The translations under genes and the position numbers were made by a program. DNA of 45,338 nt from a virus. Under the pieces are notes generated by a model. That model was not told the DNA's origin. It saw only the letters and a list, made by a program, of their open reading frames with translations, and made no database searches. The stretch lies in IMG/VR virus record IMGVR_UViG_3300036829_000136, positions 1 to 45,338 of that record; one strand, written 5' to 3'. Positions 1 through 45,338 of this stretch are shown here, one piece after another (the stretch's first letter is position 1; every line of letters starts with the position of its first letter).

Positions 1-171
1 GATCGGCAACCCGGACAACGCCGGGTCACGGTTCGCCCAGGTCTGCGCGCCCGGGCATACGGGCTGGGCCCAGCACAAGATCAGCGTGTTCGACCTGCCC
101 GCGTTCACCGGCGAGCAGGTGCCCGCCCATGTGACCGCCGCGCTGACCACGAAGGCGTGGGCCGCTGAGCG
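1..171. repeat. Terminal overlap, left copy
   Basis: Bases 1-171 match 45168-45338. The first 126 bases are identical. Six mismatches follow, at 127, 130, 133, 145, 151 and 153. Read in the terminase frame, five are silent and one changes Lys to Arg. The overlap shows that the sequence closes on itself, as a circle or a permuted/concatemeric molecule. The clustered, mostly silent differences look like two natural alleles rather than sequencing error. Confidence 0.93.
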
Positions 172-898
172 GCTGGAGGACTGGGGCGCCGACAACCCGC
201 TGTACATCTCCAAGGTGCTGGCCGAGTTCCCCAGTGACCATCCGATGCAGGTGGTGCCCATGGCCGCGCTGATGGCCTGCCGGCTGGCCGAGCCGCGCGC
301 CGCGGCCGAGCTGCTGCCGGTGGAGCTCGGCGTGGACGTCGGCGGCGGCAATGACCTGACCGTGGTCCGTGAGCGCCGCGGCATGCAGGCCGGCCGCCGG
401 TGGGCCGGGCGGACACCCGAGCCCGAGCAGGCCGTGGAGCTGATCAAGCGGGCGCTGACCGAGTCCCGGGCCACGTCGGTGAAGATCGACGCGATCGGCG
501 TCGGCTGGGGCCTGTCCGGTGACGTGCGGCGCATCGGCCGGGAACTGGGCTGGGAGGTCGCCGTGCACCCGGTGAAGGTCAGCAAGGAAGCCCACGACCC
601 GGCCCGGTTCCCGACGCTCCGCAGCGAGCTGTGGTGGATGGCCCGCGAGCTGTCGCAGCAGCAGGCATGGGACCTGTCCGTCATGCAGGACGCGGACCTG
701 GTGCTGGGTGAGCTGGTGGTGCCGCGCTGGGAGCCGGACCCGGCCGGGCGGGTGAAGGTTGAGCGCAAGGATGACACGAAGGAGCGGACGGGCGGCAAGA
801 GCCCGGACGACGCGGACGCGCTGCTGCTGGCGTTCTACGTGCCGAAGGACGCGCAGGGGGCGTACTGGGAGGCGCTGACGGCGGGCCGGTTGCGGTAG
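2..898 (+). CDS. terL: Terminase large subunit, C-terminal part (nuclease domain)
   Basis: This is the C-terminal part of the packaging motor; the N-terminal part lies at 44602-45338, and joining them gives about 487 residues. The frame is open from base 2. The RNase H-like nuclease is visible as VDVGGGND (Asp about 301), a second acid in KIDAIGVGWG (Asp about 352), and the closing cluster PDDADALLLAF (Asp about 458-461). That spacing is usual for terminase nucleases, which cut concatemeric DNA during packaging. The gene is followed by an 89-nt gap and then a small unknown gene before the portal gene. The methionine at 86 is internal and is not the true start. Confidence 0.93.
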   Translation: MGNPDNAGSRFAQVCAPGHTGWAQHKISVFDLPAFTGEQVPAHVTAALTTKAWAAERLEDWGADNPLYISKVLAEFPSDHPMQVVPMAALMACRLAEPRAAAELLPVELGVDVGGGNDLTVVRERRGMQAGRRWAGRTPEPEQAVELIKRALTESRATSVKIDAIGVGWGLSGDVRRIGRELGWEVAVHPVKVSKEAHDPARFPTLRSELWWMARELSQQQAWDLSVMQDADLVLGELVVPRWEPDPAGRVKVERKDDTKERTGGKSPDDADALLLAFYVPKDAQGAYWEALTAGRLR

Positions 899-987
899 GC
901 GCGTTGTGGTGTGCGTACAACCTGGTGGGGCTGTGGCACACTCCTGGTAGCTGATCTTTGTAGCTATCCCACAACGGAGGCCGCCAG

Positions 988-1458
988 GTGAGTAACACGC
1001 GCCACGTCCCCGGCAAGATCCCGGCCGCGCTCGCCCGCGACGGCCAGGAAGTCCCGCCGAGCCCGGATGTGGCCGAGGCGAATCTGGCCAACATAATCGG
1101 GCAGGCCACCGCCCTGCACCTGGCGCAGATGCTCGGCCAGATGCTGCCCCAGATGCCGTGGCAGCCGGACTGCTTCTTCTGCGTCCTGGCCGCCAAGCAG
1201 CTCGTCCACGGCCACCAGGTCGCCTGCGCGAACGCCGTCCAGGCCGGTGAGGACCAGCCGGACCTGCCGCCCGCGCCGCAGGTGTCGCGGGGGATCACGC
1301 AGGTGATCGTCACTCAGCTCGTGCAGACCCCGGCCGGTATGGTGCCGTCGTCGGGTGCTGTGTGGGCGTGCTGGGACCACGTGGAATTGCCGCAGCAGCC
1401 GCCACGCCAGAGCGGGCTCGTCGGTCCCGACGGCGCGCCGATCATCGCCCGGGGGTAG
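988..1458 (+). CDS. Conserved-position hypothetical protein between terminase and portal
   Basis: A 156-residue protein starting at GTG 988, with AACGGAGG at 973-980 as ribosome binding site. I do not recognise the family. It has a CFFC pair near residue 67, another Cys in VACAN, and a CWDH near the C-terminal third, which could bind a metal, and an amphipathic Gln/Met-rich stretch (residues about 38-56). It ends 3 nt before the portal start, so it belongs to the head operon. Similar small proteins sit in this slot in many actinophages; a role in packaging or portal assembly is only inferred from position. Confidence 0.75.
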   Translation: MSNTRHVPGKIPAALARDGQEVPPSPDVAEANLANIIGQATALHLAQMLGQMLPQMPWQPDCFFCVLAAKQLVHGHQVACANAVQAGEDQPDLPPAPQVSRGITQVIVTQLVQTPAGMVPSSGAVWACWDHVELPQQPPRQSGLVGPDGAPIIARG

Positions 1459-1461
1459 CAG

Positions 1462-3348
1462 GTGGCCAAGCGGTCAGCGGCGCGCAACCGGCACCATGCG
1501 CCCGTCCGGCGGGCACCCGCCAATCCGGGCGGCGTGACCCTGTCCGGTGATCAGCTGACCGCTGTCCTGGCTGCCCAGCAGCGCGCCGCCGGGCAGCTCG
1601 CCACGCCGTTGCCGCGGCCGCCGCAGTGGGCCGCTGACCCGTTCGGCCCGGGCATGCCGCTGCAGCCGTCGCCGATCAACCGGCCCCGGCCGCAGACCGG
1701 CCGCGCCGAGCCGCGGCTGTTCGAGCTGCCGATCAGCACGAACGTCAACATCAACACGGCGCCGTTCGTGCCGTGGCGGATCCTGTCCGAGGCCGCCGAC
1801 ATGCCCCTGTTCCGCAAGTGCATCCAGCGGCGGAAGAGCGTGTGTGACCTGGACTTCACCGTCACCGTCGACCCGAAAGCCGTCACCCGCGAGGCGCAGA
1901 TAGCCGGGCAGGCGGACAAGGATGTCGAGTCGGCGCTGCGCAAGCAGTACATGCCGGAGATCTCCCGCATCACCGACTGGCTTCAGACCCCGGACCGCAA
2001 GAACGGTTACGAGTGGGACCAGTGGGCGTCGCAGCTGATGGAGAACCGGCTCGTCTACGACGCCACCGTGGTCTACCCGCGGCGCACGTTCGGCGGTGAC
2101 CTGTTCGCCCTGGAGGTCATCGACGGGTCGACCATCAAGCCGCTCCTCGATGAGTACGGGGGGCGGCCGCTGCCGCCCGCCCCGTTCGCCCAGCAGATCC
2201 TGTACGGCTTCCCCCGCGGCGAGTTCGTCGCCGACGCCGTCGACGTGAACGGGCAGCTGGTCGTGCCGGGCGGGATGACCACCGACCAGCTGCTGTACGA
2301 GCGGACGATCATCCGGCCGAAGACCCCTTACGGCATGTCGGCGACGGAGATCGCCCTGCTGGACGGCATCTTGTGGATGCGGCGCATGGGCTGGCTGATG
2401 GCCGAATACACCCAGGGTGTGTCCGGGGCGCTCCTGGAGACGGCCCAGGATCTGGACTGGGATGTGCCGCAGTGGCAGGACTGGTCGCGGGCGCTGAACG
2501 ACCAGCTGCGCGGCAGCGACGCGGACCGGCTGGAGTGGTCGCTGCTGCCGCCGGGCACGAAGGCGATCCTGCCGCCGGAGGTGGCCGAGCGGTACAAGCC
2601 GGACATGGACTTGTTCCTGGTGAAGCTGGTCGCCGGTGACTTCGGCCTGCCCGCCTCCGAGGTCGGTTTCACCGAGGCGGGCGCGCTCGGCGCGTCGTTC
2701 CACGAGGGTGAGCAGGACATCCTGGAGAGGCAGTCCCGCGGGCCGGACATGCGGTGGCTGGGGGGGATCGCCACGAAGCTGGCGGTCCGCCAGCTGGGCA
2801 TGCCGAGCGTGCTGAAGGTAGAGATCCTCGGCCTCGAAAGCGAGGACGAGGCGGCGGCCGACGCGGTCGCCCAGGAGCAGGTCAACGGCGCCCGGCTGAC
2901 GGTCAACGAGGACCGGGCGAGGCGAGGCGAGCCGCCGTACAACTTCCCTGAGGCGGACATGCCGATGCTGATGACGCCGCGCGGCGTGGTGTTCCTGGAG
3001 GGGGCGTCGCAGGCGTCGCCGCCGGGGACGCTGATCGGCCCGGCGATGGCCCCGCCCGGCGGCGCGCCGGTCGCTGGCGGCCCCGAGGCTGACGGTACGG
3101 ATGAGCCGGATGATCAGGACGACGAGGACGAGCAGGCCAGCAAGGCGGCTGAGGCGCAGGCGCTGAAGGCGTGGCTGCGCAACAAGGGCCGCCGCAGGCC
3201 CGGTGACCAGTTCGCGTGCAAGGCGCTCACCGTAGCCGACATGCCCGTGCTGGCCGGTGACCCGCGCGTGGTGTTCAAGGCGGATGATGCTGGCCCAAAA
3301 GCGCTAAGCGGGACTGGCCCGGCTGGCAGCGGGACCGGGAGCTGGTGA
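1462..3348 (+). CDS. Portal protein
   Basis: A 628-residue protein from GTG 1462. Portal proteins form the dodecameric ring through which DNA enters and leaves the head and onto which the terminase docks. Evidence: position right after terL and before a MuF-like gene; the segment LFRKCIQRRKSVC, DGSTIKPLLDEYG, PYGMSATEIALLDGILW, and the later VAGDFGLPASEVGF followed by EGEQDILERQ, all in the order seen in SPP1/HK97-type portals of actinophages. The C-terminal 100 residues are Gly/Pro/acid-rich and probably disordered, with a basic AWLRNKGRRRPGDQF patch that also occurs in portal tails. The stop overlaps the next start (GTGA). Confidence 0.9.
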   Translation: MAKRSAARNRHHAPVRRAPANPGGVTLSGDQLTAVLAAQQRAAGQLATPLPRPPQWAADPFGPGMPLQPSPINRPRPQTGRAEPRLFELPISTNVNINTAPFVPWRILSEAADMPLFRKCIQRRKSVCDLDFTVTVDPKAVTREAQIAGQADKDVESALRKQYMPEISRITDWLQTPDRKNGYEWDQWASQLMENRLVYDATVVYPRRTFGGDLFALEVIDGSTIKPLLDEYGGRPLPPAPFAQQILYGFPRGEFVADAVDVNGQLVVPGGMTTDQLLYERTIIRPKTPYGMSATEIALLDGILWMRRMGWLMAEYTQGVSGALLETAQDLDWDVPQWQDWSRALNDQLRGSDADRLEWSLLPPGTKAILPPEVAERYKPDMDLFLVKLVAGDFGLPASEVGFTEAGALGASFHEGEQDILERQSRGPDMRWLGGIATKLAVRQLGMPSVLKVEILGLESEDEAAADAVAQEQVNGARLTVNEDRARRGEPPYNFPEADMPMLMTPRGVVFLEGASQASPPGTLIGPAMAPPGGAPVAGGPEADGTDEPDDQDDEDEQASKAAEAQALKAWLRNKGRRRPGDQFACKALTVADMPVLAGDPRVVFKADDAGPKALSGTGPAGSGTGSW

Positions 3349-4091
3349 GCGTGTACACCGGGCAGATCCAGGAGGCGCTGACCGGGGCGATCGACACGGC
3401 CAAGCTGGCTGAGGCGTGGCAGGCGCTGCACCCGAAGGACGTCAGCAAGGCGCTCAACCCGGTCCTGTCCCAGTTCCTGGACCGTGCCTCCCGCGCACTC
3501 ACCCGGGCGCTGAGCGCCGTCCTGACGAAGCTGTACACCGAGGGCTGGGTGCTGGGCCAGCGGTCCGCTCAGGCCCTCGTCAACGGCGGCCAGGTGGACT
3601 GGGGGGCGTGGAAGCCCGGCGACCACCGGGCCGCCGCCGCCATCGCCGGGCCGGGCCTCAAGCAGCTCCTCGACTCGTCCGGCATCCGCATCAAGAGCAT
3701 CGCGGCGACGCGGCTGCAGGATCTCGCCGACGTCCTGGAGGCGACTCTGGCGAGCGACGTGACGCACCGCCAGCCGCTGCCTGCCCCGCTGGAGCCGTCC
3801 CTGTCCGTCGGTGACCTGGCCCGGCAGCTGCGGGACGTGCTGGACATTCCCTCCCGGGCTGAGCTGGTGGCCACCACCGAGATCGCCCGGGCTCAGGCTG
3901 AGGCGTCGCGGACGGTGTACCGGGAGACGGGCCGGACCGAGGTGGAGATCTCGACGGCCGAGGACGACAAGGTGTGCCCGGTGTGCGACGCGGCTCAGGC
4001 CGAGGGTGCGCATCCGCTCGGCCAGCCGCCGATGGTGCCGCTGCATCCGCGCTGCCGGTGCGCTGAGCTGCCCGTGCTGGTGGGTGCGTGA
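3345..4091 (+). CDS. MuF-like head morphogenesis protein
   Basis: A 248-residue protein with GTG start overlapping the portal stop by 4 nt. The C-terminal part has the SPP1 gp7 / Mu F signature: VATTEIARAQAEASR, then a metal-binding pattern CPVCDA ... HPLGQPPMVPLHPRCRC (residues about 209-240). Members are minor capsid proteins that bind the portal and enter the head in a few copies. The N-terminal 150 residues are helical and less conserved. The order portal then MuF is standard in long-tailed phages of Gram-positive bacteria. Confidence 0.85.
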   Translation: MSVYTGQIQEALTGAIDTAKLAEAWQALHPKDVSKALNPVLSQFLDRASRALTRALSAVLTKLYTEGWVLGQRSAQALVNGGQVDWGAWKPGDHRAAAAIAGPGLKQLLDSSGIRIKSIAATRLQDLADVLEATLASDVTHRQPLPAPLEPSLSVGDLARQLRDVLDIPSRAELVATTEIARAQAEASRTVYRETGRTEVEISTAEDDKVCPVCDAAQAEGAHPLGQPPMVPLHPRCRCAELPVLVGA

Positions 4092-4486
4092 TGGGCAACG
4101 TGCGCGCCGTTCAGCTGTCCACGACCGAGATCTACGAGCTGGACCGGGCCTGCGTCGCCATCAAGCGAGCGTTCGGACAGCACCCCTACCTAGTGGGCAC
4201 GGCAGGCTTCGGCGAGCGGACGGCGTACCGCGATGTCGATGTCCGGCTGATGCTGGACGACGGGAAGTTCGCGGCGGTCTGCCCGAACCGTGAGCGCTGG
4301 GAGCTGCTGTGCTTGGCCATCAGCGCCTACCTGAGCGGACGCACTGGCCTGCCGGTCGACTTCCAGATCCAGGTGGCCTCGATCGCCAACGAGAAGCACG
4401 GCGACAAGCCGCGTAACCCGCTCGGCATGGGTGGCCGCGTGTTCGCTGGCGGCGGCGACGCGACGCCGGACTGGGGTGAGCCGTGA
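4091..4486 (+). CDS. Nucleotidyltransferase-fold protein (MNT/pol beta-like)
   Basis: A 131-residue protein; ATG 4091 overlaps the previous stop, and a GTG three bases earlier would add one residue. Residues 36-54 read GTAGFGERTAYRDVDVRLM, matching the pol-beta superfamily signature (G-[ST], then D-x-D at Asp48/Asp50), and LPVDFQIQ (Asp90) fits the third metal-binding acid on the next strand. The N-terminal helix LDRACVAIKRAFG fits the fold. Such proteins recur in actinophage structural operons, but their substrate is not known. Nothing else of a larger polymerase is present. It may modify nucleotides, tRNA or a protein; the function is open. Confidence 0.72.
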   Translation: MGNVRAVQLSTTEIYELDRACVAIKRAFGQHPYLVGTAGFGERTAYRDVDVRLMLDDGKFAAVCPNRERWELLCLAISAYLSGRTGLPVDFQIQVASIANEKHGDKPRNPLGMGGRVFAGGGDATPDWGEP

Positions 4487-4644
4487 TGTGGTCTGCCGTC
4501 TGGCAGTACGTCCTGCAGAACGTCCTCCCGCCGTCGTTCTGGACGCTGCTGGGCCTCGGCCTGGCCCACATCCGCACGCACCGCAAGCTCGACGCCCACC
4601 ACGAGGACATGAAGCAGCACGTCAGCCAGGAGGCAAGCCGGTGA
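4486..4644 (+). CDS. Small single-TM protein
   Basis: A 52-residue protein whose ATG overlaps the previous stop (GTGATG) and whose end overlaps the protease GTG. It begins MWSAVWQYVLQNVLPPSFWTLLGLGLAHI, one likely membrane helix, followed by a His/Lys-rich polar tail (RTHRKLDAHHEDMKQH). It carries AGGAGG at 4628-4633 inside its 3' end, which serves the next gene. The family is unknown. It may be a membrane or holin-like protein, but it lies in the head operon, far from the lysin. Confidence 0.6.
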   Translation: MWSAVWQYVLQNVLPPSFWTLLGLGLAHIRTHRKLDAHHEDMKQHVSQEASR

Positions 4645-5135
4645 AGGTCACCACTACGACCGTCGTAGACGACGGCACGGACGAGCCCACGGCCAAGGCC
4701 ACCTGGGACGGCCAGTCCGTCGCCGGTGCCCTCGTCAAGGCGGTCGACGAGCGCCGCTACACGCTCACCGTCGCCTACCCGGCCGACAAAGCCGACGTGG
4801 CCGTGGCCCAGGACGGGCACCGCGACTTCGCATCCAAGGCGGCCGTCGAGGAGGCTGCGTGGAACTACCTGCGCAAGTCCCGGAACGTCGGCCTGATGCA
4901 CGCCGACGGCACCGACGGGGCCGGTGAGGTCGTCGAGTCGTTTGTGTGGCCCGGCGAGGACTGGACCACGACCGGCGGCTACGTGGTGAAGGCCGGGGAC
5001 TGGCTCCTGGGCGTCGTCTGGGAGCCGGAGGCGTGGGAGCTGATCAAGGCCGGGAAGATCGGCGGGGTCAGCATGCAGGGCAGCGCGAAGCGAAGGAAGC
5101 CGACCGCTGAGGCGATAGCGGCACTGAGGAGCTGA
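4641..5135 (+). CDS. XkdF-like prohead protease
   Basis: A 164-residue protein. GTG 4641 is chosen because AGGAGG lies 7 nt upstream and it overlaps the previous stop; a longer reading from 4431 would overlap two genes. The middle reads NVGLMHADG ... EVVESFVWP ... GDWLLGVVWEPEAWELIKAGKIGGVSMQG, the arrangement of phage XkdF / peptidase S78-like proteins, with a His (LMH) and a Ser in GGVSMQG as likely catalytic residues. Such proteases trim scaffold and capsid proteins in the prohead. The scaffold-like and capsid genes follow directly. Confidence 0.75.
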   Translation: MKVTTTTVVDDGTDEPTAKATWDGQSVAGALVKAVDERRYTLTVAYPADKADVAVAQDGHRDFASKAAVEEAAWNYLRKSRNVGLMHADGTDGAGEVVESFVWPGEDWTTTGGYVVKAGDWLLGVVWEPEAWELIKAGKIGGVSMQGSAKRRKPTAEAIAALRS

Positions 5136-5137
5136 GC

Positions 5138-5332
5138 ATGAGCTGGCCCGTGCTGCCCGACGGCGTCGACCCGGGCGACTACCGCGAGGTGTCCTTCGGT
5201 GAAGTCGTATTCCCGCCCGGCGATCCTCTCGTCCAGCTGAGCGAGTTGCCGAGCCTGCCGCCCGGCACGATCACCTATGCCCGCACAGAGGGTGCGAGCG
5301 AACTGCGCGTAGAGCCCGAGGAGCTGGCATGA
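5138..5332 (+). CDS. Small hypothetical protein
   Basis: A 64-residue acidic, proline-rich protein between the protease and the scaffold-like gene, with ATG at 5138 after a GAGGAGCTGAG leader. It begins MSWPVLPDGVDPGDYREVSFGE, here cut into recognisable parts: MSWPVLPDGV and YREVSFGEVVFPP. Its stop overlaps the next ATG (GCATGA). No family recognised; probably a minor morphogenesis factor. Confidence 0.65.
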   Translation: MSWPVLPDGVDPGDYREVSFGEVVFPPGDPLVQLSELPSLPPGTITYARTEGASELRVEPEELA

Positions 5333-6471
5333 CCGTCGTTGCTGAAGAGGTTCCGATCACGGAGCTGGAGAAGATCGAAGCGGACCGGGTGGACGGCGTG
5401 GGCAGCCCGGCGAACGGCATCCCGTTCCTGATGCTGAAGGGGCTGGCCGCGAAGGGCGCGAAGGACTGCCCGAGCTGCGGGAAGGACTACGACGCCGACT
5501 CCAAGCAGCGCACCTGTGAGGGCTGCGGCGCCAAGCTCCCGGCCGCCGACGACGCCGGGAAGTCGGCTGAGCAGCCGGAAGCGGCCAAGGCCGTCCTGGC
5601 GGCCATCGCCAAGGCGGTCGACGCTGACGGCACGATCGACGAGGGCCCGGACGTTGACCTCGGCCAGCAGATCATGAAGCTGCTCGGCCAGGCCATCATC
5701 AACGAGGCCCAGGAGATCAAGGCCGGCATGTACGGGGAGACCTGCGACGTCGACCTGCTGAACTGTGCCGCGTCGATGGTCACCCGGTGGATCGGCCGCG
5801 AGTCGGCCGGGGACACCAGCGACGACGCTGACATGGGCATGCTGATGGCCTCGGCCGCGATCAAGGCCGCAGAGTCGGCGAAGACGCAGAACGACCTGCC
5901 CGACTCGGCGTTCGCCTACATCGAGGACGGCGGCAGCAAGGACGCCGACGGGAAGACCACACCGCGGTCGAAGCGGCACTTCCCGGTCCACGACAAGGCC
6001 CACGCGGAGAACGCGCTGGCCCGGCTGTCCAGTTCGCCGTTCGGCGGCAAGGCCAAGGCCAAGGCCCACGCCGCGGCGAAGAAGTTCGGGATCGACACCG
6101 ACACGAGCAAGAGCGCAGCCGGGGAAGTTGCGCCGGAAGGGACCGATGTGGATACTGAGCCGCAGGGAAACGGCAGCCTGAGCAAGGCTGTCGAGGACGC
6201 CGTCAGGAAGGCCCTCGGACCCTCCCAGGAGCGCATCACAGCGCTGGAGACCGAGCTGGCGAAGGTGAAGGCGATACCAGTACCGGGCGGACCCGCCCTG
6301 TCTCGCAACGTGCAGGTGAAGAACCAGCGCGGCGAGCCTAACGAGGACTGGGCCGCCAAGGCAGCGCTCTACCGTGCGAAGGCCGATGTGGCCACGTCGC
6401 CGGGGGACCGCGAAGGTTACCGCCAGCTCGCCCGTGAAGCCGACGAGAAGTCCCAGGCAGCCATCGCCTGA
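5329..6471 (+). CDS. Scaffold-like capsid assembly protein with zinc ribbon and DUF6582-like segment
   Basis: A 380-residue protein upstream of the capsid gene. Residues about 18-36 (EADRVDGVGSPANGIPFLML) resemble the linker after XkdF proteases in other phages. Then come a zinc ribbon (CPSCGKDYD ... CEGCGAKL), a helical region, a block starting LPDSAFAYIE and continuing RSKRHFPVHDKAHAENALAR with AAAKKFGID (DUF6582-like), and a C-terminal coiled coil (ERITALETELAKVKAI) ending in charged helices. Position and coiled coil suggest a scaffold or a protease-scaffold partner split from the XkdF gene. The zinc ribbon inside a scaffold candidate is unusual. Confidence 0.7.
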   Translation: MTVVAEEVPITELEKIEADRVDGVGSPANGIPFLMLKGLAAKGAKDCPSCGKDYDADSKQRTCEGCGAKLPAADDAGKSAEQPEAAKAVLAAIAKAVDADGTIDEGPDVDLGQQIMKLLGQAIINEAQEIKAGMYGETCDVDLLNCAASMVTRWIGRESAGDTSDDADMGMLMASAAIKAAESAKTQNDLPDSAFAYIEDGGSKDADGKTTPRSKRHFPVHDKAHAENALARLSSSPFGGKAKAKAHAAAKKFGIDTDTSKSAAGEVAPEGTDVDTEPQGNGSLSKAVEDAVRKALGPSQERITALETELAKVKAIPVPGGPALSRNVQVKNQRGEPNEDWAAKAALYRAKADVATSPGDREGYRQLAREADEKSQAAIA

Positions 6472-6516
6472 TCTTGCCCCGGCCGGGCGCATACACCTCT
6501 GTGGAGTGATCCGGCT

Positions 6517-8451
6517 ATGCCCACCAAGCAAGATCTGTTCGGCGGTTCCCGCGCGGGAGTCACCTGGGAGCCCGAGTACCGCGGCGTCGGCGCGCTGACG
6601 AAGGCCTTCGAGGAGTACCTCGGCGAGCTGGACAAGTCCATCAGCCGCCACGAGGAGGGCCGCGACTTCTTCGTGGCCAAGTCCGCGGGTGGCACCGGTG
6701 TGCTGACCCGCAACGCCCGGCCGCCGAAGGGCTACGCCGAGCAGCGTGACGCCGACCTGGCGACCCTGGACACGCTGCAGAAGAGCATGTCCGCTGAGGC
6801 GCTCGGCCAGATGCAGGGCCAGCTGGACGCGCTGCGGGAAAACCTGTCCAAGGACTGGGACGCTTCCTTCCCCGAGTCCGGCTCGATCACGATCCCCAAC
6901 CAGCTGGCGCCGATCGACCTTGAGGGCCCGGCAAAGCTGATGGTGCCACGGGAGACGCCGATCCTGAACGCGATGCCACGGGAGAACGACGGCATCGGCT
7001 CGGCGCTGAATTACAAGCGGATCCTGGGCTGGTCGAACTCCGGCGTTGGCGGCGTCCCGGACCTGATGCCGTTCATGGCCTCGGAGTTCCCGGCCAGCCA
7101 GTCCACCGCCAACCTGCCCCAATTCGGTGGCTACGCCAACACCTCCGGCGGGGTGAGCTCCGGCGGCCTGGGGCTGCGCCGCGGCCAGAAGATCACCTAC
7201 GCGGCCGACGCCCACCAGGTCACCTACGTCGAGCTGTCGCTGTCCGACGTCGTCTCGACGAAGGCGTACTACATCGGGCAGGGCTACCAGGACGTCCGCC
7301 AGCTGTCCTCCACCGCGCTGCTGTGGGCGCACAAGGGCGGCGAAGAGCGCGCCATGCTGTACGGCCGGGGCGTCACCAGCCTCGGCTACACCGGGCCCGT
7401 CGCCGCCCCCGGCAACCCGACGGTGGCGAACGCGGGCACCGGCGGCGGGGTCGCCGCGGGCACCTACTACGTCGTGATCACCGCGGTCGCCTCCGGCGGC
7501 GAGACGACCACGAACGCCACCCAGCAGTCGACGACCACGAGCGGCACCACGTCGGTCATCAACATCACGCTGCCGTCCACGCTGCCCGCCGGTGCGACCG
7601 GGTTCAACATCTACGCCGGCACCGTCACCGGCGGCCCGTACTACTTCCAGATGTTTGTTCCCGCCGCCTACGCCGGGCAGCTCATCCCCTTCACGGCGAC
7701 CCCGGCCAGCACTGGCGCGGCGCTGCCGTCCGTGTCCGGGACGATTGACACCACGGCCAACCCGAACGGGTACGACGGCATGCTGACCGTGCTGCTCAAC
7801 CCGTCCGTGTCCGGCTACGTCGGCACCTACGCCCTCGCGGGCACCCTGGCGAACTCGACGAACTCGGTCGGCGGCGGTGTCGCGGGGTCCACCGCCTGCG
7901 GGGATGCCCCGTGGCAGAACGCCTTCATGGCCCTGTACGGGTCGTCCACCCAGCCCGGCAACTACGCCATGTCCGCAGGTGGCGCGTCGGCCTGGCCGTG
8001 GGCCTCAGGCACCAGCTTCGGGCAGAAGCTGCTGTCCCGGCCGCAGACCGTCTACGTGGACGGCACGATCCGCAAGGCGATGGGCGACTTCGTCCGCAAG
8101 GCGGCCGGTGGCAGCACCGCCTACCGGGTGGTGATGCAGCCGAACGAGGCGACCGGCGGCCTGGAGGTCGGCGCGATCGTCAACGGCATCGCCAACCAGG
8201 TCACGGGCGACATGGTGGACTTCGACGTCCACCCGTACATGCCGGTCGGCGCGTCGGTGATCTGGACGAAGACGCTGCCGTTCCCGGACAGTGAGACCAC
8301 GAACACGATCGTGGCCAAGAACGTGCAGGACTACCTGTACCAGATGTGGCCGCAGATCCAGTTCACCTACGACGCCAGCACCTACCAGCTGGGCTCGCTG
8401 GTGTTCTACGCCCCGGCCTGGTCTGGGGCGATCGTCGGGCTGACCGCCTGA
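6517..8451 (+). CDS. Major capsid protein with inserted Ig-like domain
   Basis: A 644-residue protein, ATG 6517, with GGAG at 6503-6506. Residues 1-110 are helical and charged, like the cleaved delta domain of HK97-type capsid proteins. The core starts near SGSITIPNQLAPIDLEGPAK and MVPRETPILNAMPREN and resumes after residue 410 with GYDGMLTVLLNPS, YVDGTIRKAMGDFVRKA and MPVGASVIWTKTLPFP. Between about 290 and 410 lies a Gly/Thr/Val-rich beta domain (AAGTYYVVITAVASGGETT ... GFNIYAGTVTGGPYYF), typical of Ig/fibronectin-type surface domains. The protein is much longer than a bare HK97 capsid protein because of this insert. Confidence 0.85.
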   Translation: MPTKQDLFGGSRAGVTWEPEYRGVGALTKAFEEYLGELDKSISRHEEGRDFFVAKSAGGTGVLTRNARPPKGYAEQRDADLATLDTLQKSMSAEALGQMQGQLDALRENLSKDWDASFPESGSITIPNQLAPIDLEGPAKLMVPRETPILNAMPRENDGIGSALNYKRILGWSNSGVGGVPDLMPFMASEFPASQSTANLPQFGGYANTSGGVSSGGLGLRRGQKITYAADAHQVTYVELSLSDVVSTKAYYIGQGYQDVRQLSSTALLWAHKGGEERAMLYGRGVTSLGYTGPVAAPGNPTVANAGTGGGVAAGTYYVVITAVASGGETTTNATQQSTTTSGTTSVINITLPSTLPAGATGFNIYAGTVTGGPYYFQMFVPAAYAGQLIPFTATPASTGAALPSVSGTIDTTANPNGYDGMLTVLLNPSVSGYVGTYALAGTLANSTNSVGGGVAGSTACGDAPWQNAFMALYGSSTQPGNYAMSAGGASAWPWASGTSFGQKLLSRPQTVYVDGTIRKAMGDFVRKAAGGSTAYRVVMQPNEATGGLEVGAIVNGIANQVTGDMVDFDVHPYMPVGASVIWTKTLPFPDSETTNTIVAKNVQDYLYQMWPQIQFTYDASTYQLGSLVFYAPAWSGAIVGLTA

Positions 8452-8843
8452 TGGCCACTGTCGTCGTCCCGGTGGTGACCCCGCTCAGCGCGGGGAATCC
8501 ACTGGTCGCGATCACCGCCCGGGCCCGCCAGGCCGCCGCGGGGGACGCTGCTGGCGCCGCCGCGGTGGCCAGCGGCGGGATCGAGCTGACCGCGGGGAAC
8601 CTGACCGGCGTGGGCACCCAGAACGCGCTCACGGTGGCCGGGATCGCGGCGGTGCTGTCGGCGCTGAACACCTACTACGCCGCGCTGACCACGGCCCAGA
8701 AGGCGCAGATCGGCCGGATCGAGGTCCAGGTGACCCCGGCCGGGCTGCGCTGCCAGGTGCGGCAGGCCGACGCGGCGTCGTTCACCACGACCCTGGCCAC
8801 GGCCCTGAACAACACCTCCAATTTCGGGCCGGTGGGAACGTGA
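8451..8843 (+). CDS. Small structural protein after capsid gene
   Basis: A 130-residue protein; ATG 8451 overlaps the capsid stop (TGATG). A longer in-frame reading from 8346 lies inside the capsid gene and is rejected. It is rich in Ala, Thr and Val (VTPLSAGNPLVAITARARQAA; ALTTAQKAQIGRIEVQVTPAG). No family recognised. Its place suggests a head decoration or head-completion protein. Confidence 0.65.
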   Translation: MATVVVPVVTPLSAGNPLVAITARARQAAAGDAAGAAAVASGGIELTAGNLTGVGTQNALTVAGIAAVLSALNTYYAALTTAQKAQIGRIEVQVTPAGLRCQVRQADAASFTTTLATALNNTSNFGPVGT

Positions 8844-9118
8844 CGCAGCGGGTCATCTTCGCCGAGGGCTGCCGGGAGATCGACAGTCCTGTCACCGGCC
8901 GCCGCTACTACGCCCGCGGCGGCGGGGGCGGCTACGCACAGGGCGGCTCGTTCGACATGGGCGAGACGGACGCGAAGCTGGCCGTGCGGATGGGCGGTGC
9001 CATCGCGAGCTTGGCCGGGGGTACCCGGCGGGCGCTCGGCTGGCGCTGCCCCAAGTGCAGCTTCGGGTCGTTCCTGAAGCGATGCGGCCGGTGCGGCGGG
9101 GAGTGTGAGCGCGAGTGA
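8840..9118 (+). CDS. Small zinc-ribbon protein in head operon
   Basis: A 92-residue protein, GTG 8840 overlapping the previous stop. The middle is glycine-rich (RRYYARGGGGGYAQGG) and the C-terminus has a four-Cys ribbon CPKCSFGSFLKRCGRCGGEC. No family recognised. It probably binds one zinc. The role is unknown; a structural or assembly factor is inferred only from context. Confidence 0.6.
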   Translation: MTQRVIFAEGCREIDSPVTGRRYYARGGGGGYAQGGSFDMGETDAKLAVRMGGAIASLAGGTRRALGWRCPKCSFGSFLKRCGRCGGECERE

Positions 9119-9327
9119 TCGCCGTCGTGTTCCCGGCCGCCGCCGCCCCGTATCCCAGCGACGGGCCGCGAGAGGAAGGCGTCGCGGTCCCGGCCGCGCT
9201 GCCTCCCGTGATTGAGCCGGACCGGTCGTGCACGGAGACCACGAAGGCCGGTGAGCCGTGCAAGGGCACGCCGGGTGACGACGGCCGCTGCGCCGCCCAC
9301 AAGGAGAAGCCAAGCGGCGGTGAGTGA
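9115..9327 (+). CDS. Small Cys/His protein with CxxTTKAGxPC motif
   Basis: A 70-residue protein, GTG 9115 overlapping the previous stop. After a proline/alanine-rich N-terminus it carries CTETTKAGEPCKG ... DGRCAAHKEK, a compact C-C-C-H site. The same layout (C-T-x-x-x-x-x-G-x-P-C, later C-x-x-H) begins the terminase small subunit at 44051. It may be a duplicated zinc module that binds DNA or the terminase. Function unknown. Confidence 0.6.
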   Translation: MIAVVFPAAAAPYPSDGPREEGVAVPAALPPVIEPDRSCTETTKAGEPCKGTPGDDGRCAAHKEKPSGGE

Positions 9328-10271
9328 TGACGATCCCCACTCTCGTCCCGCCCACTGCCGCCGAGCTGTCCCAGCCGTATCTGACGGCCGCGATGTTCCG
9401 GGCCTACCCGACGTGGCTGGATACGGACAACCTGATCCCGGGTGGTGCCGGGGCGCTGCAGGACGACGTCCTCACTGATGCCCTGCTGGCCGCCACGGAC
9501 TGGTGCATCGGCGAGGTCGAGAACATGCCGCTGCACGGCCACTTCGTGCAGGGCGAGAACACCCGGTCCCGCGCCAAGGCCAGCGGCCGGATTTACATCC
9601 GGCCGGAGCACATCCCGCTGCGGGCCATCACCGCCTTGTCGTGGGGCTCGGACCCGTCGTACATGAGCGCGGTCACGCTGCCGGACGCCACGATGTGGAT
9701 CGAGGACGGCCGCAGGGTCTCATTCATGCCCGGGGGCGGGATCACCCAGTTCAGTGGCCCGGCGCTGCAGTTCGGGCCCACTGCCCGGCCGCCCGGCCAG
9801 GTCTTCATCACCTGGTCGTATGTGGCCGGGTACCCGTCGAGCTACCTGACCTCGGGCGTGGCCCAGTCGGTCATGTCGGTGACCGTGGCCGACCCGACGG
9901 GGATCCTGCCCGGCGACGTGCTGCGGATCTACGATCCGGGCCAGTCCGAGGCGCTGACCGTGGCCAGCACCTACGCCCCGGCCACACCCACCGTCCCGCC
10001 GGCGGCGACCGCGATCCCCCTGGCCGCGGCCACCCAGTACGCGCACGCGGCCACCACCGGCATCACTGGGATGCCCCGCCGCATCCTCCAGGCCGTCATC
10101 GCCTACGGGGTGGCCCTGCTGATGCGCGAGGACGTCTCGGCCGAGGAGCCCGAGTCTGCGTTCGGCCCGGCCGCGCGCACCACCTCGACCGACCGCGGCG
10201 GCCAGGCGGCCGGCCTCGTCAACGACGCCCGCGGCTGGCTGAGGCCCTACGCCCCGACGAGGCGGCCATGA
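9327..10271 (+). CDS. Head-tail connector (adaptor) protein with inserted beta domain
   Basis: A 314-residue protein. ATG 9327 follows a possible GTG at 9324; both overlap the previous stop. Residues 1-70 (YLTAAMFRAYPTWLD ... LLAATDWCIGEVENMPL) and the C-terminal helix (GMPRRILQAVIAYGVALLMRED) look like gp6-type connectors that sit under the portal. In between, residues about 180-243 form a beta insert (SVMSVTVADPTGILPGDVLR ... QYAHAATTG) that resembles one in the tail tube protein. The family call rests on position and the helical ends. Confidence 0.65.
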   Translation: MTIPTLVPPTAAELSQPYLTAAMFRAYPTWLDTDNLIPGGAGALQDDVLTDALLAATDWCIGEVENMPLHGHFVQGENTRSRAKASGRIYIRPEHIPLRAITALSWGSDPSYMSAVTLPDATMWIEDGRRVSFMPGGGITQFSGPALQFGPTARPPGQVFITWSYVAGYPSSYLTSGVAQSVMSVTVADPTGILPGDVLRIYDPGQSEALTVASTYAPATPTVPPAATAIPLAAATQYAHAATTGITGMPRRILQAVIAYGVALLMREDVSAEEPESAFGPAARTTSTDRGGQAAGLVNDARGWLRPYAPTRRP

Positions 10272-10846
10272 CCACCGCCGGGGACCGGCGGCTGGTCCGG
10301 CAGGCCGTCGCCGCCTACTTCGGCGGCCAGCTGCAGACGGCGGACGCCGGGATCTACTACCAGGGCGGCCCGCTGGCCGCGGCCGGGCTGGGCACGGCGT
10401 ACCCGTACAAGATCAAGAAGGGCGCGCCGGACGGCTACTACACGCAGGGCGCGCCGGACGGCCAGGGCTGGGGCGCGGTCCTGACCGTGAGCCTGGCCGA
10501 GCAGCGGATCACCCGGCAGGCCCTCGGCGGGAAGACATCGGGCTGGCGTACCCGCCGGTACACGACCGCGTGCGCGCTGGACGTCATCAGCTACCTGCCG
10601 CATCTGGAGACGGCCGAGGCCAACGTCGACGACCTCGTGGACGCCTTCATCGGCCTGATCTACGCGGACCGGACGCTGGGCACTACCAGCTCGGCCTACC
10701 CGACCGGGCGGCTGATCACCCAGGCCGGTGAGGCCCCGGCGGGGATCGCCGTGTCGGCGGCCGACTGGTCGGTGGAAGCCGACCGGGGCCGCGGTGAGGG
10801 CGGCCTGACCATCACGTTCGACTGCGACACCTTCGTAATGGCCTGA
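10268..10846 (+). CDS. Tail terminator / neck-like protein
   Basis: A 192-residue protein; ATG 10268 overlaps the connector stop (ATGA-type). Features: a Tyr/Gly-rich N-terminal half with two similar GAPDGYYTQGAPDGQGWG stretches, and a C-terminal half typical of tail terminator or completion proteins (TTACALDVISYLPHLETAEANVDDLVDAFIG, here quoted as CALDVISYLPHLE and VDDLVDAFIGLI). It lies between the connector and the tail tube, where the neck and terminator genes normally lie. The exact family is uncertain. Confidence 0.6.
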   Translation: MTTAGDRRLVRQAVAAYFGGQLQTADAGIYYQGGPLAAAGLGTAYPYKIKKGAPDGYYTQGAPDGQGWGAVLTVSLAEQRITRQALGGKTSGWRTRRYTTACALDVISYLPHLETAEANVDDLVDAFIGLIYADRTLGTTSSAYPTGRLITQAGEAPAGIAVSAADWSVEADRGRGEGGLTITFDCDTFVMA

Positions 10847-10855
10847 GGAGGCACC

Positions 10856-11104
10856 GTGCAGTACAGGTACACCGGCCCCGGGCCAGACGTGGAGCCCAGC
10901 TCCGGGACGCTGATCCACCCGGGCGACGTCTGGGAGTTCCCGGAGGAGCCCGCGTTCGGCCGCTGGGAAGCGCCCGGCGAGACCGAAGGCTCTGAGACGC
11001 CTTCTGAGGCCACGGAGAGCACCCCACCCCTCCAGCCACCCGCAGACGGGGCCGGGAACGCCGCCACCGCCACCCCGGACGCGTCCAGCACGAAGGAAGA
11101 CTGA
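10856..11104 (+). CDS. Small acidic protein before tail tube gene
   Basis: An 82-residue protein, GTG 10856 preceded by GAGGAGG at 10845-10851. The N-terminal half has MQYRYTGPGPDVEP and IHPGDVWEFPEEP; the second half is Ser/Thr/Pro/Glu-rich and probably disordered. Similar short proteins precede tail tube genes in other actinophages. Function unknown. Confidence 0.6.
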   Translation: MQYRYTGPGPDVEPSSGTLIHPGDVWEFPEEPAFGRWEAPGETEGSETPSEATESTPPLQPPADGAGNAATATPDASSTKED

Positions 11105-11107
11105 CCC

Positions 11108-12391
11108 ATGGCACCGCCGACCACGATCTTCCCGACACAAGAGCGGGAGGTCTACATCGTCAAGGAGGCCGTGCCCGGCACGGTGCCCGCCAGCACCAGC
11201 TGGTCGCCGTTCCCGGTCACGAGCATCAAGCCGTCCGACAAGCCGATGATGCTGTACGACGAGTCGTTCCAGGGGTCGATGGGTGACAGCTACGGCGCCT
11301 ACCAGGGCCCGCTGATCGCCTCGATCGACATCGGCGGCAACTTCTACGGCGACGTGTTCGGGCACCTGCCGCTGAACCTGCTCGGCGACTACACCGTCTC
11401 CGGCACCGCGGCCAGCCCGGCCGCTGTCACGAACGCCCCCATCGCCCTGGGAGCCACGACCCTGGCCGTCGCCTCCGGCGGGGCCAGCTTCACCACCGGC
11501 ATGTACCTGTGGCTGGAGGACGCGGGCACCCCGGCCGCCAATGAGGTCGTCATGGTCACCGCCACCGGCTCAGCCACCTCGATCCCGGTCACGGCGACCC
11601 GGTTCGCGCACCTGACCGCCACCCCGTTCACGAACACCACCGCCCCGTACACGCACGTGTTCGCCCTGCTCAACGGGCTGACCGGGGCGGCCAACGGGGC
11701 AGCACAAGGGCCGACGCACGCCCTCATCGACCGGACCGGCATCCCCGCCACCGGGCTGGCCGCCGAATACTCCTACGTGTGCTTCTCCGATCTGGTCATC
11801 ACCGCCAGCGCCGAGAAGCTGCTCACCTGGACGGCGAAGGCCACCTGCCAGGTCCGGCAGATCCCCGGCTCCGCGATCGGCACCGTCAACGTGTCCAGCG
11901 TCCAGACCTACCCGGCGTGGCGGTCGGTGTTCGGCGTCGGCGGCCCAGCCAGCGGCGGCACCCAGATCAAGGACTACGCCGAATACGCGCTCACGATGTC
12001 CCGCGCGGTCAAGGCCTACAACACGCTGCAGGGCAGCCAGAGCCCGTATGTGATCGCCCGGGGCAAGCAGTCCAACGCGAGCAAGCTCACGATCGCCCCG
12101 GCGATCGACGAGTCGGCGCTGACCGCCCTGCTGGCCAACACCCAGCCGCAGCACCAGCTGGTCTCCACCAACGGCCTGTCGGCCGGCTCCCTGGTCAGCT
12201 TGCAGGCCGACTCGCTGCTGAACGCCTACGAGACCGCCGACATCAACGACGGCAGTGAGCTGTTCGGCTACGACATCGCGGCCAAGCTGCAGCACACGGC
12301 GGCCAGCTCGGGCGGGATCACCATGACCGGCGCGTCCGGCGGCAAGGGCGCGGTGAAGCTCACGCTGATCAACGCCGTGCCGAGCTACTGA
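11108..12391 (+). CDS. Major tail (tube) protein
   Basis: A 427-residue protein, ATG 11108, just upstream of the tail assembly chaperone pair, which is the usual place. It begins with a tube-protein-like segment (EREVYIVKEAVPGTVPAS, SFQGSMGDSYGAYQGPL, IASIDIGGNFYGDVFGHLP) and ends with a strand-rich region (GGITMTGASGGKGAVKLTLI). Residues about 108-172 hold a beta insert (ALGATTLAVASGGASFTTG ... RFAHLTATPFTNT). Tube proteins polymerise around the tape measure protein. The function is inferred from order and general features. Confidence 0.78.
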   Translation: MAPPTTIFPTQEREVYIVKEAVPGTVPASTSWSPFPVTSIKPSDKPMMLYDESFQGSMGDSYGAYQGPLIASIDIGGNFYGDVFGHLPLNLLGDYTVSGTAASPAAVTNAPIALGATTLAVASGGASFTTGMYLWLEDAGTPAANEVVMVTATGSATSIPVTATRFAHLTATPFTNTTAPYTHVFALLNGLTGAANGAAQGPTHALIDRTGIPATGLAAEYSYVCFSDLVITASAEKLLTWTAKATCQVRQIPGSAIGTVNVSSVQTYPAWRSVFGVGGPASGGTQIKDYAEYALTMSRAVKAYNTLQGSQSPYVIARGKQSNASKLTIAPAIDESALTALLANTQPQHQLVSTNGLSAGSLVSLQADSLLNAYETADINDGSELFGYDIAAKLQHTAASSGGITMTGASGGKGAVKLTLINAVPSY

Positions 12392-12400
12392 GGAGTAACG

Positions 12401-12832
12401 ATGCGGACCACGTTCACCTCCGGTGCCTGGGTGGAGCACGTCCCCATCCAGGAGCTGAAGGGCAAGCACAAGCGGGCCCTGGAGCGGGCCGGGAAGCCGC
12501 AGGCGGTGTTCCGGGACGGCGAGCTGGACAAGGAAGCCACCGTGTCCGGGATGGACATCACCGCCTGGATGGCGGCCAAGCGGGACGCGGTCTGGGCGAT
12601 CGTCGTCGAGGGCTGGTCCTACGACCTGCCGGTGCCTGAGCTCGGCGACGACGGCCAGGTGGCCGGCCTGGACTCGTTCGGGGAGCTGCCGCTGGACGAC
12701 TTCGGGGAGCTGGAAGCGCTGATGGTCCCGTTCGCGGAGAAGCTGACCCGGTCGCCGGACCCAAAAGGGGTGACTACCTCAAGCTCAAATGGCTCGTCCA
12801 GGGCAAAAGCGGCAGCCTCCCAGACGGGCTGA
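12401..12832 (+). CDS. Tail assembly chaperone, short form (G-like)
   Basis: A 143-residue protein, ATG 12401 with GAGGAG at 12389-12394. It begins MRTTFTSGAWVEHVPIQELK and includes a helical, acidic C-terminal half (LPLDDFGELEALMVPFAEK). It follows the tail tube gene and precedes the tape measure region, as gene G does in lambda. The last 22 codons after the slip site are probably read only when the ribosome stays in frame (DPKGVTTSSSNGSSR). A shifted product is given separately. Confidence 0.82.
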   Translation: MRTTFTSGAWVEHVPIQELKGKHKRALERAGKPQAVFRDGELDKEATVSGMDITAWMAAKRDAVWAIVVEGWSYDLPVPELGDDGQVAGLDSFGELPLDDFGELEALMVPFAEKLTRSPDPKGVTTSSSNGSSRAKAAASQTG

Positions 12833-12990
12833 GCGCGCAGGCGTACGAGGACATCGTCCACATCATCCACTTCGGGGTCACCCCGGGAGGTGACGGCGGC
12901 CGGGAAGGACTGCCGGTCGAGGTCTACACCTGGCTGCTGCCCGTGCAGCAGGCCATCTGGCAGGCACAGAAGGAGGCGAGCAAGCAATGA
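12401..12990 (+). CDS. Tail assembly chaperone, frameshifted long form (GT-like)
   Basis: The long form is made by a -1 slip at 12760-12766. After DPK the chain continues RGDYLKLKWLVQGKSG, then LSAQAYEDIVHIIHFGV and LPVEVYTWLLPVQQAIWQAQ, ending at 12990, for a total of about 196 residues. The T-like domain has no start codon or ribosome site of its own, which supports synthesis as a fusion. Its stop overlaps the next gene (ATGA at 12987). In lambda the ratio of G to GT sets correct tail assembly around the tape measure protein. Confidence 0.85.
12760..12766 (+). promoter_or_regulatory. Programmed -1 ribosomal frameshift site CCCAAAA
   Basis: The heptamer C-CCA-AAA lies in the correct zero frame (codons CCA at 12761 and AAA at 12764), so both tRNAs can re-pair after slipping back one base (CCC-AAA). 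It is followed by GGGG. The -1 frame is then open from 12766 to the stop at 12988-12990. This matches the conserved G-GT frameshift of tailed phages. Confidence 0.85.
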
Positions 12991-13433
12991 CACCAGCGGA
13001 GCTGCCCGCCTACCTCGCGCGGATGCGGGCCAGGGCCGAACGGGACGCCCCGGTGGCCGCGGCCAACGCCATGGCCCAGACCTACCAGGGTGACGTCGTC
13101 CGCTCGATGCACGGCGGCGGGCCGTCCGCACCTGGGACGCCGCCCGCCCGCCGGTCCGGCACCCTGGCCCGGTCGGTGCGCCCCGAGCCCGCCGTCCCGG
13201 CCGGAGCCGGGCGGGCCACATCCTCGGTCGCCCCGCACACCGTCTACGCCCGCATCCAGCAGACCGGCGGGGACATCCACGTCGTCCGCGCGAAGGTGCT
13301 GACGGACGGGAAGCGGTTCTTCGGCAAGCACGTCCACCTGCCCGCGCGGCCCTACATGGTGATGACGCCGGCCACCCGGACCCACTGCCACGACGCGGCC
13401 GTCCGCGCGGTCAGGTCGGTGCTCAATGGCTGA
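12987..13433 (+). CDS. Phage virion morphogenesis / tail completion-like protein
   Basis: A 148-residue protein, ATG 12987, overlapping the chaperone stop, with AAGGAGG at 12969-12975. It is basic and has TVYARIQQTGG followed by KRFFGKHVHLPARPYMVMT, like the (I/R)-x-Q-x-GG ... PARPF/Y signature of Mu gpG / P2 gpS tail-completion proteins. These usually lie upstream of the tube gene. Here it sits between the chaperone and the tape measure gene. It may cap the tail or act at its distal end. Confidence 0.6.
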   Translation: MTPAELPAYLARMRARAERDAPVAAANAMAQTYQGDVVRSMHGGGPSAPGTPPARRSGTLARSVRPEPAVPAGAGRATSSVAPHTVYARIQQTGGDIHVVRAKVLTDGKRFFGKHVHLPARPYMVMTPATRTHCHDAAVRAVRSVLNG

Positions 13434-15825
13434 CGAACTTCCCGAGGTCGAACAGCGGTTCGTCGCCGACATGGACGAATACCTCGGCGAGCTGGAAGCC
13501 GGGGTCGAAGAGGCCCGGGCGTTCGCCGACGCCAACCTGGAAGCCTCGGCCGCCACGGACAGCCTGCGCGACCATGCCGCTGAGGCCGCCGTCGCCCTGG
13601 ACGAGGAGCGGGACAAGGCCCTGGAAGCCGCCGCCGCCGCCGGGATCTACGCCGACAAGCTCGGGAACCTCCACGAGGCCAACGGCCGGTTCCTGTCCGG
13701 GGCCAAGGCCGCTGAACTGGGCATCGACAAGTTCAAAGACGATCTGCGGGACGCGAAGAACGGCGTCGAGGACCTGGATGGCGAGACCAGGTCGTTCGCG
13801 TCCCGGCTCACCAGCACGTTCGGCAGCGGCGGCCTGATCGGCAAGCTGATGGGCGGCGCCGGGGACGCGGCCGGGAAGATCCCCATCCTGGGCAGCGTGG
13901 CCGATATGGGCCCCGCCCTGATCGCTGTCATCCCGGCGATCTTCGCGGCCCTGGCCGAGGTGACCGGTCTCGTGTCGGGGCTGGCCGCTGCCGGTGCCGG
14001 GGCGGGCGCGTTCGCGCTGCTGGCCATCCCGGCATTCGAGAACGTGAAGAACGCGCTCGGCGACACCCACGCCCAGCTGATGAAGCTGCCCCCGGACGAG
14101 CGGGCCGCGGTGGAAAGCATCCGCAGCCTGGAATCCGAGTGGAAGTCGATGTCCAAGGCCTTCGAGCCGGACGCCTTCAAGGTGTTCAACTCGGGGCTGA
14201 AGCTGGCCCGCGAGCTGCTGCCCGACGTGGTCCCGTTCGCCGACACCTTCGCCACCAGCCTGGACGGGCTGCTGAAGCGGGCCGACGGGTTCGCCGGCAG
14301 CAAGGGGTTCAAGGACTGGCTGGCCCAGTTCCACGCCCTGGAAGGCCCCTCGATCACCGCGATCGGCGACGGGATCGGCAAGGTCGCCGGCAGCATCGGC
14401 AAGCTGCTGACCACCATGTCCGCGAAGGACGACGTCCACGCGATCAACATCGCGTTCGATGCCCTGGCCGGGACGATCAACGCGGTCTCCTACGTGGTCA
14501 AGCACCTGATGGAGGACTGGGACGCCTACAGCTCAGCGTTCCGGACCAGCCGCCACGACATCGCCGCCTGGTCCGATGAGACCGTGCACGACCTCGGTGA
14601 GGCCCGGCACGCCGTCGCCGACTGGGCCCACAACACGGCCGCCCACTTCGACGAGGTCCGCCACGACATCGCCACCTGGGAGCACGACACCGCTTCGGCG
14701 TTCGACACCTCACGGCACGACGCGGCCAGCTGGGCCCATGACACCGCCAGCGGATTCGACGCCGCCCGGCACGCGGCCGCCACCGCCGGCCACGACATCG
14801 TGTCCAGCCTCGACGCCACCCGGAGCTGGATCGCCAGCCACTGGAAGGAGATCGCCGCCTGGCTGGTCTCCCCGATCGGCATGGCCGTCTTCGAGATCCG
14901 CACCCACACCCACCAGATCGCTGTGGCGTTCGACACCGCCCGCCATGAGGTGTCCTCGGTGCTCAGCGGGATGCGTCACGACGTCTCCTCCGATTTCGAC
15001 TCGATGCGCCACGACATCGCCGCCGCGGCCGGCTGGGTGCCGCACGAAATCGCGCAGGCGTTCACCAGCGCCCGCCACGACGGGTCCGCCCAGGCCTCCG
15101 GGCTGCGCCACGACCTGGCGTCGGACTGGGACAGCATGCGCCACGACCTGGCCTCATTCGCCGACTGGGTGCCGCACGAGATCGCCACCACGTTCGATGC
15201 CGCCCGCCACGACGCGGCGGCCGCGGCCGACGGGGCCCGCCACGACGTGGCGTCCGCCTGGGATGGGATGCGCCACGACACCGCCAGCACCATCGACGAC
15301 GTGCTGTCGTATTTCCGCAGGCTGCCGGGCCAGATCCTGTCCTACCTGGCTGGCCTGCCGGGCCGGATGGAAGCCGACGGCCGCAACATCATCATGGGCC
15401 TGATCCACGGCATGGAGTCACTCAGGGGTGCGCTGCGCAGCGTCGCGAGCAGCATGGCTCACGACGTGATTTCCTACTTCACGGACCCGCTGAAGCTCCT
15501 TTCCCCGTCGCGGGTGTTCTTCGAGCACGGCGTGAACACCGTGCAGGGCTACATCAACGGCATCAATGCCGCCACCCCGGCTCTGCGCGCCACCATGGCC
15601 CAGCTGGGCGGCCAGATCGCCACCGGCGGCATCACCGGCGCGGGCGGTGCGCACACCGCGCCCACCGTCCACGTCACCGTGCCGGTCACCCTGGGCGCCG
15701 GGACGCAGGGCTACAACGACCCCCGGTTCCTGCAGGCCGTCCAGCAGGCCGTCCAGGAGGCCACGCTGCGATACACGCAGGTCAACCCGTCCAACGGCCT
15801 TTCTCTGGCAGGGAAACTGGCATGA
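13426..15825 (+). CDS. Tape measure protein with His/Asp-rich helical repeats
   Basis: A 799-residue protein directly after the chaperone genes. It sets tail length and is ejected ahead of the DNA. Residues 1-130 are helical and charged. Residues about 155-215 are hydrophobic (IPILGSVADMGPALIAVIPA, VSGLAAAGAGAGAFALLAIP), as in tape measures that insert into membranes. Residues about 376-450 and 506-620 are repeats built on RHD (see repeat entries). The C-terminus (DPLKLLSPSRVFFEHGVNTV, YINGINAATPALRATMAQLG) is the conserved tape-measure end. It is short for a siphovirus tape measure, so a short tail of roughly 120 nm is expected if 1.5 angstrom per residue holds. Confidence 0.9.
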   Translation: MADELPEVEQRFVADMDEYLGELEAGVEEARAFADANLEASAATDSLRDHAAEAAVALDEERDKALEAAAAAGIYADKLGNLHEANGRFLSGAKAAELGIDKFKDDLRDAKNGVEDLDGETRSFASRLTSTFGSGGLIGKLMGGAGDAAGKIPILGSVADMGPALIAVIPAIFAALAEVTGLVSGLAAAGAGAGAFALLAIPAFENVKNALGDTHAQLMKLPPDERAAVESIRSLESEWKSMSKAFEPDAFKVFNSGLKLARELLPDVVPFADTFATSLDGLLKRADGFAGSKGFKDWLAQFHALEGPSITAIGDGIGKVAGSIGKLLTTMSAKDDVHAINIAFDALAGTINAVSYVVKHLMEDWDAYSSAFRTSRHDIAAWSDETVHDLGEARHAVADWAHNTAAHFDEVRHDIATWEHDTASAFDTSRHDAASWAHDTASGFDAARHAAATAGHDIVSSLDATRSWIASHWKEIAAWLVSPIGMAVFEIRTHTHQIAVAFDTARHEVSSVLSGMRHDVSSDFDSMRHDIAAAAGWVPHEIAQAFTSARHDGSAQASGLRHDLASDWDSMRHDLASFADWVPHEIATTFDAARHDAAAAADGARHDVASAWDGMRHDTASTIDDVLSYFRRLPGQILSYLAGLPGRMEADGRNIIMGLIHGMESLRGALRSVASSMAHDVISYFTDPLKLLSPSRVFFEHGVNTVQGYINGINAATPALRATMAQLGGQIATGGITGAGGAHTAPTVHVTVPVTLGAGTQGYNDPRFLQAVQQAVQEATLRYTQVNPSNGLSLAGKLA
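14551..14778 (+). repeat. 18-residue (54-nt) RHD repeats in tape measure gene, block 1
   Basis: Within residues about 376-450 the Arg-His pair recurs every 18 residues (five times), with an extra His 7 residues before the next pair (steps of 7 and 11). Typical units are FDTSRHDAASWAHDTASG and FDEVRHDIATWEHDTASA. Eighteen residues are five turns of an alpha helix, so the His/Asp residues line one face. Confidence 0.85.
14941..15289 (+). repeat. 11-residue (33-nt) RHD repeats in tape measure gene, block 2
   Basis: From residue about 506 to 620 an (R/P)-H-(D/E) triplet occurs exactly every 11 residues for eleven units, e.g. RHDVSSDFDSM, RHDIAAAAGWV, PHEIAQAFTSA. Four units form a higher repeat of 44 residues (132 nt): the unit ending WVPHE recurs at 15001 and 15133. 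Eleven residues are three helical turns, again placing His/Asp on one stripe. Confidence 0.88.
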
Positions 15826-17243
15826 GCATCAGCACGGTCACCGTCACCTGGACCGAGCAGGACATCGGCCAGGCCCCCCTCGGCGGCAACATCACCTTCA
15901 CCCTGAACGAGCCGGTGTCCGACTCCACCAGCGGCATCGACTACCGGCCGGTACCGAAGACGTACTTCTTCACCTCGGCCACCGGCAGCAGCGACCCGCT
16001 GATCGCCAACGACGACGCCACCCTGCAGCCCGCCGGGTCCTATTACACGGTCACGGTGGCGATCACCGGGCAGGCACCGTACACCTTCACCAGCCAGATC
16101 CTGGCCGCCAGCGGGGCCAGCCAGACGCTGGCCTTCCTCCAGGCCAACGCGGCCGTCCCCGGGCCCACGGTGGCCAGCTACCTGCCGCTGCCGTCCGGGA
16201 CGCCAGCGGCCGGGCAGGTGCCGGTCGTGCAGACCGACGGCAGCACGCAGACCGCGTGGGGTAACGGCGGCGGTGGTGGTGGCGGGGTCGTTGACTCGGT
16301 CACCGCGGCGGACGCCTCGATCGCCGTGAGCGGCACGACCGCCAACCCCACGGTGAAGACCGGGCGGCTCGATCAGATCGCCTCGCTGCATCCGCCGACG
16401 GCGGCCGTGGCCATGAACGGCCAAAAGCACACCGGGCTGGGCAACGGGTCGGCCAGCACGGACTCGGTAGCGTTCGGCCAGCTCGGCAGCGCCGCGTTCC
16501 AGGCGACATCCGCGTTCGACGCTGCAGGCGCGGCCGCCGCCGCGCAGGCCGCGGCCGAGGCGGCATCGGACCCGGCTGGGTCGGCGGCCACCGTCCAGTC
16601 GGCCAGCCTGCAGAAGACGTCGAACCTCTCCGACGTGGCGAACGCGGGCACGGCCAGGACGAACCTGGGCCTCGGAACGGCAGCCACCCAGGGTGTGACC
16701 CTGTCTCCCTCCGGCCTGACCGGCGCGACGGCCGCGAGCCGGTATGTCGGCGGCACCGCGTCCGGTGCTCCGGCGTCCGGCACGTTCGCCGTGGGCGACT
16801 TCGTGGTCGACCAGACCGCCAAGGTCTGGATCTGCACCGCTGCGGGCACGCCCGGGACCTGGGTTCAGGACGGCACTGGCGTGTACCTGCCGAAGGCGGG
16901 CGGCACCATGACGGGCTTCCTGGCCCCGGCCGTCGCCGCCCTCACCTTCGGATCGTCGATCGCACTGAACGCCGCGCTGGGCAACGCCTTCGCCGTCACG
17001 CTCACTGCCAGCACGGGGACGCTGGCCAACCCGTCGAATCCTGTGGACGGGCAGACGATCCGCGTGCGCGTCATCCAGGACGCCACCGGCGGCCGGACCC
17101 TGACCTACGGCACCGCCTACGACTTCGGCGCGGCCGGAGCTCCGACGCTGTCCACGGGCGCCAGCAAGGTGGACATCCTCGGCTTCGAGTACGTGGCCAG
17201 CCTCTCCAAGTGGTGCTACCTGGGCGCCGGTCTGGGCTTCTGA
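15822..17243 (+). CDS. Tail fibre-like / minor tail protein
   Basis: A 473-residue protein; ATG 15822 overlaps the tape measure stop. Residues 1-145 form a beta-rich N-terminal domain (VTVTWTEQDIGQAPLGGNIT), then a GNGGGGGGGVV linker. Next come fibre-type motifs: KHTGLGNGSASTDSVAFGQL, an Ala-rich helix (AAGAAAAAQAAAEAA), SDVANAGTARTNLGLGTAAT and LPKAGGTMTG, all common in tail fibre shafts. The C-terminus (FGSSIALNAALGNAFAVTLT ... GFEYVASLSKWCYLG) looks like a terminal beta domain. It likely helps recognise the host surface. Confidence 0.75.
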   Translation: MSISTVTVTWTEQDIGQAPLGGNITFTLNEPVSDSTSGIDYRPVPKTYFFTSATGSSDPLIANDDATLQPAGSYYTVTVAITGQAPYTFTSQILAASGASQTLAFLQANAAVPGPTVASYLPLPSGTPAAGQVPVVQTDGSTQTAWGNGGGGGGGVVDSVTAADASIAVSGTTANPTVKTGRLDQIASLHPPTAAVAMNGQKHTGLGNGSASTDSVAFGQLGSAAFQATSAFDAAGAAAAAQAAAEAASDPAGSAATVQSASLQKTSNLSDVANAGTARTNLGLGTAATQGVTLSPSGLTGATAASRYVGGTASGAPASGTFAVGDFVVDQTAKVWICTAAGTPGTWVQDGTGVYLPKAGGTMTGFLAPAVAALTFGSSIALNAALGNAFAVTLTASTGTLANPSNPVDGQTIRVRVIQDATGGRTLTYGTAYDFGAAGAPTLSTGASKVDILGFEYVASLSKWCYLGAGLGF

Positions 17244-18436
17244 TGACCGACTACAGCGTCTTCACCGGCACCGGCGGCCACACCGGCCTGACCCTGCCCA
17301 CCTCATCGACGTCGTTCAGCAACCCGATCACCCTGGGGACGTTGTTCCAGGTCACGGCCGAGAACTTGTACCTGAAGGGCTTCAGGTATTACGTCGCCGA
17401 CGCGGCGGGCAACCACGGGCCGCAGAAGTTCACCATCTGGCAGGCCAACACCGGGTCGCTGACCTTCAACCTCGTCCCGGCCGCGACCGTCACCAGCGGC
17501 ACCTTCACCACCGGCGCGTGGAACACCGCCCTGCTGGCCACCCCCATCCCGCTGGTCCCGAACAGCCCCTACATGGTGGCCACCGGCTTCACCGGCAACT
17601 TCAACTTCACCTCCGGGTTCTGGGGCACCGGCGGCGGAGGCGTGGCCGGGCTGTCCAACGGGCCGCTGTCGATGTACTCCGACGTGGCCGGCAACGGCGG
17701 CACCGCCCCGGCCCCGTTCTCCAACAATCAGGGCCTGTTCTCCACCTCCGGCGGCGACCCGGCCGTCGACCCGCCGAACAGCGCGAACTCCAGCTTCAAC
17801 TCCTGGCTCGACGTCATCGTCACCGACGCCGCACCGTCGGGCATCTCCTACCGGCTGTGGCCGAACCTGCCCCGCATCTTCCCGGCCGGGGCGACCACGA
17901 CCGACACGACCGGCTACACGATCTCGATGGAGTTCAGCCTGTCCGCGGCGTGCGCGCTGACCCGCATCTGGCACTACTCGCCGCCCGGCGTGACGAACCT
18001 GCCGACCAGGTGCGCGATCTGGGACGTCACCAGCCAGGCGGTCGTGTCCGGCGCCGACAGCACGTCGCCCACCTGGTCCGGGGCGGCCGGATCCGGCTGG
18101 GTCAGCTGCGACTACACCAGCGCGGGCGTCACCCTGAACGCCAGCCAGAACTACAAGGTGGCCACGTTCAACGCGGCCGGGACCACGTGGTTCGCGGCCC
18201 TGGCCAACTACTGGACGTCCGGCGGCCTCGGCACCTCCGGCCGGACCGCGGGCCCGCTGACCGCGCCGAACAGCGCCAGCGCCACCTCACCCGGGCAGGA
18301 CTCCTGGTCGGTCAACACGTGGGCGTACCCGTCAACCAACACGAATCCGGAGAATGACTGGGTTGACGTCGAGGTCACCCCGGCCAGCGCGCCGCCCGTC
18401 TCGCCCGCCGGCCTGCTGATGGCGAGCTTCCCATGA
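17243..18436 (+). CDS. Tail-associated protein with two DUF4082-like domains
   Basis: A 397-residue protein; ATG 17243 overlaps the previous stop (TGATG). It contains two related jelly-roll-like halves. The first has GTLFQVTAENLYLKGFRYYV, QKFTIWQANTGSL and NSPYMVATGF; the second has ISMEFSLSAACALTRIWHYS, TRCAIWDVTSQAV and NASQNYKVATF. This pattern (surface strand, lower-case-like 'calculate the shift, gas fill' order F-x-G-x-R-Y, IW, Y-x-V) matches DUF4082, a carbohydrate-associated domain of actinobacterial secreted proteins. It probably binds surface glycans beside the glycosidase-containing neighbour. Confidence 0.65.
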   Translation: MTDYSVFTGTGGHTGLTLPTSSTSFSNPITLGTLFQVTAENLYLKGFRYYVADAAGNHGPQKFTIWQANTGSLTFNLVPAATVTSGTFTTGAWNTALLATPIPLVPNSPYMVATGFTGNFNFTSGFWGTGGGGVAGLSNGPLSMYSDVAGNGGTAPAPFSNNQGLFSTSGGDPAVDPPNSANSSFNSWLDVIVTDAAPSGISYRLWPNLPRIFPAGATTTDTTGYTISMEFSLSAACALTRIWHYSPPGVTNLPTRCAIWDVTSQAVVSGADSTSPTWSGAAGSGWVSCDYTSAGVTLNASQNYKVATFNAAGTTWFAALANYWTSGGLGTSGRTAGPLTAPNSASATSPGQDSWSVNTWAYPSTNTNPENDWVDVEVTPASAPPVSPAGLLMASFP

Positions 18437-21400
18437 CCGTCAACGTGACCGTCGTCGGCTCTGAGGGCTACTCGATCAGCAGCGGCTTCTCCTTCCCCAC
18501 CCCGTCCGCGTGGCCCGTCCAGGCCACCGTGGACAACACGGCCGGGGACTGGATGGCCGCGATCGTCACCTGGCGGCAGCCCCAGGGCGCCGACCCGGCC
18601 ACCAGCACCGTCCCCATCGGCGTGTTCCGCGGCCGCATGGGCGAATACGTGGCCAGCGGCAACACCGGCGTGCTGACCGCCGTCTCCGGGATGCCGCCCA
18701 CGGCCGGGGTGCCGCTGTCGTCGATCCAGGCCTACGAGGGCTTCATCAGCCGGCAGGTCGACTACGTCCTGGACTATGCGATCGAGGCGCCGACGACCGG
18801 CGGCTGGTCAGCGTTCGAGAACTGCTGGGTCGGCACTGTGTCCGGCACCGGCGTGCCGCTGGCCAGCTGGGGCAGCGTCGGCGGCCGGACCATGATGATC
18901 GGCCTGTCCGCCTGCTGCGGGGCCTCGATCGGCTCCGGCGGCGCGACGTGGGCGGCCGAGGCGGCCGGGACGAACGACGCGCACTGGACCGCGCTGGGGA
19001 ATTACCTGATCGCCCACGGGTACGGCAGCGCCTGCCTGCGGATCGCCCGGGAGTTCAACGGCACCTGGTACCCGTGGACGGTCAGCAGCGGCAACGTGAC
19101 CGACTTCATCAACGGCTGGCGGCACATCGTCACCCTGCTCCGTGGCCTGTCCGGCGCGAACTTCACGTTCATGTGGAATCCCTACCTGGGCGGCGGCGGC
19201 TCAGGCCTGTCCGACGTGACCATCGCCTACCCCGGCGACGCCTACGTCGACCAGATCGGCCTCGACGTCTATGACGGGGGCGGCGGCTACCCGGCCGAGG
19301 GCATGCCGTACACGCGGACCCTGTCCGCGCAGGAAGCCAAGTACGCCACCCAGCAGACCGAGACCAACGGGCTGAACGCCTGGAAGGCGTTCGCCGCGTC
19401 CCACTCCAAGCCGCTGTCCTTCCCCGAATGGGGCCTGGTGCTGTGGAACAACACCGGCTCGATCTACACCGGTGGCGGCGACGACCCCTACTTCGTGGGC
19501 CGGATGGCTGAGGACCACATCGCCGGGGCCGGCATGCACGCCTTCTGGGAGCACTACGACAACGGCGTGTTCGACCCGGACGCCGACACCGGCCGCAACG
19601 GGCTCACGGTGGCCAACTCCCGCGCCGTGTTCCTGGACTATTTCGCCGCCCAGACCAGCCTGGCCAGTGGCCAGGCGGTGACCGTCTCCGTCGCCGACGA
19701 CGTGCACAACTTCTGGGAGCCGCTCGGGGCACCGTCGGGGGACAGCGACCCGGCCGGGGTGACCCGGACCGCGATCTGGTACGCGCCCGCCGCCCGGGCC
19801 GCCGAATACGTGCAGGCGTGCGCGACCGGCACGATCATCGCCCTGGCCGTCACCGTCCTCGACATCTCCGGCATGTCACCGTGGGGGACGCTGGCCGAGC
19901 TCACCAGCGGCTACGCCAACTCGGCGACCGCCCTGTCCGCCGGGGTCGACGCCCCGGCCGCCCAGGCCCTCATGCTGGCCGCGCTCGGCACCGACAACAA
20001 CTCGGCCACCATCGGCGGGCCCGGGACCGGCTGGACGTCGCTGGCCGCCGTCACGAGCTCCAACGGGGTGGACCACACCGCCGACATCGCCCTCCATGCG
20101 GCGTGGCGGGTCGCCACCGCCGCCGAGACGGCCGCCTGGACTTCCACGGCCAGCCTCGACATGTCCGCCGTCACCGCGGGGATCCTCGTCACTGCGGCCG
20201 CACCCGCCCAGCCCAGCCCCAACTGGCCGGTGGTGGTCACCGAGCTGGCGATCGGGGCCGGGGCGTTCACCCCGCCCTCGGAGCTGTCCTGGACGGAGAT
20301 CACCCCCCGGTCGCTGTCGATGAACTTCACCCAGGGCCGCCAGTACACGGCCGGGCAGCTGCAGGCCGGGCAGGGCACGATGGTGATCGACAACCCGGAC
20401 GGGGCGCTGATCCCGCCCGGCACCGGCGCGTTCGCCGGGATCGACTCCGGGACACCGGTCCGGCAGCGGCTGATCTGGCCGGCCGCGGCCACCCCGTTCT
20501 ACGTGCCGTTCTCCGGGTTCTTCCAGCGGTGGCCGTTCAACCTGGACGCCGACATGCTCCGCGGCCAGTCCCAGGCCACCATCCAGGACGTGTGGGCCTA
20601 CGCCGCGGGCACCCTGGACTCGATGGCCCGCGAGGAATACCTCCTCGACGCCCCGTACGCCCTGTGGCCGATGGACGACGCCGAGGGCGCCACGTCAGCC
20701 GCGAACCTGGCCCAAGGCAACTCCTCGCCGCTGAACCTGGTCACATCCAAGTACGGGTCCGGCGGCGGCACCGCCACCTTCGGCGGCACCGCGGGCACCC
20801 TGCTCGGCGACTCCAGCGCCGAGACCACCGCCAGCGGCCAGCAAGGCGGCACCGCGGGCGTGTTCACCCAGACGCTCGGCACGCCCGGGAACGCGCAGGA
20901 AGGGTCCGCGCTGTCCTGCACCGACACCAGCTACCCGCAGATCGCTGACGGCGTCACGGTCGAGGTGTGGGCCGGGGTGGACGAGGCCACCGGGTACGGG
21001 TTCTCCGCGGCCACCAGCGGCAGCCTGTTCACCCTGACCGCGGGCGGCACGACGCTGCCCACCGGCACCCCCGTCTACCTGACCGTCGCCACCGGATTCA
21101 CGCTGCCCGGCGGGTTCTCCGCGAACACCCTCTACTGGGTGATCAACTCGGGCAGCAGCACCTTCCAGCTGTCGGCCAGCCAGGGCGGCTCCGCGATCAC
21201 CGTCACCTCGGCCGGAGGCGGCTTCATGTGGGCCACCACCGCCGGCCACACCGTCGTGCTGTCGGCCCGGAACGTCCGGGGCGTGGTGGTGGAGCTGGAC
21301 GTCTCCAACATCACCGGCAACCTCACCATGTCCTACAACACGGCCGCGGGCAGCTTCCAGACCGTCACCATCGACTCGGGCCGCGACTACCGGACCGGCC

Positions 21401-22548
21401 CCAGCCCCGTCCAGTTCGCCCTCATCCTCAGCCAGAACAGCTACCAGGTGCTCACCCAGGGCGGCGACTGGGCCAGCGTCTCCGGCACGTTCAGCGCGGC
21501 CCTGGCGGCCAGCTTCACCGAGCTCACCTTCGGCGGGATCGCCGACCGGGCCCTGCAAGGCGGCTTCATCAACGGCACCCTGGCCCTGGGCGCCGTGTTC
21601 GGCTCCGAGCTGCCCGTGGTCCGGATCGTCAACCACTACTGGGCGGCGTCCAGTGGCGTGGGCGGGGAGTTCGCCTATGAGCGGATCGAGCGGATCCTGG
21701 AGTACGCGGGGCTGACCGGCCGCCGCTGCATCCTGCAGCAGTCCGTCATCAACGAGGGCGACCGGTGCGTGTCCGGGCAGGACATCGGCGGCCAGCCGGC
21801 CGCCACCTCGGTCACCAACGTGTCCGGGTCGACGCTGCCGGGCCTGTTCTTCGCCGCCCCCACCGGGGACCTGTTCTACCTGAACAAGTGGATGGCGTGG
21901 AATCAGCCGGTGAAGTGGACGCTGGGTGACAACGTCGCGGGCGGCGAGATCCCCTTCACCCCGGCTGACTTCGCCACCGACTACGACCCCACCAGGGTGG
22001 TCAACGACATCCAGCTCACCCAGCTGGACACCTCGGCCGTCACCGTCCCGGACGGGGCGACGGCCACCACCACGATGGGCGCGATCGAGGCCGCCTCCCG
22101 GGCCCAGTACGGTGACCAGCCCTACCAGCAGACCGGCTACCTGGAAAACGACGCCACCAGCAACTACAACGTGGGCGCCGGTCTCGGCGACCTCGCGAAC
22201 TGGCTGGCCAGCGTCTACGCCAGGCCGCAGAACCGCGTCCAGGCCGTCAAGATCGTGGCCCACGCCAACGCCGCCAACGTCTCCAGCGGGGCCGCGTGGC
22301 AGTTCTGGGCCGGGGCCTCCACCGGCGACATGGTCGCCGTCAACGTGCGGCTGCCGACCGCGGCCACCTCACCGCTGATCTCGCTGGCCGCCCGGATCAC
22401 CCAGACCACCCGCAACGAGCAGTTCAGCCAGGACGGCACCGACGCCTCGATCACCTGCGTCCTGGATTTCGCCCCCGAATACAGCTGCCTGACCGTCGAT
22501 GATCCTGTACGCGGCCTGCTCAACGGCGCCAACCGGCTGGGGTGGTGA
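18433..22548 (+). CDS. Large minor tail protein with N-terminal GH26-like glycosidase domain
   Basis: A 1371-residue protein; ATG 18433 overlaps the previous stop. Residues about 95-410 resemble a GH26-type (beta/alpha)8 hydrolase: RIAREFNGTWYPW with Glu207 as likely acid/base, FTFMWNPYLG, GDAYVDQIGLDVYD, and KPLSFPEWGLVLW with Glu332 as likely nucleophile. Residues about 620-720 (TEITPRSLSMNFTQGRQYTA, QGTMVIDNPDGAL) begin a typical actinophage minor tail protein, with a LamG-like region interrupted by a small FCCH-type beta domain (LTAGGTTLPTGTPVYLTVAT), and a C-terminal module (VINEGDRCVSGQDIGGQPA, YARPQNRVQAVKIVAH). It may cut a mannan- or glycan-like surface layer. Confidence 0.75.
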   Translation: MTVNVTVVGSEGYSISSGFSFPTPSAWPVQATVDNTAGDWMAAIVTWRQPQGADPATSTVPIGVFRGRMGEYVASGNTGVLTAVSGMPPTAGVPLSSIQAYEGFISRQVDYVLDYAIEAPTTGGWSAFENCWVGTVSGTGVPLASWGSVGGRTMMIGLSACCGASIGSGGATWAAEAAGTNDAHWTALGNYLIAHGYGSACLRIAREFNGTWYPWTVSSGNVTDFINGWRHIVTLLRGLSGANFTFMWNPYLGGGGSGLSDVTIAYPGDAYVDQIGLDVYDGGGGYPAEGMPYTRTLSAQEAKYATQQTETNGLNAWKAFAASHSKPLSFPEWGLVLWNNTGSIYTGGGDDPYFVGRMAEDHIAGAGMHAFWEHYDNGVFDPDADTGRNGLTVANSRAVFLDYFAAQTSLASGQAVTVSVADDVHNFWEPLGAPSGDSDPAGVTRTAIWYAPAARAAEYVQACATGTIIALAVTVLDISGMSPWGTLAELTSGYANSATALSAGVDAPAAQALMLAALGTDNNSATIGGPGTGWTSLAAVTSSNGVDHTADIALHAAWRVATAAETAAWTSTASLDMSAVTAGILVTAAAPAQPSPNWPVVVTELAIGAGAFTPPSELSWTEITPRSLSMNFTQGRQYTAGQLQAGQGTMVIDNPDGALIPPGTGAFAGIDSGTPVRQRLIWPAAATPFYVPFSGFFQRWPFNLDADMLRGQSQATIQDVWAYAAGTLDSMAREEYLLDAPYALWPMDDAEGATSAANLAQGNSSPLNLVTSKYGSGGGTATFGGTAGTLLGDSSAETTASGQQGGTAGVFTQTLGTPGNAQEGSALSCTDTSYPQIADGVTVEVWAGVDEATGYGFSAATSGSLFTLTAGGTTLPTGTPVYLTVATGFTLPGGFSANTLYWVINSGSSTFQLSASQGGSAITVTSAGGGFMWATTAGHTVVLSARNVRGVVVELDVSNITGNLTMSYNTAAGSFQTVTIDSGRDYRTGPSPVQFALILSQNSYQVLTQGGDWASVSGTFSAALAASFTELTFGGIADRALQGGFINGTLALGAVFGSELPVVRIVNHYWAASSGVGGEFAYERIERILEYAGLTGRRCILQQSVINEGDRCVSGQDIGGQPAATSVTNVSGSTLPGLFFAAPTGDLFYLNKWMAWNQPVKWTLGDNVAGGEIPFTPADFATDYDPTRVVNDIQLTQLDTSAVTVPDGATATTTMGAIEAASRAQYGDQPYQQTGYLENDATSNYNVGAGLGDLANWLASVYARPQNRVQAVKIVAHANAANVSSGAAWQFWAGASTGDMVAVNVRLPTAATSPLISLAARITQTTRNEQFSQDGTDASITCVLDFAPEYSCLTVDDPVRGLLNGANRLGW

Positions 22549-22551
22549 ACG

Positions 22552-23661
22552 ATGCCCCAGCCCGCCATTCCCAGCCCGCGCACCTGGGCCGCCGGTGACT
22601 TCGTGCTGACCCCGCAGCTGCGCGCCAACGTCTCCGACGCGGTCGCCCTCCTGGCCGGCCGGCCATGGTTCCTCGGCCAGTCCGCCAGCGGCGCCACCTG
22701 GGCGGCCGGCGCCGACGGCACCCTGGGCCTGGACACCGAGCTCGACGACCCGTGGAACATGCACACCATCGCCAACGCGAAGATCTGGTGCCCGCTCCCC
22801 GGCTGGTACCTGTGCCGGTGCACGTTCCCGTTCGCCTACACCTCCACCACCGCCGCCGTGTTCGCCGCCGGGTTCCAGTGGCAGAACAACGGCTCCGGCG
22901 TCGGGCCCATCCGCGGGCCGCTGCTGTGGTCCGGGTCCGGCTACTACCCCACCCCGCAGGCCGTCGACCTGATCGAGCAGACCATCAGCGGCCCCGCCAA
23001 CGGGTCCGGGGACTGGATCGAGGCCACCGGCTACCAGGGCACCGGGTCCACGATCAGCCGGTCCGCGAACGCCACCCAGCTGCCCACCGTGTCCGCCCGC
23101 TGGGTCGCCGCCATCACCGGCACGCAGCCGCTGGCCGTCCCGCCGCTGGCCACCGTGCCCAGCCCGATCACCTCGGCATGGCTCAACGCCAACGTGCGGG
23201 ACACGATCAGCTTCCTGACCTACCCGCCGATCGCCAAAGCCACCTACGCGGCCGGGTCGAGCACGCTGGCCGGGTCGACGTTCCCCGCCGGGTCCGTGGT
23301 GCCGCTCAACGCGGTCACCGTCGACAACTACGGGGGCCTGTCCACCGGCGCGGCCGCGGGCTACACCGCGCCCGTGGCCGGCCGCTACTACTGCTACGGC
23401 CAGTTCTCCCTGGCCGCCGCGGCCAGCATCTTCAGCATCGGCGCCGGGTTCAGTGTCAACGGCGGCACCACCCAGTGGGGTGACGTCCTGTACAAGACGT
23501 CCGACACGTTCGGGTCCGGGGCCGGTGTCTCCAAGCGGCTCCGGCTGAACGCGGGGGACAAAGTGCAGCTGATCGCCACCCAGAACACAGGATCCGCCAT
23601 CGCCTACAACACCGGGGCGGCCAGCCAGACCCGCATGATCATCGTCTGGGAGGGCCTGTGA
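22552..23661 (+). CDS. Minor tail protein with two C1q/TNF-like beta domains
   Basis: A 369-residue protein, ATG 22552, preceded by GGGGTGGTGAACG. It has two related halves: PRTWAAGDFVLTPQLRANVS with GWYLCRCTFPFAY, then SPITSAWLNANVRDTISFLT with GRYYCYGQFSLAA and RMIIVWEGL. The phrase F-x-x-G-x-x-x-x-x-x-x-x-N-x-x-V-R-D at the start of each unit is common in actinophage tail tip proteins, and the Y-x-C/x-G-x-F strand resembles C1q-like jelly rolls. It likely takes part in host binding. Confidence 0.7.
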   Translation: MPQPAIPSPRTWAAGDFVLTPQLRANVSDAVALLAGRPWFLGQSASGATWAAGADGTLGLDTELDDPWNMHTIANAKIWCPLPGWYLCRCTFPFAYTSTTAAVFAAGFQWQNNGSGVGPIRGPLLWSGSGYYPTPQAVDLIEQTISGPANGSGDWIEATGYQGTGSTISRSANATQLPTVSARWVAAITGTQPLAVPPLATVPSPITSAWLNANVRDTISFLTYPPIAKATYAAGSSTLAGSTFPAGSVVPLNAVTVDNYGGLSTGAAAGYTAPVAGRYYCYGQFSLAAAASIFSIGAGFSVNGGTTQWGDVLYKTSDTFGSGAGVSKRLRLNAGDKVQLIATQNTGSAIAYNTGAASQTRMIIVWEGL

Positions 23662-24209
23662 CACTGCCCGCCGACCCTGTCGTGCCCGCGTTCCCCGCGG
23701 GCTATGGGCCGTTCCCGGACGACTTCACCACCTGGGTCACCACCCCGTTCAGCTTCCTCGCCTCCCCGCCCGCGTTCCGCGGCCAGCTCACCACCGCCAC
23801 CGCGATCGGCGCCGGGGCCACCGTCCTGGCCCCCATCAACAGCATCGCCGAAGACCCCTACGGTGGCTGGTCGGCGGTGGCCACCGGCAGCCAGCCAGCC
23901 CACTCGTGGCTGTGCCCGCCCGGCTGCTCCGGCTGGTACGACGTCACCCTGTCCGGGCTCACCAACGCCTCATCCAGCACCACGTCGGTGGTCAAAGCTG
24001 TTCTCGCCCTGTCCGGCGTCCAGTACGCCCAGGTCGCCGCGGGCTGGCAGCCCAACGGCCACTCGGCCGGGGCGTCCGGCGGCTGCCAGGTGCCGATGCT
24101 CGGCGGCATCGACTACCTGCAGCTGTACCTGTTCTCCGGCGTCGCGGTGAACACGCCCACCACCACCGGCCAGACCCCGACGATGGAGCTGGCGTGGATA
24201 TCGACCTGA
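23658..24209 (+). CDS. Small tail protein, beta-rich
   Basis: A 183-residue protein, GTG 23658 overlapping the previous stop. It has FTTWVTTPFSFLASPPAFRG near the start and a single jelly-roll-like domain (GCSGWYDVTLSGLTNASSST, VPMLGGIDYLQLYLFSG). It looks like a single-domain relative of the preceding protein. It is probably a tail tip or receptor-binding accessory protein and the last tail gene before lysis. Confidence 0.62.
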   Translation: MTLPADPVVPAFPAGYGPFPDDFTTWVTTPFSFLASPPAFRGQLTTATAIGAGATVLAPINSIAEDPYGGWSAVATGSQPAHSWLCPPGCSGWYDVTLSGLTNASSSTTSVVKAVLALSGVQYAQVAAGWQPNGHSAGASGGCQVPMLGGIDYLQLYLFSGVAVNTPTTTGQTPTMELAWIST

Positions 24210-24227
24210 TCGAGAAGGAAGGGTGAC

Positions 24228-24506
24228 GTGCCGGCATGGCCGACGCTGAGGGACATTGGGATCACCGGTACGGGCCTGGTCATCGTCTGGTCCCAGCTGC
24301 TGCTGTGGGCGGCGGCGGGGCGCACGCCGTCGGACGTGCTGCTGGCGGTGGGCCTCGGCATGCTGGCTCCCAGCGCGACCGCCCACGTCCGCACCGTTCT
24401 CGGCGCGAGCGTGCCCGAAGCTGGCTCGTCCTCATCGCCGTCGCCGCCACCATCGCCGCCACCGTCTACACCCTCGGCGCGACCGGGGGCGGGCGCTGGT
24501 GAGTGA
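24228..24506 (+). CDS. Membrane protein, holin candidate
   Basis: A 92-residue protein, GTG 24228, with GAAGGA at 24216-24221. Residues about 8-30 (DIGITGTGLVIVWSQLLLWA) and 35-53 (SDVLLAVGLGMLAPSATAHV) can span the membrane; the C-terminus is a Ser/Pro-rich tail (SSSSPSPPPSPPPSTPS). Proteins starting WPTLRDIG and having one or two helices commonly lie just before the lysin in Streptomyces phages. A role as holin or antiholin is inferred. Confidence 0.6.
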   Translation: MPAWPTLRDIGITGTGLVIVWSQLLLWAAAGRTPSDVLLAVGLGMLAPSATAHVRTVLGASVPEAGSSSSPSPPPSPPPSTPSARPGAGAGE

Positions 24507-24813
24507 GCAGAGGCCGCCGGTGGTGATCTCCCGCCGCGTGCTGCGGTCGATCGTCTACCTGTCCCTGGGAGCCATCGTCCTGTCGGCGACCAGCATCCTG
24601 TTCACCGTCGGCTACGTCAGCTGGCAGAACAGCCACAAGCAGGCCGCCGCGGCGAAAGCGGCGGTCCCGGTGTGCATGGCCCTGTTCCATCTGGCGCAGG
24701 TTCAGGGCAGCCACGGCGACTCCGGGGCCACCTACGGGCAGAACCTTCAGGCCGCGTTCCAGCAGGTGTACGCGGCCACCAACTGCCCGCTCATCATGAA
24801 GCCGGCCCGCTGA
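24499..24813 (+). CDS. Type II single-TM protein of lysis region
   Basis: A 104-residue protein, GTG 24499, overlapping the previous gene by 8 nt. A short basic N-terminus (VVISRRVLRSIV) is followed by one TM helix (residues about 18-40, VYLSLGAIVLSATSILFTVG) and an outside domain with two Cys (VPVCMALFHLAQVQGS, YAATNCPLIM) that could form a disulfide. It may assist lysis. No spanin is expected in a host without an outer membrane, so the role is unclear. Confidence 0.62.
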   Translation: MSEQRPPVVISRRVLRSIVYLSLGAIVLSATSILFTVGYVSWQNSHKQAAAAKAAVPVCMALFHLAQVQGSHGDSGATYGQNLQAAFQQVYAATNCPLIMKPAR

Positions 24814-24920
24814 TGGACGGCTACTGCCACCACTGCGGCGTGTTCGCGCTGCTCAGCCGGGCTACCAGCTGGTGCCGTCCGTGCACCGATATCTGGAAAC
24901 CAAGGAGAGGTCATGTCTAA
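24813..24920 (+). CDS. Very small zinc-ribbon peptide
   Basis: A 35-residue protein, ATG 24813 overlapping the previous stop (TGATGG). It reads MDGYCHHCGVFALLSRATSW and continues CRPCTDIWKPRRGHV, a two CxxC zinc ribbon. Its stop overlaps the start of the next gene, whose ribosome site AAGGAGAGG (24902-24910) lies inside it. Function unknown; coupling suggests it is translated. Confidence 0.5.
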   Translation: MDGYCHHCGVFALLSRATSWCRPCTDIWKPRRGHV

Positions 24921-25059
24921 AAGCACACTCGCGCTCGTCCTGTTCGTTGTCGCCGCGATCCTCGCGCTGATCGCGGCCGCGCCCACCCCGTACAGCGCCC
25001 GCCTGCTGGCCATCGCGGTCGCCTTCATCGCGGCCGGGCTGGCGGTGCAGGCGTCATGA
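24913..25059 (+). CDS. Two-TM mini protein, best holin candidate
   Basis: A 48-residue protein, ATG 24913, with strong site AAGGAGAGG at 24902-24910. It has two hydrophobic helices (LALVLFVVAAILALIAAA and LLAIAVAFIAAGLAVQA) joined by the short turn PTPYSAR. It lies two genes before the muramidase and overlaps the next start (ATGA). The small size, two helices and place upstream of the lysin fit a class II holin, which would let the lysin cross the membrane. Confidence 0.62.
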   Translation: MSKSTLALVLFVVAAILALIAAAPTPYSARLLAIAVAFIAAGLAVQAS

Positions 25060-25388
25060 GCCAGAAGCCCAGCGTCGGCCGGATCGTCCACTACGTCAGC
25101 TACGGCACGCCCGGCGGTGAGTACACCCAGGAGTGCCGCGCCGCGATCGTCACCGAGGTTCCACCGGACGCCGACGGCCTGCAGACCCTCGGCCTGTGCG
25201 TGCTCAACCCGACCGGCCAGTTCTTCAACCGGGCCGTTCCGTTCGACGACGGCGGCGAGACGCCGGGCAAGCCCAACTGCCCGGACGCTGCGACCCACGG
25301 CACCCCCTTCCGCTACTGCGGATGCGGCTGGGCTGAGGCGCAGACCAAGGGCGGCACGTGGCACTGGCCAGAAAGGACCGAATCATGA
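25056..25388 (+). CDS. Conserved actinophage hypothetical protein of lysis cassette
   Basis: A 110-residue protein, ATG 25056 overlapping the previous stop. It has VGRIVHYVSYGTPGGEYTQE, CRAAIVTEV, GLCVLNPTGQFF and a C-terminal GGTWHWPER, a combination I recognise as common near lysin genes in Streptomyces and related phages. Several Cys/His residues (CPDAATHG, YCGCGW) may bind metal. No function is known for the group. Confidence 0.68.
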   Translation: MSQKPSVGRIVHYVSYGTPGGEYTQECRAAIVTEVPPDADGLQTLGLCVLNPTGQFFNRAVPFDDGGETPGKPNCPDAATHGTPFRYCGCGWAEAQTKGGTWHWPERTES

Positions 25389-26011
25389 CCGAGCCCGGTA
25401 TCGACGTCAGCTACGCGCAGGGCAAGTTCAACTGGACCGCCCAGCACGGCAAGGTCGCGTTCGGCGCGGCCAAGGCCACCGAGGGCCTCACCGTCACCGA
25501 CCCGCAGTTCAAGGCGAACTGGGACGGCATGTGGTTCCTGAACGGCACCCACACCGTGCCCCGGTTCGCGTACCACTTCTTCCACGCCAGCGACAATCCG
25601 GAGGACCAGGCCGCGCACCTCGTCTCCACGGTCAAGGCCCACGGGCTGCTGGCCGGTGACAATCTGCTGCTGGACCTCGAGGCCACCTCGAGCGACGGCC
25701 GCAACGACCACATCGCCCCGGCGACCGTCGCCGCTCGAGCGAAGGCCTGCCTCGAGGCGATCAACACGCTGGCCCCGAACCACCGCGTCTTGCTGTACAC
25801 CAACCCGGCGTTCGCCAAGGCGGGCAACTGCGCGGGCCTGGAGCCCTGGTTTCTCTGGCTGGCCTCGTACGGGGTCAGCAAGCCCGCTGTGCCCGCGCCG
25901 TGGAAGACGTGGACGTTCTGGCAGAACTCGGGGGCCACGCTCGACACCGACCGGTACAACGGCACCGAGGCGCAGCTGCTGGCCTTCACGAGGATGCCGA
26001 AGAGCCGGTAA
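25385..26011 (+). CDS. GH25 muramidase endolysin
   Basis: A 208-residue protein, ATG 25385, with GAAAGGA at 25370-25376. It hydrolyses the beta-1,4 bond between MurNAc and GlcNAc in peptidoglycan. GH25 marks: GIDVSYAQGKFNW (Asp7), FAYHFFHASDN, the catalytic LLDLEATS (Asp97, Glu99), HRVLLYTNP, WLASYGV and TWTFWQNSG, DTDRYNG. The protein is a bare catalytic domain with no cell-wall-binding repeats. No second lysin domain is seen in the window. Its last 26 nt overlap the convergent HIT gene. Confidence 0.92.
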   Translation: MTEPGIDVSYAQGKFNWTAQHGKVAFGAAKATEGLTVTDPQFKANWDGMWFLNGTHTVPRFAYHFFHASDNPEDQAAHLVSTVKAHGLLAGDNLLLDLEATSSDGRNDHIAPATVAARAKACLEAINTLAPNHRVLLYTNPAFAKAGNCAGLEPWFLWLASYGVSKPAVPAPWKTWTFWQNSGATLDTDRYNGTEAQLLAFTRMPKSR

Positions 26012-26357
26012 GAGGCTGCTGTCCGGTCCACGGGAGCGCCAGGCCGTCACCCTCGCGCCGGGGCACGATGTGGATGTGCAGGTGCCGCACGGTCTGCGTC
26101 GCCGCCCGGCCGGCCGAGGTGATCAGGTTGTAGGCAGGCGTCTCCAGGTCGAGCGGCCCGGCGATGTCCGCCGCCAGCTCCATCGTCCGGCCAGCGGTAA
26201 GCGGGTCGTCGCCAGCGTCCGGGACGTGCTTGCGCGGCACCACCAGCAGGTGTCCGGGCGTCACGGGGTTCAGTGGCTCGAAGGCGACAGCGAAGCGGTC
26301 CGAGTAGTCGAACTCGCCCGCCGCGATGCGGACGCAGAACGGGCAGTCATCGTCCAT
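25986..26357 (-). CDS. HIT family nucleotide hydrolase
   Basis: A 123-residue protein on the minus strand, ATG at 26357, with GGGAGG about 11 nt upstream. It starts with a CPFC metal site, has NPVTPGHLLVVPRKHV, and the diagnostic triad HLHIHIVPR (H-x-H-x-H-x-x). HIT proteins hydrolyse or transfer nucleotides (e.g. AppppA or AMP-lysine type substrates). It converges on and overlaps the lysin gene by 26 nt and diverges from the FxSxx-like peptide gene. Phage HIT genes occur in other actinophages; the role during infection is unknown. Confidence 0.9.
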   Translation of the reverse strand: MDDDCPFCVRIAAGEFDYSDRFAVAFEPLNPVTPGHLLVVPRKHVPDAGDDPLTAGRTMELAADIAGPLDLETPAYNLITSAGRAATQTVRHLHIHIVPRREGDGLALPWTGQQPLTGSSASS

Positions 26358-26376
26358 CCCACAACCCTCCCACTGA

Positions 26377-26382
26377 AATAAT
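26377..26382 (+). promoter_or_regulatory. Probable -10 box (AATAAT) of a leaderless transcript
   Basis: AATAAT lies 7 nt before ATG 26390, in very GC-rich surroundings. No ribosome site is present before that ATG, so transcription would start at or next to the start codon, giving a leaderless mRNA, which is common in actinobacteria. I see no good -35 box. Confidence 0.45.
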
Positions 26383-26389
26383 GATCACC

Positions 26390-26548
26390 ATGGCCACCGA
26401 CACCATCACCCAGCCCGCCGACCTCAGCGGCCTGAGCCTCACCCAGATAGCCGCACTCGACACCACGCACGAGGTGCTCGCCCGCATCCTGCCCGACGGG
26501 GCCATCCAGGTGCCGAAGCGGAAGCGCGGGTTCCAGTCGTCGATCTGA
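26390..26548 (+). CDS. FxSxx-COOH-like RiPP precursor peptide
   Basis: A 52-residue peptide from ATG 26390; ATG 26381 would add three residues. The leader-like part is DLSGLSLTQIAALDTTHEVL followed by ARILPDG, and the end is PKRKRGFQSSI. The free C-terminus F-Q-S-S-I matches the FxSxx-COOH pattern, and L-S-L-x-x-I-A-A-L-D resembles the leaders of that family. In known systems the partner radical-SAM enzyme FxsB cross-links the Phe/Ser core into a cyclophane. No CxxxCxxC radical-SAM gene is seen in the window, so the peptide is an orphan. It is flanked by a terminator hairpin. The call rests on the short motif and could be coincidence. Confidence 0.55.
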   Translation: MATDTITQPADLSGLSLTQIAALDTTHEVLARILPDGAIQVPKRKRGFQSSI

Positions 26549-26557
26549 GCACCAGCC

Positions 26558-26592
26558 GGGCACCCGGCCTGTTAGCAGCGGGCCGGGCGCCC
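26558..26592. terminator. Bidirectional terminator hairpin
   Basis: GGGCACCCGGCC at 26558-26569 pairs with GGGCCGGGCGCCC at 26580-26592 (one A-C mismatch), loop TGTTAGCAGC. It lies between the converging peptide gene (stop 26548) and minus-strand operon (stop 26608), so it can end both transcripts. There is no U tract, as is usual in high-GC actinobacteria. Confidence 0.7.
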
Positions 26593-26607
26593 TACTGGAG
26601 GCTCAGG

Positions 26608-26781
26608 TCACTTCCGGAGTTCGCCGCCGTAGCGTGAGCCGCCTCCATAGGCGCGGCCAAACCTGGCCTCCCGTTGCTTGTTTTCCTTCCGGTTCCTGGC
26701 CGCCTGCCGCTCCCACTCGGCAACCTCCTCCTGCTGCTTGGCGATTCTCTCGCGGTCGCCCTTGCTGCTGAAAATGCCCAT
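26608..26781 (-). CDS. Small charged coiled-coil protein
   Basis: A 57-residue protein. It begins MGIFSSKGDRERIAKQQEEV and continues AEWERQAARNRKENKQREAR, a highly charged helix, then a Gly/Tyr end (GRAYGGGSRYGGELRK). It is the last of three tiny basic genes on this strand. The preceding gene ends 2 nt upstream of its start, so translation is coupled. Family unknown. Confidence 0.6.
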   Translation of the reverse strand: MGIFSSKGDRERIAKQQEEVAEWERQAARNRKENKQREARFGRAYGGGSRYGGELRK

Positions 26782-26783
26782 GG

Positions 26784-26936
26784 TTACTTCCCCTTCTTGG
26801 CGTTCTTCTCGTCCAGCAGGAAGTCGACGCGGCCCTTGTGGCCGTCACGGTTCTCCGCGTCCCGCTCTGCGGCCTGCCGGAACGCAGCCTTCTCCAGCTC
26901 CCGGCGGATCGCCTCGTTCTGATCCTTCTTGCCCAT
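26784..26936 (-). CDS. Small charged protein
   Basis: A 50-residue protein: MGKKDQNEAIRRELEKAAFR then QAAERDAENRDGHKGRVDF, ending LLDEKNAKKGK. It is a helix-rich charged protein, similar in style to the 57-residue neighbour (both start MG-[IK]). Its start codon is 5 nt after the stop of the next upstream gene. Function unknown. Confidence 0.6.
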   Translation of the reverse strand: MGKKDQNEAIRRELEKAAFRQAAERDAENRDGHKGRVDFLLDEKNAKKGK

Positions 26937-26941
26937 CGTCG

Positions 26942-27103
26942 TTACCGGCCCCTCCCGGTGTTCTGGTCACGTCGCCACTGGGCCCGGTTGACCACCTTGC
27001 CGTTCTTCCGTTCGGGCCCCCCGTAGGTGTCTCGCTGGGTGACTTTGACCCGCTTGTTCTGCCCGGTGCTCGTGTCGATGTGTCCCTTGACGAACCTGCT
27101 CAT
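26942..27103 (-). CDS. Small basic protein
   Basis: A 53-residue protein with AAAGGA about 8 nt before ATG 27103. It reads MSRFVKGHIDTSTGQNKRVK, then VTQRDTYGGPERKNGKVVNR and ends AQWRRDQNTGRGR. The composition (Arg, Lys, Asn, Gln) suggests nucleic acid binding. The family is unknown. It heads the last part of the minus-strand operon, after the hairpin at 27151-27179. Confidence 0.6.
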   Translation of the reverse strand: MSRFVKGHIDTSTGQNKRVKVTQRDTYGGPERKNGKVVNRAQWRRDQNTGRGR

Positions 27104-27150
27104 GATCTTGTCCTTTCACCCGGGGTCAGCCCTGTGCTGACTGCCCGATC

Positions 27151-27179
27151 GGCCGCACCGGAGGCAAGACGGTGCGGCC
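27151..27179. terminator. Strong hairpin between minus-strand gene groups
   Basis: GGCCGCACCG (27151-27160) and CGGTGCGGCC (27170-27179) form a perfect 10-bp stem with loop GAGGCAAGA. It follows the zinc-ribbon gene (stop 27189) and precedes the three tiny basic genes, so it probably ends or attenuates transcription between them. Confidence 0.72.
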
Positions 27180-27188
27180 TCGGGGCCG

Positions 27189-27290
27189 TCAGCGCCAGGC
27201 CCCGCAGTAGATGCACCACGCCGAATACGACGGGTGTTTTGCCCCGCAGTCGCGGCACTTCCAGCGGACAATCCGCTTCACTACCTGCAT
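27189..27290 (-). CDS. Tiny zinc-ribbon protein
   Basis: A 33-residue protein: MQVVKRIVRWKCRDCGAKHP and SYSAWCIYCGAWR. It has two CxxCG knuckles, a classic zinc ribbon. ATG 27290 is preceded by GGAGGTGA with 5 nt spacing, a near-perfect ribosome site located in the end of the DUF397 gene, so it is very likely translated. Function unknown. Confidence 0.65.
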   Translation of the reverse strand: MQVVKRIVRWKCRDCGAKHPSYSAWCIYCGAWR

Positions 27291-27295
27291 GCCGG

Positions 27296-27574
27296 TCACC
27301 TCCCTCCGCGTCTCGTGAACGCCCGCCACGCGGCCGGGCTGAACGCCAGCACCGGCCCCGCCGGGTCCTTCGAATCCCGGACCGCGACCAGCGGCCCGGG
27401 CGCGACCTCGACGCAGTGACCGTTGGAAGCGCTGGCCGAGGACTTCCGCCAGCCCTTCCCAACCTCGACGCATTCGCCGTTGCCGAGACTCCCGCTAGCC
27501 GCCCGCAGGTCGGCCACCTCGATGCAGTTGCCGTTGGAGAAGCTGAAGCTGGACTTACGCCACATCGGTGTCAT
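27296..27574 (-). CDS. DUF397 protein with tandem repeat of the N-terminal motif
   Basis: A 92-residue protein from ATG 27574. DUF397 marks: WRKSSASASNGHCVEVA followed by VAVRDSKDPAGPVLAFSPAAW. The N-terminal 40 residues repeat the first half (WRKSSFSFSNGNCIEVADL, then GNGECVEVG), so the protein has one and a half domains. In actinomycetes DUF397 proteins are encoded beside XRE regulators and are thought to be part of small regulatory or toxin-antitoxin-like pairs. The nearest partner candidate here, the XRE-type repressor at 34783, is 7 kb away. ATGA overlap with the upstream gene (27571) shows cotranslation. Confidence 0.85.
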   Translation of the reverse strand: MTPMWRKSSFSFSNGNCIEVADLRAASGSLGNGECVEVGKGWRKSSASASNGHCVEVAPGPLVAVRDSKDPAGPVLAFSPAAWRAFTRRGGR

Positions 27575-27720
27575 TTCGGCCCCTTCGGCCCCTTCGGCTT
27601 CTCGCCGAGCCGCCGCAGCGTCCCCGAGTTCTTGGCCATGCCGCGCTCGGCCGACGACCCGTGCTGCGTCAGCTTCCGCTGCTCCCATGCCGAGCCACCC
27701 GACTTCTTCACCACGCCCAT
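27571..27720 (-). CDS. Small basic hypothetical protein
   Basis: A 49-residue protein, ATG 27720, with GAGAGGTGAG upstream. It reads MGVVKKSGGSAWEQRKLTQH, GSSAERGMAKNSGTLRRLGE, and ends KPKGPKGPK. It is Lys/Gly-rich and could bind nucleic acids. It overlaps the DUF397 start by 4 nt, and may be its functional partner. Family unknown. Confidence 0.6.
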   Translation of the reverse strand: MGVVKKSGGSAWEQRKLTQHGSSAERGMAKNSGTLRRLGEKPKGPKGPK

Positions 27721-27725
27721 CGCTC

Positions 27726-28103
27726 TCACCTCTCCTGGTTGATTGCGTGCTGCTCGGCCACGGCCCGGGCCACGTCGGCCGGGCTGTAGCCGTAGAAGTT
27801 GTTCGTGATCTGCGCCGGGGCCTGCACAGGCGGGACGGCCCGGCGCGGCTCCGGGGCGGGCAGCGCCTGCGGCTGATGCACCACCACCGCCAAGCCGCCA
27901 CGGCGGTGCTCCCGCCACAGCCACCAGACCCCGGCGGCCACCAGCAGGACCACGACCACCACCACGCCGATCACGATGGCGGTCAGCAGCTCGGCCGCAG
28001 CGGCGGCCGCACCGGAGCCGACGGCGATCACGCCAGCGGCCACACCGGCCAGCAGAAGCCAGCCCTTGCCGTCGCCGCCGGTCGTCTGCCAGGTGCCTCT
28101 CAT
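27726..28103 (-). CDS. Two-TM membrane protein
   Basis: A 125-residue protein, ATG 28103. Residues about 13-35 (GWLLLAGVAAGVIAVGSGAA) and 42-64 (LTAIVIGVVVVVVLLVAAGV) are TM helices, followed by a cytoplasmic WREHRRGG and a Pro-rich tail ending ITNNFYGYSPADVARAVAEQ. It resembles the small Spd-type membrane proteins beside tra genes of actinomycete mobile elements. It overlaps the next upstream gene by 4 nt. Confidence 0.62.
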   Translation of the reverse strand: MRGTWQTTGGDGKGWLLLAGVAAGVIAVGSGAAAAAAELLTAIVIGVVVVVVLLVAAGVWWLWREHRRGGLAVVVHQPQALPAPEPRRAVPPVQAPAQITNNFYGYSPADVARAVAEQHAINQER

Positions 28104-28327
28104 CGCCGCCTCTTCAGCTCGGGATGGACGAGGGTCGCGCCGAACCGCACCCGCGGCTGGCCCCGGCAGTGACGGCACTGGCCGAACCGGCCGCTCTTCG
28201 ACCCCGGGTTCTGCCCGTCGCCACCGCACCAGCGGCACCGGCCGAACGGATGGCGGCGCAGATGCCACAGCCAGTTGCCGCCAGCGACGGCGATGGCCAG
28301 TGCGGTGAAGCCCAGAAAGTCATCCAT
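28100..28327 (-). CDS. TM protein with CxxCxG zinc motifs, ICE type
   Basis: A 75-residue protein, ATG 28327. One TM helix (DFLGFTALAIAVAGGNWLW), then HPFGRCRWCGGDGQNPGSKS and FGQCRHCRGQPRVRFG, two DnaJ-like CxxCxG knuckles. A TM helix followed by C-R-x-C-x-G ... C-R-x-C-x-G is, as I know it, a recurrent small protein of Streptomyces integrative elements next to tra and spd genes. It precedes the two-TM gene with a 4-nt overlap. Promoter elements probably lie in 28328-28517. Confidence 0.65.
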   Translation of the reverse strand: MDDFLGFTALAIAVAGGNWLWHLRRHPFGRCRWCGGDGQNPGSKSGRFGQCRHCRGQPRVRFGATLVHPELKRRR

Positions 28328-28517
28328 CGGCAGCACCCTCGATTCGGTGAGATCGGATGTGAGATCGCTGTGACCATGTGGAAAAATCCACATGCATGTG
28401 ATGGCCCACCGTTAAGCCGCTGACCTGCGAATGTGATGTTTTCGCGGCCATGTGACGATGTGAGATCGGGGTGCCGGGGACTCGCTGAAACGCGGTTTCC
28501 CGATGATCGGGCGGGCA
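28328..28517. repeat. Repeat-rich non-coding region 3' of the translocase gene (clt-like candidate)
   Basis: No gene fits in these 190 nt. GTGAGATCG occurs three times (28347-28355, 28359-28367, 28460-28468; the first two 12 nt apart). ATGTGA occurs again at 28396, 28431, 28450 and 28458. An 8-bp inverted repeat CATGTGGA/TCCACATG (28375-28382 and 28387-28394) flanks AAAA. In Streptomyces TraB systems the transfer locus clt, made of short direct repeats, lies next to traB. The region may equally be the operator-promoter for the minus-strand genes from 28327. Confidence 0.5.
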
Positions 28518-30605
28518 TCACACACCCCGCTCCGCGAGCACCCGGCGGAGCTCCTCCGGAGCCAGATGCAGCGTGCCGCTGTGGTTCACCGTGGCGACGC
28601 CCTCACGGTCCAGCGCCTTGTGCAGCTGGCCGGCCGTGAGCCTCTTGTACGGCGCCCAGGACGGCGCCAGCTCCCGCAGCAGGCCCACCAGATCGCGGAG
28701 CCGGGCACGGTCGCCGCCGAGCACCTCGGCCAGGTCGGCCAGCAGATCCCTGGTCTCCGCGGCCGGTTCGATCGCCGGGGCCTCGATCCGCGTGCCCGGG
28801 GCCACCATGGCCACCGCCCGCTCGATCACTTCCTTGGCCGCGTCGTAGCCGGTGTCGTCGTTGACCTCGACGAAATACCACTTCAGCAGCTCGAACTGGC
28901 CGTCGCTCACACCCGTGATCACGCTGGTGCCCCGGTCCCGGCCAGGCCGCAGCTCGGTCGCCCGGATCCCGGCGGCGAACGAGCCGTCGCCCAGGAAGCC
29001 ATCGTTGGACCGCCACGTCTTGACGTAGAAGCAGCAGTTCACGCTGACCAGCTCCACCAGCTTCGGCGGGATCGCCTCCTTCCGGCTGGACTGGGTGTCG
29101 AACGCCAGCACGATCCCCGTCTTCCGGGCCCGCTTCGCCGTCTTCGTCGCCAGGTCAGCGGCCAGCGCGCCATGCTCGGGATGCCCGAACAGCTCGTGGC
29201 ACTCGGAGAACAGGGCCAGCTTCGGCCGCAGGTCACGGTGGGCCTGCGCCAGCTGGCGGGTCAGCTTCTTCGCGCCCAGGTCAGCGAGCCGCTGTTCCCG
29301 GCGCGCCACCTCGGCGTACAGCTCGTGCAGCCGGGCCACCGCGGCGGCGATGGTGTCGTCCTCGACGCCCTTCTCATAGATGGCCAGGCGGGGCCGGTAG
29401 GCGTCGAAGTCGCCGTTGTTGGCGAACACGAACACGTCGATCTCAGCGAGCGGGTCCAGCGACCAGCCGAGCGCGTACACGCGCAGCGCGTTCGACTTGC
29501 CCTGGCCCATCTGGCCGCCGCACACCACGTTGTTGCTGACCCCGGGGATGGCGATCTGGTCGCCGCGCGGGGCCACCCCGCCGGGCACGCCCTCGAAGAC
29601 GTCGGCGGTGCCCTCGTGCAGCAGCGGGTACTCCGGCGCGGCTTTGCCCAGCACGCCCGGGTCGGCGATCCACACGCTCACCGACCCGGCCGGGCCGACA
29701 CCGGTGGCCTCGCCGTCGCCCGGCCAGACCTCCACTTCGGCGCGGTGCACGTTCCGGGCGAAGATGGGCCGCTGATCAGCGATCATGCCCGCCGTGACGC
29801 CCAGCGGGACGCTGAACACGGACGAGTAGCCGCGGCCGTCCCGGGTCGGGCTCAGGTACATCGTGGGCCGCCAGCCCTCTTTGAACGCCTTCTTCAGCTC
29901 CGGGATCCGGATGTTCTGCAAGGCCAGCACGATCGTGTCGGCCGTCACCACCAGGCCGGCGTCGTCGTCGGCCTTGCTGGCCACCATCCAGCCGGTGGTG
30001 GCCGTCCGGGCGTAGCCCCGGCCCAGCCACCACAGCATGACGATCGCGGCCCAGGGGATAGCCAGGACGATCGGGCCCCAGGCGATCGACACGACGATGG
30101 CGATGATCTCGACGACCTTGGCCGTGACCAGGAACGGTGTCTCGATCTGCTTGACGTTCCTGGTGGCGATGGCCAGCAGGACACCGATCGTGGCGAAGAC
30201 GCCGACGATGCCCATCGCGATCTTCGGCAGCTCTTTGAACACGGTGACCGGCAGGTTGACCAGGTCGGTGCGCCGCTGGTGACGGTCCTTCCGGAACCGG
30301 GCCAGCCGGTCCTCCCACTGGAGCACGGCCTCGTGATCCCCGGCTGCCTCGGCGGACCGCATGTACCGTTCCAGCCGGGCGGTCGACCGGGACTCCCACA
30401 GGCGTTTGACCACGGCGTATGCGCCGACGCCGACGTAGGCGACGTTCCGGCCCACCGCGCGGGTGTGCTCGTGGCGGACCGCCACCGCGGCGGCGTGGCT
30501 GACCCGGCGAACGGGCGTCAGTGTCAGCTCGTCCTCGTCGACCACCTCCCCTTCGATGACGTCGGGGTCCTGGTCGGGGAACGGGACGATCTCGGCGTCT
30601 GCCAT
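28518..30605 (-). CDS. FtsK/TraB-like DNA translocase
   Basis: A 695-residue protein from ATG 30605, with GGAGGTGTG about 6 nt upstream. The N-terminus is acidic and soluble, then TM segments at about 129-148 (IAMGIVGVFATIGVLLAIAT) and 163-197. Walker A is GGQMGQGKS (363-371); the Walker B-like strand is LALFSE (463-468), with Glu where Asp-Glu is usual; DTQSSRKEAIP follows. The last 100 residues (LADLAEVLGG ... LTAGQLHKALDREGV ... LHLAPEELRRVL) form a helical/winged-helix end that could read DNA. This is the form of the hexameric pumps that move double-stranded DNA between Streptomyces cells, not the terminase. It overlaps the upstream gene. Confidence 0.85.
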   Translation of the reverse strand: MADAEIVPFPDQDPDVIEGEVVDEDELTLTPVRRVSHAAAVAVRHEHTRAVGRNVAYVGVGAYAVVKRLWESRSTARLERYMRSAEAAGDHEAVLQWEDRLARFRKDRHQRRTDLVNLPVTVFKELPKIAMGIVGVFATIGVLLAIATRNVKQIETPFLVTAKVVEIIAIVVSIAWGPIVLAIPWAAIVMLWWLGRGYARTATTGWMVASKADDDAGLVVTADTIVLALQNIRIPELKKAFKEGWRPTMYLSPTRDGRGYSSVFSVPLGVTAGMIADQRPIFARNVHRAEVEVWPGDGEATGVGPAGSVSVWIADPGVLGKAAPEYPLLHEGTADVFEGVPGGVAPRGDQIAIPGVSNNVVCGGQMGQGKSNALRVYALGWSLDPLAEIDVFVFANNGDFDAYRPRLAIYEKGVEDDTIAAAVARLHELYAEVARREQRLADLGAKKLTRQLAQAHRDLRPKLALFSECHELFGHPEHGALAADLATKTAKRARKTGIVLAFDTQSSRKEAIPPKLVELVSVNCCFYVKTWRSNDGFLGDGSFAAGIRATELRPGRDRGTSVITGVSDGQFELLKWYFVEVNDDTGYDAAKEVIERAVAMVAPGTRIEAPAIEPAAETRDLLADLAEVLGGDRARLRDLVGLLRELAPSWAPYKRLTAGQLHKALDREGVATVNHSGTLHLAPEELRRVLAERGV

Positions 30606-30817
30606 CAGGCACACCTCCAGTTGGTGCCACAGCGGGGATAGGGCGAACTGGGATACCGGGCCACGGTCCGCAGCGCGGGCCGGACCGCCGCCACGGCGAC
30701 GGCCAGGAGCACGATCACGACGAGCGCGGGGACGTGGACGGTGGCGCCGGCCACGTGCGCCCGGGACGGGACCAGGGCGGCCAGGGTGAACGCGAGCGCG
30801 AGCAGCTTCAGCGTCAT
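30605..30817 (-). CDS. Small membrane protein of transfer module
   Basis: A 70-residue protein, ATG 30817, whose stop overlaps the translocase start. Two hydrophobic stretches (LLALAFTLAALVPSRAHVAG and PALVVIVLLAVAVAAVRPAL) and a C-terminal RYPSSPYPRCGTNWRCA with two Cys. It is likely translated together with the translocase and could be an Spd-type spread protein. Family not certain. Confidence 0.6.
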   Translation of the reverse strand: MTLKLLALAFTLAALVPSRAHVAGATVHVPALVVIVLLAVAVAAVRPALRTVARYPSSPYPRCGTNWRCA

Positions 30818-31542
30818 GACGCACCGTCCGTACCTGGCACGAGGGACTTCAGGTACGCCTGTACCTGGGGGGCCGTGTCGCTGCCGATCCGCAGCCGCTC
30901 GCGGATCTGGCGGATCGTCGGCGTCCGGCCGGCCACGACGTCGGCGGCGAACTCTGCGCCCGCCCGCTTGTGCAGCTCGGGCAGATTGTCACTGGCGTCA
31001 CTGCCGCTGGTCAGCCACGCCAGCAGGTCGGTCAGGTCGGCGTCGGCCGCCGGGGGGACCGGGTCCGGCGCTGGCGGCTCGGTGACAGCCGGGGCCGGGC
31101 CGGGCTCGATGTCACTGGCCCCGGGCACAGCCCGCAGCAGATGCGTGAGCGCCGCCCCGAATCCGAGGGTCACGACGGGCAGGCAGGCGACCAGCACGAC
31201 CACCGGCCACGGGGCCCGGGTACGGTGCGCGGCGGCGAGCACGTGGTAGGCGATCTGGCCGAGCATCCCCAGGCACAGCGCGCCGACCGCTGACCGGCGG
31301 GCGAAGGTCCGGGCCGGGCCCGGGGTGCCGCCGTGGAGCCAGGCGCCGAGCGCGAACGCCCCGTACGCCTCGACGCCGACCGGGAGCGTGATCGCGGTGT
31401 TGAGGTGCCAGGCGACGATGCCGGGCAGCGGCTGGACGAGGCCGAAGCCGCACAGCTCGCCCAGGCCCACCCAGCCGGACCAGATGGCCACGGCCGCGGG
31501 GGAGGCGATGAACAGGAGGGGCCAGCGGCGGGGGGCGGTCAC
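30814..31542 (-). CDS. Spd-like (DUF2637-type) membrane protein
   Basis: A 242-residue protein, ATG 31542. Four hydrophobic helices (LLFIASPAAVAIWSGWVGLG, LNTAITLPVGVEAYGAFALG, GALCLGMLGQIAYHVLAAAH, PVVVLVACLPVVTLGFGAAL) are followed by a Pro/Ala linker and a C-terminal helical domain (TPTIRQIRERLRIGSDTAPQ). The order 'WSGWVGLGE ... LPGI ... NTAITLPVGVEAYGAFALGAWL' is characteristic of proteins beside tra genes in Streptomyces integrative elements. Such proteins help plasmid spread inside mycelium. Overlaps both neighbours by 4 nt. Confidence 0.75.
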   Translation of the reverse strand: MTAPRRWPLLFIASPAAVAIWSGWVGLGELCGFGLVQPLPGIVAWHLNTAITLPVGVEAYGAFALGAWLHGGTPGPARTFARRSAVGALCLGMLGQIAYHVLAAAHRTRAPWPVVVLVACLPVVTLGFGAALTHLLRAVPGASDIEPGPAPAVTEPPAPDPVPPAADADLTDLLAWLTSGSDASDNLPELHKRAGAEFAADVVAGRTPTIRQIRERLRIGSDTAPQVQAYLKSLVPGTDGAS

Positions 31543-31808
31543 GACAGCCTCCGCTTCGGCGCGGGCCAGCCCTCAAGGTTGGCGATGAAGTCGGGCTCGA
31601 CCTCGTACTCAGCCGCGAGCAGGCTGACGTCCTCCCCGGCCTTGTACCGGGCTTCCATCTCGCCGTAGCGCAGCCATAGGCAGGTGAACTCGGCGCGCCA
31701 CCGCTTGGAGACCTCCCGCATGTCGAGGGTGACCTCGCTGTTGTCGGGTCCGGGCAGGCGGATCTTGTCGCGGTAGGGCGGCCGCTCGGCGTCGTCGTGG
31801 GCGCTCAC
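31539..31808 (-). CDS. Small HTH-like hypothetical protein
   Basis: An 89-residue protein, ATG 31808. Residues 25-60 are helical (VTLDMREVSKRWRAEFTCLW), followed by GEDVSLLAAEYEVEPDFIAN, which could be a helix-turn-helix. It overlaps the next gene by 4 nt in both directions of the operon. Family unknown; it may control the transfer genes. Confidence 0.6.
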   Translation of the reverse strand: MSAHDDAERPPYRDKIRLPGPDNSEVTLDMREVSKRWRAEFTCLWLRYGEMEARYKAGEDVSLLAAEYEVEPDFIANLEGWPAPKRRLS

Positions 31809-32239
31809 CGGGCACCGTCCATCCAGCGGGACAGCCGGCCTCGCTCGGCCATTGCCGTGTCGTAGCGGTGGAGGAGCGCGGCCTGGCTGTCGGTCAGGCG
31901 GAGCGGGTGGAAGCCGGGGGCTGTGCAGATCCGCAGCGCCCGCTTCAGCGACCGCCGCTCGGCGCGGGTGAGTCGCTCGGAGTGCAGCGCCAGCCGCTCA
32001 GCGGGCGTGAACAGGAAGGGGCCCTTTGCCCGCTTCCCTGTGATCCACAGGTTGTACACGCCGCCCGCGAAGCCGATCGCCTCGCCAGCGAGCAGCAGGG
32101 CCGTGCCCCGGGTGCCGTGGCCGGTGACGAGCAGGGCGATGCTGACGGCTGCGCCGAGCAGGCAGATGGTGGTGGTGACGAAGGTGATTCGCCGCTGTCG
32201 CACTCTGGACGCGTCCGACGCGTCGCTCATACCCTTCAT
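31805..32239 (-). CDS. Two-TM protein of transfer module
   Basis: A 144-residue protein; ATG 32239 or an internal ATG 32230 (MSDASDASR), the latter with AAGGG close upstream. Two TM helices (FVTTTICLLGAAVSIALLVT, ALLLAGEAIGFAGGVYNLWI) and a basic helical cytoplasmic tail (HSERLTRAERRSLKRALR). It heads a run of overlapping genes ending with the translocase. Probably a spread or membrane accessory protein. Confidence 0.62.
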   Translation of the reverse strand: MKGMSDASDASRVRQRRITFVTTTICLLGAAVSIALLVTGHGTRGTALLLAGEAIGFAGGVYNLWITGKRAKGPFLFTPAERLALHSERLTRAERRSLKRALRICTAPGFHPLRLTDSQAALLHRYDTAMAERGRLSRWMDGAR

Positions 32240-32322
32240 GAGGGCTCCCTTGGTCTAGTCAGGGGGGTGAAGGCTTCGGCCTCCGGGCCACGGACGGGTG
32301 TTCCACCACCCCCGCGCCCCGC

Positions 32323-32550
32323 CTATTCAGATGTCATGTGGCCGAGCTCGCCGGCCAGGTCCTGCAGAGTCCGGCAGGTGACGTGGTGCCACCGGTCCGG
32401 CCCCGTCGGCCTGCTGGCCCACCAGCGGCCGGTGTCCCGGTCCTGCCAGATCTCCGGCCAGCGCTGGCCATGCCGTGCGCGAACGTCGTTCAGGATGCCT
32501 GCTAATGCGGCGTCCATGATGCCGACGGCTTCCCGCGCGGACATGTCCAT
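32323..32550 (-). CDS. Small hypothetical protein divergent from GntR gene
   Basis: A 75-residue protein; ATG 32550 is chosen since a longer reading to 32751 would run through the divergent regulator gene. It reads MDMSAREAVGIMDAALAGIL and NDVRARHGQRWPEIWQDRDT, then RWWASRPTGPDRWHHVTCRT. It looks like a helical protein with a WW-type DNA/nucleotide contact. It is the first gene of the minus-strand transfer operon and would be controlled by the operators at 32569-32602. Confidence 0.55.
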   Translation of the reverse strand: MDMSAREAVGIMDAALAGILNDVRARHGQRWPEIWQDRDTGRWWASRPTGPDRWHHVTCRTLQDLAGELGHMTSE

Positions 32551-32568
32551 GGTGACCAGCGTACGACT

Positions 32569-32602
32569 ATAGCGAGCTATGGCAAGGGCTACCTTGCGTA
32601 GC
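32569..32602. promoter_or_regulatory. Divergent promoter/operator of GntR regulator
   Basis: Between the divergent genes lie two inverted repeats: ATAGC-GA-GCTAT (32569-32580) and GCTAC-CTTGC-GTAGC (32588-32602). The stretch GCTATGGCAAGG (32576-32587) also matches 10 of 12 bases of GCTATAGCAAGC inside the palindrome at 33763-33780. AT-richer than the surroundings. Likely binding sites of the GntR protein encoded next to it. Confidence 0.55.
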
Positions 32603-32634
32603 TTCGCCGTGGCATGGTCCGCTAACTTGCCCCG

Positions 32635-33009
32635 GTGATCATCGACCCCGACTCCCCAGAGCACCCATACATGCAGGTCGCGGCCTATCTCAGAGACCGC
32701 ATTCGGCGCGGTGAGATCACCGCGAAACTGCCATCCCTCACTGAGCTGCAAGAACAGACCGGGCTCACCCTCAACACCGTGCAGCGGGCCGTCCGCGTGC
32801 TGCGCGACGAGGGGCTGGTGTACACCGTGCCCGGCCGCGGGGCGTTCGTGAAACGCGAGGCGCCCCGCCAGCAGTTAGCCAGCAGGGCGCCCAGGTGGCT
32901 CCGGCCGTTGGCCCGGCCGGGGCCCAGTAACTCAGTGGATACAGCTCAGCCTACGGCAGGCTCACCGTCACGCCACCAGAGAACGCCGAGTCGTGCAGCT
33001 CGGCCTTGA
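32635..33009 (+). CDS. GntR-family regulator (KorSA-like)
   Basis: A 124-residue protein, GTG 32635. Residues 11-72 form the GntR winged helix: PYMQVAAYLRDRIRRGEITA, LPSLTELQEQTGLTLNTVQR, AVRVLRDEGLVYTVPGRGAF. There is no effector domain, only a basic disordered tail, as in KorSA of pSAM2, which represses transfer and excision genes. It is the only plus-strand gene in this block and diverges from the transfer operon. Its 3' end overlaps the convergent DUF4352 gene by 59 nt, so the natural C-terminus may once have been shorter. Confidence 0.82.
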   Translation: MIIDPDSPEHPYMQVAAYLRDRIRRGEITAKLPSLTELQEQTGLTLNTVQRAVRVLRDEGLVYTVPGRGAFVKREAPRQQLASRAPRWLRPLARPGPSNSVDTAQPTAGSPSRHQRTPSRAARP

Positions 33010-33664
33010 CCGCCTTGGTCCCGGCCGGCATGTCGAACGCCAGCTGGCCCTTCACGGTGTTGCCCGGGTTGATGTCGTTCAGGAAGACACTGTCCGAGTC
33101 GCCATTGATGTCCAGGTCGGCCTCGGTGCTGGCGTCGTACTTCCGGCCGCTCGCGTCGTAGACGTACTGCGAGGAGTCGTCCAGCGTCTGGGGATCGCTG
33201 CCGATGTTGGTCACGGTGACGTGCAGGATCGTGTACTCGCCCTGGGCGGTGTCACCGAGGCCGTCGGCAGTGTCCCCGGCTGACTTGGCCTGGCTGACCG
33301 AGGTGATGGTGAACTGGAACTTGCCGTCCCGGACGGCGGTGCCCACTCCGGCCGCCTTCGGCGCGGCCGCGGCCTTGGCCGGCTGGCCGGTGGCGGCCGG
33401 GGCCGCGCCCGAGGATGCGGACGGCGAGCTGCTGCCGCCGCTGCCGACGATGGCGCCGATGATGATCAGCAGGACGAAGACGCCCGCGATGACAAGGAAG
33501 GTGTTCCGCACCCGGTGCCGCTTCTTCGGCGGCGGCCCGGGCGGCGGGGCGTACTGCTGCTGGGGCGGCGGCTGCGACGGCCAGCCGGGTCCGGGCTGCT
33601 GGCCGGCCGGGGTGAACCGCGGCTGCATCTGGTGTCTGTAGGGGTCGTTCGGGTCGTAGGTCAC
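32951..33664 (-). CDS. DUF4352 membrane-anchored protein
   Basis: A 237-residue protein, GTG 33664, with AAGGAGA about 8 nt upstream. N-terminal Pro/Gln-rich stretch (QPPPQQQYAPPPGPPPKKRH), one TM helix (TFLVIAGVFVLLIIIGAIVG), then a Ser/Ala/Pro linker and an outside beta domain (GTAVRDGKFQFTITSVSQAK ... HVTVTNIGSDPQTL ... YDASGRKYDA ... GQLAFDMPAGTKAV) typical of DUF4352, an immunoglobulin-like fold of Gram-positive surface lipoproteins. It could alter the lysogen surface. It converges on the GntR gene and overlaps the integrase reading frame at its 5' end. Confidence 0.85.
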   Translation of the reverse strand: MTYDPNDPYRHQMQPRFTPAGQQPGPGWPSQPPPQQQYAPPPGPPPKKRHRVRNTFLVIAGVFVLLIIIGAIVGSGGSSSPSASSGAAPAATGQPAKAAAAPKAAGVGTAVRDGKFQFTITSVSQAKSAGDTADGLGDTAQGEYTILHVTVTNIGSDPQTLDDSSQYVYDASGRKYDASTEADLDINGDSDSVFLNDINPGNTVKGQLAFDMPAGTKAVKAELHDSAFSGGVTVSLP

Positions 33665-34676
33665 CGATGTCTCCTTCAGGGACGATGCACATGTGACGCG
33701 CGAGACGCCTCACTGGATGACGCACGCCCGTCACCAGATGTGTCCGGACAGGCGTGCACCATGGCTTGCTATAGCAAGCCGGTAACTCCGCCTGCCGCTT
33801 CAATTTGCGCACCGGCCGCAGGGCAGTCGGCACCGGCAGGGCGTTCACCGCGTCGACCGCCTCGGCCCGGTCGAACGCCGCATACCCGGCCGTCGTGTTC
33901 GGGCTCTCGTGCCCCATCAGCTCCTGCACGACGCGCAGGTCCCGCTTGGCCCGGTAGGTGTTCGTCCCGAACCAGTGCCGCAGCTGGTGCAGCGTGGCGG
34001 GCGACCCGCAGGCGTGCAGGTGCTCGTTGGCCAGCATGCTGACAAGCCACGGCTGATTGTGGCCGGGCCGGCCGTCGTGGCGGCGGAACACGTACCCGGA
34101 CCTCCGGCCGGTCAGCGACGCCAGCTCCTGCGCGGCGAACGGATGCAGCGGCACCGCCCGCTCCCTGGTGCCCTTGGTCGCATCAGTGGCGACCAGGATT
34201 AACGGCGGCTCGGCCGTGTCCAGCACGGACTCCCACTTCAGCAGGGCGATCTCCTTGGCGCGCAGCCCGCACCAGGCGGCCAGGATCAGCCACGGCCGCA
34301 CCCGCTCCCCCGCGGTGGCGACCGCGTACGCCAGGTCCTCATCCCCGATCGGCCTGGGCAGCCGCTTGCGCTGCTTCGGCACCGGCAGATCCTCAGCCGG
34401 GTTGTCGTTGCGGCGTCCTTCCCGGACCAGCCAGCGGTAGAACTCCCGGGCGTGGCTGACGTAATGGATCACGGCGTCATCGGTGATCGTCAACCCCCGG
34501 CGCCACGCCATCAGGTCGGCGGCCGTCGCCGCGCACAGCGGCCCGGCGATGGTTTTGGCCATCCGGTGAAGGGCCCTGGCCCGGGCGTAAACCGACCCGT
34601 CGCTGTGGCCCATAAGAGTGATAAACCGCAAGTGAGCTGCGATAACGACAGCGTCTTCGGCATTGAAAAGCGCCAT
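33252..34676 (-). CDS. int: Tyrosine recombinase (phage integrase) with run-on C-terminus
   Basis: From ATG 34676 (54 codons after an upstream ATG 34730 that lacks a ribosome site). The catalytic set is complete: WCGLRAKEIALLKW (Arg139), Lys in DATKGTRERAVPL, HQLRHWFGT (His230, Arg233), LMGHESPNT (His256) and TTAGYAAF (Tyr265). It joins phage and host att sites. A typical protein would end soon after residue 300, but the frame stays open to 33252, through the palindrome at 33763 and in a different frame across the DUF4352 gene. The last 170 residues are Arg/Pro-rich and look non-natural, so the real stop may have been lost or replaced. Confidence 0.8.
   Translation of the reverse strand: MALFNAEDAVVIAAHLRFITLMGHSDGSVYARARALHRMAKTIAGPLCAATAADLMAWRRGLTITDDAVIHYVSHAREFYRWLVREGRRNDNPAEDLPVPKQRKRLPRPIGDEDLAYAVATAGERVRPWLILAAWCGLRAKEIALLKWESVLDTAEPPLILVATDATKGTRERAVPLHPFAAQELASLTGRRSGYVFRRHDGRPGHNQPWLVSMLANEHLHACGSPATLHQLRHWFGTNTYRAKRDLRVVQELMGHESPNTTAGYAAFDRAEAVDAVNALPVPTALRPVRKLKRQAELPACYSKPWCTPVRTHLVTGVRHPVRRLARHMCIVPEGDIGDLRPERPLQTPDAAAVHPGRPAARTRLAVAAAAPAAVRPAARAAAEEAAPGAEHLPCHRGRLRPADHHRRHRRQRRQQLAVRILGRGPGRHRPAGQGRGRAEGGRSGHRRPGRQVPVHHHLGQPGQVSRGHCRRPR
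33763..33780. promoter_or_regulatory. Perfect 18-bp palindrome GGCTTGCTATAGCAAGCC
   Basis: It lies in the run-on 3' part of int and about 100 nt upstream of the DUF4352 start. It shares the TATAGC/GCTAT core with the operators at 32569-32602, so it is likely a further GntR site controlling DUF4352 or int. It is also a candidate att core because of its place beside int. A second inverted repeat GCACGCC/GGCGTGC (33722-33728, 33751-33757) is nearby. Confidence 0.55.
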
Positions 34677-34782
34677 GCACGTCCCCACCCATCTGTCATC
34701 GGCACTGCCCCCCGGCCTGCCAATATCCATGAATAGGACGCTTTGCTTTCAGTGAGCGTTTACATGGCGCAACAGGAACATC

Positions 34783-35109
34783 TCAGGCAGCAATGGTTCT
34801 TCTGAACCTCAAGGACAGCTGGGATCTAAACCCCTGACCGTTCTTCATCCGTGAGCCCCCCCGGCCCGTAGGGTCCGTATCGGCCAGCCAGGCGTAGGGC
34901 ACCCCCGTCTTGAGCGCCCACTGCTTGACGTAGGGCGCCTTCGGCGGTGCCCCCCGGTCGTTGAGCCACCGGCTCACTGTAGACCGGCTGACGTCCATCT
35001 CTTCGGCGATCTCTTCGACCGTGACGCCAGCGTGCGCGAGCGAGCGCTGCAGCCGCCACCCGAGTGTCCACTCGGGGATCTCGCCCACTGTCTCAGGCAG
35101 TTCCGTCAT
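34783..35109 (-). CDS. Immunity repressor (XRE/CI-like)
   Basis: A 108-residue protein, ATG 35109. The helix-turn-helix is at about 28-55: GVTVEEIAEEMDVSRSTVSR then WLNDRGAPPKAPYVKQWALK, with TGVPYAWLAD after it, a layout I know from temperate actinophage repressors. It should hold the early operon silent in the lysogen. It is transcribed away from the early operon, and the control region 35110-35261 holds symmetric sites. The C-terminus is short and basic (QGFRSQLSLRFRR), with no protease or dimer domain, so RecA-triggered self-cleavage is not expected. Confidence 0.85.
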   Translation of the reverse strand: MTELPETVGEIPEWTLGWRLQRSLAHAGVTVEEIAEEMDVSRSTVSRWLNDRGAPPKAPYVKQWALKTGVPYAWLADTDPTGRGGSRMKNGQGFRSQLSLRFRRTIAA

Positions 35110-35158
35110 CTGTTCCCCAGCCTTCTCGGGGTGTGCGCGGGTGCACGCCTCCGCGCGT

Positions 35159-35262
35159 CATTGTGCGTCGCATGACCGACGTACGTCAAGGTCGGACGAG
35201 GTGACAAAGTCGTTACCATGCTTCGTTTGACCTACATGCGACATTGTGCCAAAGTGACGTCA
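35159..35262. promoter_or_regulatory. Divergent lysogeny control region
   Basis: Between repressor and early operon. For the repressor (minus strand): TTGACG (35184-35189) and CACAAT (35160-35165) with an 18-nt spacer. For the early operon: TTGACC (35227-35232), -10 box not clear. Operator-like pairs: GTCGCATG (35167-35174) and its inverse CATGCGAC (35235-35242); CATTGTGC at 35159 and 35242; palindromes GACGTACGTC (35178-35187) and TGACGTCA (35255-35262), the last touching the first early start codon. Confidence 0.6.
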
Positions 35263-35495
35263 TGACGAACGACGCACTCATGACCACCACCGAGGCGGGA
35301 GAGGTGCTCGGCCGTAACAGCCGGGCCGTCCAGCGCCTGGTCAAGAAGGCACGGCTCAGGCCCGTCCACAAGCTGGCCGGCCCGAATGGGGCCTACCTCT
35401 TCGACCCGGCAGAGGTCCGGCGCGTCGCCGATGAGCTGGCCGCCGAGAAGGCCGCCAAGCAGGCTGCCCGGCAGCCCGAGCGGGTCAGCACATGA
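35262..35495 (+). CDS. Small HTH protein, Cro/excisionase-like
   Basis: A 77-residue protein, ATG 35262; a GTG at 35244 would add six residues. HTH: ALMTTTEAGEVLGRNSRAVQ then RLVKKARLRPVHKLAGPNGA and YLFDPAEVRRVADEL, a DNA-binding fold with a basic wing like Xis/MerR-type small proteins. As the first gene of the early operon, divergent from the repressor, it may act as Cro or as the excisionase for int. The stop is followed at once by a strong hairpin pair. Confidence 0.75.
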   Translation: MTNDALMTTTEAGEVLGRNSRAVQRLVKKARLRPVHKLAGPNGAYLFDPAEVRRVADELAAEKAAKQAARQPERVST

Positions 35496-35498
35496 ATC

Positions 35499-35552
35499 GG
35501 GGCTCCTCGCTGCAGACGAGGAGCCCCAACCCGGCGGGAGCACCTCGCCGGG
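35499..35552 (+). terminator. Two tandem hairpins (attenuator or terminator)
   Basis: GGGGCTCCTCG (35499-35509) pairs perfectly with CGAGGAGCCCC (35517-35527) around a 7-nt loop; CCCGGCG (35530-35536) pairs with CGCCGGG (35546-35552). They lie just after the first early gene and before the next, so early transcription could be limited here unless antiterminated. Confidence 0.75.
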
Positions 35553-35577
35553 CATTCCTTCCATCGTAGGAGCACCA

Positions 35578-36249
35578 GTGAGCATCACCCTCCACATTCA
35601 CCCCGACCAGTTCAAGGTCTACCTGGGACAGGCCGCCTCGGATCACCCCGCGTACACCACGATCGACCTGGACAAGGCCGGGAGCGTCTCGCTGTTCCTG
35701 AACAGCCCAGCCAAGTGTGACGAGCTGATCGCCGCCGCCACCGAGGCCAAGCGCCTGCTGACCGACGCGCTGATCCGCGACCGTCGCTGCAACGCCCAGC
35801 CGGGCCACGGCGATCTGCTGGTCTGCGACCGCGAGGCCGGCCACGCTGGCCCGCACTTCAGCCCCACCCGCTACCTGCTGTGGACCGAGACTGACGGCCA
35901 GGTGACTACCTGGACGCCGGCCGAAGAGCAGGGCTACGACACCCCGCAGCCGGACGCCGCCGCTGACCTTGACCACGCCATCGCGGCCGACCTGGACGAG
36001 CAGATCCGCCGGGACGGCGACGCTCTCGGCCGCCGCATCGCGGCCGATGAGGGCATCGAGCCCAAGGCCGACCCGGTTCCGTGGCCGACCGGCCTGTGCG
36101 GCCATCAGGTCCCGCCGGGTGCGTGGGCCGCCGGGTTCACCGTTTGCCGCGACCACATCGCCACCCACGACCCGAACGCGCTCGCCGCGTTCGACGAGGC
36201 TGCCGCGCCGGACCTGACCGTCGTGGACGACGAGGACGGCCCCCAGTGA
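35578..36249 (+). CDS. Early hypothetical protein with Cys/His sites
   Basis: A 223-residue protein, GTG 35578 with GTAGGAG at 35567-35573. The N-terminal domain has LHIHPDQFKVYLGQAASDH and an SLFLNSPAKCDELIAAATEA strand-helix pair. The middle has a possible zinc site CNAQPGHGDLLVCDREAGHA followed by GPHFSPT. The C-terminal LCGHQVPPGAWAAGFTVCRD repeats the C-x-x-H theme. No family recognised; first larger gene of the early operon. Confidence 0.68.
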   Translation: MSITLHIHPDQFKVYLGQAASDHPAYTTIDLDKAGSVSLFLNSPAKCDELIAAATEAKRLLTDALIRDRRCNAQPGHGDLLVCDREAGHAGPHFSPTRYLLWTETDGQVTTWTPAEEQGYDTPQPDAAADLDHAIAADLDEQIRRDGDALGRRIAADEGIEPKADPVPWPTGLCGHQVPPGAWAAGFTVCRDHIATHDPNALAAFDEAAAPDLTVVDDEDGPQ

Positions 36250-36506
36250 CCACCCTCGCTGTCCGCGCCACCGGCCGCCACCACGCGCCCGGCCTGCTGC
36301 GCCGCTACTGGCGGCGGCTGCCCGGCCAGCGCACCGGACGAGCCCAGCTGAAGGCCAACGCCGGGCGCACCGCCCGCCTCTCAGCCGTCCTCGTCGTCGT
36401 GGCGATCGTCACCCCGGTCTTCGCCGGCACCATCCCGCCCCTGTCTGCCGTCGCCGCCGCAGCCGTCCTGTGGGCGGTCCTGATGCTGATCGGAGTGAAG
36501 TGGTGA
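36246..36506 (+). CDS. Two-TM early membrane protein
   Basis: An 86-residue protein, GTG 36246 overlapping the previous stop. Basic N-terminus (RYWRRLPGQRTGRAQLKANA) then two TM helices (LSAVLVVVAIVTPVFAGTIP and AVAAAAVLWAVLMLIGVKW). It could be an early membrane-acting protein, for example for superinfection exclusion. Function unknown. Confidence 0.65.
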   Translation: MTTLAVRATGRHHAPGLLRRYWRRLPGQRTGRAQLKANAGRTARLSAVLVVVAIVTPVFAGTIPPLSAVAAAAVLWAVLMLIGVKW

Positions 36507-36811
36507 CCACCGAAAACCACCCCAGCGGCCTCCTGACCTGCGGCCAGGTCGCCGATCTCTATGGCGTGGACAGGAAGACCGCCGTCCGCTGGGCCGAGCA
36601 GGGTGTCCTCGGCGAATTCATCAAGACCCCCGGCGGGCACCGCCGGTTCCGCGCCGACGTCATCCACGCGCTCAGGGCCGGGAAGCCCCTCCCGCCACCG
36701 GCCTCAACCGAGCAGGAGCTGCTGGCCCGCGAACTGGTCACGGCGCTGCTGCGCACCGGCATGAGCCCCGCCGGCCTGGTCGACGCCCTGCAGAAGGTGA
36801 GGTCGTCATGA
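36503..36811 (+). CDS. MerR/BldC-like HTH protein
   Basis: A 102-residue protein, GTG 36503. The HTH reads LLTCGQVADLYGVDRKTAVR then WAEQGVLGEFIKTPGGHRRF, with the T-P-G-G-H-R-R-F wing typical of BldC/MerR-type and excisionase proteins. A short helical tail (ELLARELVTALLRTG) follows. It could be the excisionase or a transcription regulator of the early operon. It overlaps both neighbours. Confidence 0.8.
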   Translation: MTTENHPSGLLTCGQVADLYGVDRKTAVRWAEQGVLGEFIKTPGGHRRFRADVIHALRAGKPLPPPASTEQELLARELVTALLRTGMSPAGLVDALQKVRSS

Positions 36812-37101
36812 CCGCCCCGGCCATCCCCGGTACCGCCCTCGCCGTCATCCACAACCCGCAGCTCCAGGGCGACCGGGAACGCCACCGCATCACCGTCGTC
36901 TGCTCCTGCTGCCCCACGGCCGTCCTCGGCGTGCTCGCCGAAGACGCCTGGACCAGCAGCCTCGTCCTCGTCCTCGACCTCGAAGCCCGGCACGTGGCCG
37001 CCATCGAGGAGCACATCGCCATCATCGGCCAGAAGCGGGGCCGCACCTGGGCCCACCACGCGCTGGCCAGGAAGATCAAGGGGGTGGCCAGCCATGGCTG
37101 A
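36808..37101 (+). CDS. Early hypothetical protein
   Basis: A 97-residue protein, ATG 36808 (ATGA overlap). It has VVCSCCPTAVLGVLAED near the middle with three Cys, and a helical VLVLDLEARHVAAIEEHIAI. No family recognised. It belongs to the tightly overlapping early operon. Confidence 0.62.
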   Translation: MTAPAIPGTALAVIHNPQLQGDRERHRITVVCSCCPTAVLGVLAEDAWTSSLVLVLDLEARHVAAIEEHIAIIGQKRGRTWAHHALARKIKGVASHG

Positions 37102-37372
37102 CGCTCAGCACGGCACTTACGCCGCCTACCAGCGGTGCAAGAACCGGCCCGAAGGCGCGTGCGATCTATGCAAGACGGCCTGCACCGCCTACATCCGCGA
37201 CTACCGGGCCAGCCACCCTGAGGCACGCACGCGCGACCGCTGGATCAACAACACCCGTAGCCGCGCACTTCAGCGCCTCGCCGACGAGTACCGGGCCCGC
37301 TACCAGGAAATTCTCGACGAGGAACGAGCAGGTGGCCCGCCGGCAACGCCAGAGCAGGCGGTCGCATCATGA
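37094..37372 (+). CDS. Small CDxC zinc protein, actinophage type
   Basis: A 92-residue protein, ATG 37094. It carries HGTYAAYQRCKNRPEGACDL followed by CKTACTAYIRDYRASHPE and a long helix (ALQRLADEYRARYQEILDEE). The pattern (H/C)-G-T-x-A-A-Y-Q-R ... C-D-x-C is repeated in the next gene, so they are paralogous. Similar proteins are frequent in actinophage early regions. Probably binds zinc and DNA. Confidence 0.68.
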   Translation: MADAQHGTYAAYQRCKNRPEGACDLCKTACTAYIRDYRASHPEARTRDRWINNTRSRALQRLADEYRARYQEILDEERAGGPPATPEQAVAS

Positions 37373-37893
37373 CGGACCAGCACCACGTCGGCAGCTTCCT
37401 CGCCAACGGCAGCGCACTCCGGCCCGAGTTCCGGCCCTACCGCTGGCGCGAGCCTTCGAGCCCGTACCGGGCCCGCACAGCCGCCGCCATCCGGGCCGAG
37501 ATCGGCGACGAAGAGGACAGCTGGGACATCCCCGCGTCCTGGGACGAGCCGCAGCCGGAACCCGGGGAGCGGCTGAAGCCATGCGGCACCAACGCCGCCT
37601 ACCAGCGGCACCTCTACTACGGCCAGGACCCGTGCGACGCCTGCATGCAGGCCCACCTGGCCAAGAACCGCGAACGGCAACGCGCCCGCTATGTGCGCCG
37701 CGACGGCGAGACGCCCCGAAGCCGGGACGCCATCGCCGAGCGGCTGGCCAAGCTGGCCGGGATGAAGCTGCACACCGGCTTCGGGAACACGCCACCACCC
37801 GGCTACATCACCGCCGCCGAAGCCGCCCAGCGGCTCGGCGTCCACGTCCGCACCGTCACGCGGTACATCGAGCGGCTGCGGGAGGCGTCGTGA
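37369..37893 (+). CDS. Zinc/HTH protein with CGTxAAYQR module
   Basis: A 174-residue protein, ATG 37369. Residues 72-104 (CGTNAAYQRHLYYGQDPCDA, CMQAHLAKN) match the module of the preceding gene. Residues 145-172 form an HTH (GYITAAEAAQRLGVHVRTVT, RYIERLRE). It is thus a fusion of the zinc module with a MarR/HTH-like reader and probably binds DNA, as an early transcription regulator. It overlaps both neighbours. Confidence 0.68.
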   Translation: MTDQHHVGSFLANGSALRPEFRPYRWREPSSPYRARTAAAIRAEIGDEEDSWDIPASWDEPQPEPGERLKPCGTNAAYQRHLYYGQDPCDACMQAHLAKNRERQRARYVRRDGETPRSRDAIAERLAKLAGMKLHTGFGNTPPPGYITAAEAAQRLGVHVRTVTRYIERLREAS

Positions 37894-38132
37894 TCGCGAT
37901 CAAGACGGCCGACTGCAGCGTCGAGCTGGTCAGCAGGGGCCGGAAACGCCGCCACACCTGCAGTGCCACCCGGGCCGTCCACTACGAAGCCACGTGCGGC
38001 TGCGGGCACGACATGGCCGGATGGGCCTGCCAAGCCTGCCTGATGGCCAGGAAGCTCGGCTGCCTCACCTGCTGGGAAAGCAGCCAGCGGCACGTGTGCC
38101 CGGTGACCTTCACCGAGGACGGCGTGTCGTGA
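37890..38132 (+). CDS. Cys-rich zinc protein
   Basis: An 80-residue protein, GTG 37890. Cysteines in HTCSATRAVHYEATCGCGHD, MAGWACQACLMARKLGCLTC and WESSQRHVC suggest two zinc sites. No family recognised. The composition suggests a DNA- or protein-binding early factor. Confidence 0.6.
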   Translation: MIAIKTADCSVELVSRGRKRRHTCSATRAVHYEATCGCGHDMAGWACQACLMARKLGCLTCWESSQRHVCPVTFTEDGVS

Positions 38133-38431
38133 TCGCCGACGTCGTCTTCCTGGCCGCCTGCGCCGCCGCCGCCGTCCTGCTCGCCATACAGCTCCCCAAG
38201 ATGCGGCAGCAGTGGCGCAACGCCAAAGGCGTCATCGAGCTCACCGAACGCGAAGCCGCCCACCGGTGCGACGCCTGCAACGAACCGTCCGGCATGGCCT
38301 GGTGCGTGTGCCCCATCTTCTGCGGCCACCGGCTCTGCCGCGGGCGGCGCATCCAGGCCCGGTGGAGCCCGGGCGACATGGACGTGCTGGACGGGGACCT
38401 GACCAGCATCAAGAGGGAGGGACAGTGGTGA
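38129..38431 (+). CDS. TM protein with Cys-rich domain
   Basis: A 100-residue protein, GTG 38129. One TM helix at the start (VVFLAACAAAAVLLAIQLP), then a charged linker and CDACNEPSGMAWCVCPIFCG followed by HRLCRGRR, two or more zinc knuckles. A membrane-tied zinc domain of unknown role, found upstream of the recombination genes. Confidence 0.62.
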   Translation: MIADVVFLAACAAAAVLLAIQLPKMRQQWRNAKGVIELTEREAAHRCDACNEPSGMAWCVCPIFCGHRLCRGRRIQARWSPGDMDVLDGDLTSIKREGQW

Positions 38432-39366
38432 GCGCACAACTCATCCGCACCAGCGGCGAAGCCGAGTGGCTGGAGGCCCGCCGGGCCGGGGTCACCGCCA
38501 GCGAGATCGCCGTCGTCATGGGCCTGTCCCCGTACAGCAGCCCCTACGCGCTCTACCACCAGAAGCTCGGCAACCTGCCGCCCACTGAGCAGAGCGAAGA
38601 AATGGCCCTCGGCCAGTACATGGAGGAGTACGTCGCGGCCCGGTTCGCTGACCGGCACCCCGAGTTCACCGTCACCGGTAACGGCCGGGACCTGTTCGCC
38701 CACCCCGATCGGCCCTGGCAGATGGCCACGCCGGACCGGTTCGTCACCGAGGGATCGTTCTCGGCGTGGGATGCCGTCTCGCTGCTGGAGTGCAAGATCG
38801 ACGGCGGCTCCGATGAGTGGGGCGACGAGGGCTCCGACGAGATCCCCGTCCACTACCGGTGCCAGGGACTCTGGCAGATGGACGTCATGGACGTCACCTG
38901 CTGCGACGTGGCCTGCCTGGACTGGCAGCGCCGCAAGGTCCGCTTCTACCAGCTGACCATGGACGACGCCGCCCGGGCCGACCTGAAGCTGATGCGCGAA
39001 GAGGCCCGCTGCTTCCTGGACCGCATCGACCTGGGCGACGAACCCGACGTCGACTGGCGGCCGGCCACCCGCGAGGCGCTCAAGCACCTCCACCCGTCCG
39101 TCGAGGACACCGACGTCGTGATCGGCCGCCAGCTGGCCATCTCCTACCGGGCCGCCTGCCGCCGCTACAAGGCGGCGGAGAAGCGCAAGGACGAGATGAC
39201 CAACCGGCTGCTCGCCGCCATCGGCGGCGGCCGCCGCGCCATCGAGGCGAACACGGACAAGCCGGTCGCCGCCCGCCAGGTCTACGACGTGAAAGAGAGC
39301 GTCCGCAAGGCCTACACCGTCAACAAGCTGGTGCCCGCGCGGGCGCCGAAGGAGCACACAGCATGA
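38428..39366 (+). CDS. YqaJ-type phage exonuclease (recombination)
   Basis: A 312-residue protein, GTG 38428 with GGGAGGGA upstream. It resembles YqaJ/lambda-Exo nucleases: WLEARRAGVTASEIAVVMGL, SPYSSPYALYHQKLG, the catalytic Glu after a helix (LGQYMEEYVAARF), TPDRFV and then LLECKID (acid pair with Lys) and IPVHYRCQGLWQMDV. The enzyme chews DNA ends 5' to 3', giving 3' tails for the RecT-type protein made by the next gene. Confidence 0.88.
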   Translation: MSAQLIRTSGEAEWLEARRAGVTASEIAVVMGLSPYSSPYALYHQKLGNLPPTEQSEEMALGQYMEEYVAARFADRHPEFTVTGNGRDLFAHPDRPWQMATPDRFVTEGSFSAWDAVSLLECKIDGGSDEWGDEGSDEIPVHYRCQGLWQMDVMDVTCCDVACLDWQRRKVRFYQLTMDDAARADLKLMREEARCFLDRIDLGDEPDVDWRPATREALKHLHPSVEDTDVVIGRQLAISYRAACRRYKAAEKRKDEMTNRLLAAIGGGRRAIEANTDKPVAARQVYDVKESVRKAYTVNKLVPARAPKEHTA

Positions 39367-40559
39367 CCGCCCAGACCGTCAGCAGCGCCGTCGCCAAGCG
39401 CGAGACCGGCCCCGTCTCGATCATGTGGGGACGCCGCAACCACTTCGATGCCGTGCTCCCCGCCCACGTCGACGTCGAGGCGTTCCTCGGCACCGCGGCC
39501 GGGGCCCTGTACGCCTCCGACGTCCCGGGCAAGGACGTCACGCTGATGAAGTGCGCGCAGGCCAACCCCGACAGCCTCGTCACCGCCCTCATGCGCTGCG
39601 CGGCGCTGGGCCACCAGCCCGGCACCGACGAGTTCTACCTGACCCCCCGCAAGGTCAAGGGGCGCCTGACCGTCCAGGGCATCGAGGGCTACCGGGGCAT
39701 CGTCGAACGGATGTACCGGTCCGGTGCGGTCGCCTCCGTCGTCGTCCGCGAGGTCTGCGCCAACGACGAGTTCGACTACATCGAGGGCGTGCACGACAAG
39801 CCCGTCCACAAGGTGGCCTGGTTCGGCGGCGGCCGCGGCGACATGATCGGCGTCTACGCCTACGCCGTGCTCACCACCGGGGCCGTGTCCCGCGTCGTCA
39901 TCCTGTCCAAGGACGACGTGATGGCAGCCAAGGCCGCCAGCGACGCCGGGTCCTCTTCGTTCAGCCCCTGGAACCGTCCCGACGGCGGGCCGGACCACCC
40001 CGAGTTCACCGGCCGGTCGATGTGGTGGAAGACCGCCGCGCGCCGCCTGGAGCCGTGGGTACCCACCTCCGCCGAGTACCGCCGCGAGCAGCTCCGGGCC
40101 GCGGCCACCGCCTCCGATCTCGCTGGCCGCGCCGCCGCGCCGCCCGCCATGCCTGCGGCCGGCCCGCAGGAAGTCGTCGACGCCGAGATCGTCGACGACA
40201 CCCCGAACGCCTCCCCGGCGGACGCGCCATCCCCCCCGGCGCAGTCTCCGTCTACCCCCCCAGCGGAGCCCTCCGCGGGGGAGGCCCCCACCGGCGACGA
40301 CCGGCCGCCAGCGCATGCTTCCAGTGGCCAGGTCAGCAGGATCGGCCGCGAGTTCGAGCGGCTCGGCTACGACCTGTCCGGCGCCGACGACGAGAAGGCC
40401 ATGCTCCGCCGGGCGGCCAGGCTGGCCCGGGTCGGTGACATCACCGCGCTCAGCCAGCTCACCGAGGCGCAAGCCGCGGACGTCCTGGACACGGTGAAGA
40501 AGGTCAGCGACGTCGCCGAGATCGACGAGCTGCTGGAGAGCGGTGAGAGCGATGGCTGA
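39363..40559 (+). CDS. recT: RecT-family single-strand annealing protein
   Basis: A 398-residue protein, ATG 39363 overlapping the exonuclease stop. RecT marks: PDSLVTALMRCAALGHQPGT then DEFYLTPRKVKGRLTVQGIE, GYRGIVERMYRSGAV and SMWWKTAARRLEPWVPTS. About 250 residues in, it becomes Pro/Ala-rich (DAPSPPAQSPSTPPAEPSAG), then ends in a helical domain (QVSRIGREFERLGYDLSGAD, LSQLTEAQAADVLDTVKKV) not part of classic RecT. The extra domain may bind a replication partner. It works with the upstream exonuclease. Confidence 0.9.
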   Translation: MTAQTVSSAVAKRETGPVSIMWGRRNHFDAVLPAHVDVEAFLGTAAGALYASDVPGKDVTLMKCAQANPDSLVTALMRCAALGHQPGTDEFYLTPRKVKGRLTVQGIEGYRGIVERMYRSGAVASVVVREVCANDEFDYIEGVHDKPVHKVAWFGGGRGDMIGVYAYAVLTTGAVSRVVILSKDDVMAAKAASDAGSSSFSPWNRPDGGPDHPEFTGRSMWWKTAARRLEPWVPTSAEYRREQLRAAATASDLAGRAAAPPAMPAAGPQEVVDAEIVDDTPNASPADAPSPPAQSPSTPPAEPSAGEAPTGDDRPPAHASSGQVSRIGREFERLGYDLSGADDEKAMLRRAARLARVGDITALSQLTEAQAADVLDTVKKVSDVAEIDELLESGESDG

Positions 40560-40776
40560 GTTCACCTCCACCGCGATCCGCCCGGCCGGTGAGATCCGCG
40601 ACGCCATGGGCCGCAGCCTCAAAGTGGCCGCCGACTGCGACGCGGTCACCATCACCGTCCCCGGGATCGGCGTCATCCGCCTCGACACCCGGCAGCGCGC
40701 CGAATTCAACCGGCTCTACGCCGAAGCCGAGCACGCCGCCGACACGTGGGCCCGGGAACACGGGGGTACGCCATGA
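40552..40776 (+). CDS. Small early protein
   Basis: A 74-residue protein from ATG 40552 (8-nt overlap with recT; GTG 40543 would add three). A beta strand core (LKVAADCDAVTITVPGIGVI) and a helix (RLYAEAEHAADTWAREHG). No family recognised. Short partner of recT in the operon. Confidence 0.6.
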   Translation: MAEFTSTAIRPAGEIRDAMGRSLKVAADCDAVTITVPGIGVIRLDTRQRAEFNRLYAEAEHAADTWAREHGGTP

Positions 40777-41051
40777 AGATTCGTGTCGGCGGTACACCCA
40801 CCGCCTCACTGGAGACCCGCGAGCTGCGCCACCAGCACTCCGACGTGGTGCATGAGCTGCGCGAGCACCGGGGCCGGTGCCTGCGATGCGAGCAGGCCAC
40901 CAGGAAGCGCACCGGCTCGTTCTGCGCCGAAGGGGCCAGACTGCGGCAGGCCGAGGCCGATCTGAAGACCAAGGTCAAGGAGAGCGCCGATCTGGACGCC
41001 GTGCCCGTCCCGGGCCAGGAGGCGCTGTTCGGCGAGGAGGAGTGCCGGTGA
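40773..41051 (+). CDS. Small zinc-like early protein
   Basis: A 92-residue protein, ATG 40773 overlapping the previous stop. It contains LREHRGRCLRCEQATRKRTG and SFCAEGARLRQAEADL, a C-x-x-C plus later Cys site, then an acidic tail. No family recognised. It is one of a run of four tiny Cys proteins (40773-41528). Confidence 0.58.
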   Translation: MKIRVGGTPTASLETRELRHQHSDVVHELREHRGRCLRCEQATRKRTGSFCAEGARLRQAEADLKTKVKESADLDAVPVPGQEALFGEEECR

Positions 41052-41194
41052 TCCCCCAGCCCCGGCGCCGCCGCCTGTGGGCCGTCCAGTGCCCGGACTG
41101 CGGGCGCGTCCTGCTCGGGTCCACCAGGCGCAGCGGACGCGGATGGCGACGGTACGCACGCCATTGGCGGGACGCGCACGGGGGTGGACGGTGA
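41048..41194 (+). CDS. Tiny C2H2-like zinc finger
   Basis: A 48-residue basic protein, GTG 41048 overlapping the previous stop. It reads VIPQPRRRRLWAVQCPDCGR and VLLGSTRRSGRGWRRYARHW then RDAHGGGR: C-x-x-C followed by H-x4-H, a zinc finger-like layout rich in Arg. Likely binds DNA. Confidence 0.58.
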   Translation: MIPQPRRRRLWAVQCPDCGRVLLGSTRRSGRGWRRYARHWRDAHGGGR

Positions 41195-41352
41195 CGACCG
41201 AGCCTGACGCGCTGATCAGCACGATCACCGTCCACTGCTTCACCTGCCCTCACGTCGTCCGCGATGTGACTCCGCAGGCCGCGCACGACCGCATGGAGGC
41301 TCACTACGCCGAGCGCCATAGCGCCCTCATTCAGAGCACGGTGACGCCATGA
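41191..41352 (+). CDS. Tiny CxxC/His protein
   Basis: A 53-residue protein, GTG 41191 overlapping the previous stop. It has ITVHCFTCPHVVRDVTPQAA and HDRMEAHYAERHSALIQ, another C-x-x-C ... H-x3-H site. The next start overlaps its stop. Function unknown. Confidence 0.58.
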   Translation: MTTEPDALISTITVHCFTCPHVVRDVTPQAAHDRMEAHYAERHSALIQSTVTP

Positions 41353-41528
41353 CCAGCCTCTACCCCGACCCCGCCGTGTTCGGCCCGCCGCAGCCACCCA
41401 GGCCGCCCTGCTGCCGCAAATGCCGCGTGTGGCGCGGCCAGCCCGCGCCGCCTGCCGTGCGGCGCAGGCCGCCGTTAAGGGGCCTGGCGCGGCTCAGGCC
41501 ACGCCGCAGAGACCCATCCGACCGCTGA
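41349..41528 (+). CDS. Tiny Pro/Arg/Cys protein
   Basis: A 59-residue protein, ATG 41349 overlapping the previous stop. It starts MTSLYPDPAVFGPPQPPRPP, then CCRKCRVWRGQPAPPAVRRR and a very basic tail. C-C-x-x-C could hold zinc. It may be translated only because of coupling; some risk that it is spurious. Confidence 0.42.
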   Translation: MTSLYPDPAVFGPPQPPRPPCCRKCRVWRGQPAPPAVRRRPPLRGLARLRPRRRDPSDR

Positions 41529-41547
41529 GCAGACAGGACCGAGCCAA

Positions 41548-42342
41548 GTGGCCCGACCGAACTGGGAGTACGTCCGGGTGGACGTGCTTCTGCCGGACAA
41601 CCCCAAGCTCGACGGGCTGTCGCCGTCCGCCAAGTGGACGCTGATCGAGCTGTGGTGCTACTGCGGCCAGCACCTCACGGACGGCTTCGTGCGCCAGGCC
41701 AAGTGGGTCAAGTTCGGCGCCAAGCGAGACCGGGACGCCCTGGTCGCCGCCGGGCTCGCCGTACCGGCCGACGGCGGCTGGCAGATGCACGACTACCTCA
41801 GCCACCAGCGGTCGCGCCAGGAGGTGACCGACCTCAAGGAGAAGCGCCGCAAGGCAGGGGAGAAGGGAGGCAAAGCGAAAGCAAGTGCTACAGCAGAAGC
41901 CAAGCATGTGCCAGAGCAAACGCCAGAGCATGTGCCTAAGCAAACCGCTGGCAAACCTGTAGCAGAGGCAGAGGCAGATCTTTCACCGGCTGATGTAGTC
42001 GATCAATCGTCCCGCCGTAACGCGCGGGACGACGAAACCGATTTGATCATCAACGAGATCAAGCAGGTCACAGGCCAGACCATCGACTTCCGGTGGGCTG
42101 CCCGCATCCGGCTCATGCTCCTCGGCGATCGCTCTGTCGATGATCCAGCGGCCTACCTGCGCCAGGCCATCCGGGCCGAGCGTGACCCGCGCAAACGGTT
42201 CCTGCCCAGCGACAATCTGCCGTCGTCCAGGCCGCTCGCCGAAGCGCTCCGCGTCGCCGGGATCAACCCCGGTCACCGGCCAGCATCCGAAGCCACCATC
42301 GCCACGGCCGCCGCCGAAGCGCGACGGGCGCTCGGGAGGTGA
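41548..42342 (+). CDS. Replisome organiser-like protein (DnaD/O-like)
   Basis: A 264-residue protein, GTG 41548. N-terminal wing-helix: WEYVRVDVLLPDNPKLDGLS then PSAKWTLIELWCYCGQHLTD and GFVRQAKWV, the start shared by actinophage replication proteins. A charged, Gln/Pro/Ala-rich linker follows (residues about 96-155), then a C-terminal helical domain (INEIKQVTGQTIDFRWAARI, DDPAAYLRQAIRAERDPRKR). It probably binds the origin and loads the host helicase. The gene's linker is AT-richer and repetitive, as in lambda O. Confidence 0.72.
   Translation: MARPNWEYVRVDVLLPDNPKLDGLSPSAKWTLIELWCYCGQHLTDGFVRQAKWVKFGAKRDRDALVAAGLAVPADGGWQMHDYLSHQRSRQEVTDLKEKRRKAGEKGGKAKASATAEAKHVPEQTPEHVPKQTAGKPVAEAEADLSPADVVDQSSRRNARDDETDLIINEIKQVTGQTIDFRWAARIRLMLLGDRSVDDPAAYLRQAIRAERDPRKRFLPSDNLPSSRPLAEALRVAGINPGHRPASEATIATAAAEARRALGR
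41904..41945 (+). repeat. Ori-like direct repeats inside replication gene
   Basis: GCATGTGCCAGAGCAAAC (41904-41921) and GCATGTGCCTAAGCAAAC (41928-41945) are two near-identical copies 24 nt apart. The 41870-42010 stretch is clearly richer in A/T than the window. In lambda, O-protein iterons lie in the O gene linker and form ori; this matches in place and style. Confidence 0.6.
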
Positions 42343-42644
42343 TCACCGTGGACGCCGCGAAACGACGAGCCATCGAAGCCTGCGGGCGCTGCGGCCAGCC
42401 CGAAGACGCCCACAAGGTCAGCACCGGCACCGACGCCGGCGACCTGGACCTGTTCGCCGCCCTCGGCGAACCGTGCACCCAGTTCGTGGTCTCCGACGCC
42501 GCCGTGATCTTCCAGAAGCACCTGGCGATCGTCAACAACCGGGCGCCGCGCCGCCGCGCCGACGGCAGCCTCGGGAAGCGCTGGCCCGTCCACAAGCGCT
42601 GCGGCAACCGCCACCCGCCCGGCGACGGCAACTGCCCACTCTGA
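42339..42644 (+). CDS. Small zinc-site protein after replication gene
   Basis: A 101-residue protein, GTG 42339 overlapping the previous stop. CGRCGQPEDAHKVSTGTDAG, a CTQFVVSDAAVIFQKHLAIV strand-helix and a KRCGNRHPPGDGNCPL end provide several Cys/His ligands. Last gene of the early/replication operon, followed by a strong terminator. Function unknown. Confidence 0.65.
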   Translation: MITVDAAKRRAIEACGRCGQPEDAHKVSTGTDAGDLDLFAALGEPCTQFVVSDAAVIFQKHLAIVNNRAPRRRADGSLGKRWPVHKRCGNRHPPGDGNCPL

Positions 42645-42647
42645 GCC

Positions 42648-42675
42648 CCGCGCGGCCCTGACCCGGGCCGCGCGG
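42648..42675 (+). terminator. Terminator after replication operon
   Basis: CCGCGCGGCCC (42648-42658) pairs with GGGCCGCGCGG (42665-42675) around TGACCC, an 11-bp perfect stem 4 nt after the stop codon. It separates the early operon from the secreted-protein gene. Confidence 0.75.
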
Positions 42676-42713
42676 TCCCATCCCGCAAACAACTCACCGA
42701 GGAGATACCCCGA

Positions 42714-43259
42714 ATGCGCAAGACCCTCACCACCATCGCCACCGCAGCGGCCGCCATCGCGGCCAGCGCAGGCTTCGCCACGGCCGCCCAGGCGACCACC
42801 CCCGCCGCAACCAGCGGCGTCCTCGGCGCCTACGCAGGCGACCAGGTGGACGGCAACCAGCTCGCCTTCGACGTCTACCAGCAGGCCCCCAAGGTCAGCC
42901 AGCCCGTCATCGCCTACCGCGACTCCACCACCGACCAGGCCACCGACTGGGCCGCCTACGTGCCCGCCGGGGACTTCGCCACCGGCTCCAAGCAGTTCAT
43001 GTACACGCCGTCCGGCAAGCTCACCGGCCTGTGCCTGTCCGACCCCGACGCCGTCTACGCCGGGCACGCCAACGCGGACGCGCTCGTGCTGCGGACCTGC
43101 CTCGGTGACGACGCCTGGCAGGTGTGGGCCTACAACGGGGCCGGCTGGACCAACGCCAAGACCGGGCTGGTCATCACCGAGAACGGGAACGCGAAGCAGC
43201 TCACCGACGCTGCGGCCGTGGACGGCAGCGCGGGGCAGACCTGGACGTTCAGCAGCTAG
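42714..43259 (+). CDS. Secreted protein with beta-trefoil-like (ricin-B-like) C-terminus
   Basis: A 181-residue protein, ATG 42714, with GAGGAG at 42699-42704. Signal peptide: basic RKT, hydrophobic Ala-rich core, cleavage likely after AAQA (residue 27). Mature part: AYAGDQVDGNQLAFDVYQQA, YTPSGKLTGLCLSDP, VLRTCLGDDAWQVWAYNGAG, WTNAKTGLVITENG, GSAGQTWTFSS. The QVW and QTW turns match ricin-B-like beta-trefoil lectins. It is flanked by two terminators, so it is a single-gene unit. It may bind surface sugar and change the lysogen. No enzyme motif is seen. Confidence 0.75.
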   Translation: MRKTLTTIATAAAAIAASAGFATAAQATTPAATSGVLGAYAGDQVDGNQLAFDVYQQAPKVSQPVIAYRDSTTDQATDWAAYVPAGDFATGSKQFMYTPSGKLTGLCLSDPDAVYAGHANADALVLRTCLGDDAWQVWAYNGAGWTNAKTGLVITENGNAKQLTDAAAVDGSAGQTWTFSS

Positions 43260-43266
43260 CCAGCCT

Positions 43267-43301
43267 GCGGCCGGGGGTGGGCTTCCCTCGCCCCCGGCCG
43301 C
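43267..43301 (+). terminator. Terminator after secreted-protein gene
   Basis: GCGGCCGGGGG (43267-43277) pairs with CCCCCGGCCGC (43291-43301), loop 13 nt. Just downstream of the stop codon at 43259. Together with 42648-42675 it brackets the secreted-protein gene. Confidence 0.75.
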
Positions 43302-43319
43302 GACCACCAGGAGGACCAC

Positions 43320-43544
43320 ATGATCAACGAAGAAGGCCCGAAGGAAGTCGCTGAGCCTTGCCGGGACCGCCCCGACTTCGGCCGGGTGCTCTGCAGCCTG
43401 CCAATGGGTCACGTGCAGTCCGAGACCGACTGGCATCAGGGCAAGGTGACGGTGACCACCTTGGAGGAGGGCTCGTTCCACACCAAGCACGAGACCACCG
43501 AAGTCATCATCCGCTGGGCGCCGAAGGCTGAGCCGGAGGACTGA
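43320..43544 (+). CDS. Small hypothetical protein
   Basis: A 74-residue protein, ATG 43320, with AGGAGG at 43309-43314. It reads PDFGRVLCSLPMGHVQSETD and WHQGKVTVTTLEEGSFHTKH, giving a C-x5-H and H pattern with a WHQ turn. It resembles the C-x-L-x-x-G-H-x-x-x-H zinc pattern common in actinophage small proteins. Function unknown; first gene of the late operon before the terminases. Confidence 0.6.
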   Translation: MINEEGPKEVAEPCRDRPDFGRVLCSLPMGHVQSETDWHQGKVTVTTLEEGSFHTKHETTEVIIRWAPKAEPED

Positions 43545-44014
43545 TGGGCCTGCCCATCCACGACGCTGCCCGGCGTGCCATCGCGCACGCCGGGCACGTC
43601 CTCGCCACCGACATCGAGCACGCTGAAGACGACCTCAGCAAGCTCACCCACCACCGCCGTTACCATCAGCAGCAGACCCCAGCAACCACCGCCGCCACGG
43701 AGGCACCAGTGAGCCTGATCAGCACCCTCGAAGACGACTTCGCCGAAGTCCGCGACAAGGTCGAGGAGTTCGCTAAGAGCAAGCTCCCCACTGCCCTCAG
43801 CGACATCAAGAAAGTCGAGGGCAGCGACCTGTTCACCGCCGTCGTCGGCGCCGCGCACGTCCCGCCGGAGTTCCTGTCCGTCGCCACCAACTTCATCAAC
43901 GAGCTGTCCGCCAAGTTCCCCAAGGCCACCACCACCGAGACCGCCAGCGAGCCGGAGACGAGCGACGTACCCCAGCCGGTCGCTGCCGGGCCCGTCGTCG
44001 CTGGCCAGGCCTGA
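43544..44014 (+). CDS. Hypothetical helical protein before terminase
   Basis: A 156-residue protein, ATG 43544 overlapping the previous stop. His-rich helix at the start (AARRAIAHAGHVLATDIEHA, LTHHRRYHQQQ), then a second part with SLISTLEDDFAEVRDKVEEF and a Thr/Glu/Pro-rich end. A second start at GTG 43708 would give a shorter 101-residue protein. Resembles a phage minor/head accessory protein. Function unknown. Confidence 0.6.
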   Translation: MGLPIHDAARRAIAHAGHVLATDIEHAEDDLSKLTHHRRYHQQQTPATTAATEAPVSLISTLEDDFAEVRDKVEEFAKSKLPTALSDIKKVEGSDLFTAVVGAAHVPPEFLSVATNFINELSAKFPKATTTETASEPETSDVPQPVAAGPVVAGQA

Positions 44015-44052
44015 CCCATCGCCATCCGATCAGCCGCCTGACCCATCGCCAT
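44009..44052 (+). repeat. 17-bp direct repeat before small terminase gene
   Basis: GCCTGACCCATCGCCAT occurs at 44009-44025 and 44036-44052, the second running into the terminase start codon at 44051. It also gives two stop-like TGA frames. Could be a terminase recognition (cos/pac-like) site or a small duplication. No ribosome site is visible for the following gene. Confidence 0.55.
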
Positions 44053-44599
44053 GACCGCGAAATGCACCGGCCACAGCAGCCGCACCGGGAAGCCGTGCCA
44101 GGCGTACCCGGTGCGCGGAGCCAAGGTGTGCGTCGCCCACGGCGGCAAAGCCAGGCAGGTCAAGGCGAAGGCCCGGGAGCGCCGGACCGAGGAGCGCGCC
44201 CGGGCCGAGCTGGCCCGCCTGGACCTGCCGCCCGTCGAGGACCCGCTGTCGGAGCTGGCGAAGATCACCGGGCAGGTCATCGGCTGGAAAGACCAGATCG
44301 CGGGCAAGGTCAACGAGCTGACCTCGCTGCGGTACGAGGGCGAAGGGGCAGGCGAGCAGCTGCGGGCCGAGGTGGCGCTGTGGGAGCGGGCCCTCGATCG
44401 CTGCGAGCGCTTCCTGACCGCGATGGCCCGCCTCGACATCGACGAGCGGCTGGCCAGCATCAGCGAGGCCCGGGCCGAGGCGATCATCTCCGTGTTCACT
44501 GCGGCGCTGGAGCGTGCCGGGGTCGAAGGCGACCTGGCCGACGCGGTGCTGACCGCGGCCGATGAGGAGTTCGCCCGGGCCGCTGGCATCGCGGTCTGA
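44051..44599 (+). CDS. terS: Terminase small subunit candidate
   Basis: A 182-residue protein from ATG 44051, ending 2 nt before the large subunit start. N-terminal zinc module: CTGHSSRTGKPCQAYPVRGA then KVCVAHGGKARQ, seen in actinophage small terminases. The middle is a helical region (LSELAKITGQVIGWKDQIAG, EVALWERALDRCERFLTAMA) suitable for oligomer and DNA binding. It should choose the packaging site for the large subunit. Zn-motif-only proteins with a C-H-G-G end also occur elsewhere, so the call is by position. Confidence 0.75.
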   Translation: MTAKCTGHSSRTGKPCQAYPVRGAKVCVAHGGKARQVKAKARERRTEERARAELARLDLPPVEDPLSELAKITGQVIGWKDQIAGKVNELTSLRYEGEGAGEQLRAEVALWERALDRCERFLTAMARLDIDERLASISEARAEAIISVFTAALERAGVEGDLADAVLTAADEEFARAAGIAV

Positions 44600-44601
44600 G
44601 C

Positions 44602-45338
44602 ATGGTCACCGCGCTGGACCGCCGCACCGCCCAGGCGTTCAGTGCCCGCCGCCGCAAACGGCAGGAGCCGCCTAAGACCGCCGTCGAGTGGGCCCGCGGC
44701 CGCGGCATCGACTGGTGGTCAGCGCAGCGCGCCATCGCCGCCAGCGTCGAGACCAGCAAGCGCACCGCCGTCCGGGCCGGGCACGGTGTCGGCAAGTCCT
44801 ACACGGCCGCGTGCCTCGCCGCCTGGTGGACCGACACCCATCCCGGCGGCCTGGTCGTCTCCTCCGCACCCTCGGCCCACCAGGTCCACGGCATTCTCTG
44901 GGAGGAGATCCGCGGCCTGCACCGGTCGCTGGGCCTGCCTGGCCGGGTGCTGCAGAACGACACGTGGATGATGGGCGCCGCCCAGGCCGGGTTCGGCCGC
45001 AAGCCCCCCGACGCCGCGAAGGGCAGCGACTTCGACCCCAGCGTGTTCCAGGGCTACCACCGGACCGGCGGCGTCCTGGTCATCCTGGATGAGGCTGGCG
45101 GCCTGCCCGAGTGGCTGTGGACCGCGGCTGAGGACATCACCACCACCGACAACTCCCGGATCCTGGCGATCGGCAACCCGGACAACGCCGGGTCACGGTT
45201 CGCCCAGGTCTGCGCGCCCGGGCATACGGGCTGGGCCCAGCACAAGATCAGCGTGTTCGACCTGCCCGCGTTCACCGGCGAGCAGGTGCCCGCGCACGTC
45301 ACCGCCGCGCTCACCACCAGGGCGTGGGCCGCTGAGCG
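44602..45338 (+). CDS. terL: Terminase large subunit, N-terminal part (ATPase)
   Basis: The N-terminal part of the packaging motor, ATG 44602, cut by the window end after about 245 codons; the rest is at 2-898. Walker A is AGHGVGKS (59-66), Walker B is VLVILDEA (158-165), followed by LPEWLWTAAEDITTTD and the coupling motif ILAIGNPDN. The ATPase fuels DNA translocation through the portal. It directly follows terS. The last 45 bases differ at six sites from the copy at the window start. Confidence 0.93.
   Translation, partial: MVTALDRRTAQAFSARRRKRQEPPKTAVEWARGRGIDWWSAQRAIAASVETSKRTAVRAGHGVGKSYTAACLAAWWTDTHPGGLVVSSAPSAHQVHGILWEEIRGLHRSLGLPGRVLQNDTWMMGAAQAGFGRKPPDAAKGSDFDPSVFQGYHRTGGVLVILDEAGGLPEWLWTAAEDITTTDNSRILAIGNPDNAGSRFAQVCAPGHTGWAQHKISVFDLPAFTGEQVPAHVTAALTTRAWAAE
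45168..45338. repeat. Terminal overlap, right copy
   Basis: Matches 1-171 with 165 of 171 bases identical; all six differences lie in the last 45 bases (45294, 45297, 45300, 45312, 45318, 45320). It allows the map to be joined as a circle of 45167 bp. Confidence 0.93.

Follow-up and report, generated by a model that had tools for sequence, protein, structure and literature searches.

A phage-borne cassette encoding a candidate FxSxx-COOH-like peptide precursor, common to two otherwise mostly different viruses

FxSxx peptides of actinobacteria occur alongside genes for a radical-SAM/SPASM protein and a metallopeptidase; once processed, they have been proposed to serve as toxins or signals within VMAP-type conflict systems that have TIR/AP-ATPase effectors (PMC7159879). 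MscB, a related three-residue cyclophane enzyme, links Phe and Ser, and such cross-links form between residues i and i+2 (PMC11002830). RiPPs are already known from phage-host interplay (PMC11118758), as are anti-phage lanthipeptides of Streptomyces and the arbitrium peptides of phages (PMC12360287). The membership of FxSxx peptides in conflict systems is a prediction for actinobacteria and their biological role is not established; in the open-access literature we found no description of an orphan FxSxx precursor carried by a phage.

The stretch of DNA analyzed here (hereafter, the window) is a viral record of 45,338 bp with a G+C content of 67–73%, which encodes a portal, a protease, a tape-measure protein, a GH25 endolysin, and a tyrosine integrase. 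Judged by its sequence, the virus is temperate and its hosts are high-GC, actinomycete-type bacteria. It carries a short peptide gene for which IMG/VR holds a single relative, in the 49.6-kb virus IMGVR_UViG_3300048997_000080 (hereafter, G001; loci L002, L003, and L021). The features of the locus in the window are:

25358..26011, plus strand: GH25 endolysin gene, 5' of the cassette (PF01183, 81.5 bits); its final 50 bp also occur near the G001 cassette
25986..26357, minus strand: HIT-family gene (PF01230, 58.8 bits), a divergent neighbor outside the shared unit, missing from that position in G001
26373..26606, plus strand: cassette common to G001 (box, ORF, and stem; ~230 bp); blastn identity 74% over 241 columns, E 1.6e-33
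26374..26382, plus strand: TGAAATAAT, extended −10-like box and putative leaderless promoter, 7 nt before the ATG at 26390
26390..26548, plus strand: ORF of the candidate FxSxx-like precursor, 52 aa, read directly from ATG 26390 to TGA 26546–26548
26417..26494, plus strand: leader part aligned to TIGR04268 positions 1–24 (ADLSGLSLTQIAALDTTHEVLARILP region), near-invariant in G001
26516..26527, plus strand: KRKR, variable linker, absent from G001
26531..26545, plus strand: C-terminal F-Q-S-S-I by direct reading, predicted core; FSSSI in G001
26542..26609, no strand assigned: long GC-rich stem-loop, probable bidirectional terminator, overlapping and following the stop of the ORF

The original prediction described a 52-residue peptide that ends in FQSSI-COOH and has a leader of the L-S-L-x-x-I-A-A-L-D type, and the ORF at 26390–26548 confirms it: the translation is MATDTITQPADLSGLSLTQIAALDTTHEVLARILPDGAIQVPKRKRGFQSSI, with DLSGLSLTQIAALD as the leader. 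An alternative in-frame ATG at 26381 would give 55 residues. We rejected a 91-residue extension from a GTG (26273–26548) because it overlaps the HIT-family gene and because upstream homology to G001 ends at the box. The HIT-family protein itself weakly matches the PADLOC model for the Thoeris protein ThsC (HIT; 19.7 bits), and many actinobacterial phages have annotated HIT genes.

Searched against NCBIfam, the peptide had one match, to the FxSxx-COOH model TIGR04268 (17.7 bits, E 0.003), which covered positions 1–24 of 44 and thus the leader part. A six-frame search of the window phage returned the precursor as the only match to this model (14.7 bits, E 0.002). The G001 peptide scored 16.3 bits over positions 2–44, up to the final position of the model. 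Both peptide scores lie below the curated cut-off of 28 bits; therefore formal membership in TIGR04268 fails and we do not claim it. The match sought by the original prediction is present in the leader, but at sub-threshold strength. As in the family, both peptides place this leader N-terminal to a C-terminal F-x-S-x-x-COOH, FQSSI in the window and FSSSI in G001, with TGA directly after each. When KRKR was omitted from the window peptide, its score rose to 24.2 bits and the alignment extended over positions 1–44; with its tail replaced, the window peptide scored 16.4 bits, and the same replacement in the G001 peptide abolished the match. The G001 tail also weakly matched the SjiA model NF040585 (14.8 bits).

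As a background control, six large actinomycete plasmids (11.1 Mb) were searched with TIGR04268 and for FxsB (TIGR04269). They yielded background matches alone and no authentic fxsA/fxsB: 14 TIGR04268 matches reached at least 14.7 bits (best 17.2), all in frames of at least 135 aa, which corresponds to ~0.06 matches of that strength expected per 45 kb. Since comparable scores arise as background in megabases of actinomycete DNA, the score by itself is no proof, and we treat that of the window peptide as suggestive. On the Kitasatospora plasmid NZ_CP109408.1, radical-SAM matches to TIGR04269 at 423490, 755558, and 1293633 share one score (36.7 bits) and one frame length (383 aa) and seem to stem from a single repeated gene. 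TIGR04268 matched neither the one unrelated window peptide that we tried nor any of three peptides, scrambled or arbitrary, with a similar composition. Besides the NCBIfam model, our family comparison used FxsA consensus probes that were composed from general knowledge (57–66 bits with TIGR04268) and are not authentic FxsA sequences; these had no match in the phages and only weak matches, with E of at least 1, in the plasmids. Among 2,100 ORFs of 30–120 aa from related viral and a few other loci, one ends in F-x-S-x-x and one contains the leader motif L-x-x-[LI]-x-[AS]-L-D, both motifs having been picked after inspection of the peptide. Leader and tail at the correct spacing occurred only in the window gene and its G001 homologue within the 668 kb of DNA examined.

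The same observations bear on whether the gene encodes a RiPP precursor at all. The product could instead have nothing to do with RiPPs: a small phage protein that works without modification and might, for instance, bind a host protein by way of its LSLTQIAALDTTHEVLARIL part, with the F-x-S-x-x tail a coincidence within a conserved C-terminus. Such a protein would fit a TIGR04268 score that is below the cut-off and within the background of large searches, and would also fit a conservation that is strongest in the leader-like part, whereas the family-like spacing of leader and tail, the alignment of G001 to the last position of the model, and the rarity of the combination point to a precursor. 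We regard the unmodified protein as a genuine minority possibility and consider the peptide somewhat probable to be an FxSxx-like precursor, so that the original designation holds as a resemblance in leader and tail but not as family membership.

The gene is flanked by two candidate transcription signals. AATAAT (26377–26382), with TG before it, occurs just once in the window, both strands considered; no Shine-Dalgarno sequence was found for the ATG at 26390, in agreement with the original prediction, and a promoter scan found no sigma-70 −35/−10 pair at the gene. TANNNT is the consensus for actinobacterial leaderless genes (PMC3160421). Compared with such genes, in which TANNNT lies ~12 bp upstream of a start without a Shine-Dalgarno sequence, the distance of AATAAT fits and the extended TG is present, but the first T is missing; because the box reads AANNNT, it represents a plausible yet imperfect leaderless promoter. 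The box is identical in G001, and the sequence farther upstream diverges. Leaderless transcription, which had been put forward as a possibility, is no more than hinted at by a −10 box that is conserved yet departs from the consensus. At the other end of the gene, the predicted fold of the stem-loop has −54.2 kcal/mol (z −7.3), and that of the opposite strand −49.8 kcal/mol (z −6.1). The proposed bidirectional terminator thus has a strong stem on both strands but no T-run, which explains why a simple terminator scan misses it.

The stem fold is retained in G001 despite a differing inner sequence, as would be expected if the unit were chiefly a structured RNA in which the ORF is incidental. Rfam, however, held no family match for the cassette, and 9 of the 14 changes between window and G001 fall at third codon positions, with the frame maintained through the tail. 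Over 27 aligned codons, changes in 8 of the 11 changed codons were synonymous (dN 0.10, dS 0.54; dN/dS ~0.18). This substitution pattern indicates that the frame is coding, and the codon changes point to purifying selection on the peptide gene. We consequently hold a primarily RNA-based function to be very improbable and are largely confident that the cassette is coding and selected.

The peptide region of G001 reads LDLHGLTLEQIAALDTTHEVLARILPDGTVPVPVASFSSSI-stop. Its linker differs from that of the window in both length and sequence (VAS versus KRKRG), and F-x-S-S-I-stop and the leader are kept across it. The original prediction was to be given up if there were no HMM match and the last five residues varied among related phages; we found a sub-threshold match, and the single relative retains both tail and leader. 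Four bases (CCCC) that the window lacks follow the start in G001; its ATG frame therefore does not enter the conserved frame, in which no upstream ATG, GTG, or TTG was found. The disruption represents either fresh decay of this copy or an indel error in the metagenome assembly. Fresh decay would suit a scenario in which a captured host fxsA gene is now decaying and functionless in the phage, a scenario also in keeping with the absence of partner genes described below and with divergence from TIGR04268. Against it stand the intact frame in the window, the low dN/dS over 27 codons, and a promoter box and stem that are retained in both phages and moved with the gene as a unit. We consider such decay improbable.

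G001 is a different siphophage, whose head and terminase genes are not related to those of the window (major head phrog_10 and terminase phrog_9, versus portal phrog_2662 and phrog_13692 in the window), and DNA similarity between the two is confined to a 1-kb tail-gene stretch, two short pieces near 25.1–25.2 kb, the lysin end, and 26373–26606. In this last segment homology begins at the AT-rich box, runs through the ORF, and stops at the end of the stem, with unrelated flanks on either side. The final 50 bp of the GH25 lysin gene (window 25963–26012) occur alone in G001 (L003:9104–9153, 92% identical, QLLAFTRMPKSR-stop), ~0.8 kb before the cassette, and the rest of the lysin gene is missing. 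This lone lysin end is likely a transfer scar and suggests that the cassette arrived from a phage with the lysin-cassette order of the window. A moron is a self-contained unit common to otherwise different phages, and the cassette, bordered by box and stem, has this anatomy of promoter (here putative), gene, and terminator. The proposal of an independent unit beside the lysis genes is borne out by these borders.

Several neighboring genes were noted in the window. Between the cassette and a DUF397 gene lie three successive small ORFs on the minus strand (26608–27103; 50–57 aa), highly charged and with no function assigned. The DUF397 gene (27296–27901, minus strand) encodes a phage protein with two DUF397 stretches; in actinomycetes, DUF397 genes usually lie alongside a helix-turn-helix regulator gene, a pairing of which we saw one instance in this analysis. 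An FtsK-like translocase (28518–30824, minus strand) has relatives in seven other viral contigs (55–65% identity), plus remoter ones on plasmids of Streptomyces and Pseudonocardia, and by its sequence appears to be a plasmid/ICE-type module inside the phage. The protein encoded at 42714–43259 (plus strand) weakly matches a ricin-B-type lectin domain (PF00652, 22.1 bits, below the cut-off of 29).

The absence of an FxsB gene from the window, which the original prediction had claimed, was upheld by searches with TIGR04269 and with the radical-SAM domain PF04055. Neither was found in the window or G001 records, which are possibly incomplete, and the same records lack the HExxH modification protein (TIGR04267) and FxsC (TIGR04276). 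The lack of a maturase in either record is also what an unmodified, non-RiPP protein would predict. No match to the peptide was obtained by tblastn against phage and plasmid collections or by scanning genome contigs, and a scan of those contigs with one window structural protein was likewise empty; PADLOC gave no match for the peptide, and solved structures included no significant relative. Alignment and pattern scans of IMG/VR viral contigs revealed no copy beyond G001: one contig that matched the tail pattern (L056) and 14 others that matched the box pattern contain no such peptide.

The same gene unit, without its finishing enzyme, in an otherwise mostly different virus suggests reliance on, or interference with, the host's own enzyme, and a peptide that is matured by or blocks that enzyme is the economical reading. 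We tentatively propose that the cassette is a moron encoding a divergent FxSxx-COOH-type precursor on which a host FxsB-type maturase acts, as substrate or decoy; action via host FxsB is, taken separately, equally tentative. The unit would be transcribed by itself, probably in the lysogen (or in early infection), and the actinomycete host would provide an FxsB-type radical-SAM/SPASM enzyme that recognizes the L-x-L-x-x-I-A-A-L-D leader. Within the F-Q-S core, this enzyme would link the presumed cross-link pair, Phe48 and Ser50, to form a three-residue cyclophane, and the phage version of the peptide would be fed into the host FxSxx conflict pathway, where it might compete with the host peptide as a decoy or yield a product acting against other phages. 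A trigger of host immunity, the third role offered by the original prediction, would look the same in sequence as a decoy or a supplied substrate. The conserved core argues for modification of the peptide itself over a leader-only decoy. Whether there is a class of phage genes whose contribution is limited to the precursor of a cross-linked host peptide (FxSxx) and which use an immune-linked host maturase in trans, as substrate mimics that disarm the host conflict system or redirect it at rival phages, seems doubtful to us at present. A lone phage peptide that is under selection and moves between phages as a unit would tie the FxSxx pathway to phage-host conflict and offer a simple experimental handle on that pathway.

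Among described systems, the peptide resembles FxsA (TIGR04268) in its similar length, its L-x-L-x-x-I-A-A-L-D leader, and a C-terminal F-x-S-x-x at similar spacing, but differs in scoring below the cut-off, in its KRKR linker, and in being phage-borne without FxsB, HExxH protein, or FxsC nearby. The FXSXX precursors of the SjiA family (NF040585) are matched by the G001 tail at profile positions 37–59, but far below that model's cut-off of 75 bits, and the window peptide is unmatched. Like arbitrium AimP, the product would be a short peptide precursor made by a phage, whereas AimP undergoes secretion and processing and is then sensed by AimR, a phage receptor encoded in the same operon (PMC12360287), and we identified neither a receptor gene nor a secretion signal here. 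The cassette shares with phage morons its autonomy, sharp homology borders, position adjoining lysis genes, and occurrence in different phages; unlike theirs, its product looks like the precursor of a host RiPP and not like a finished effector.
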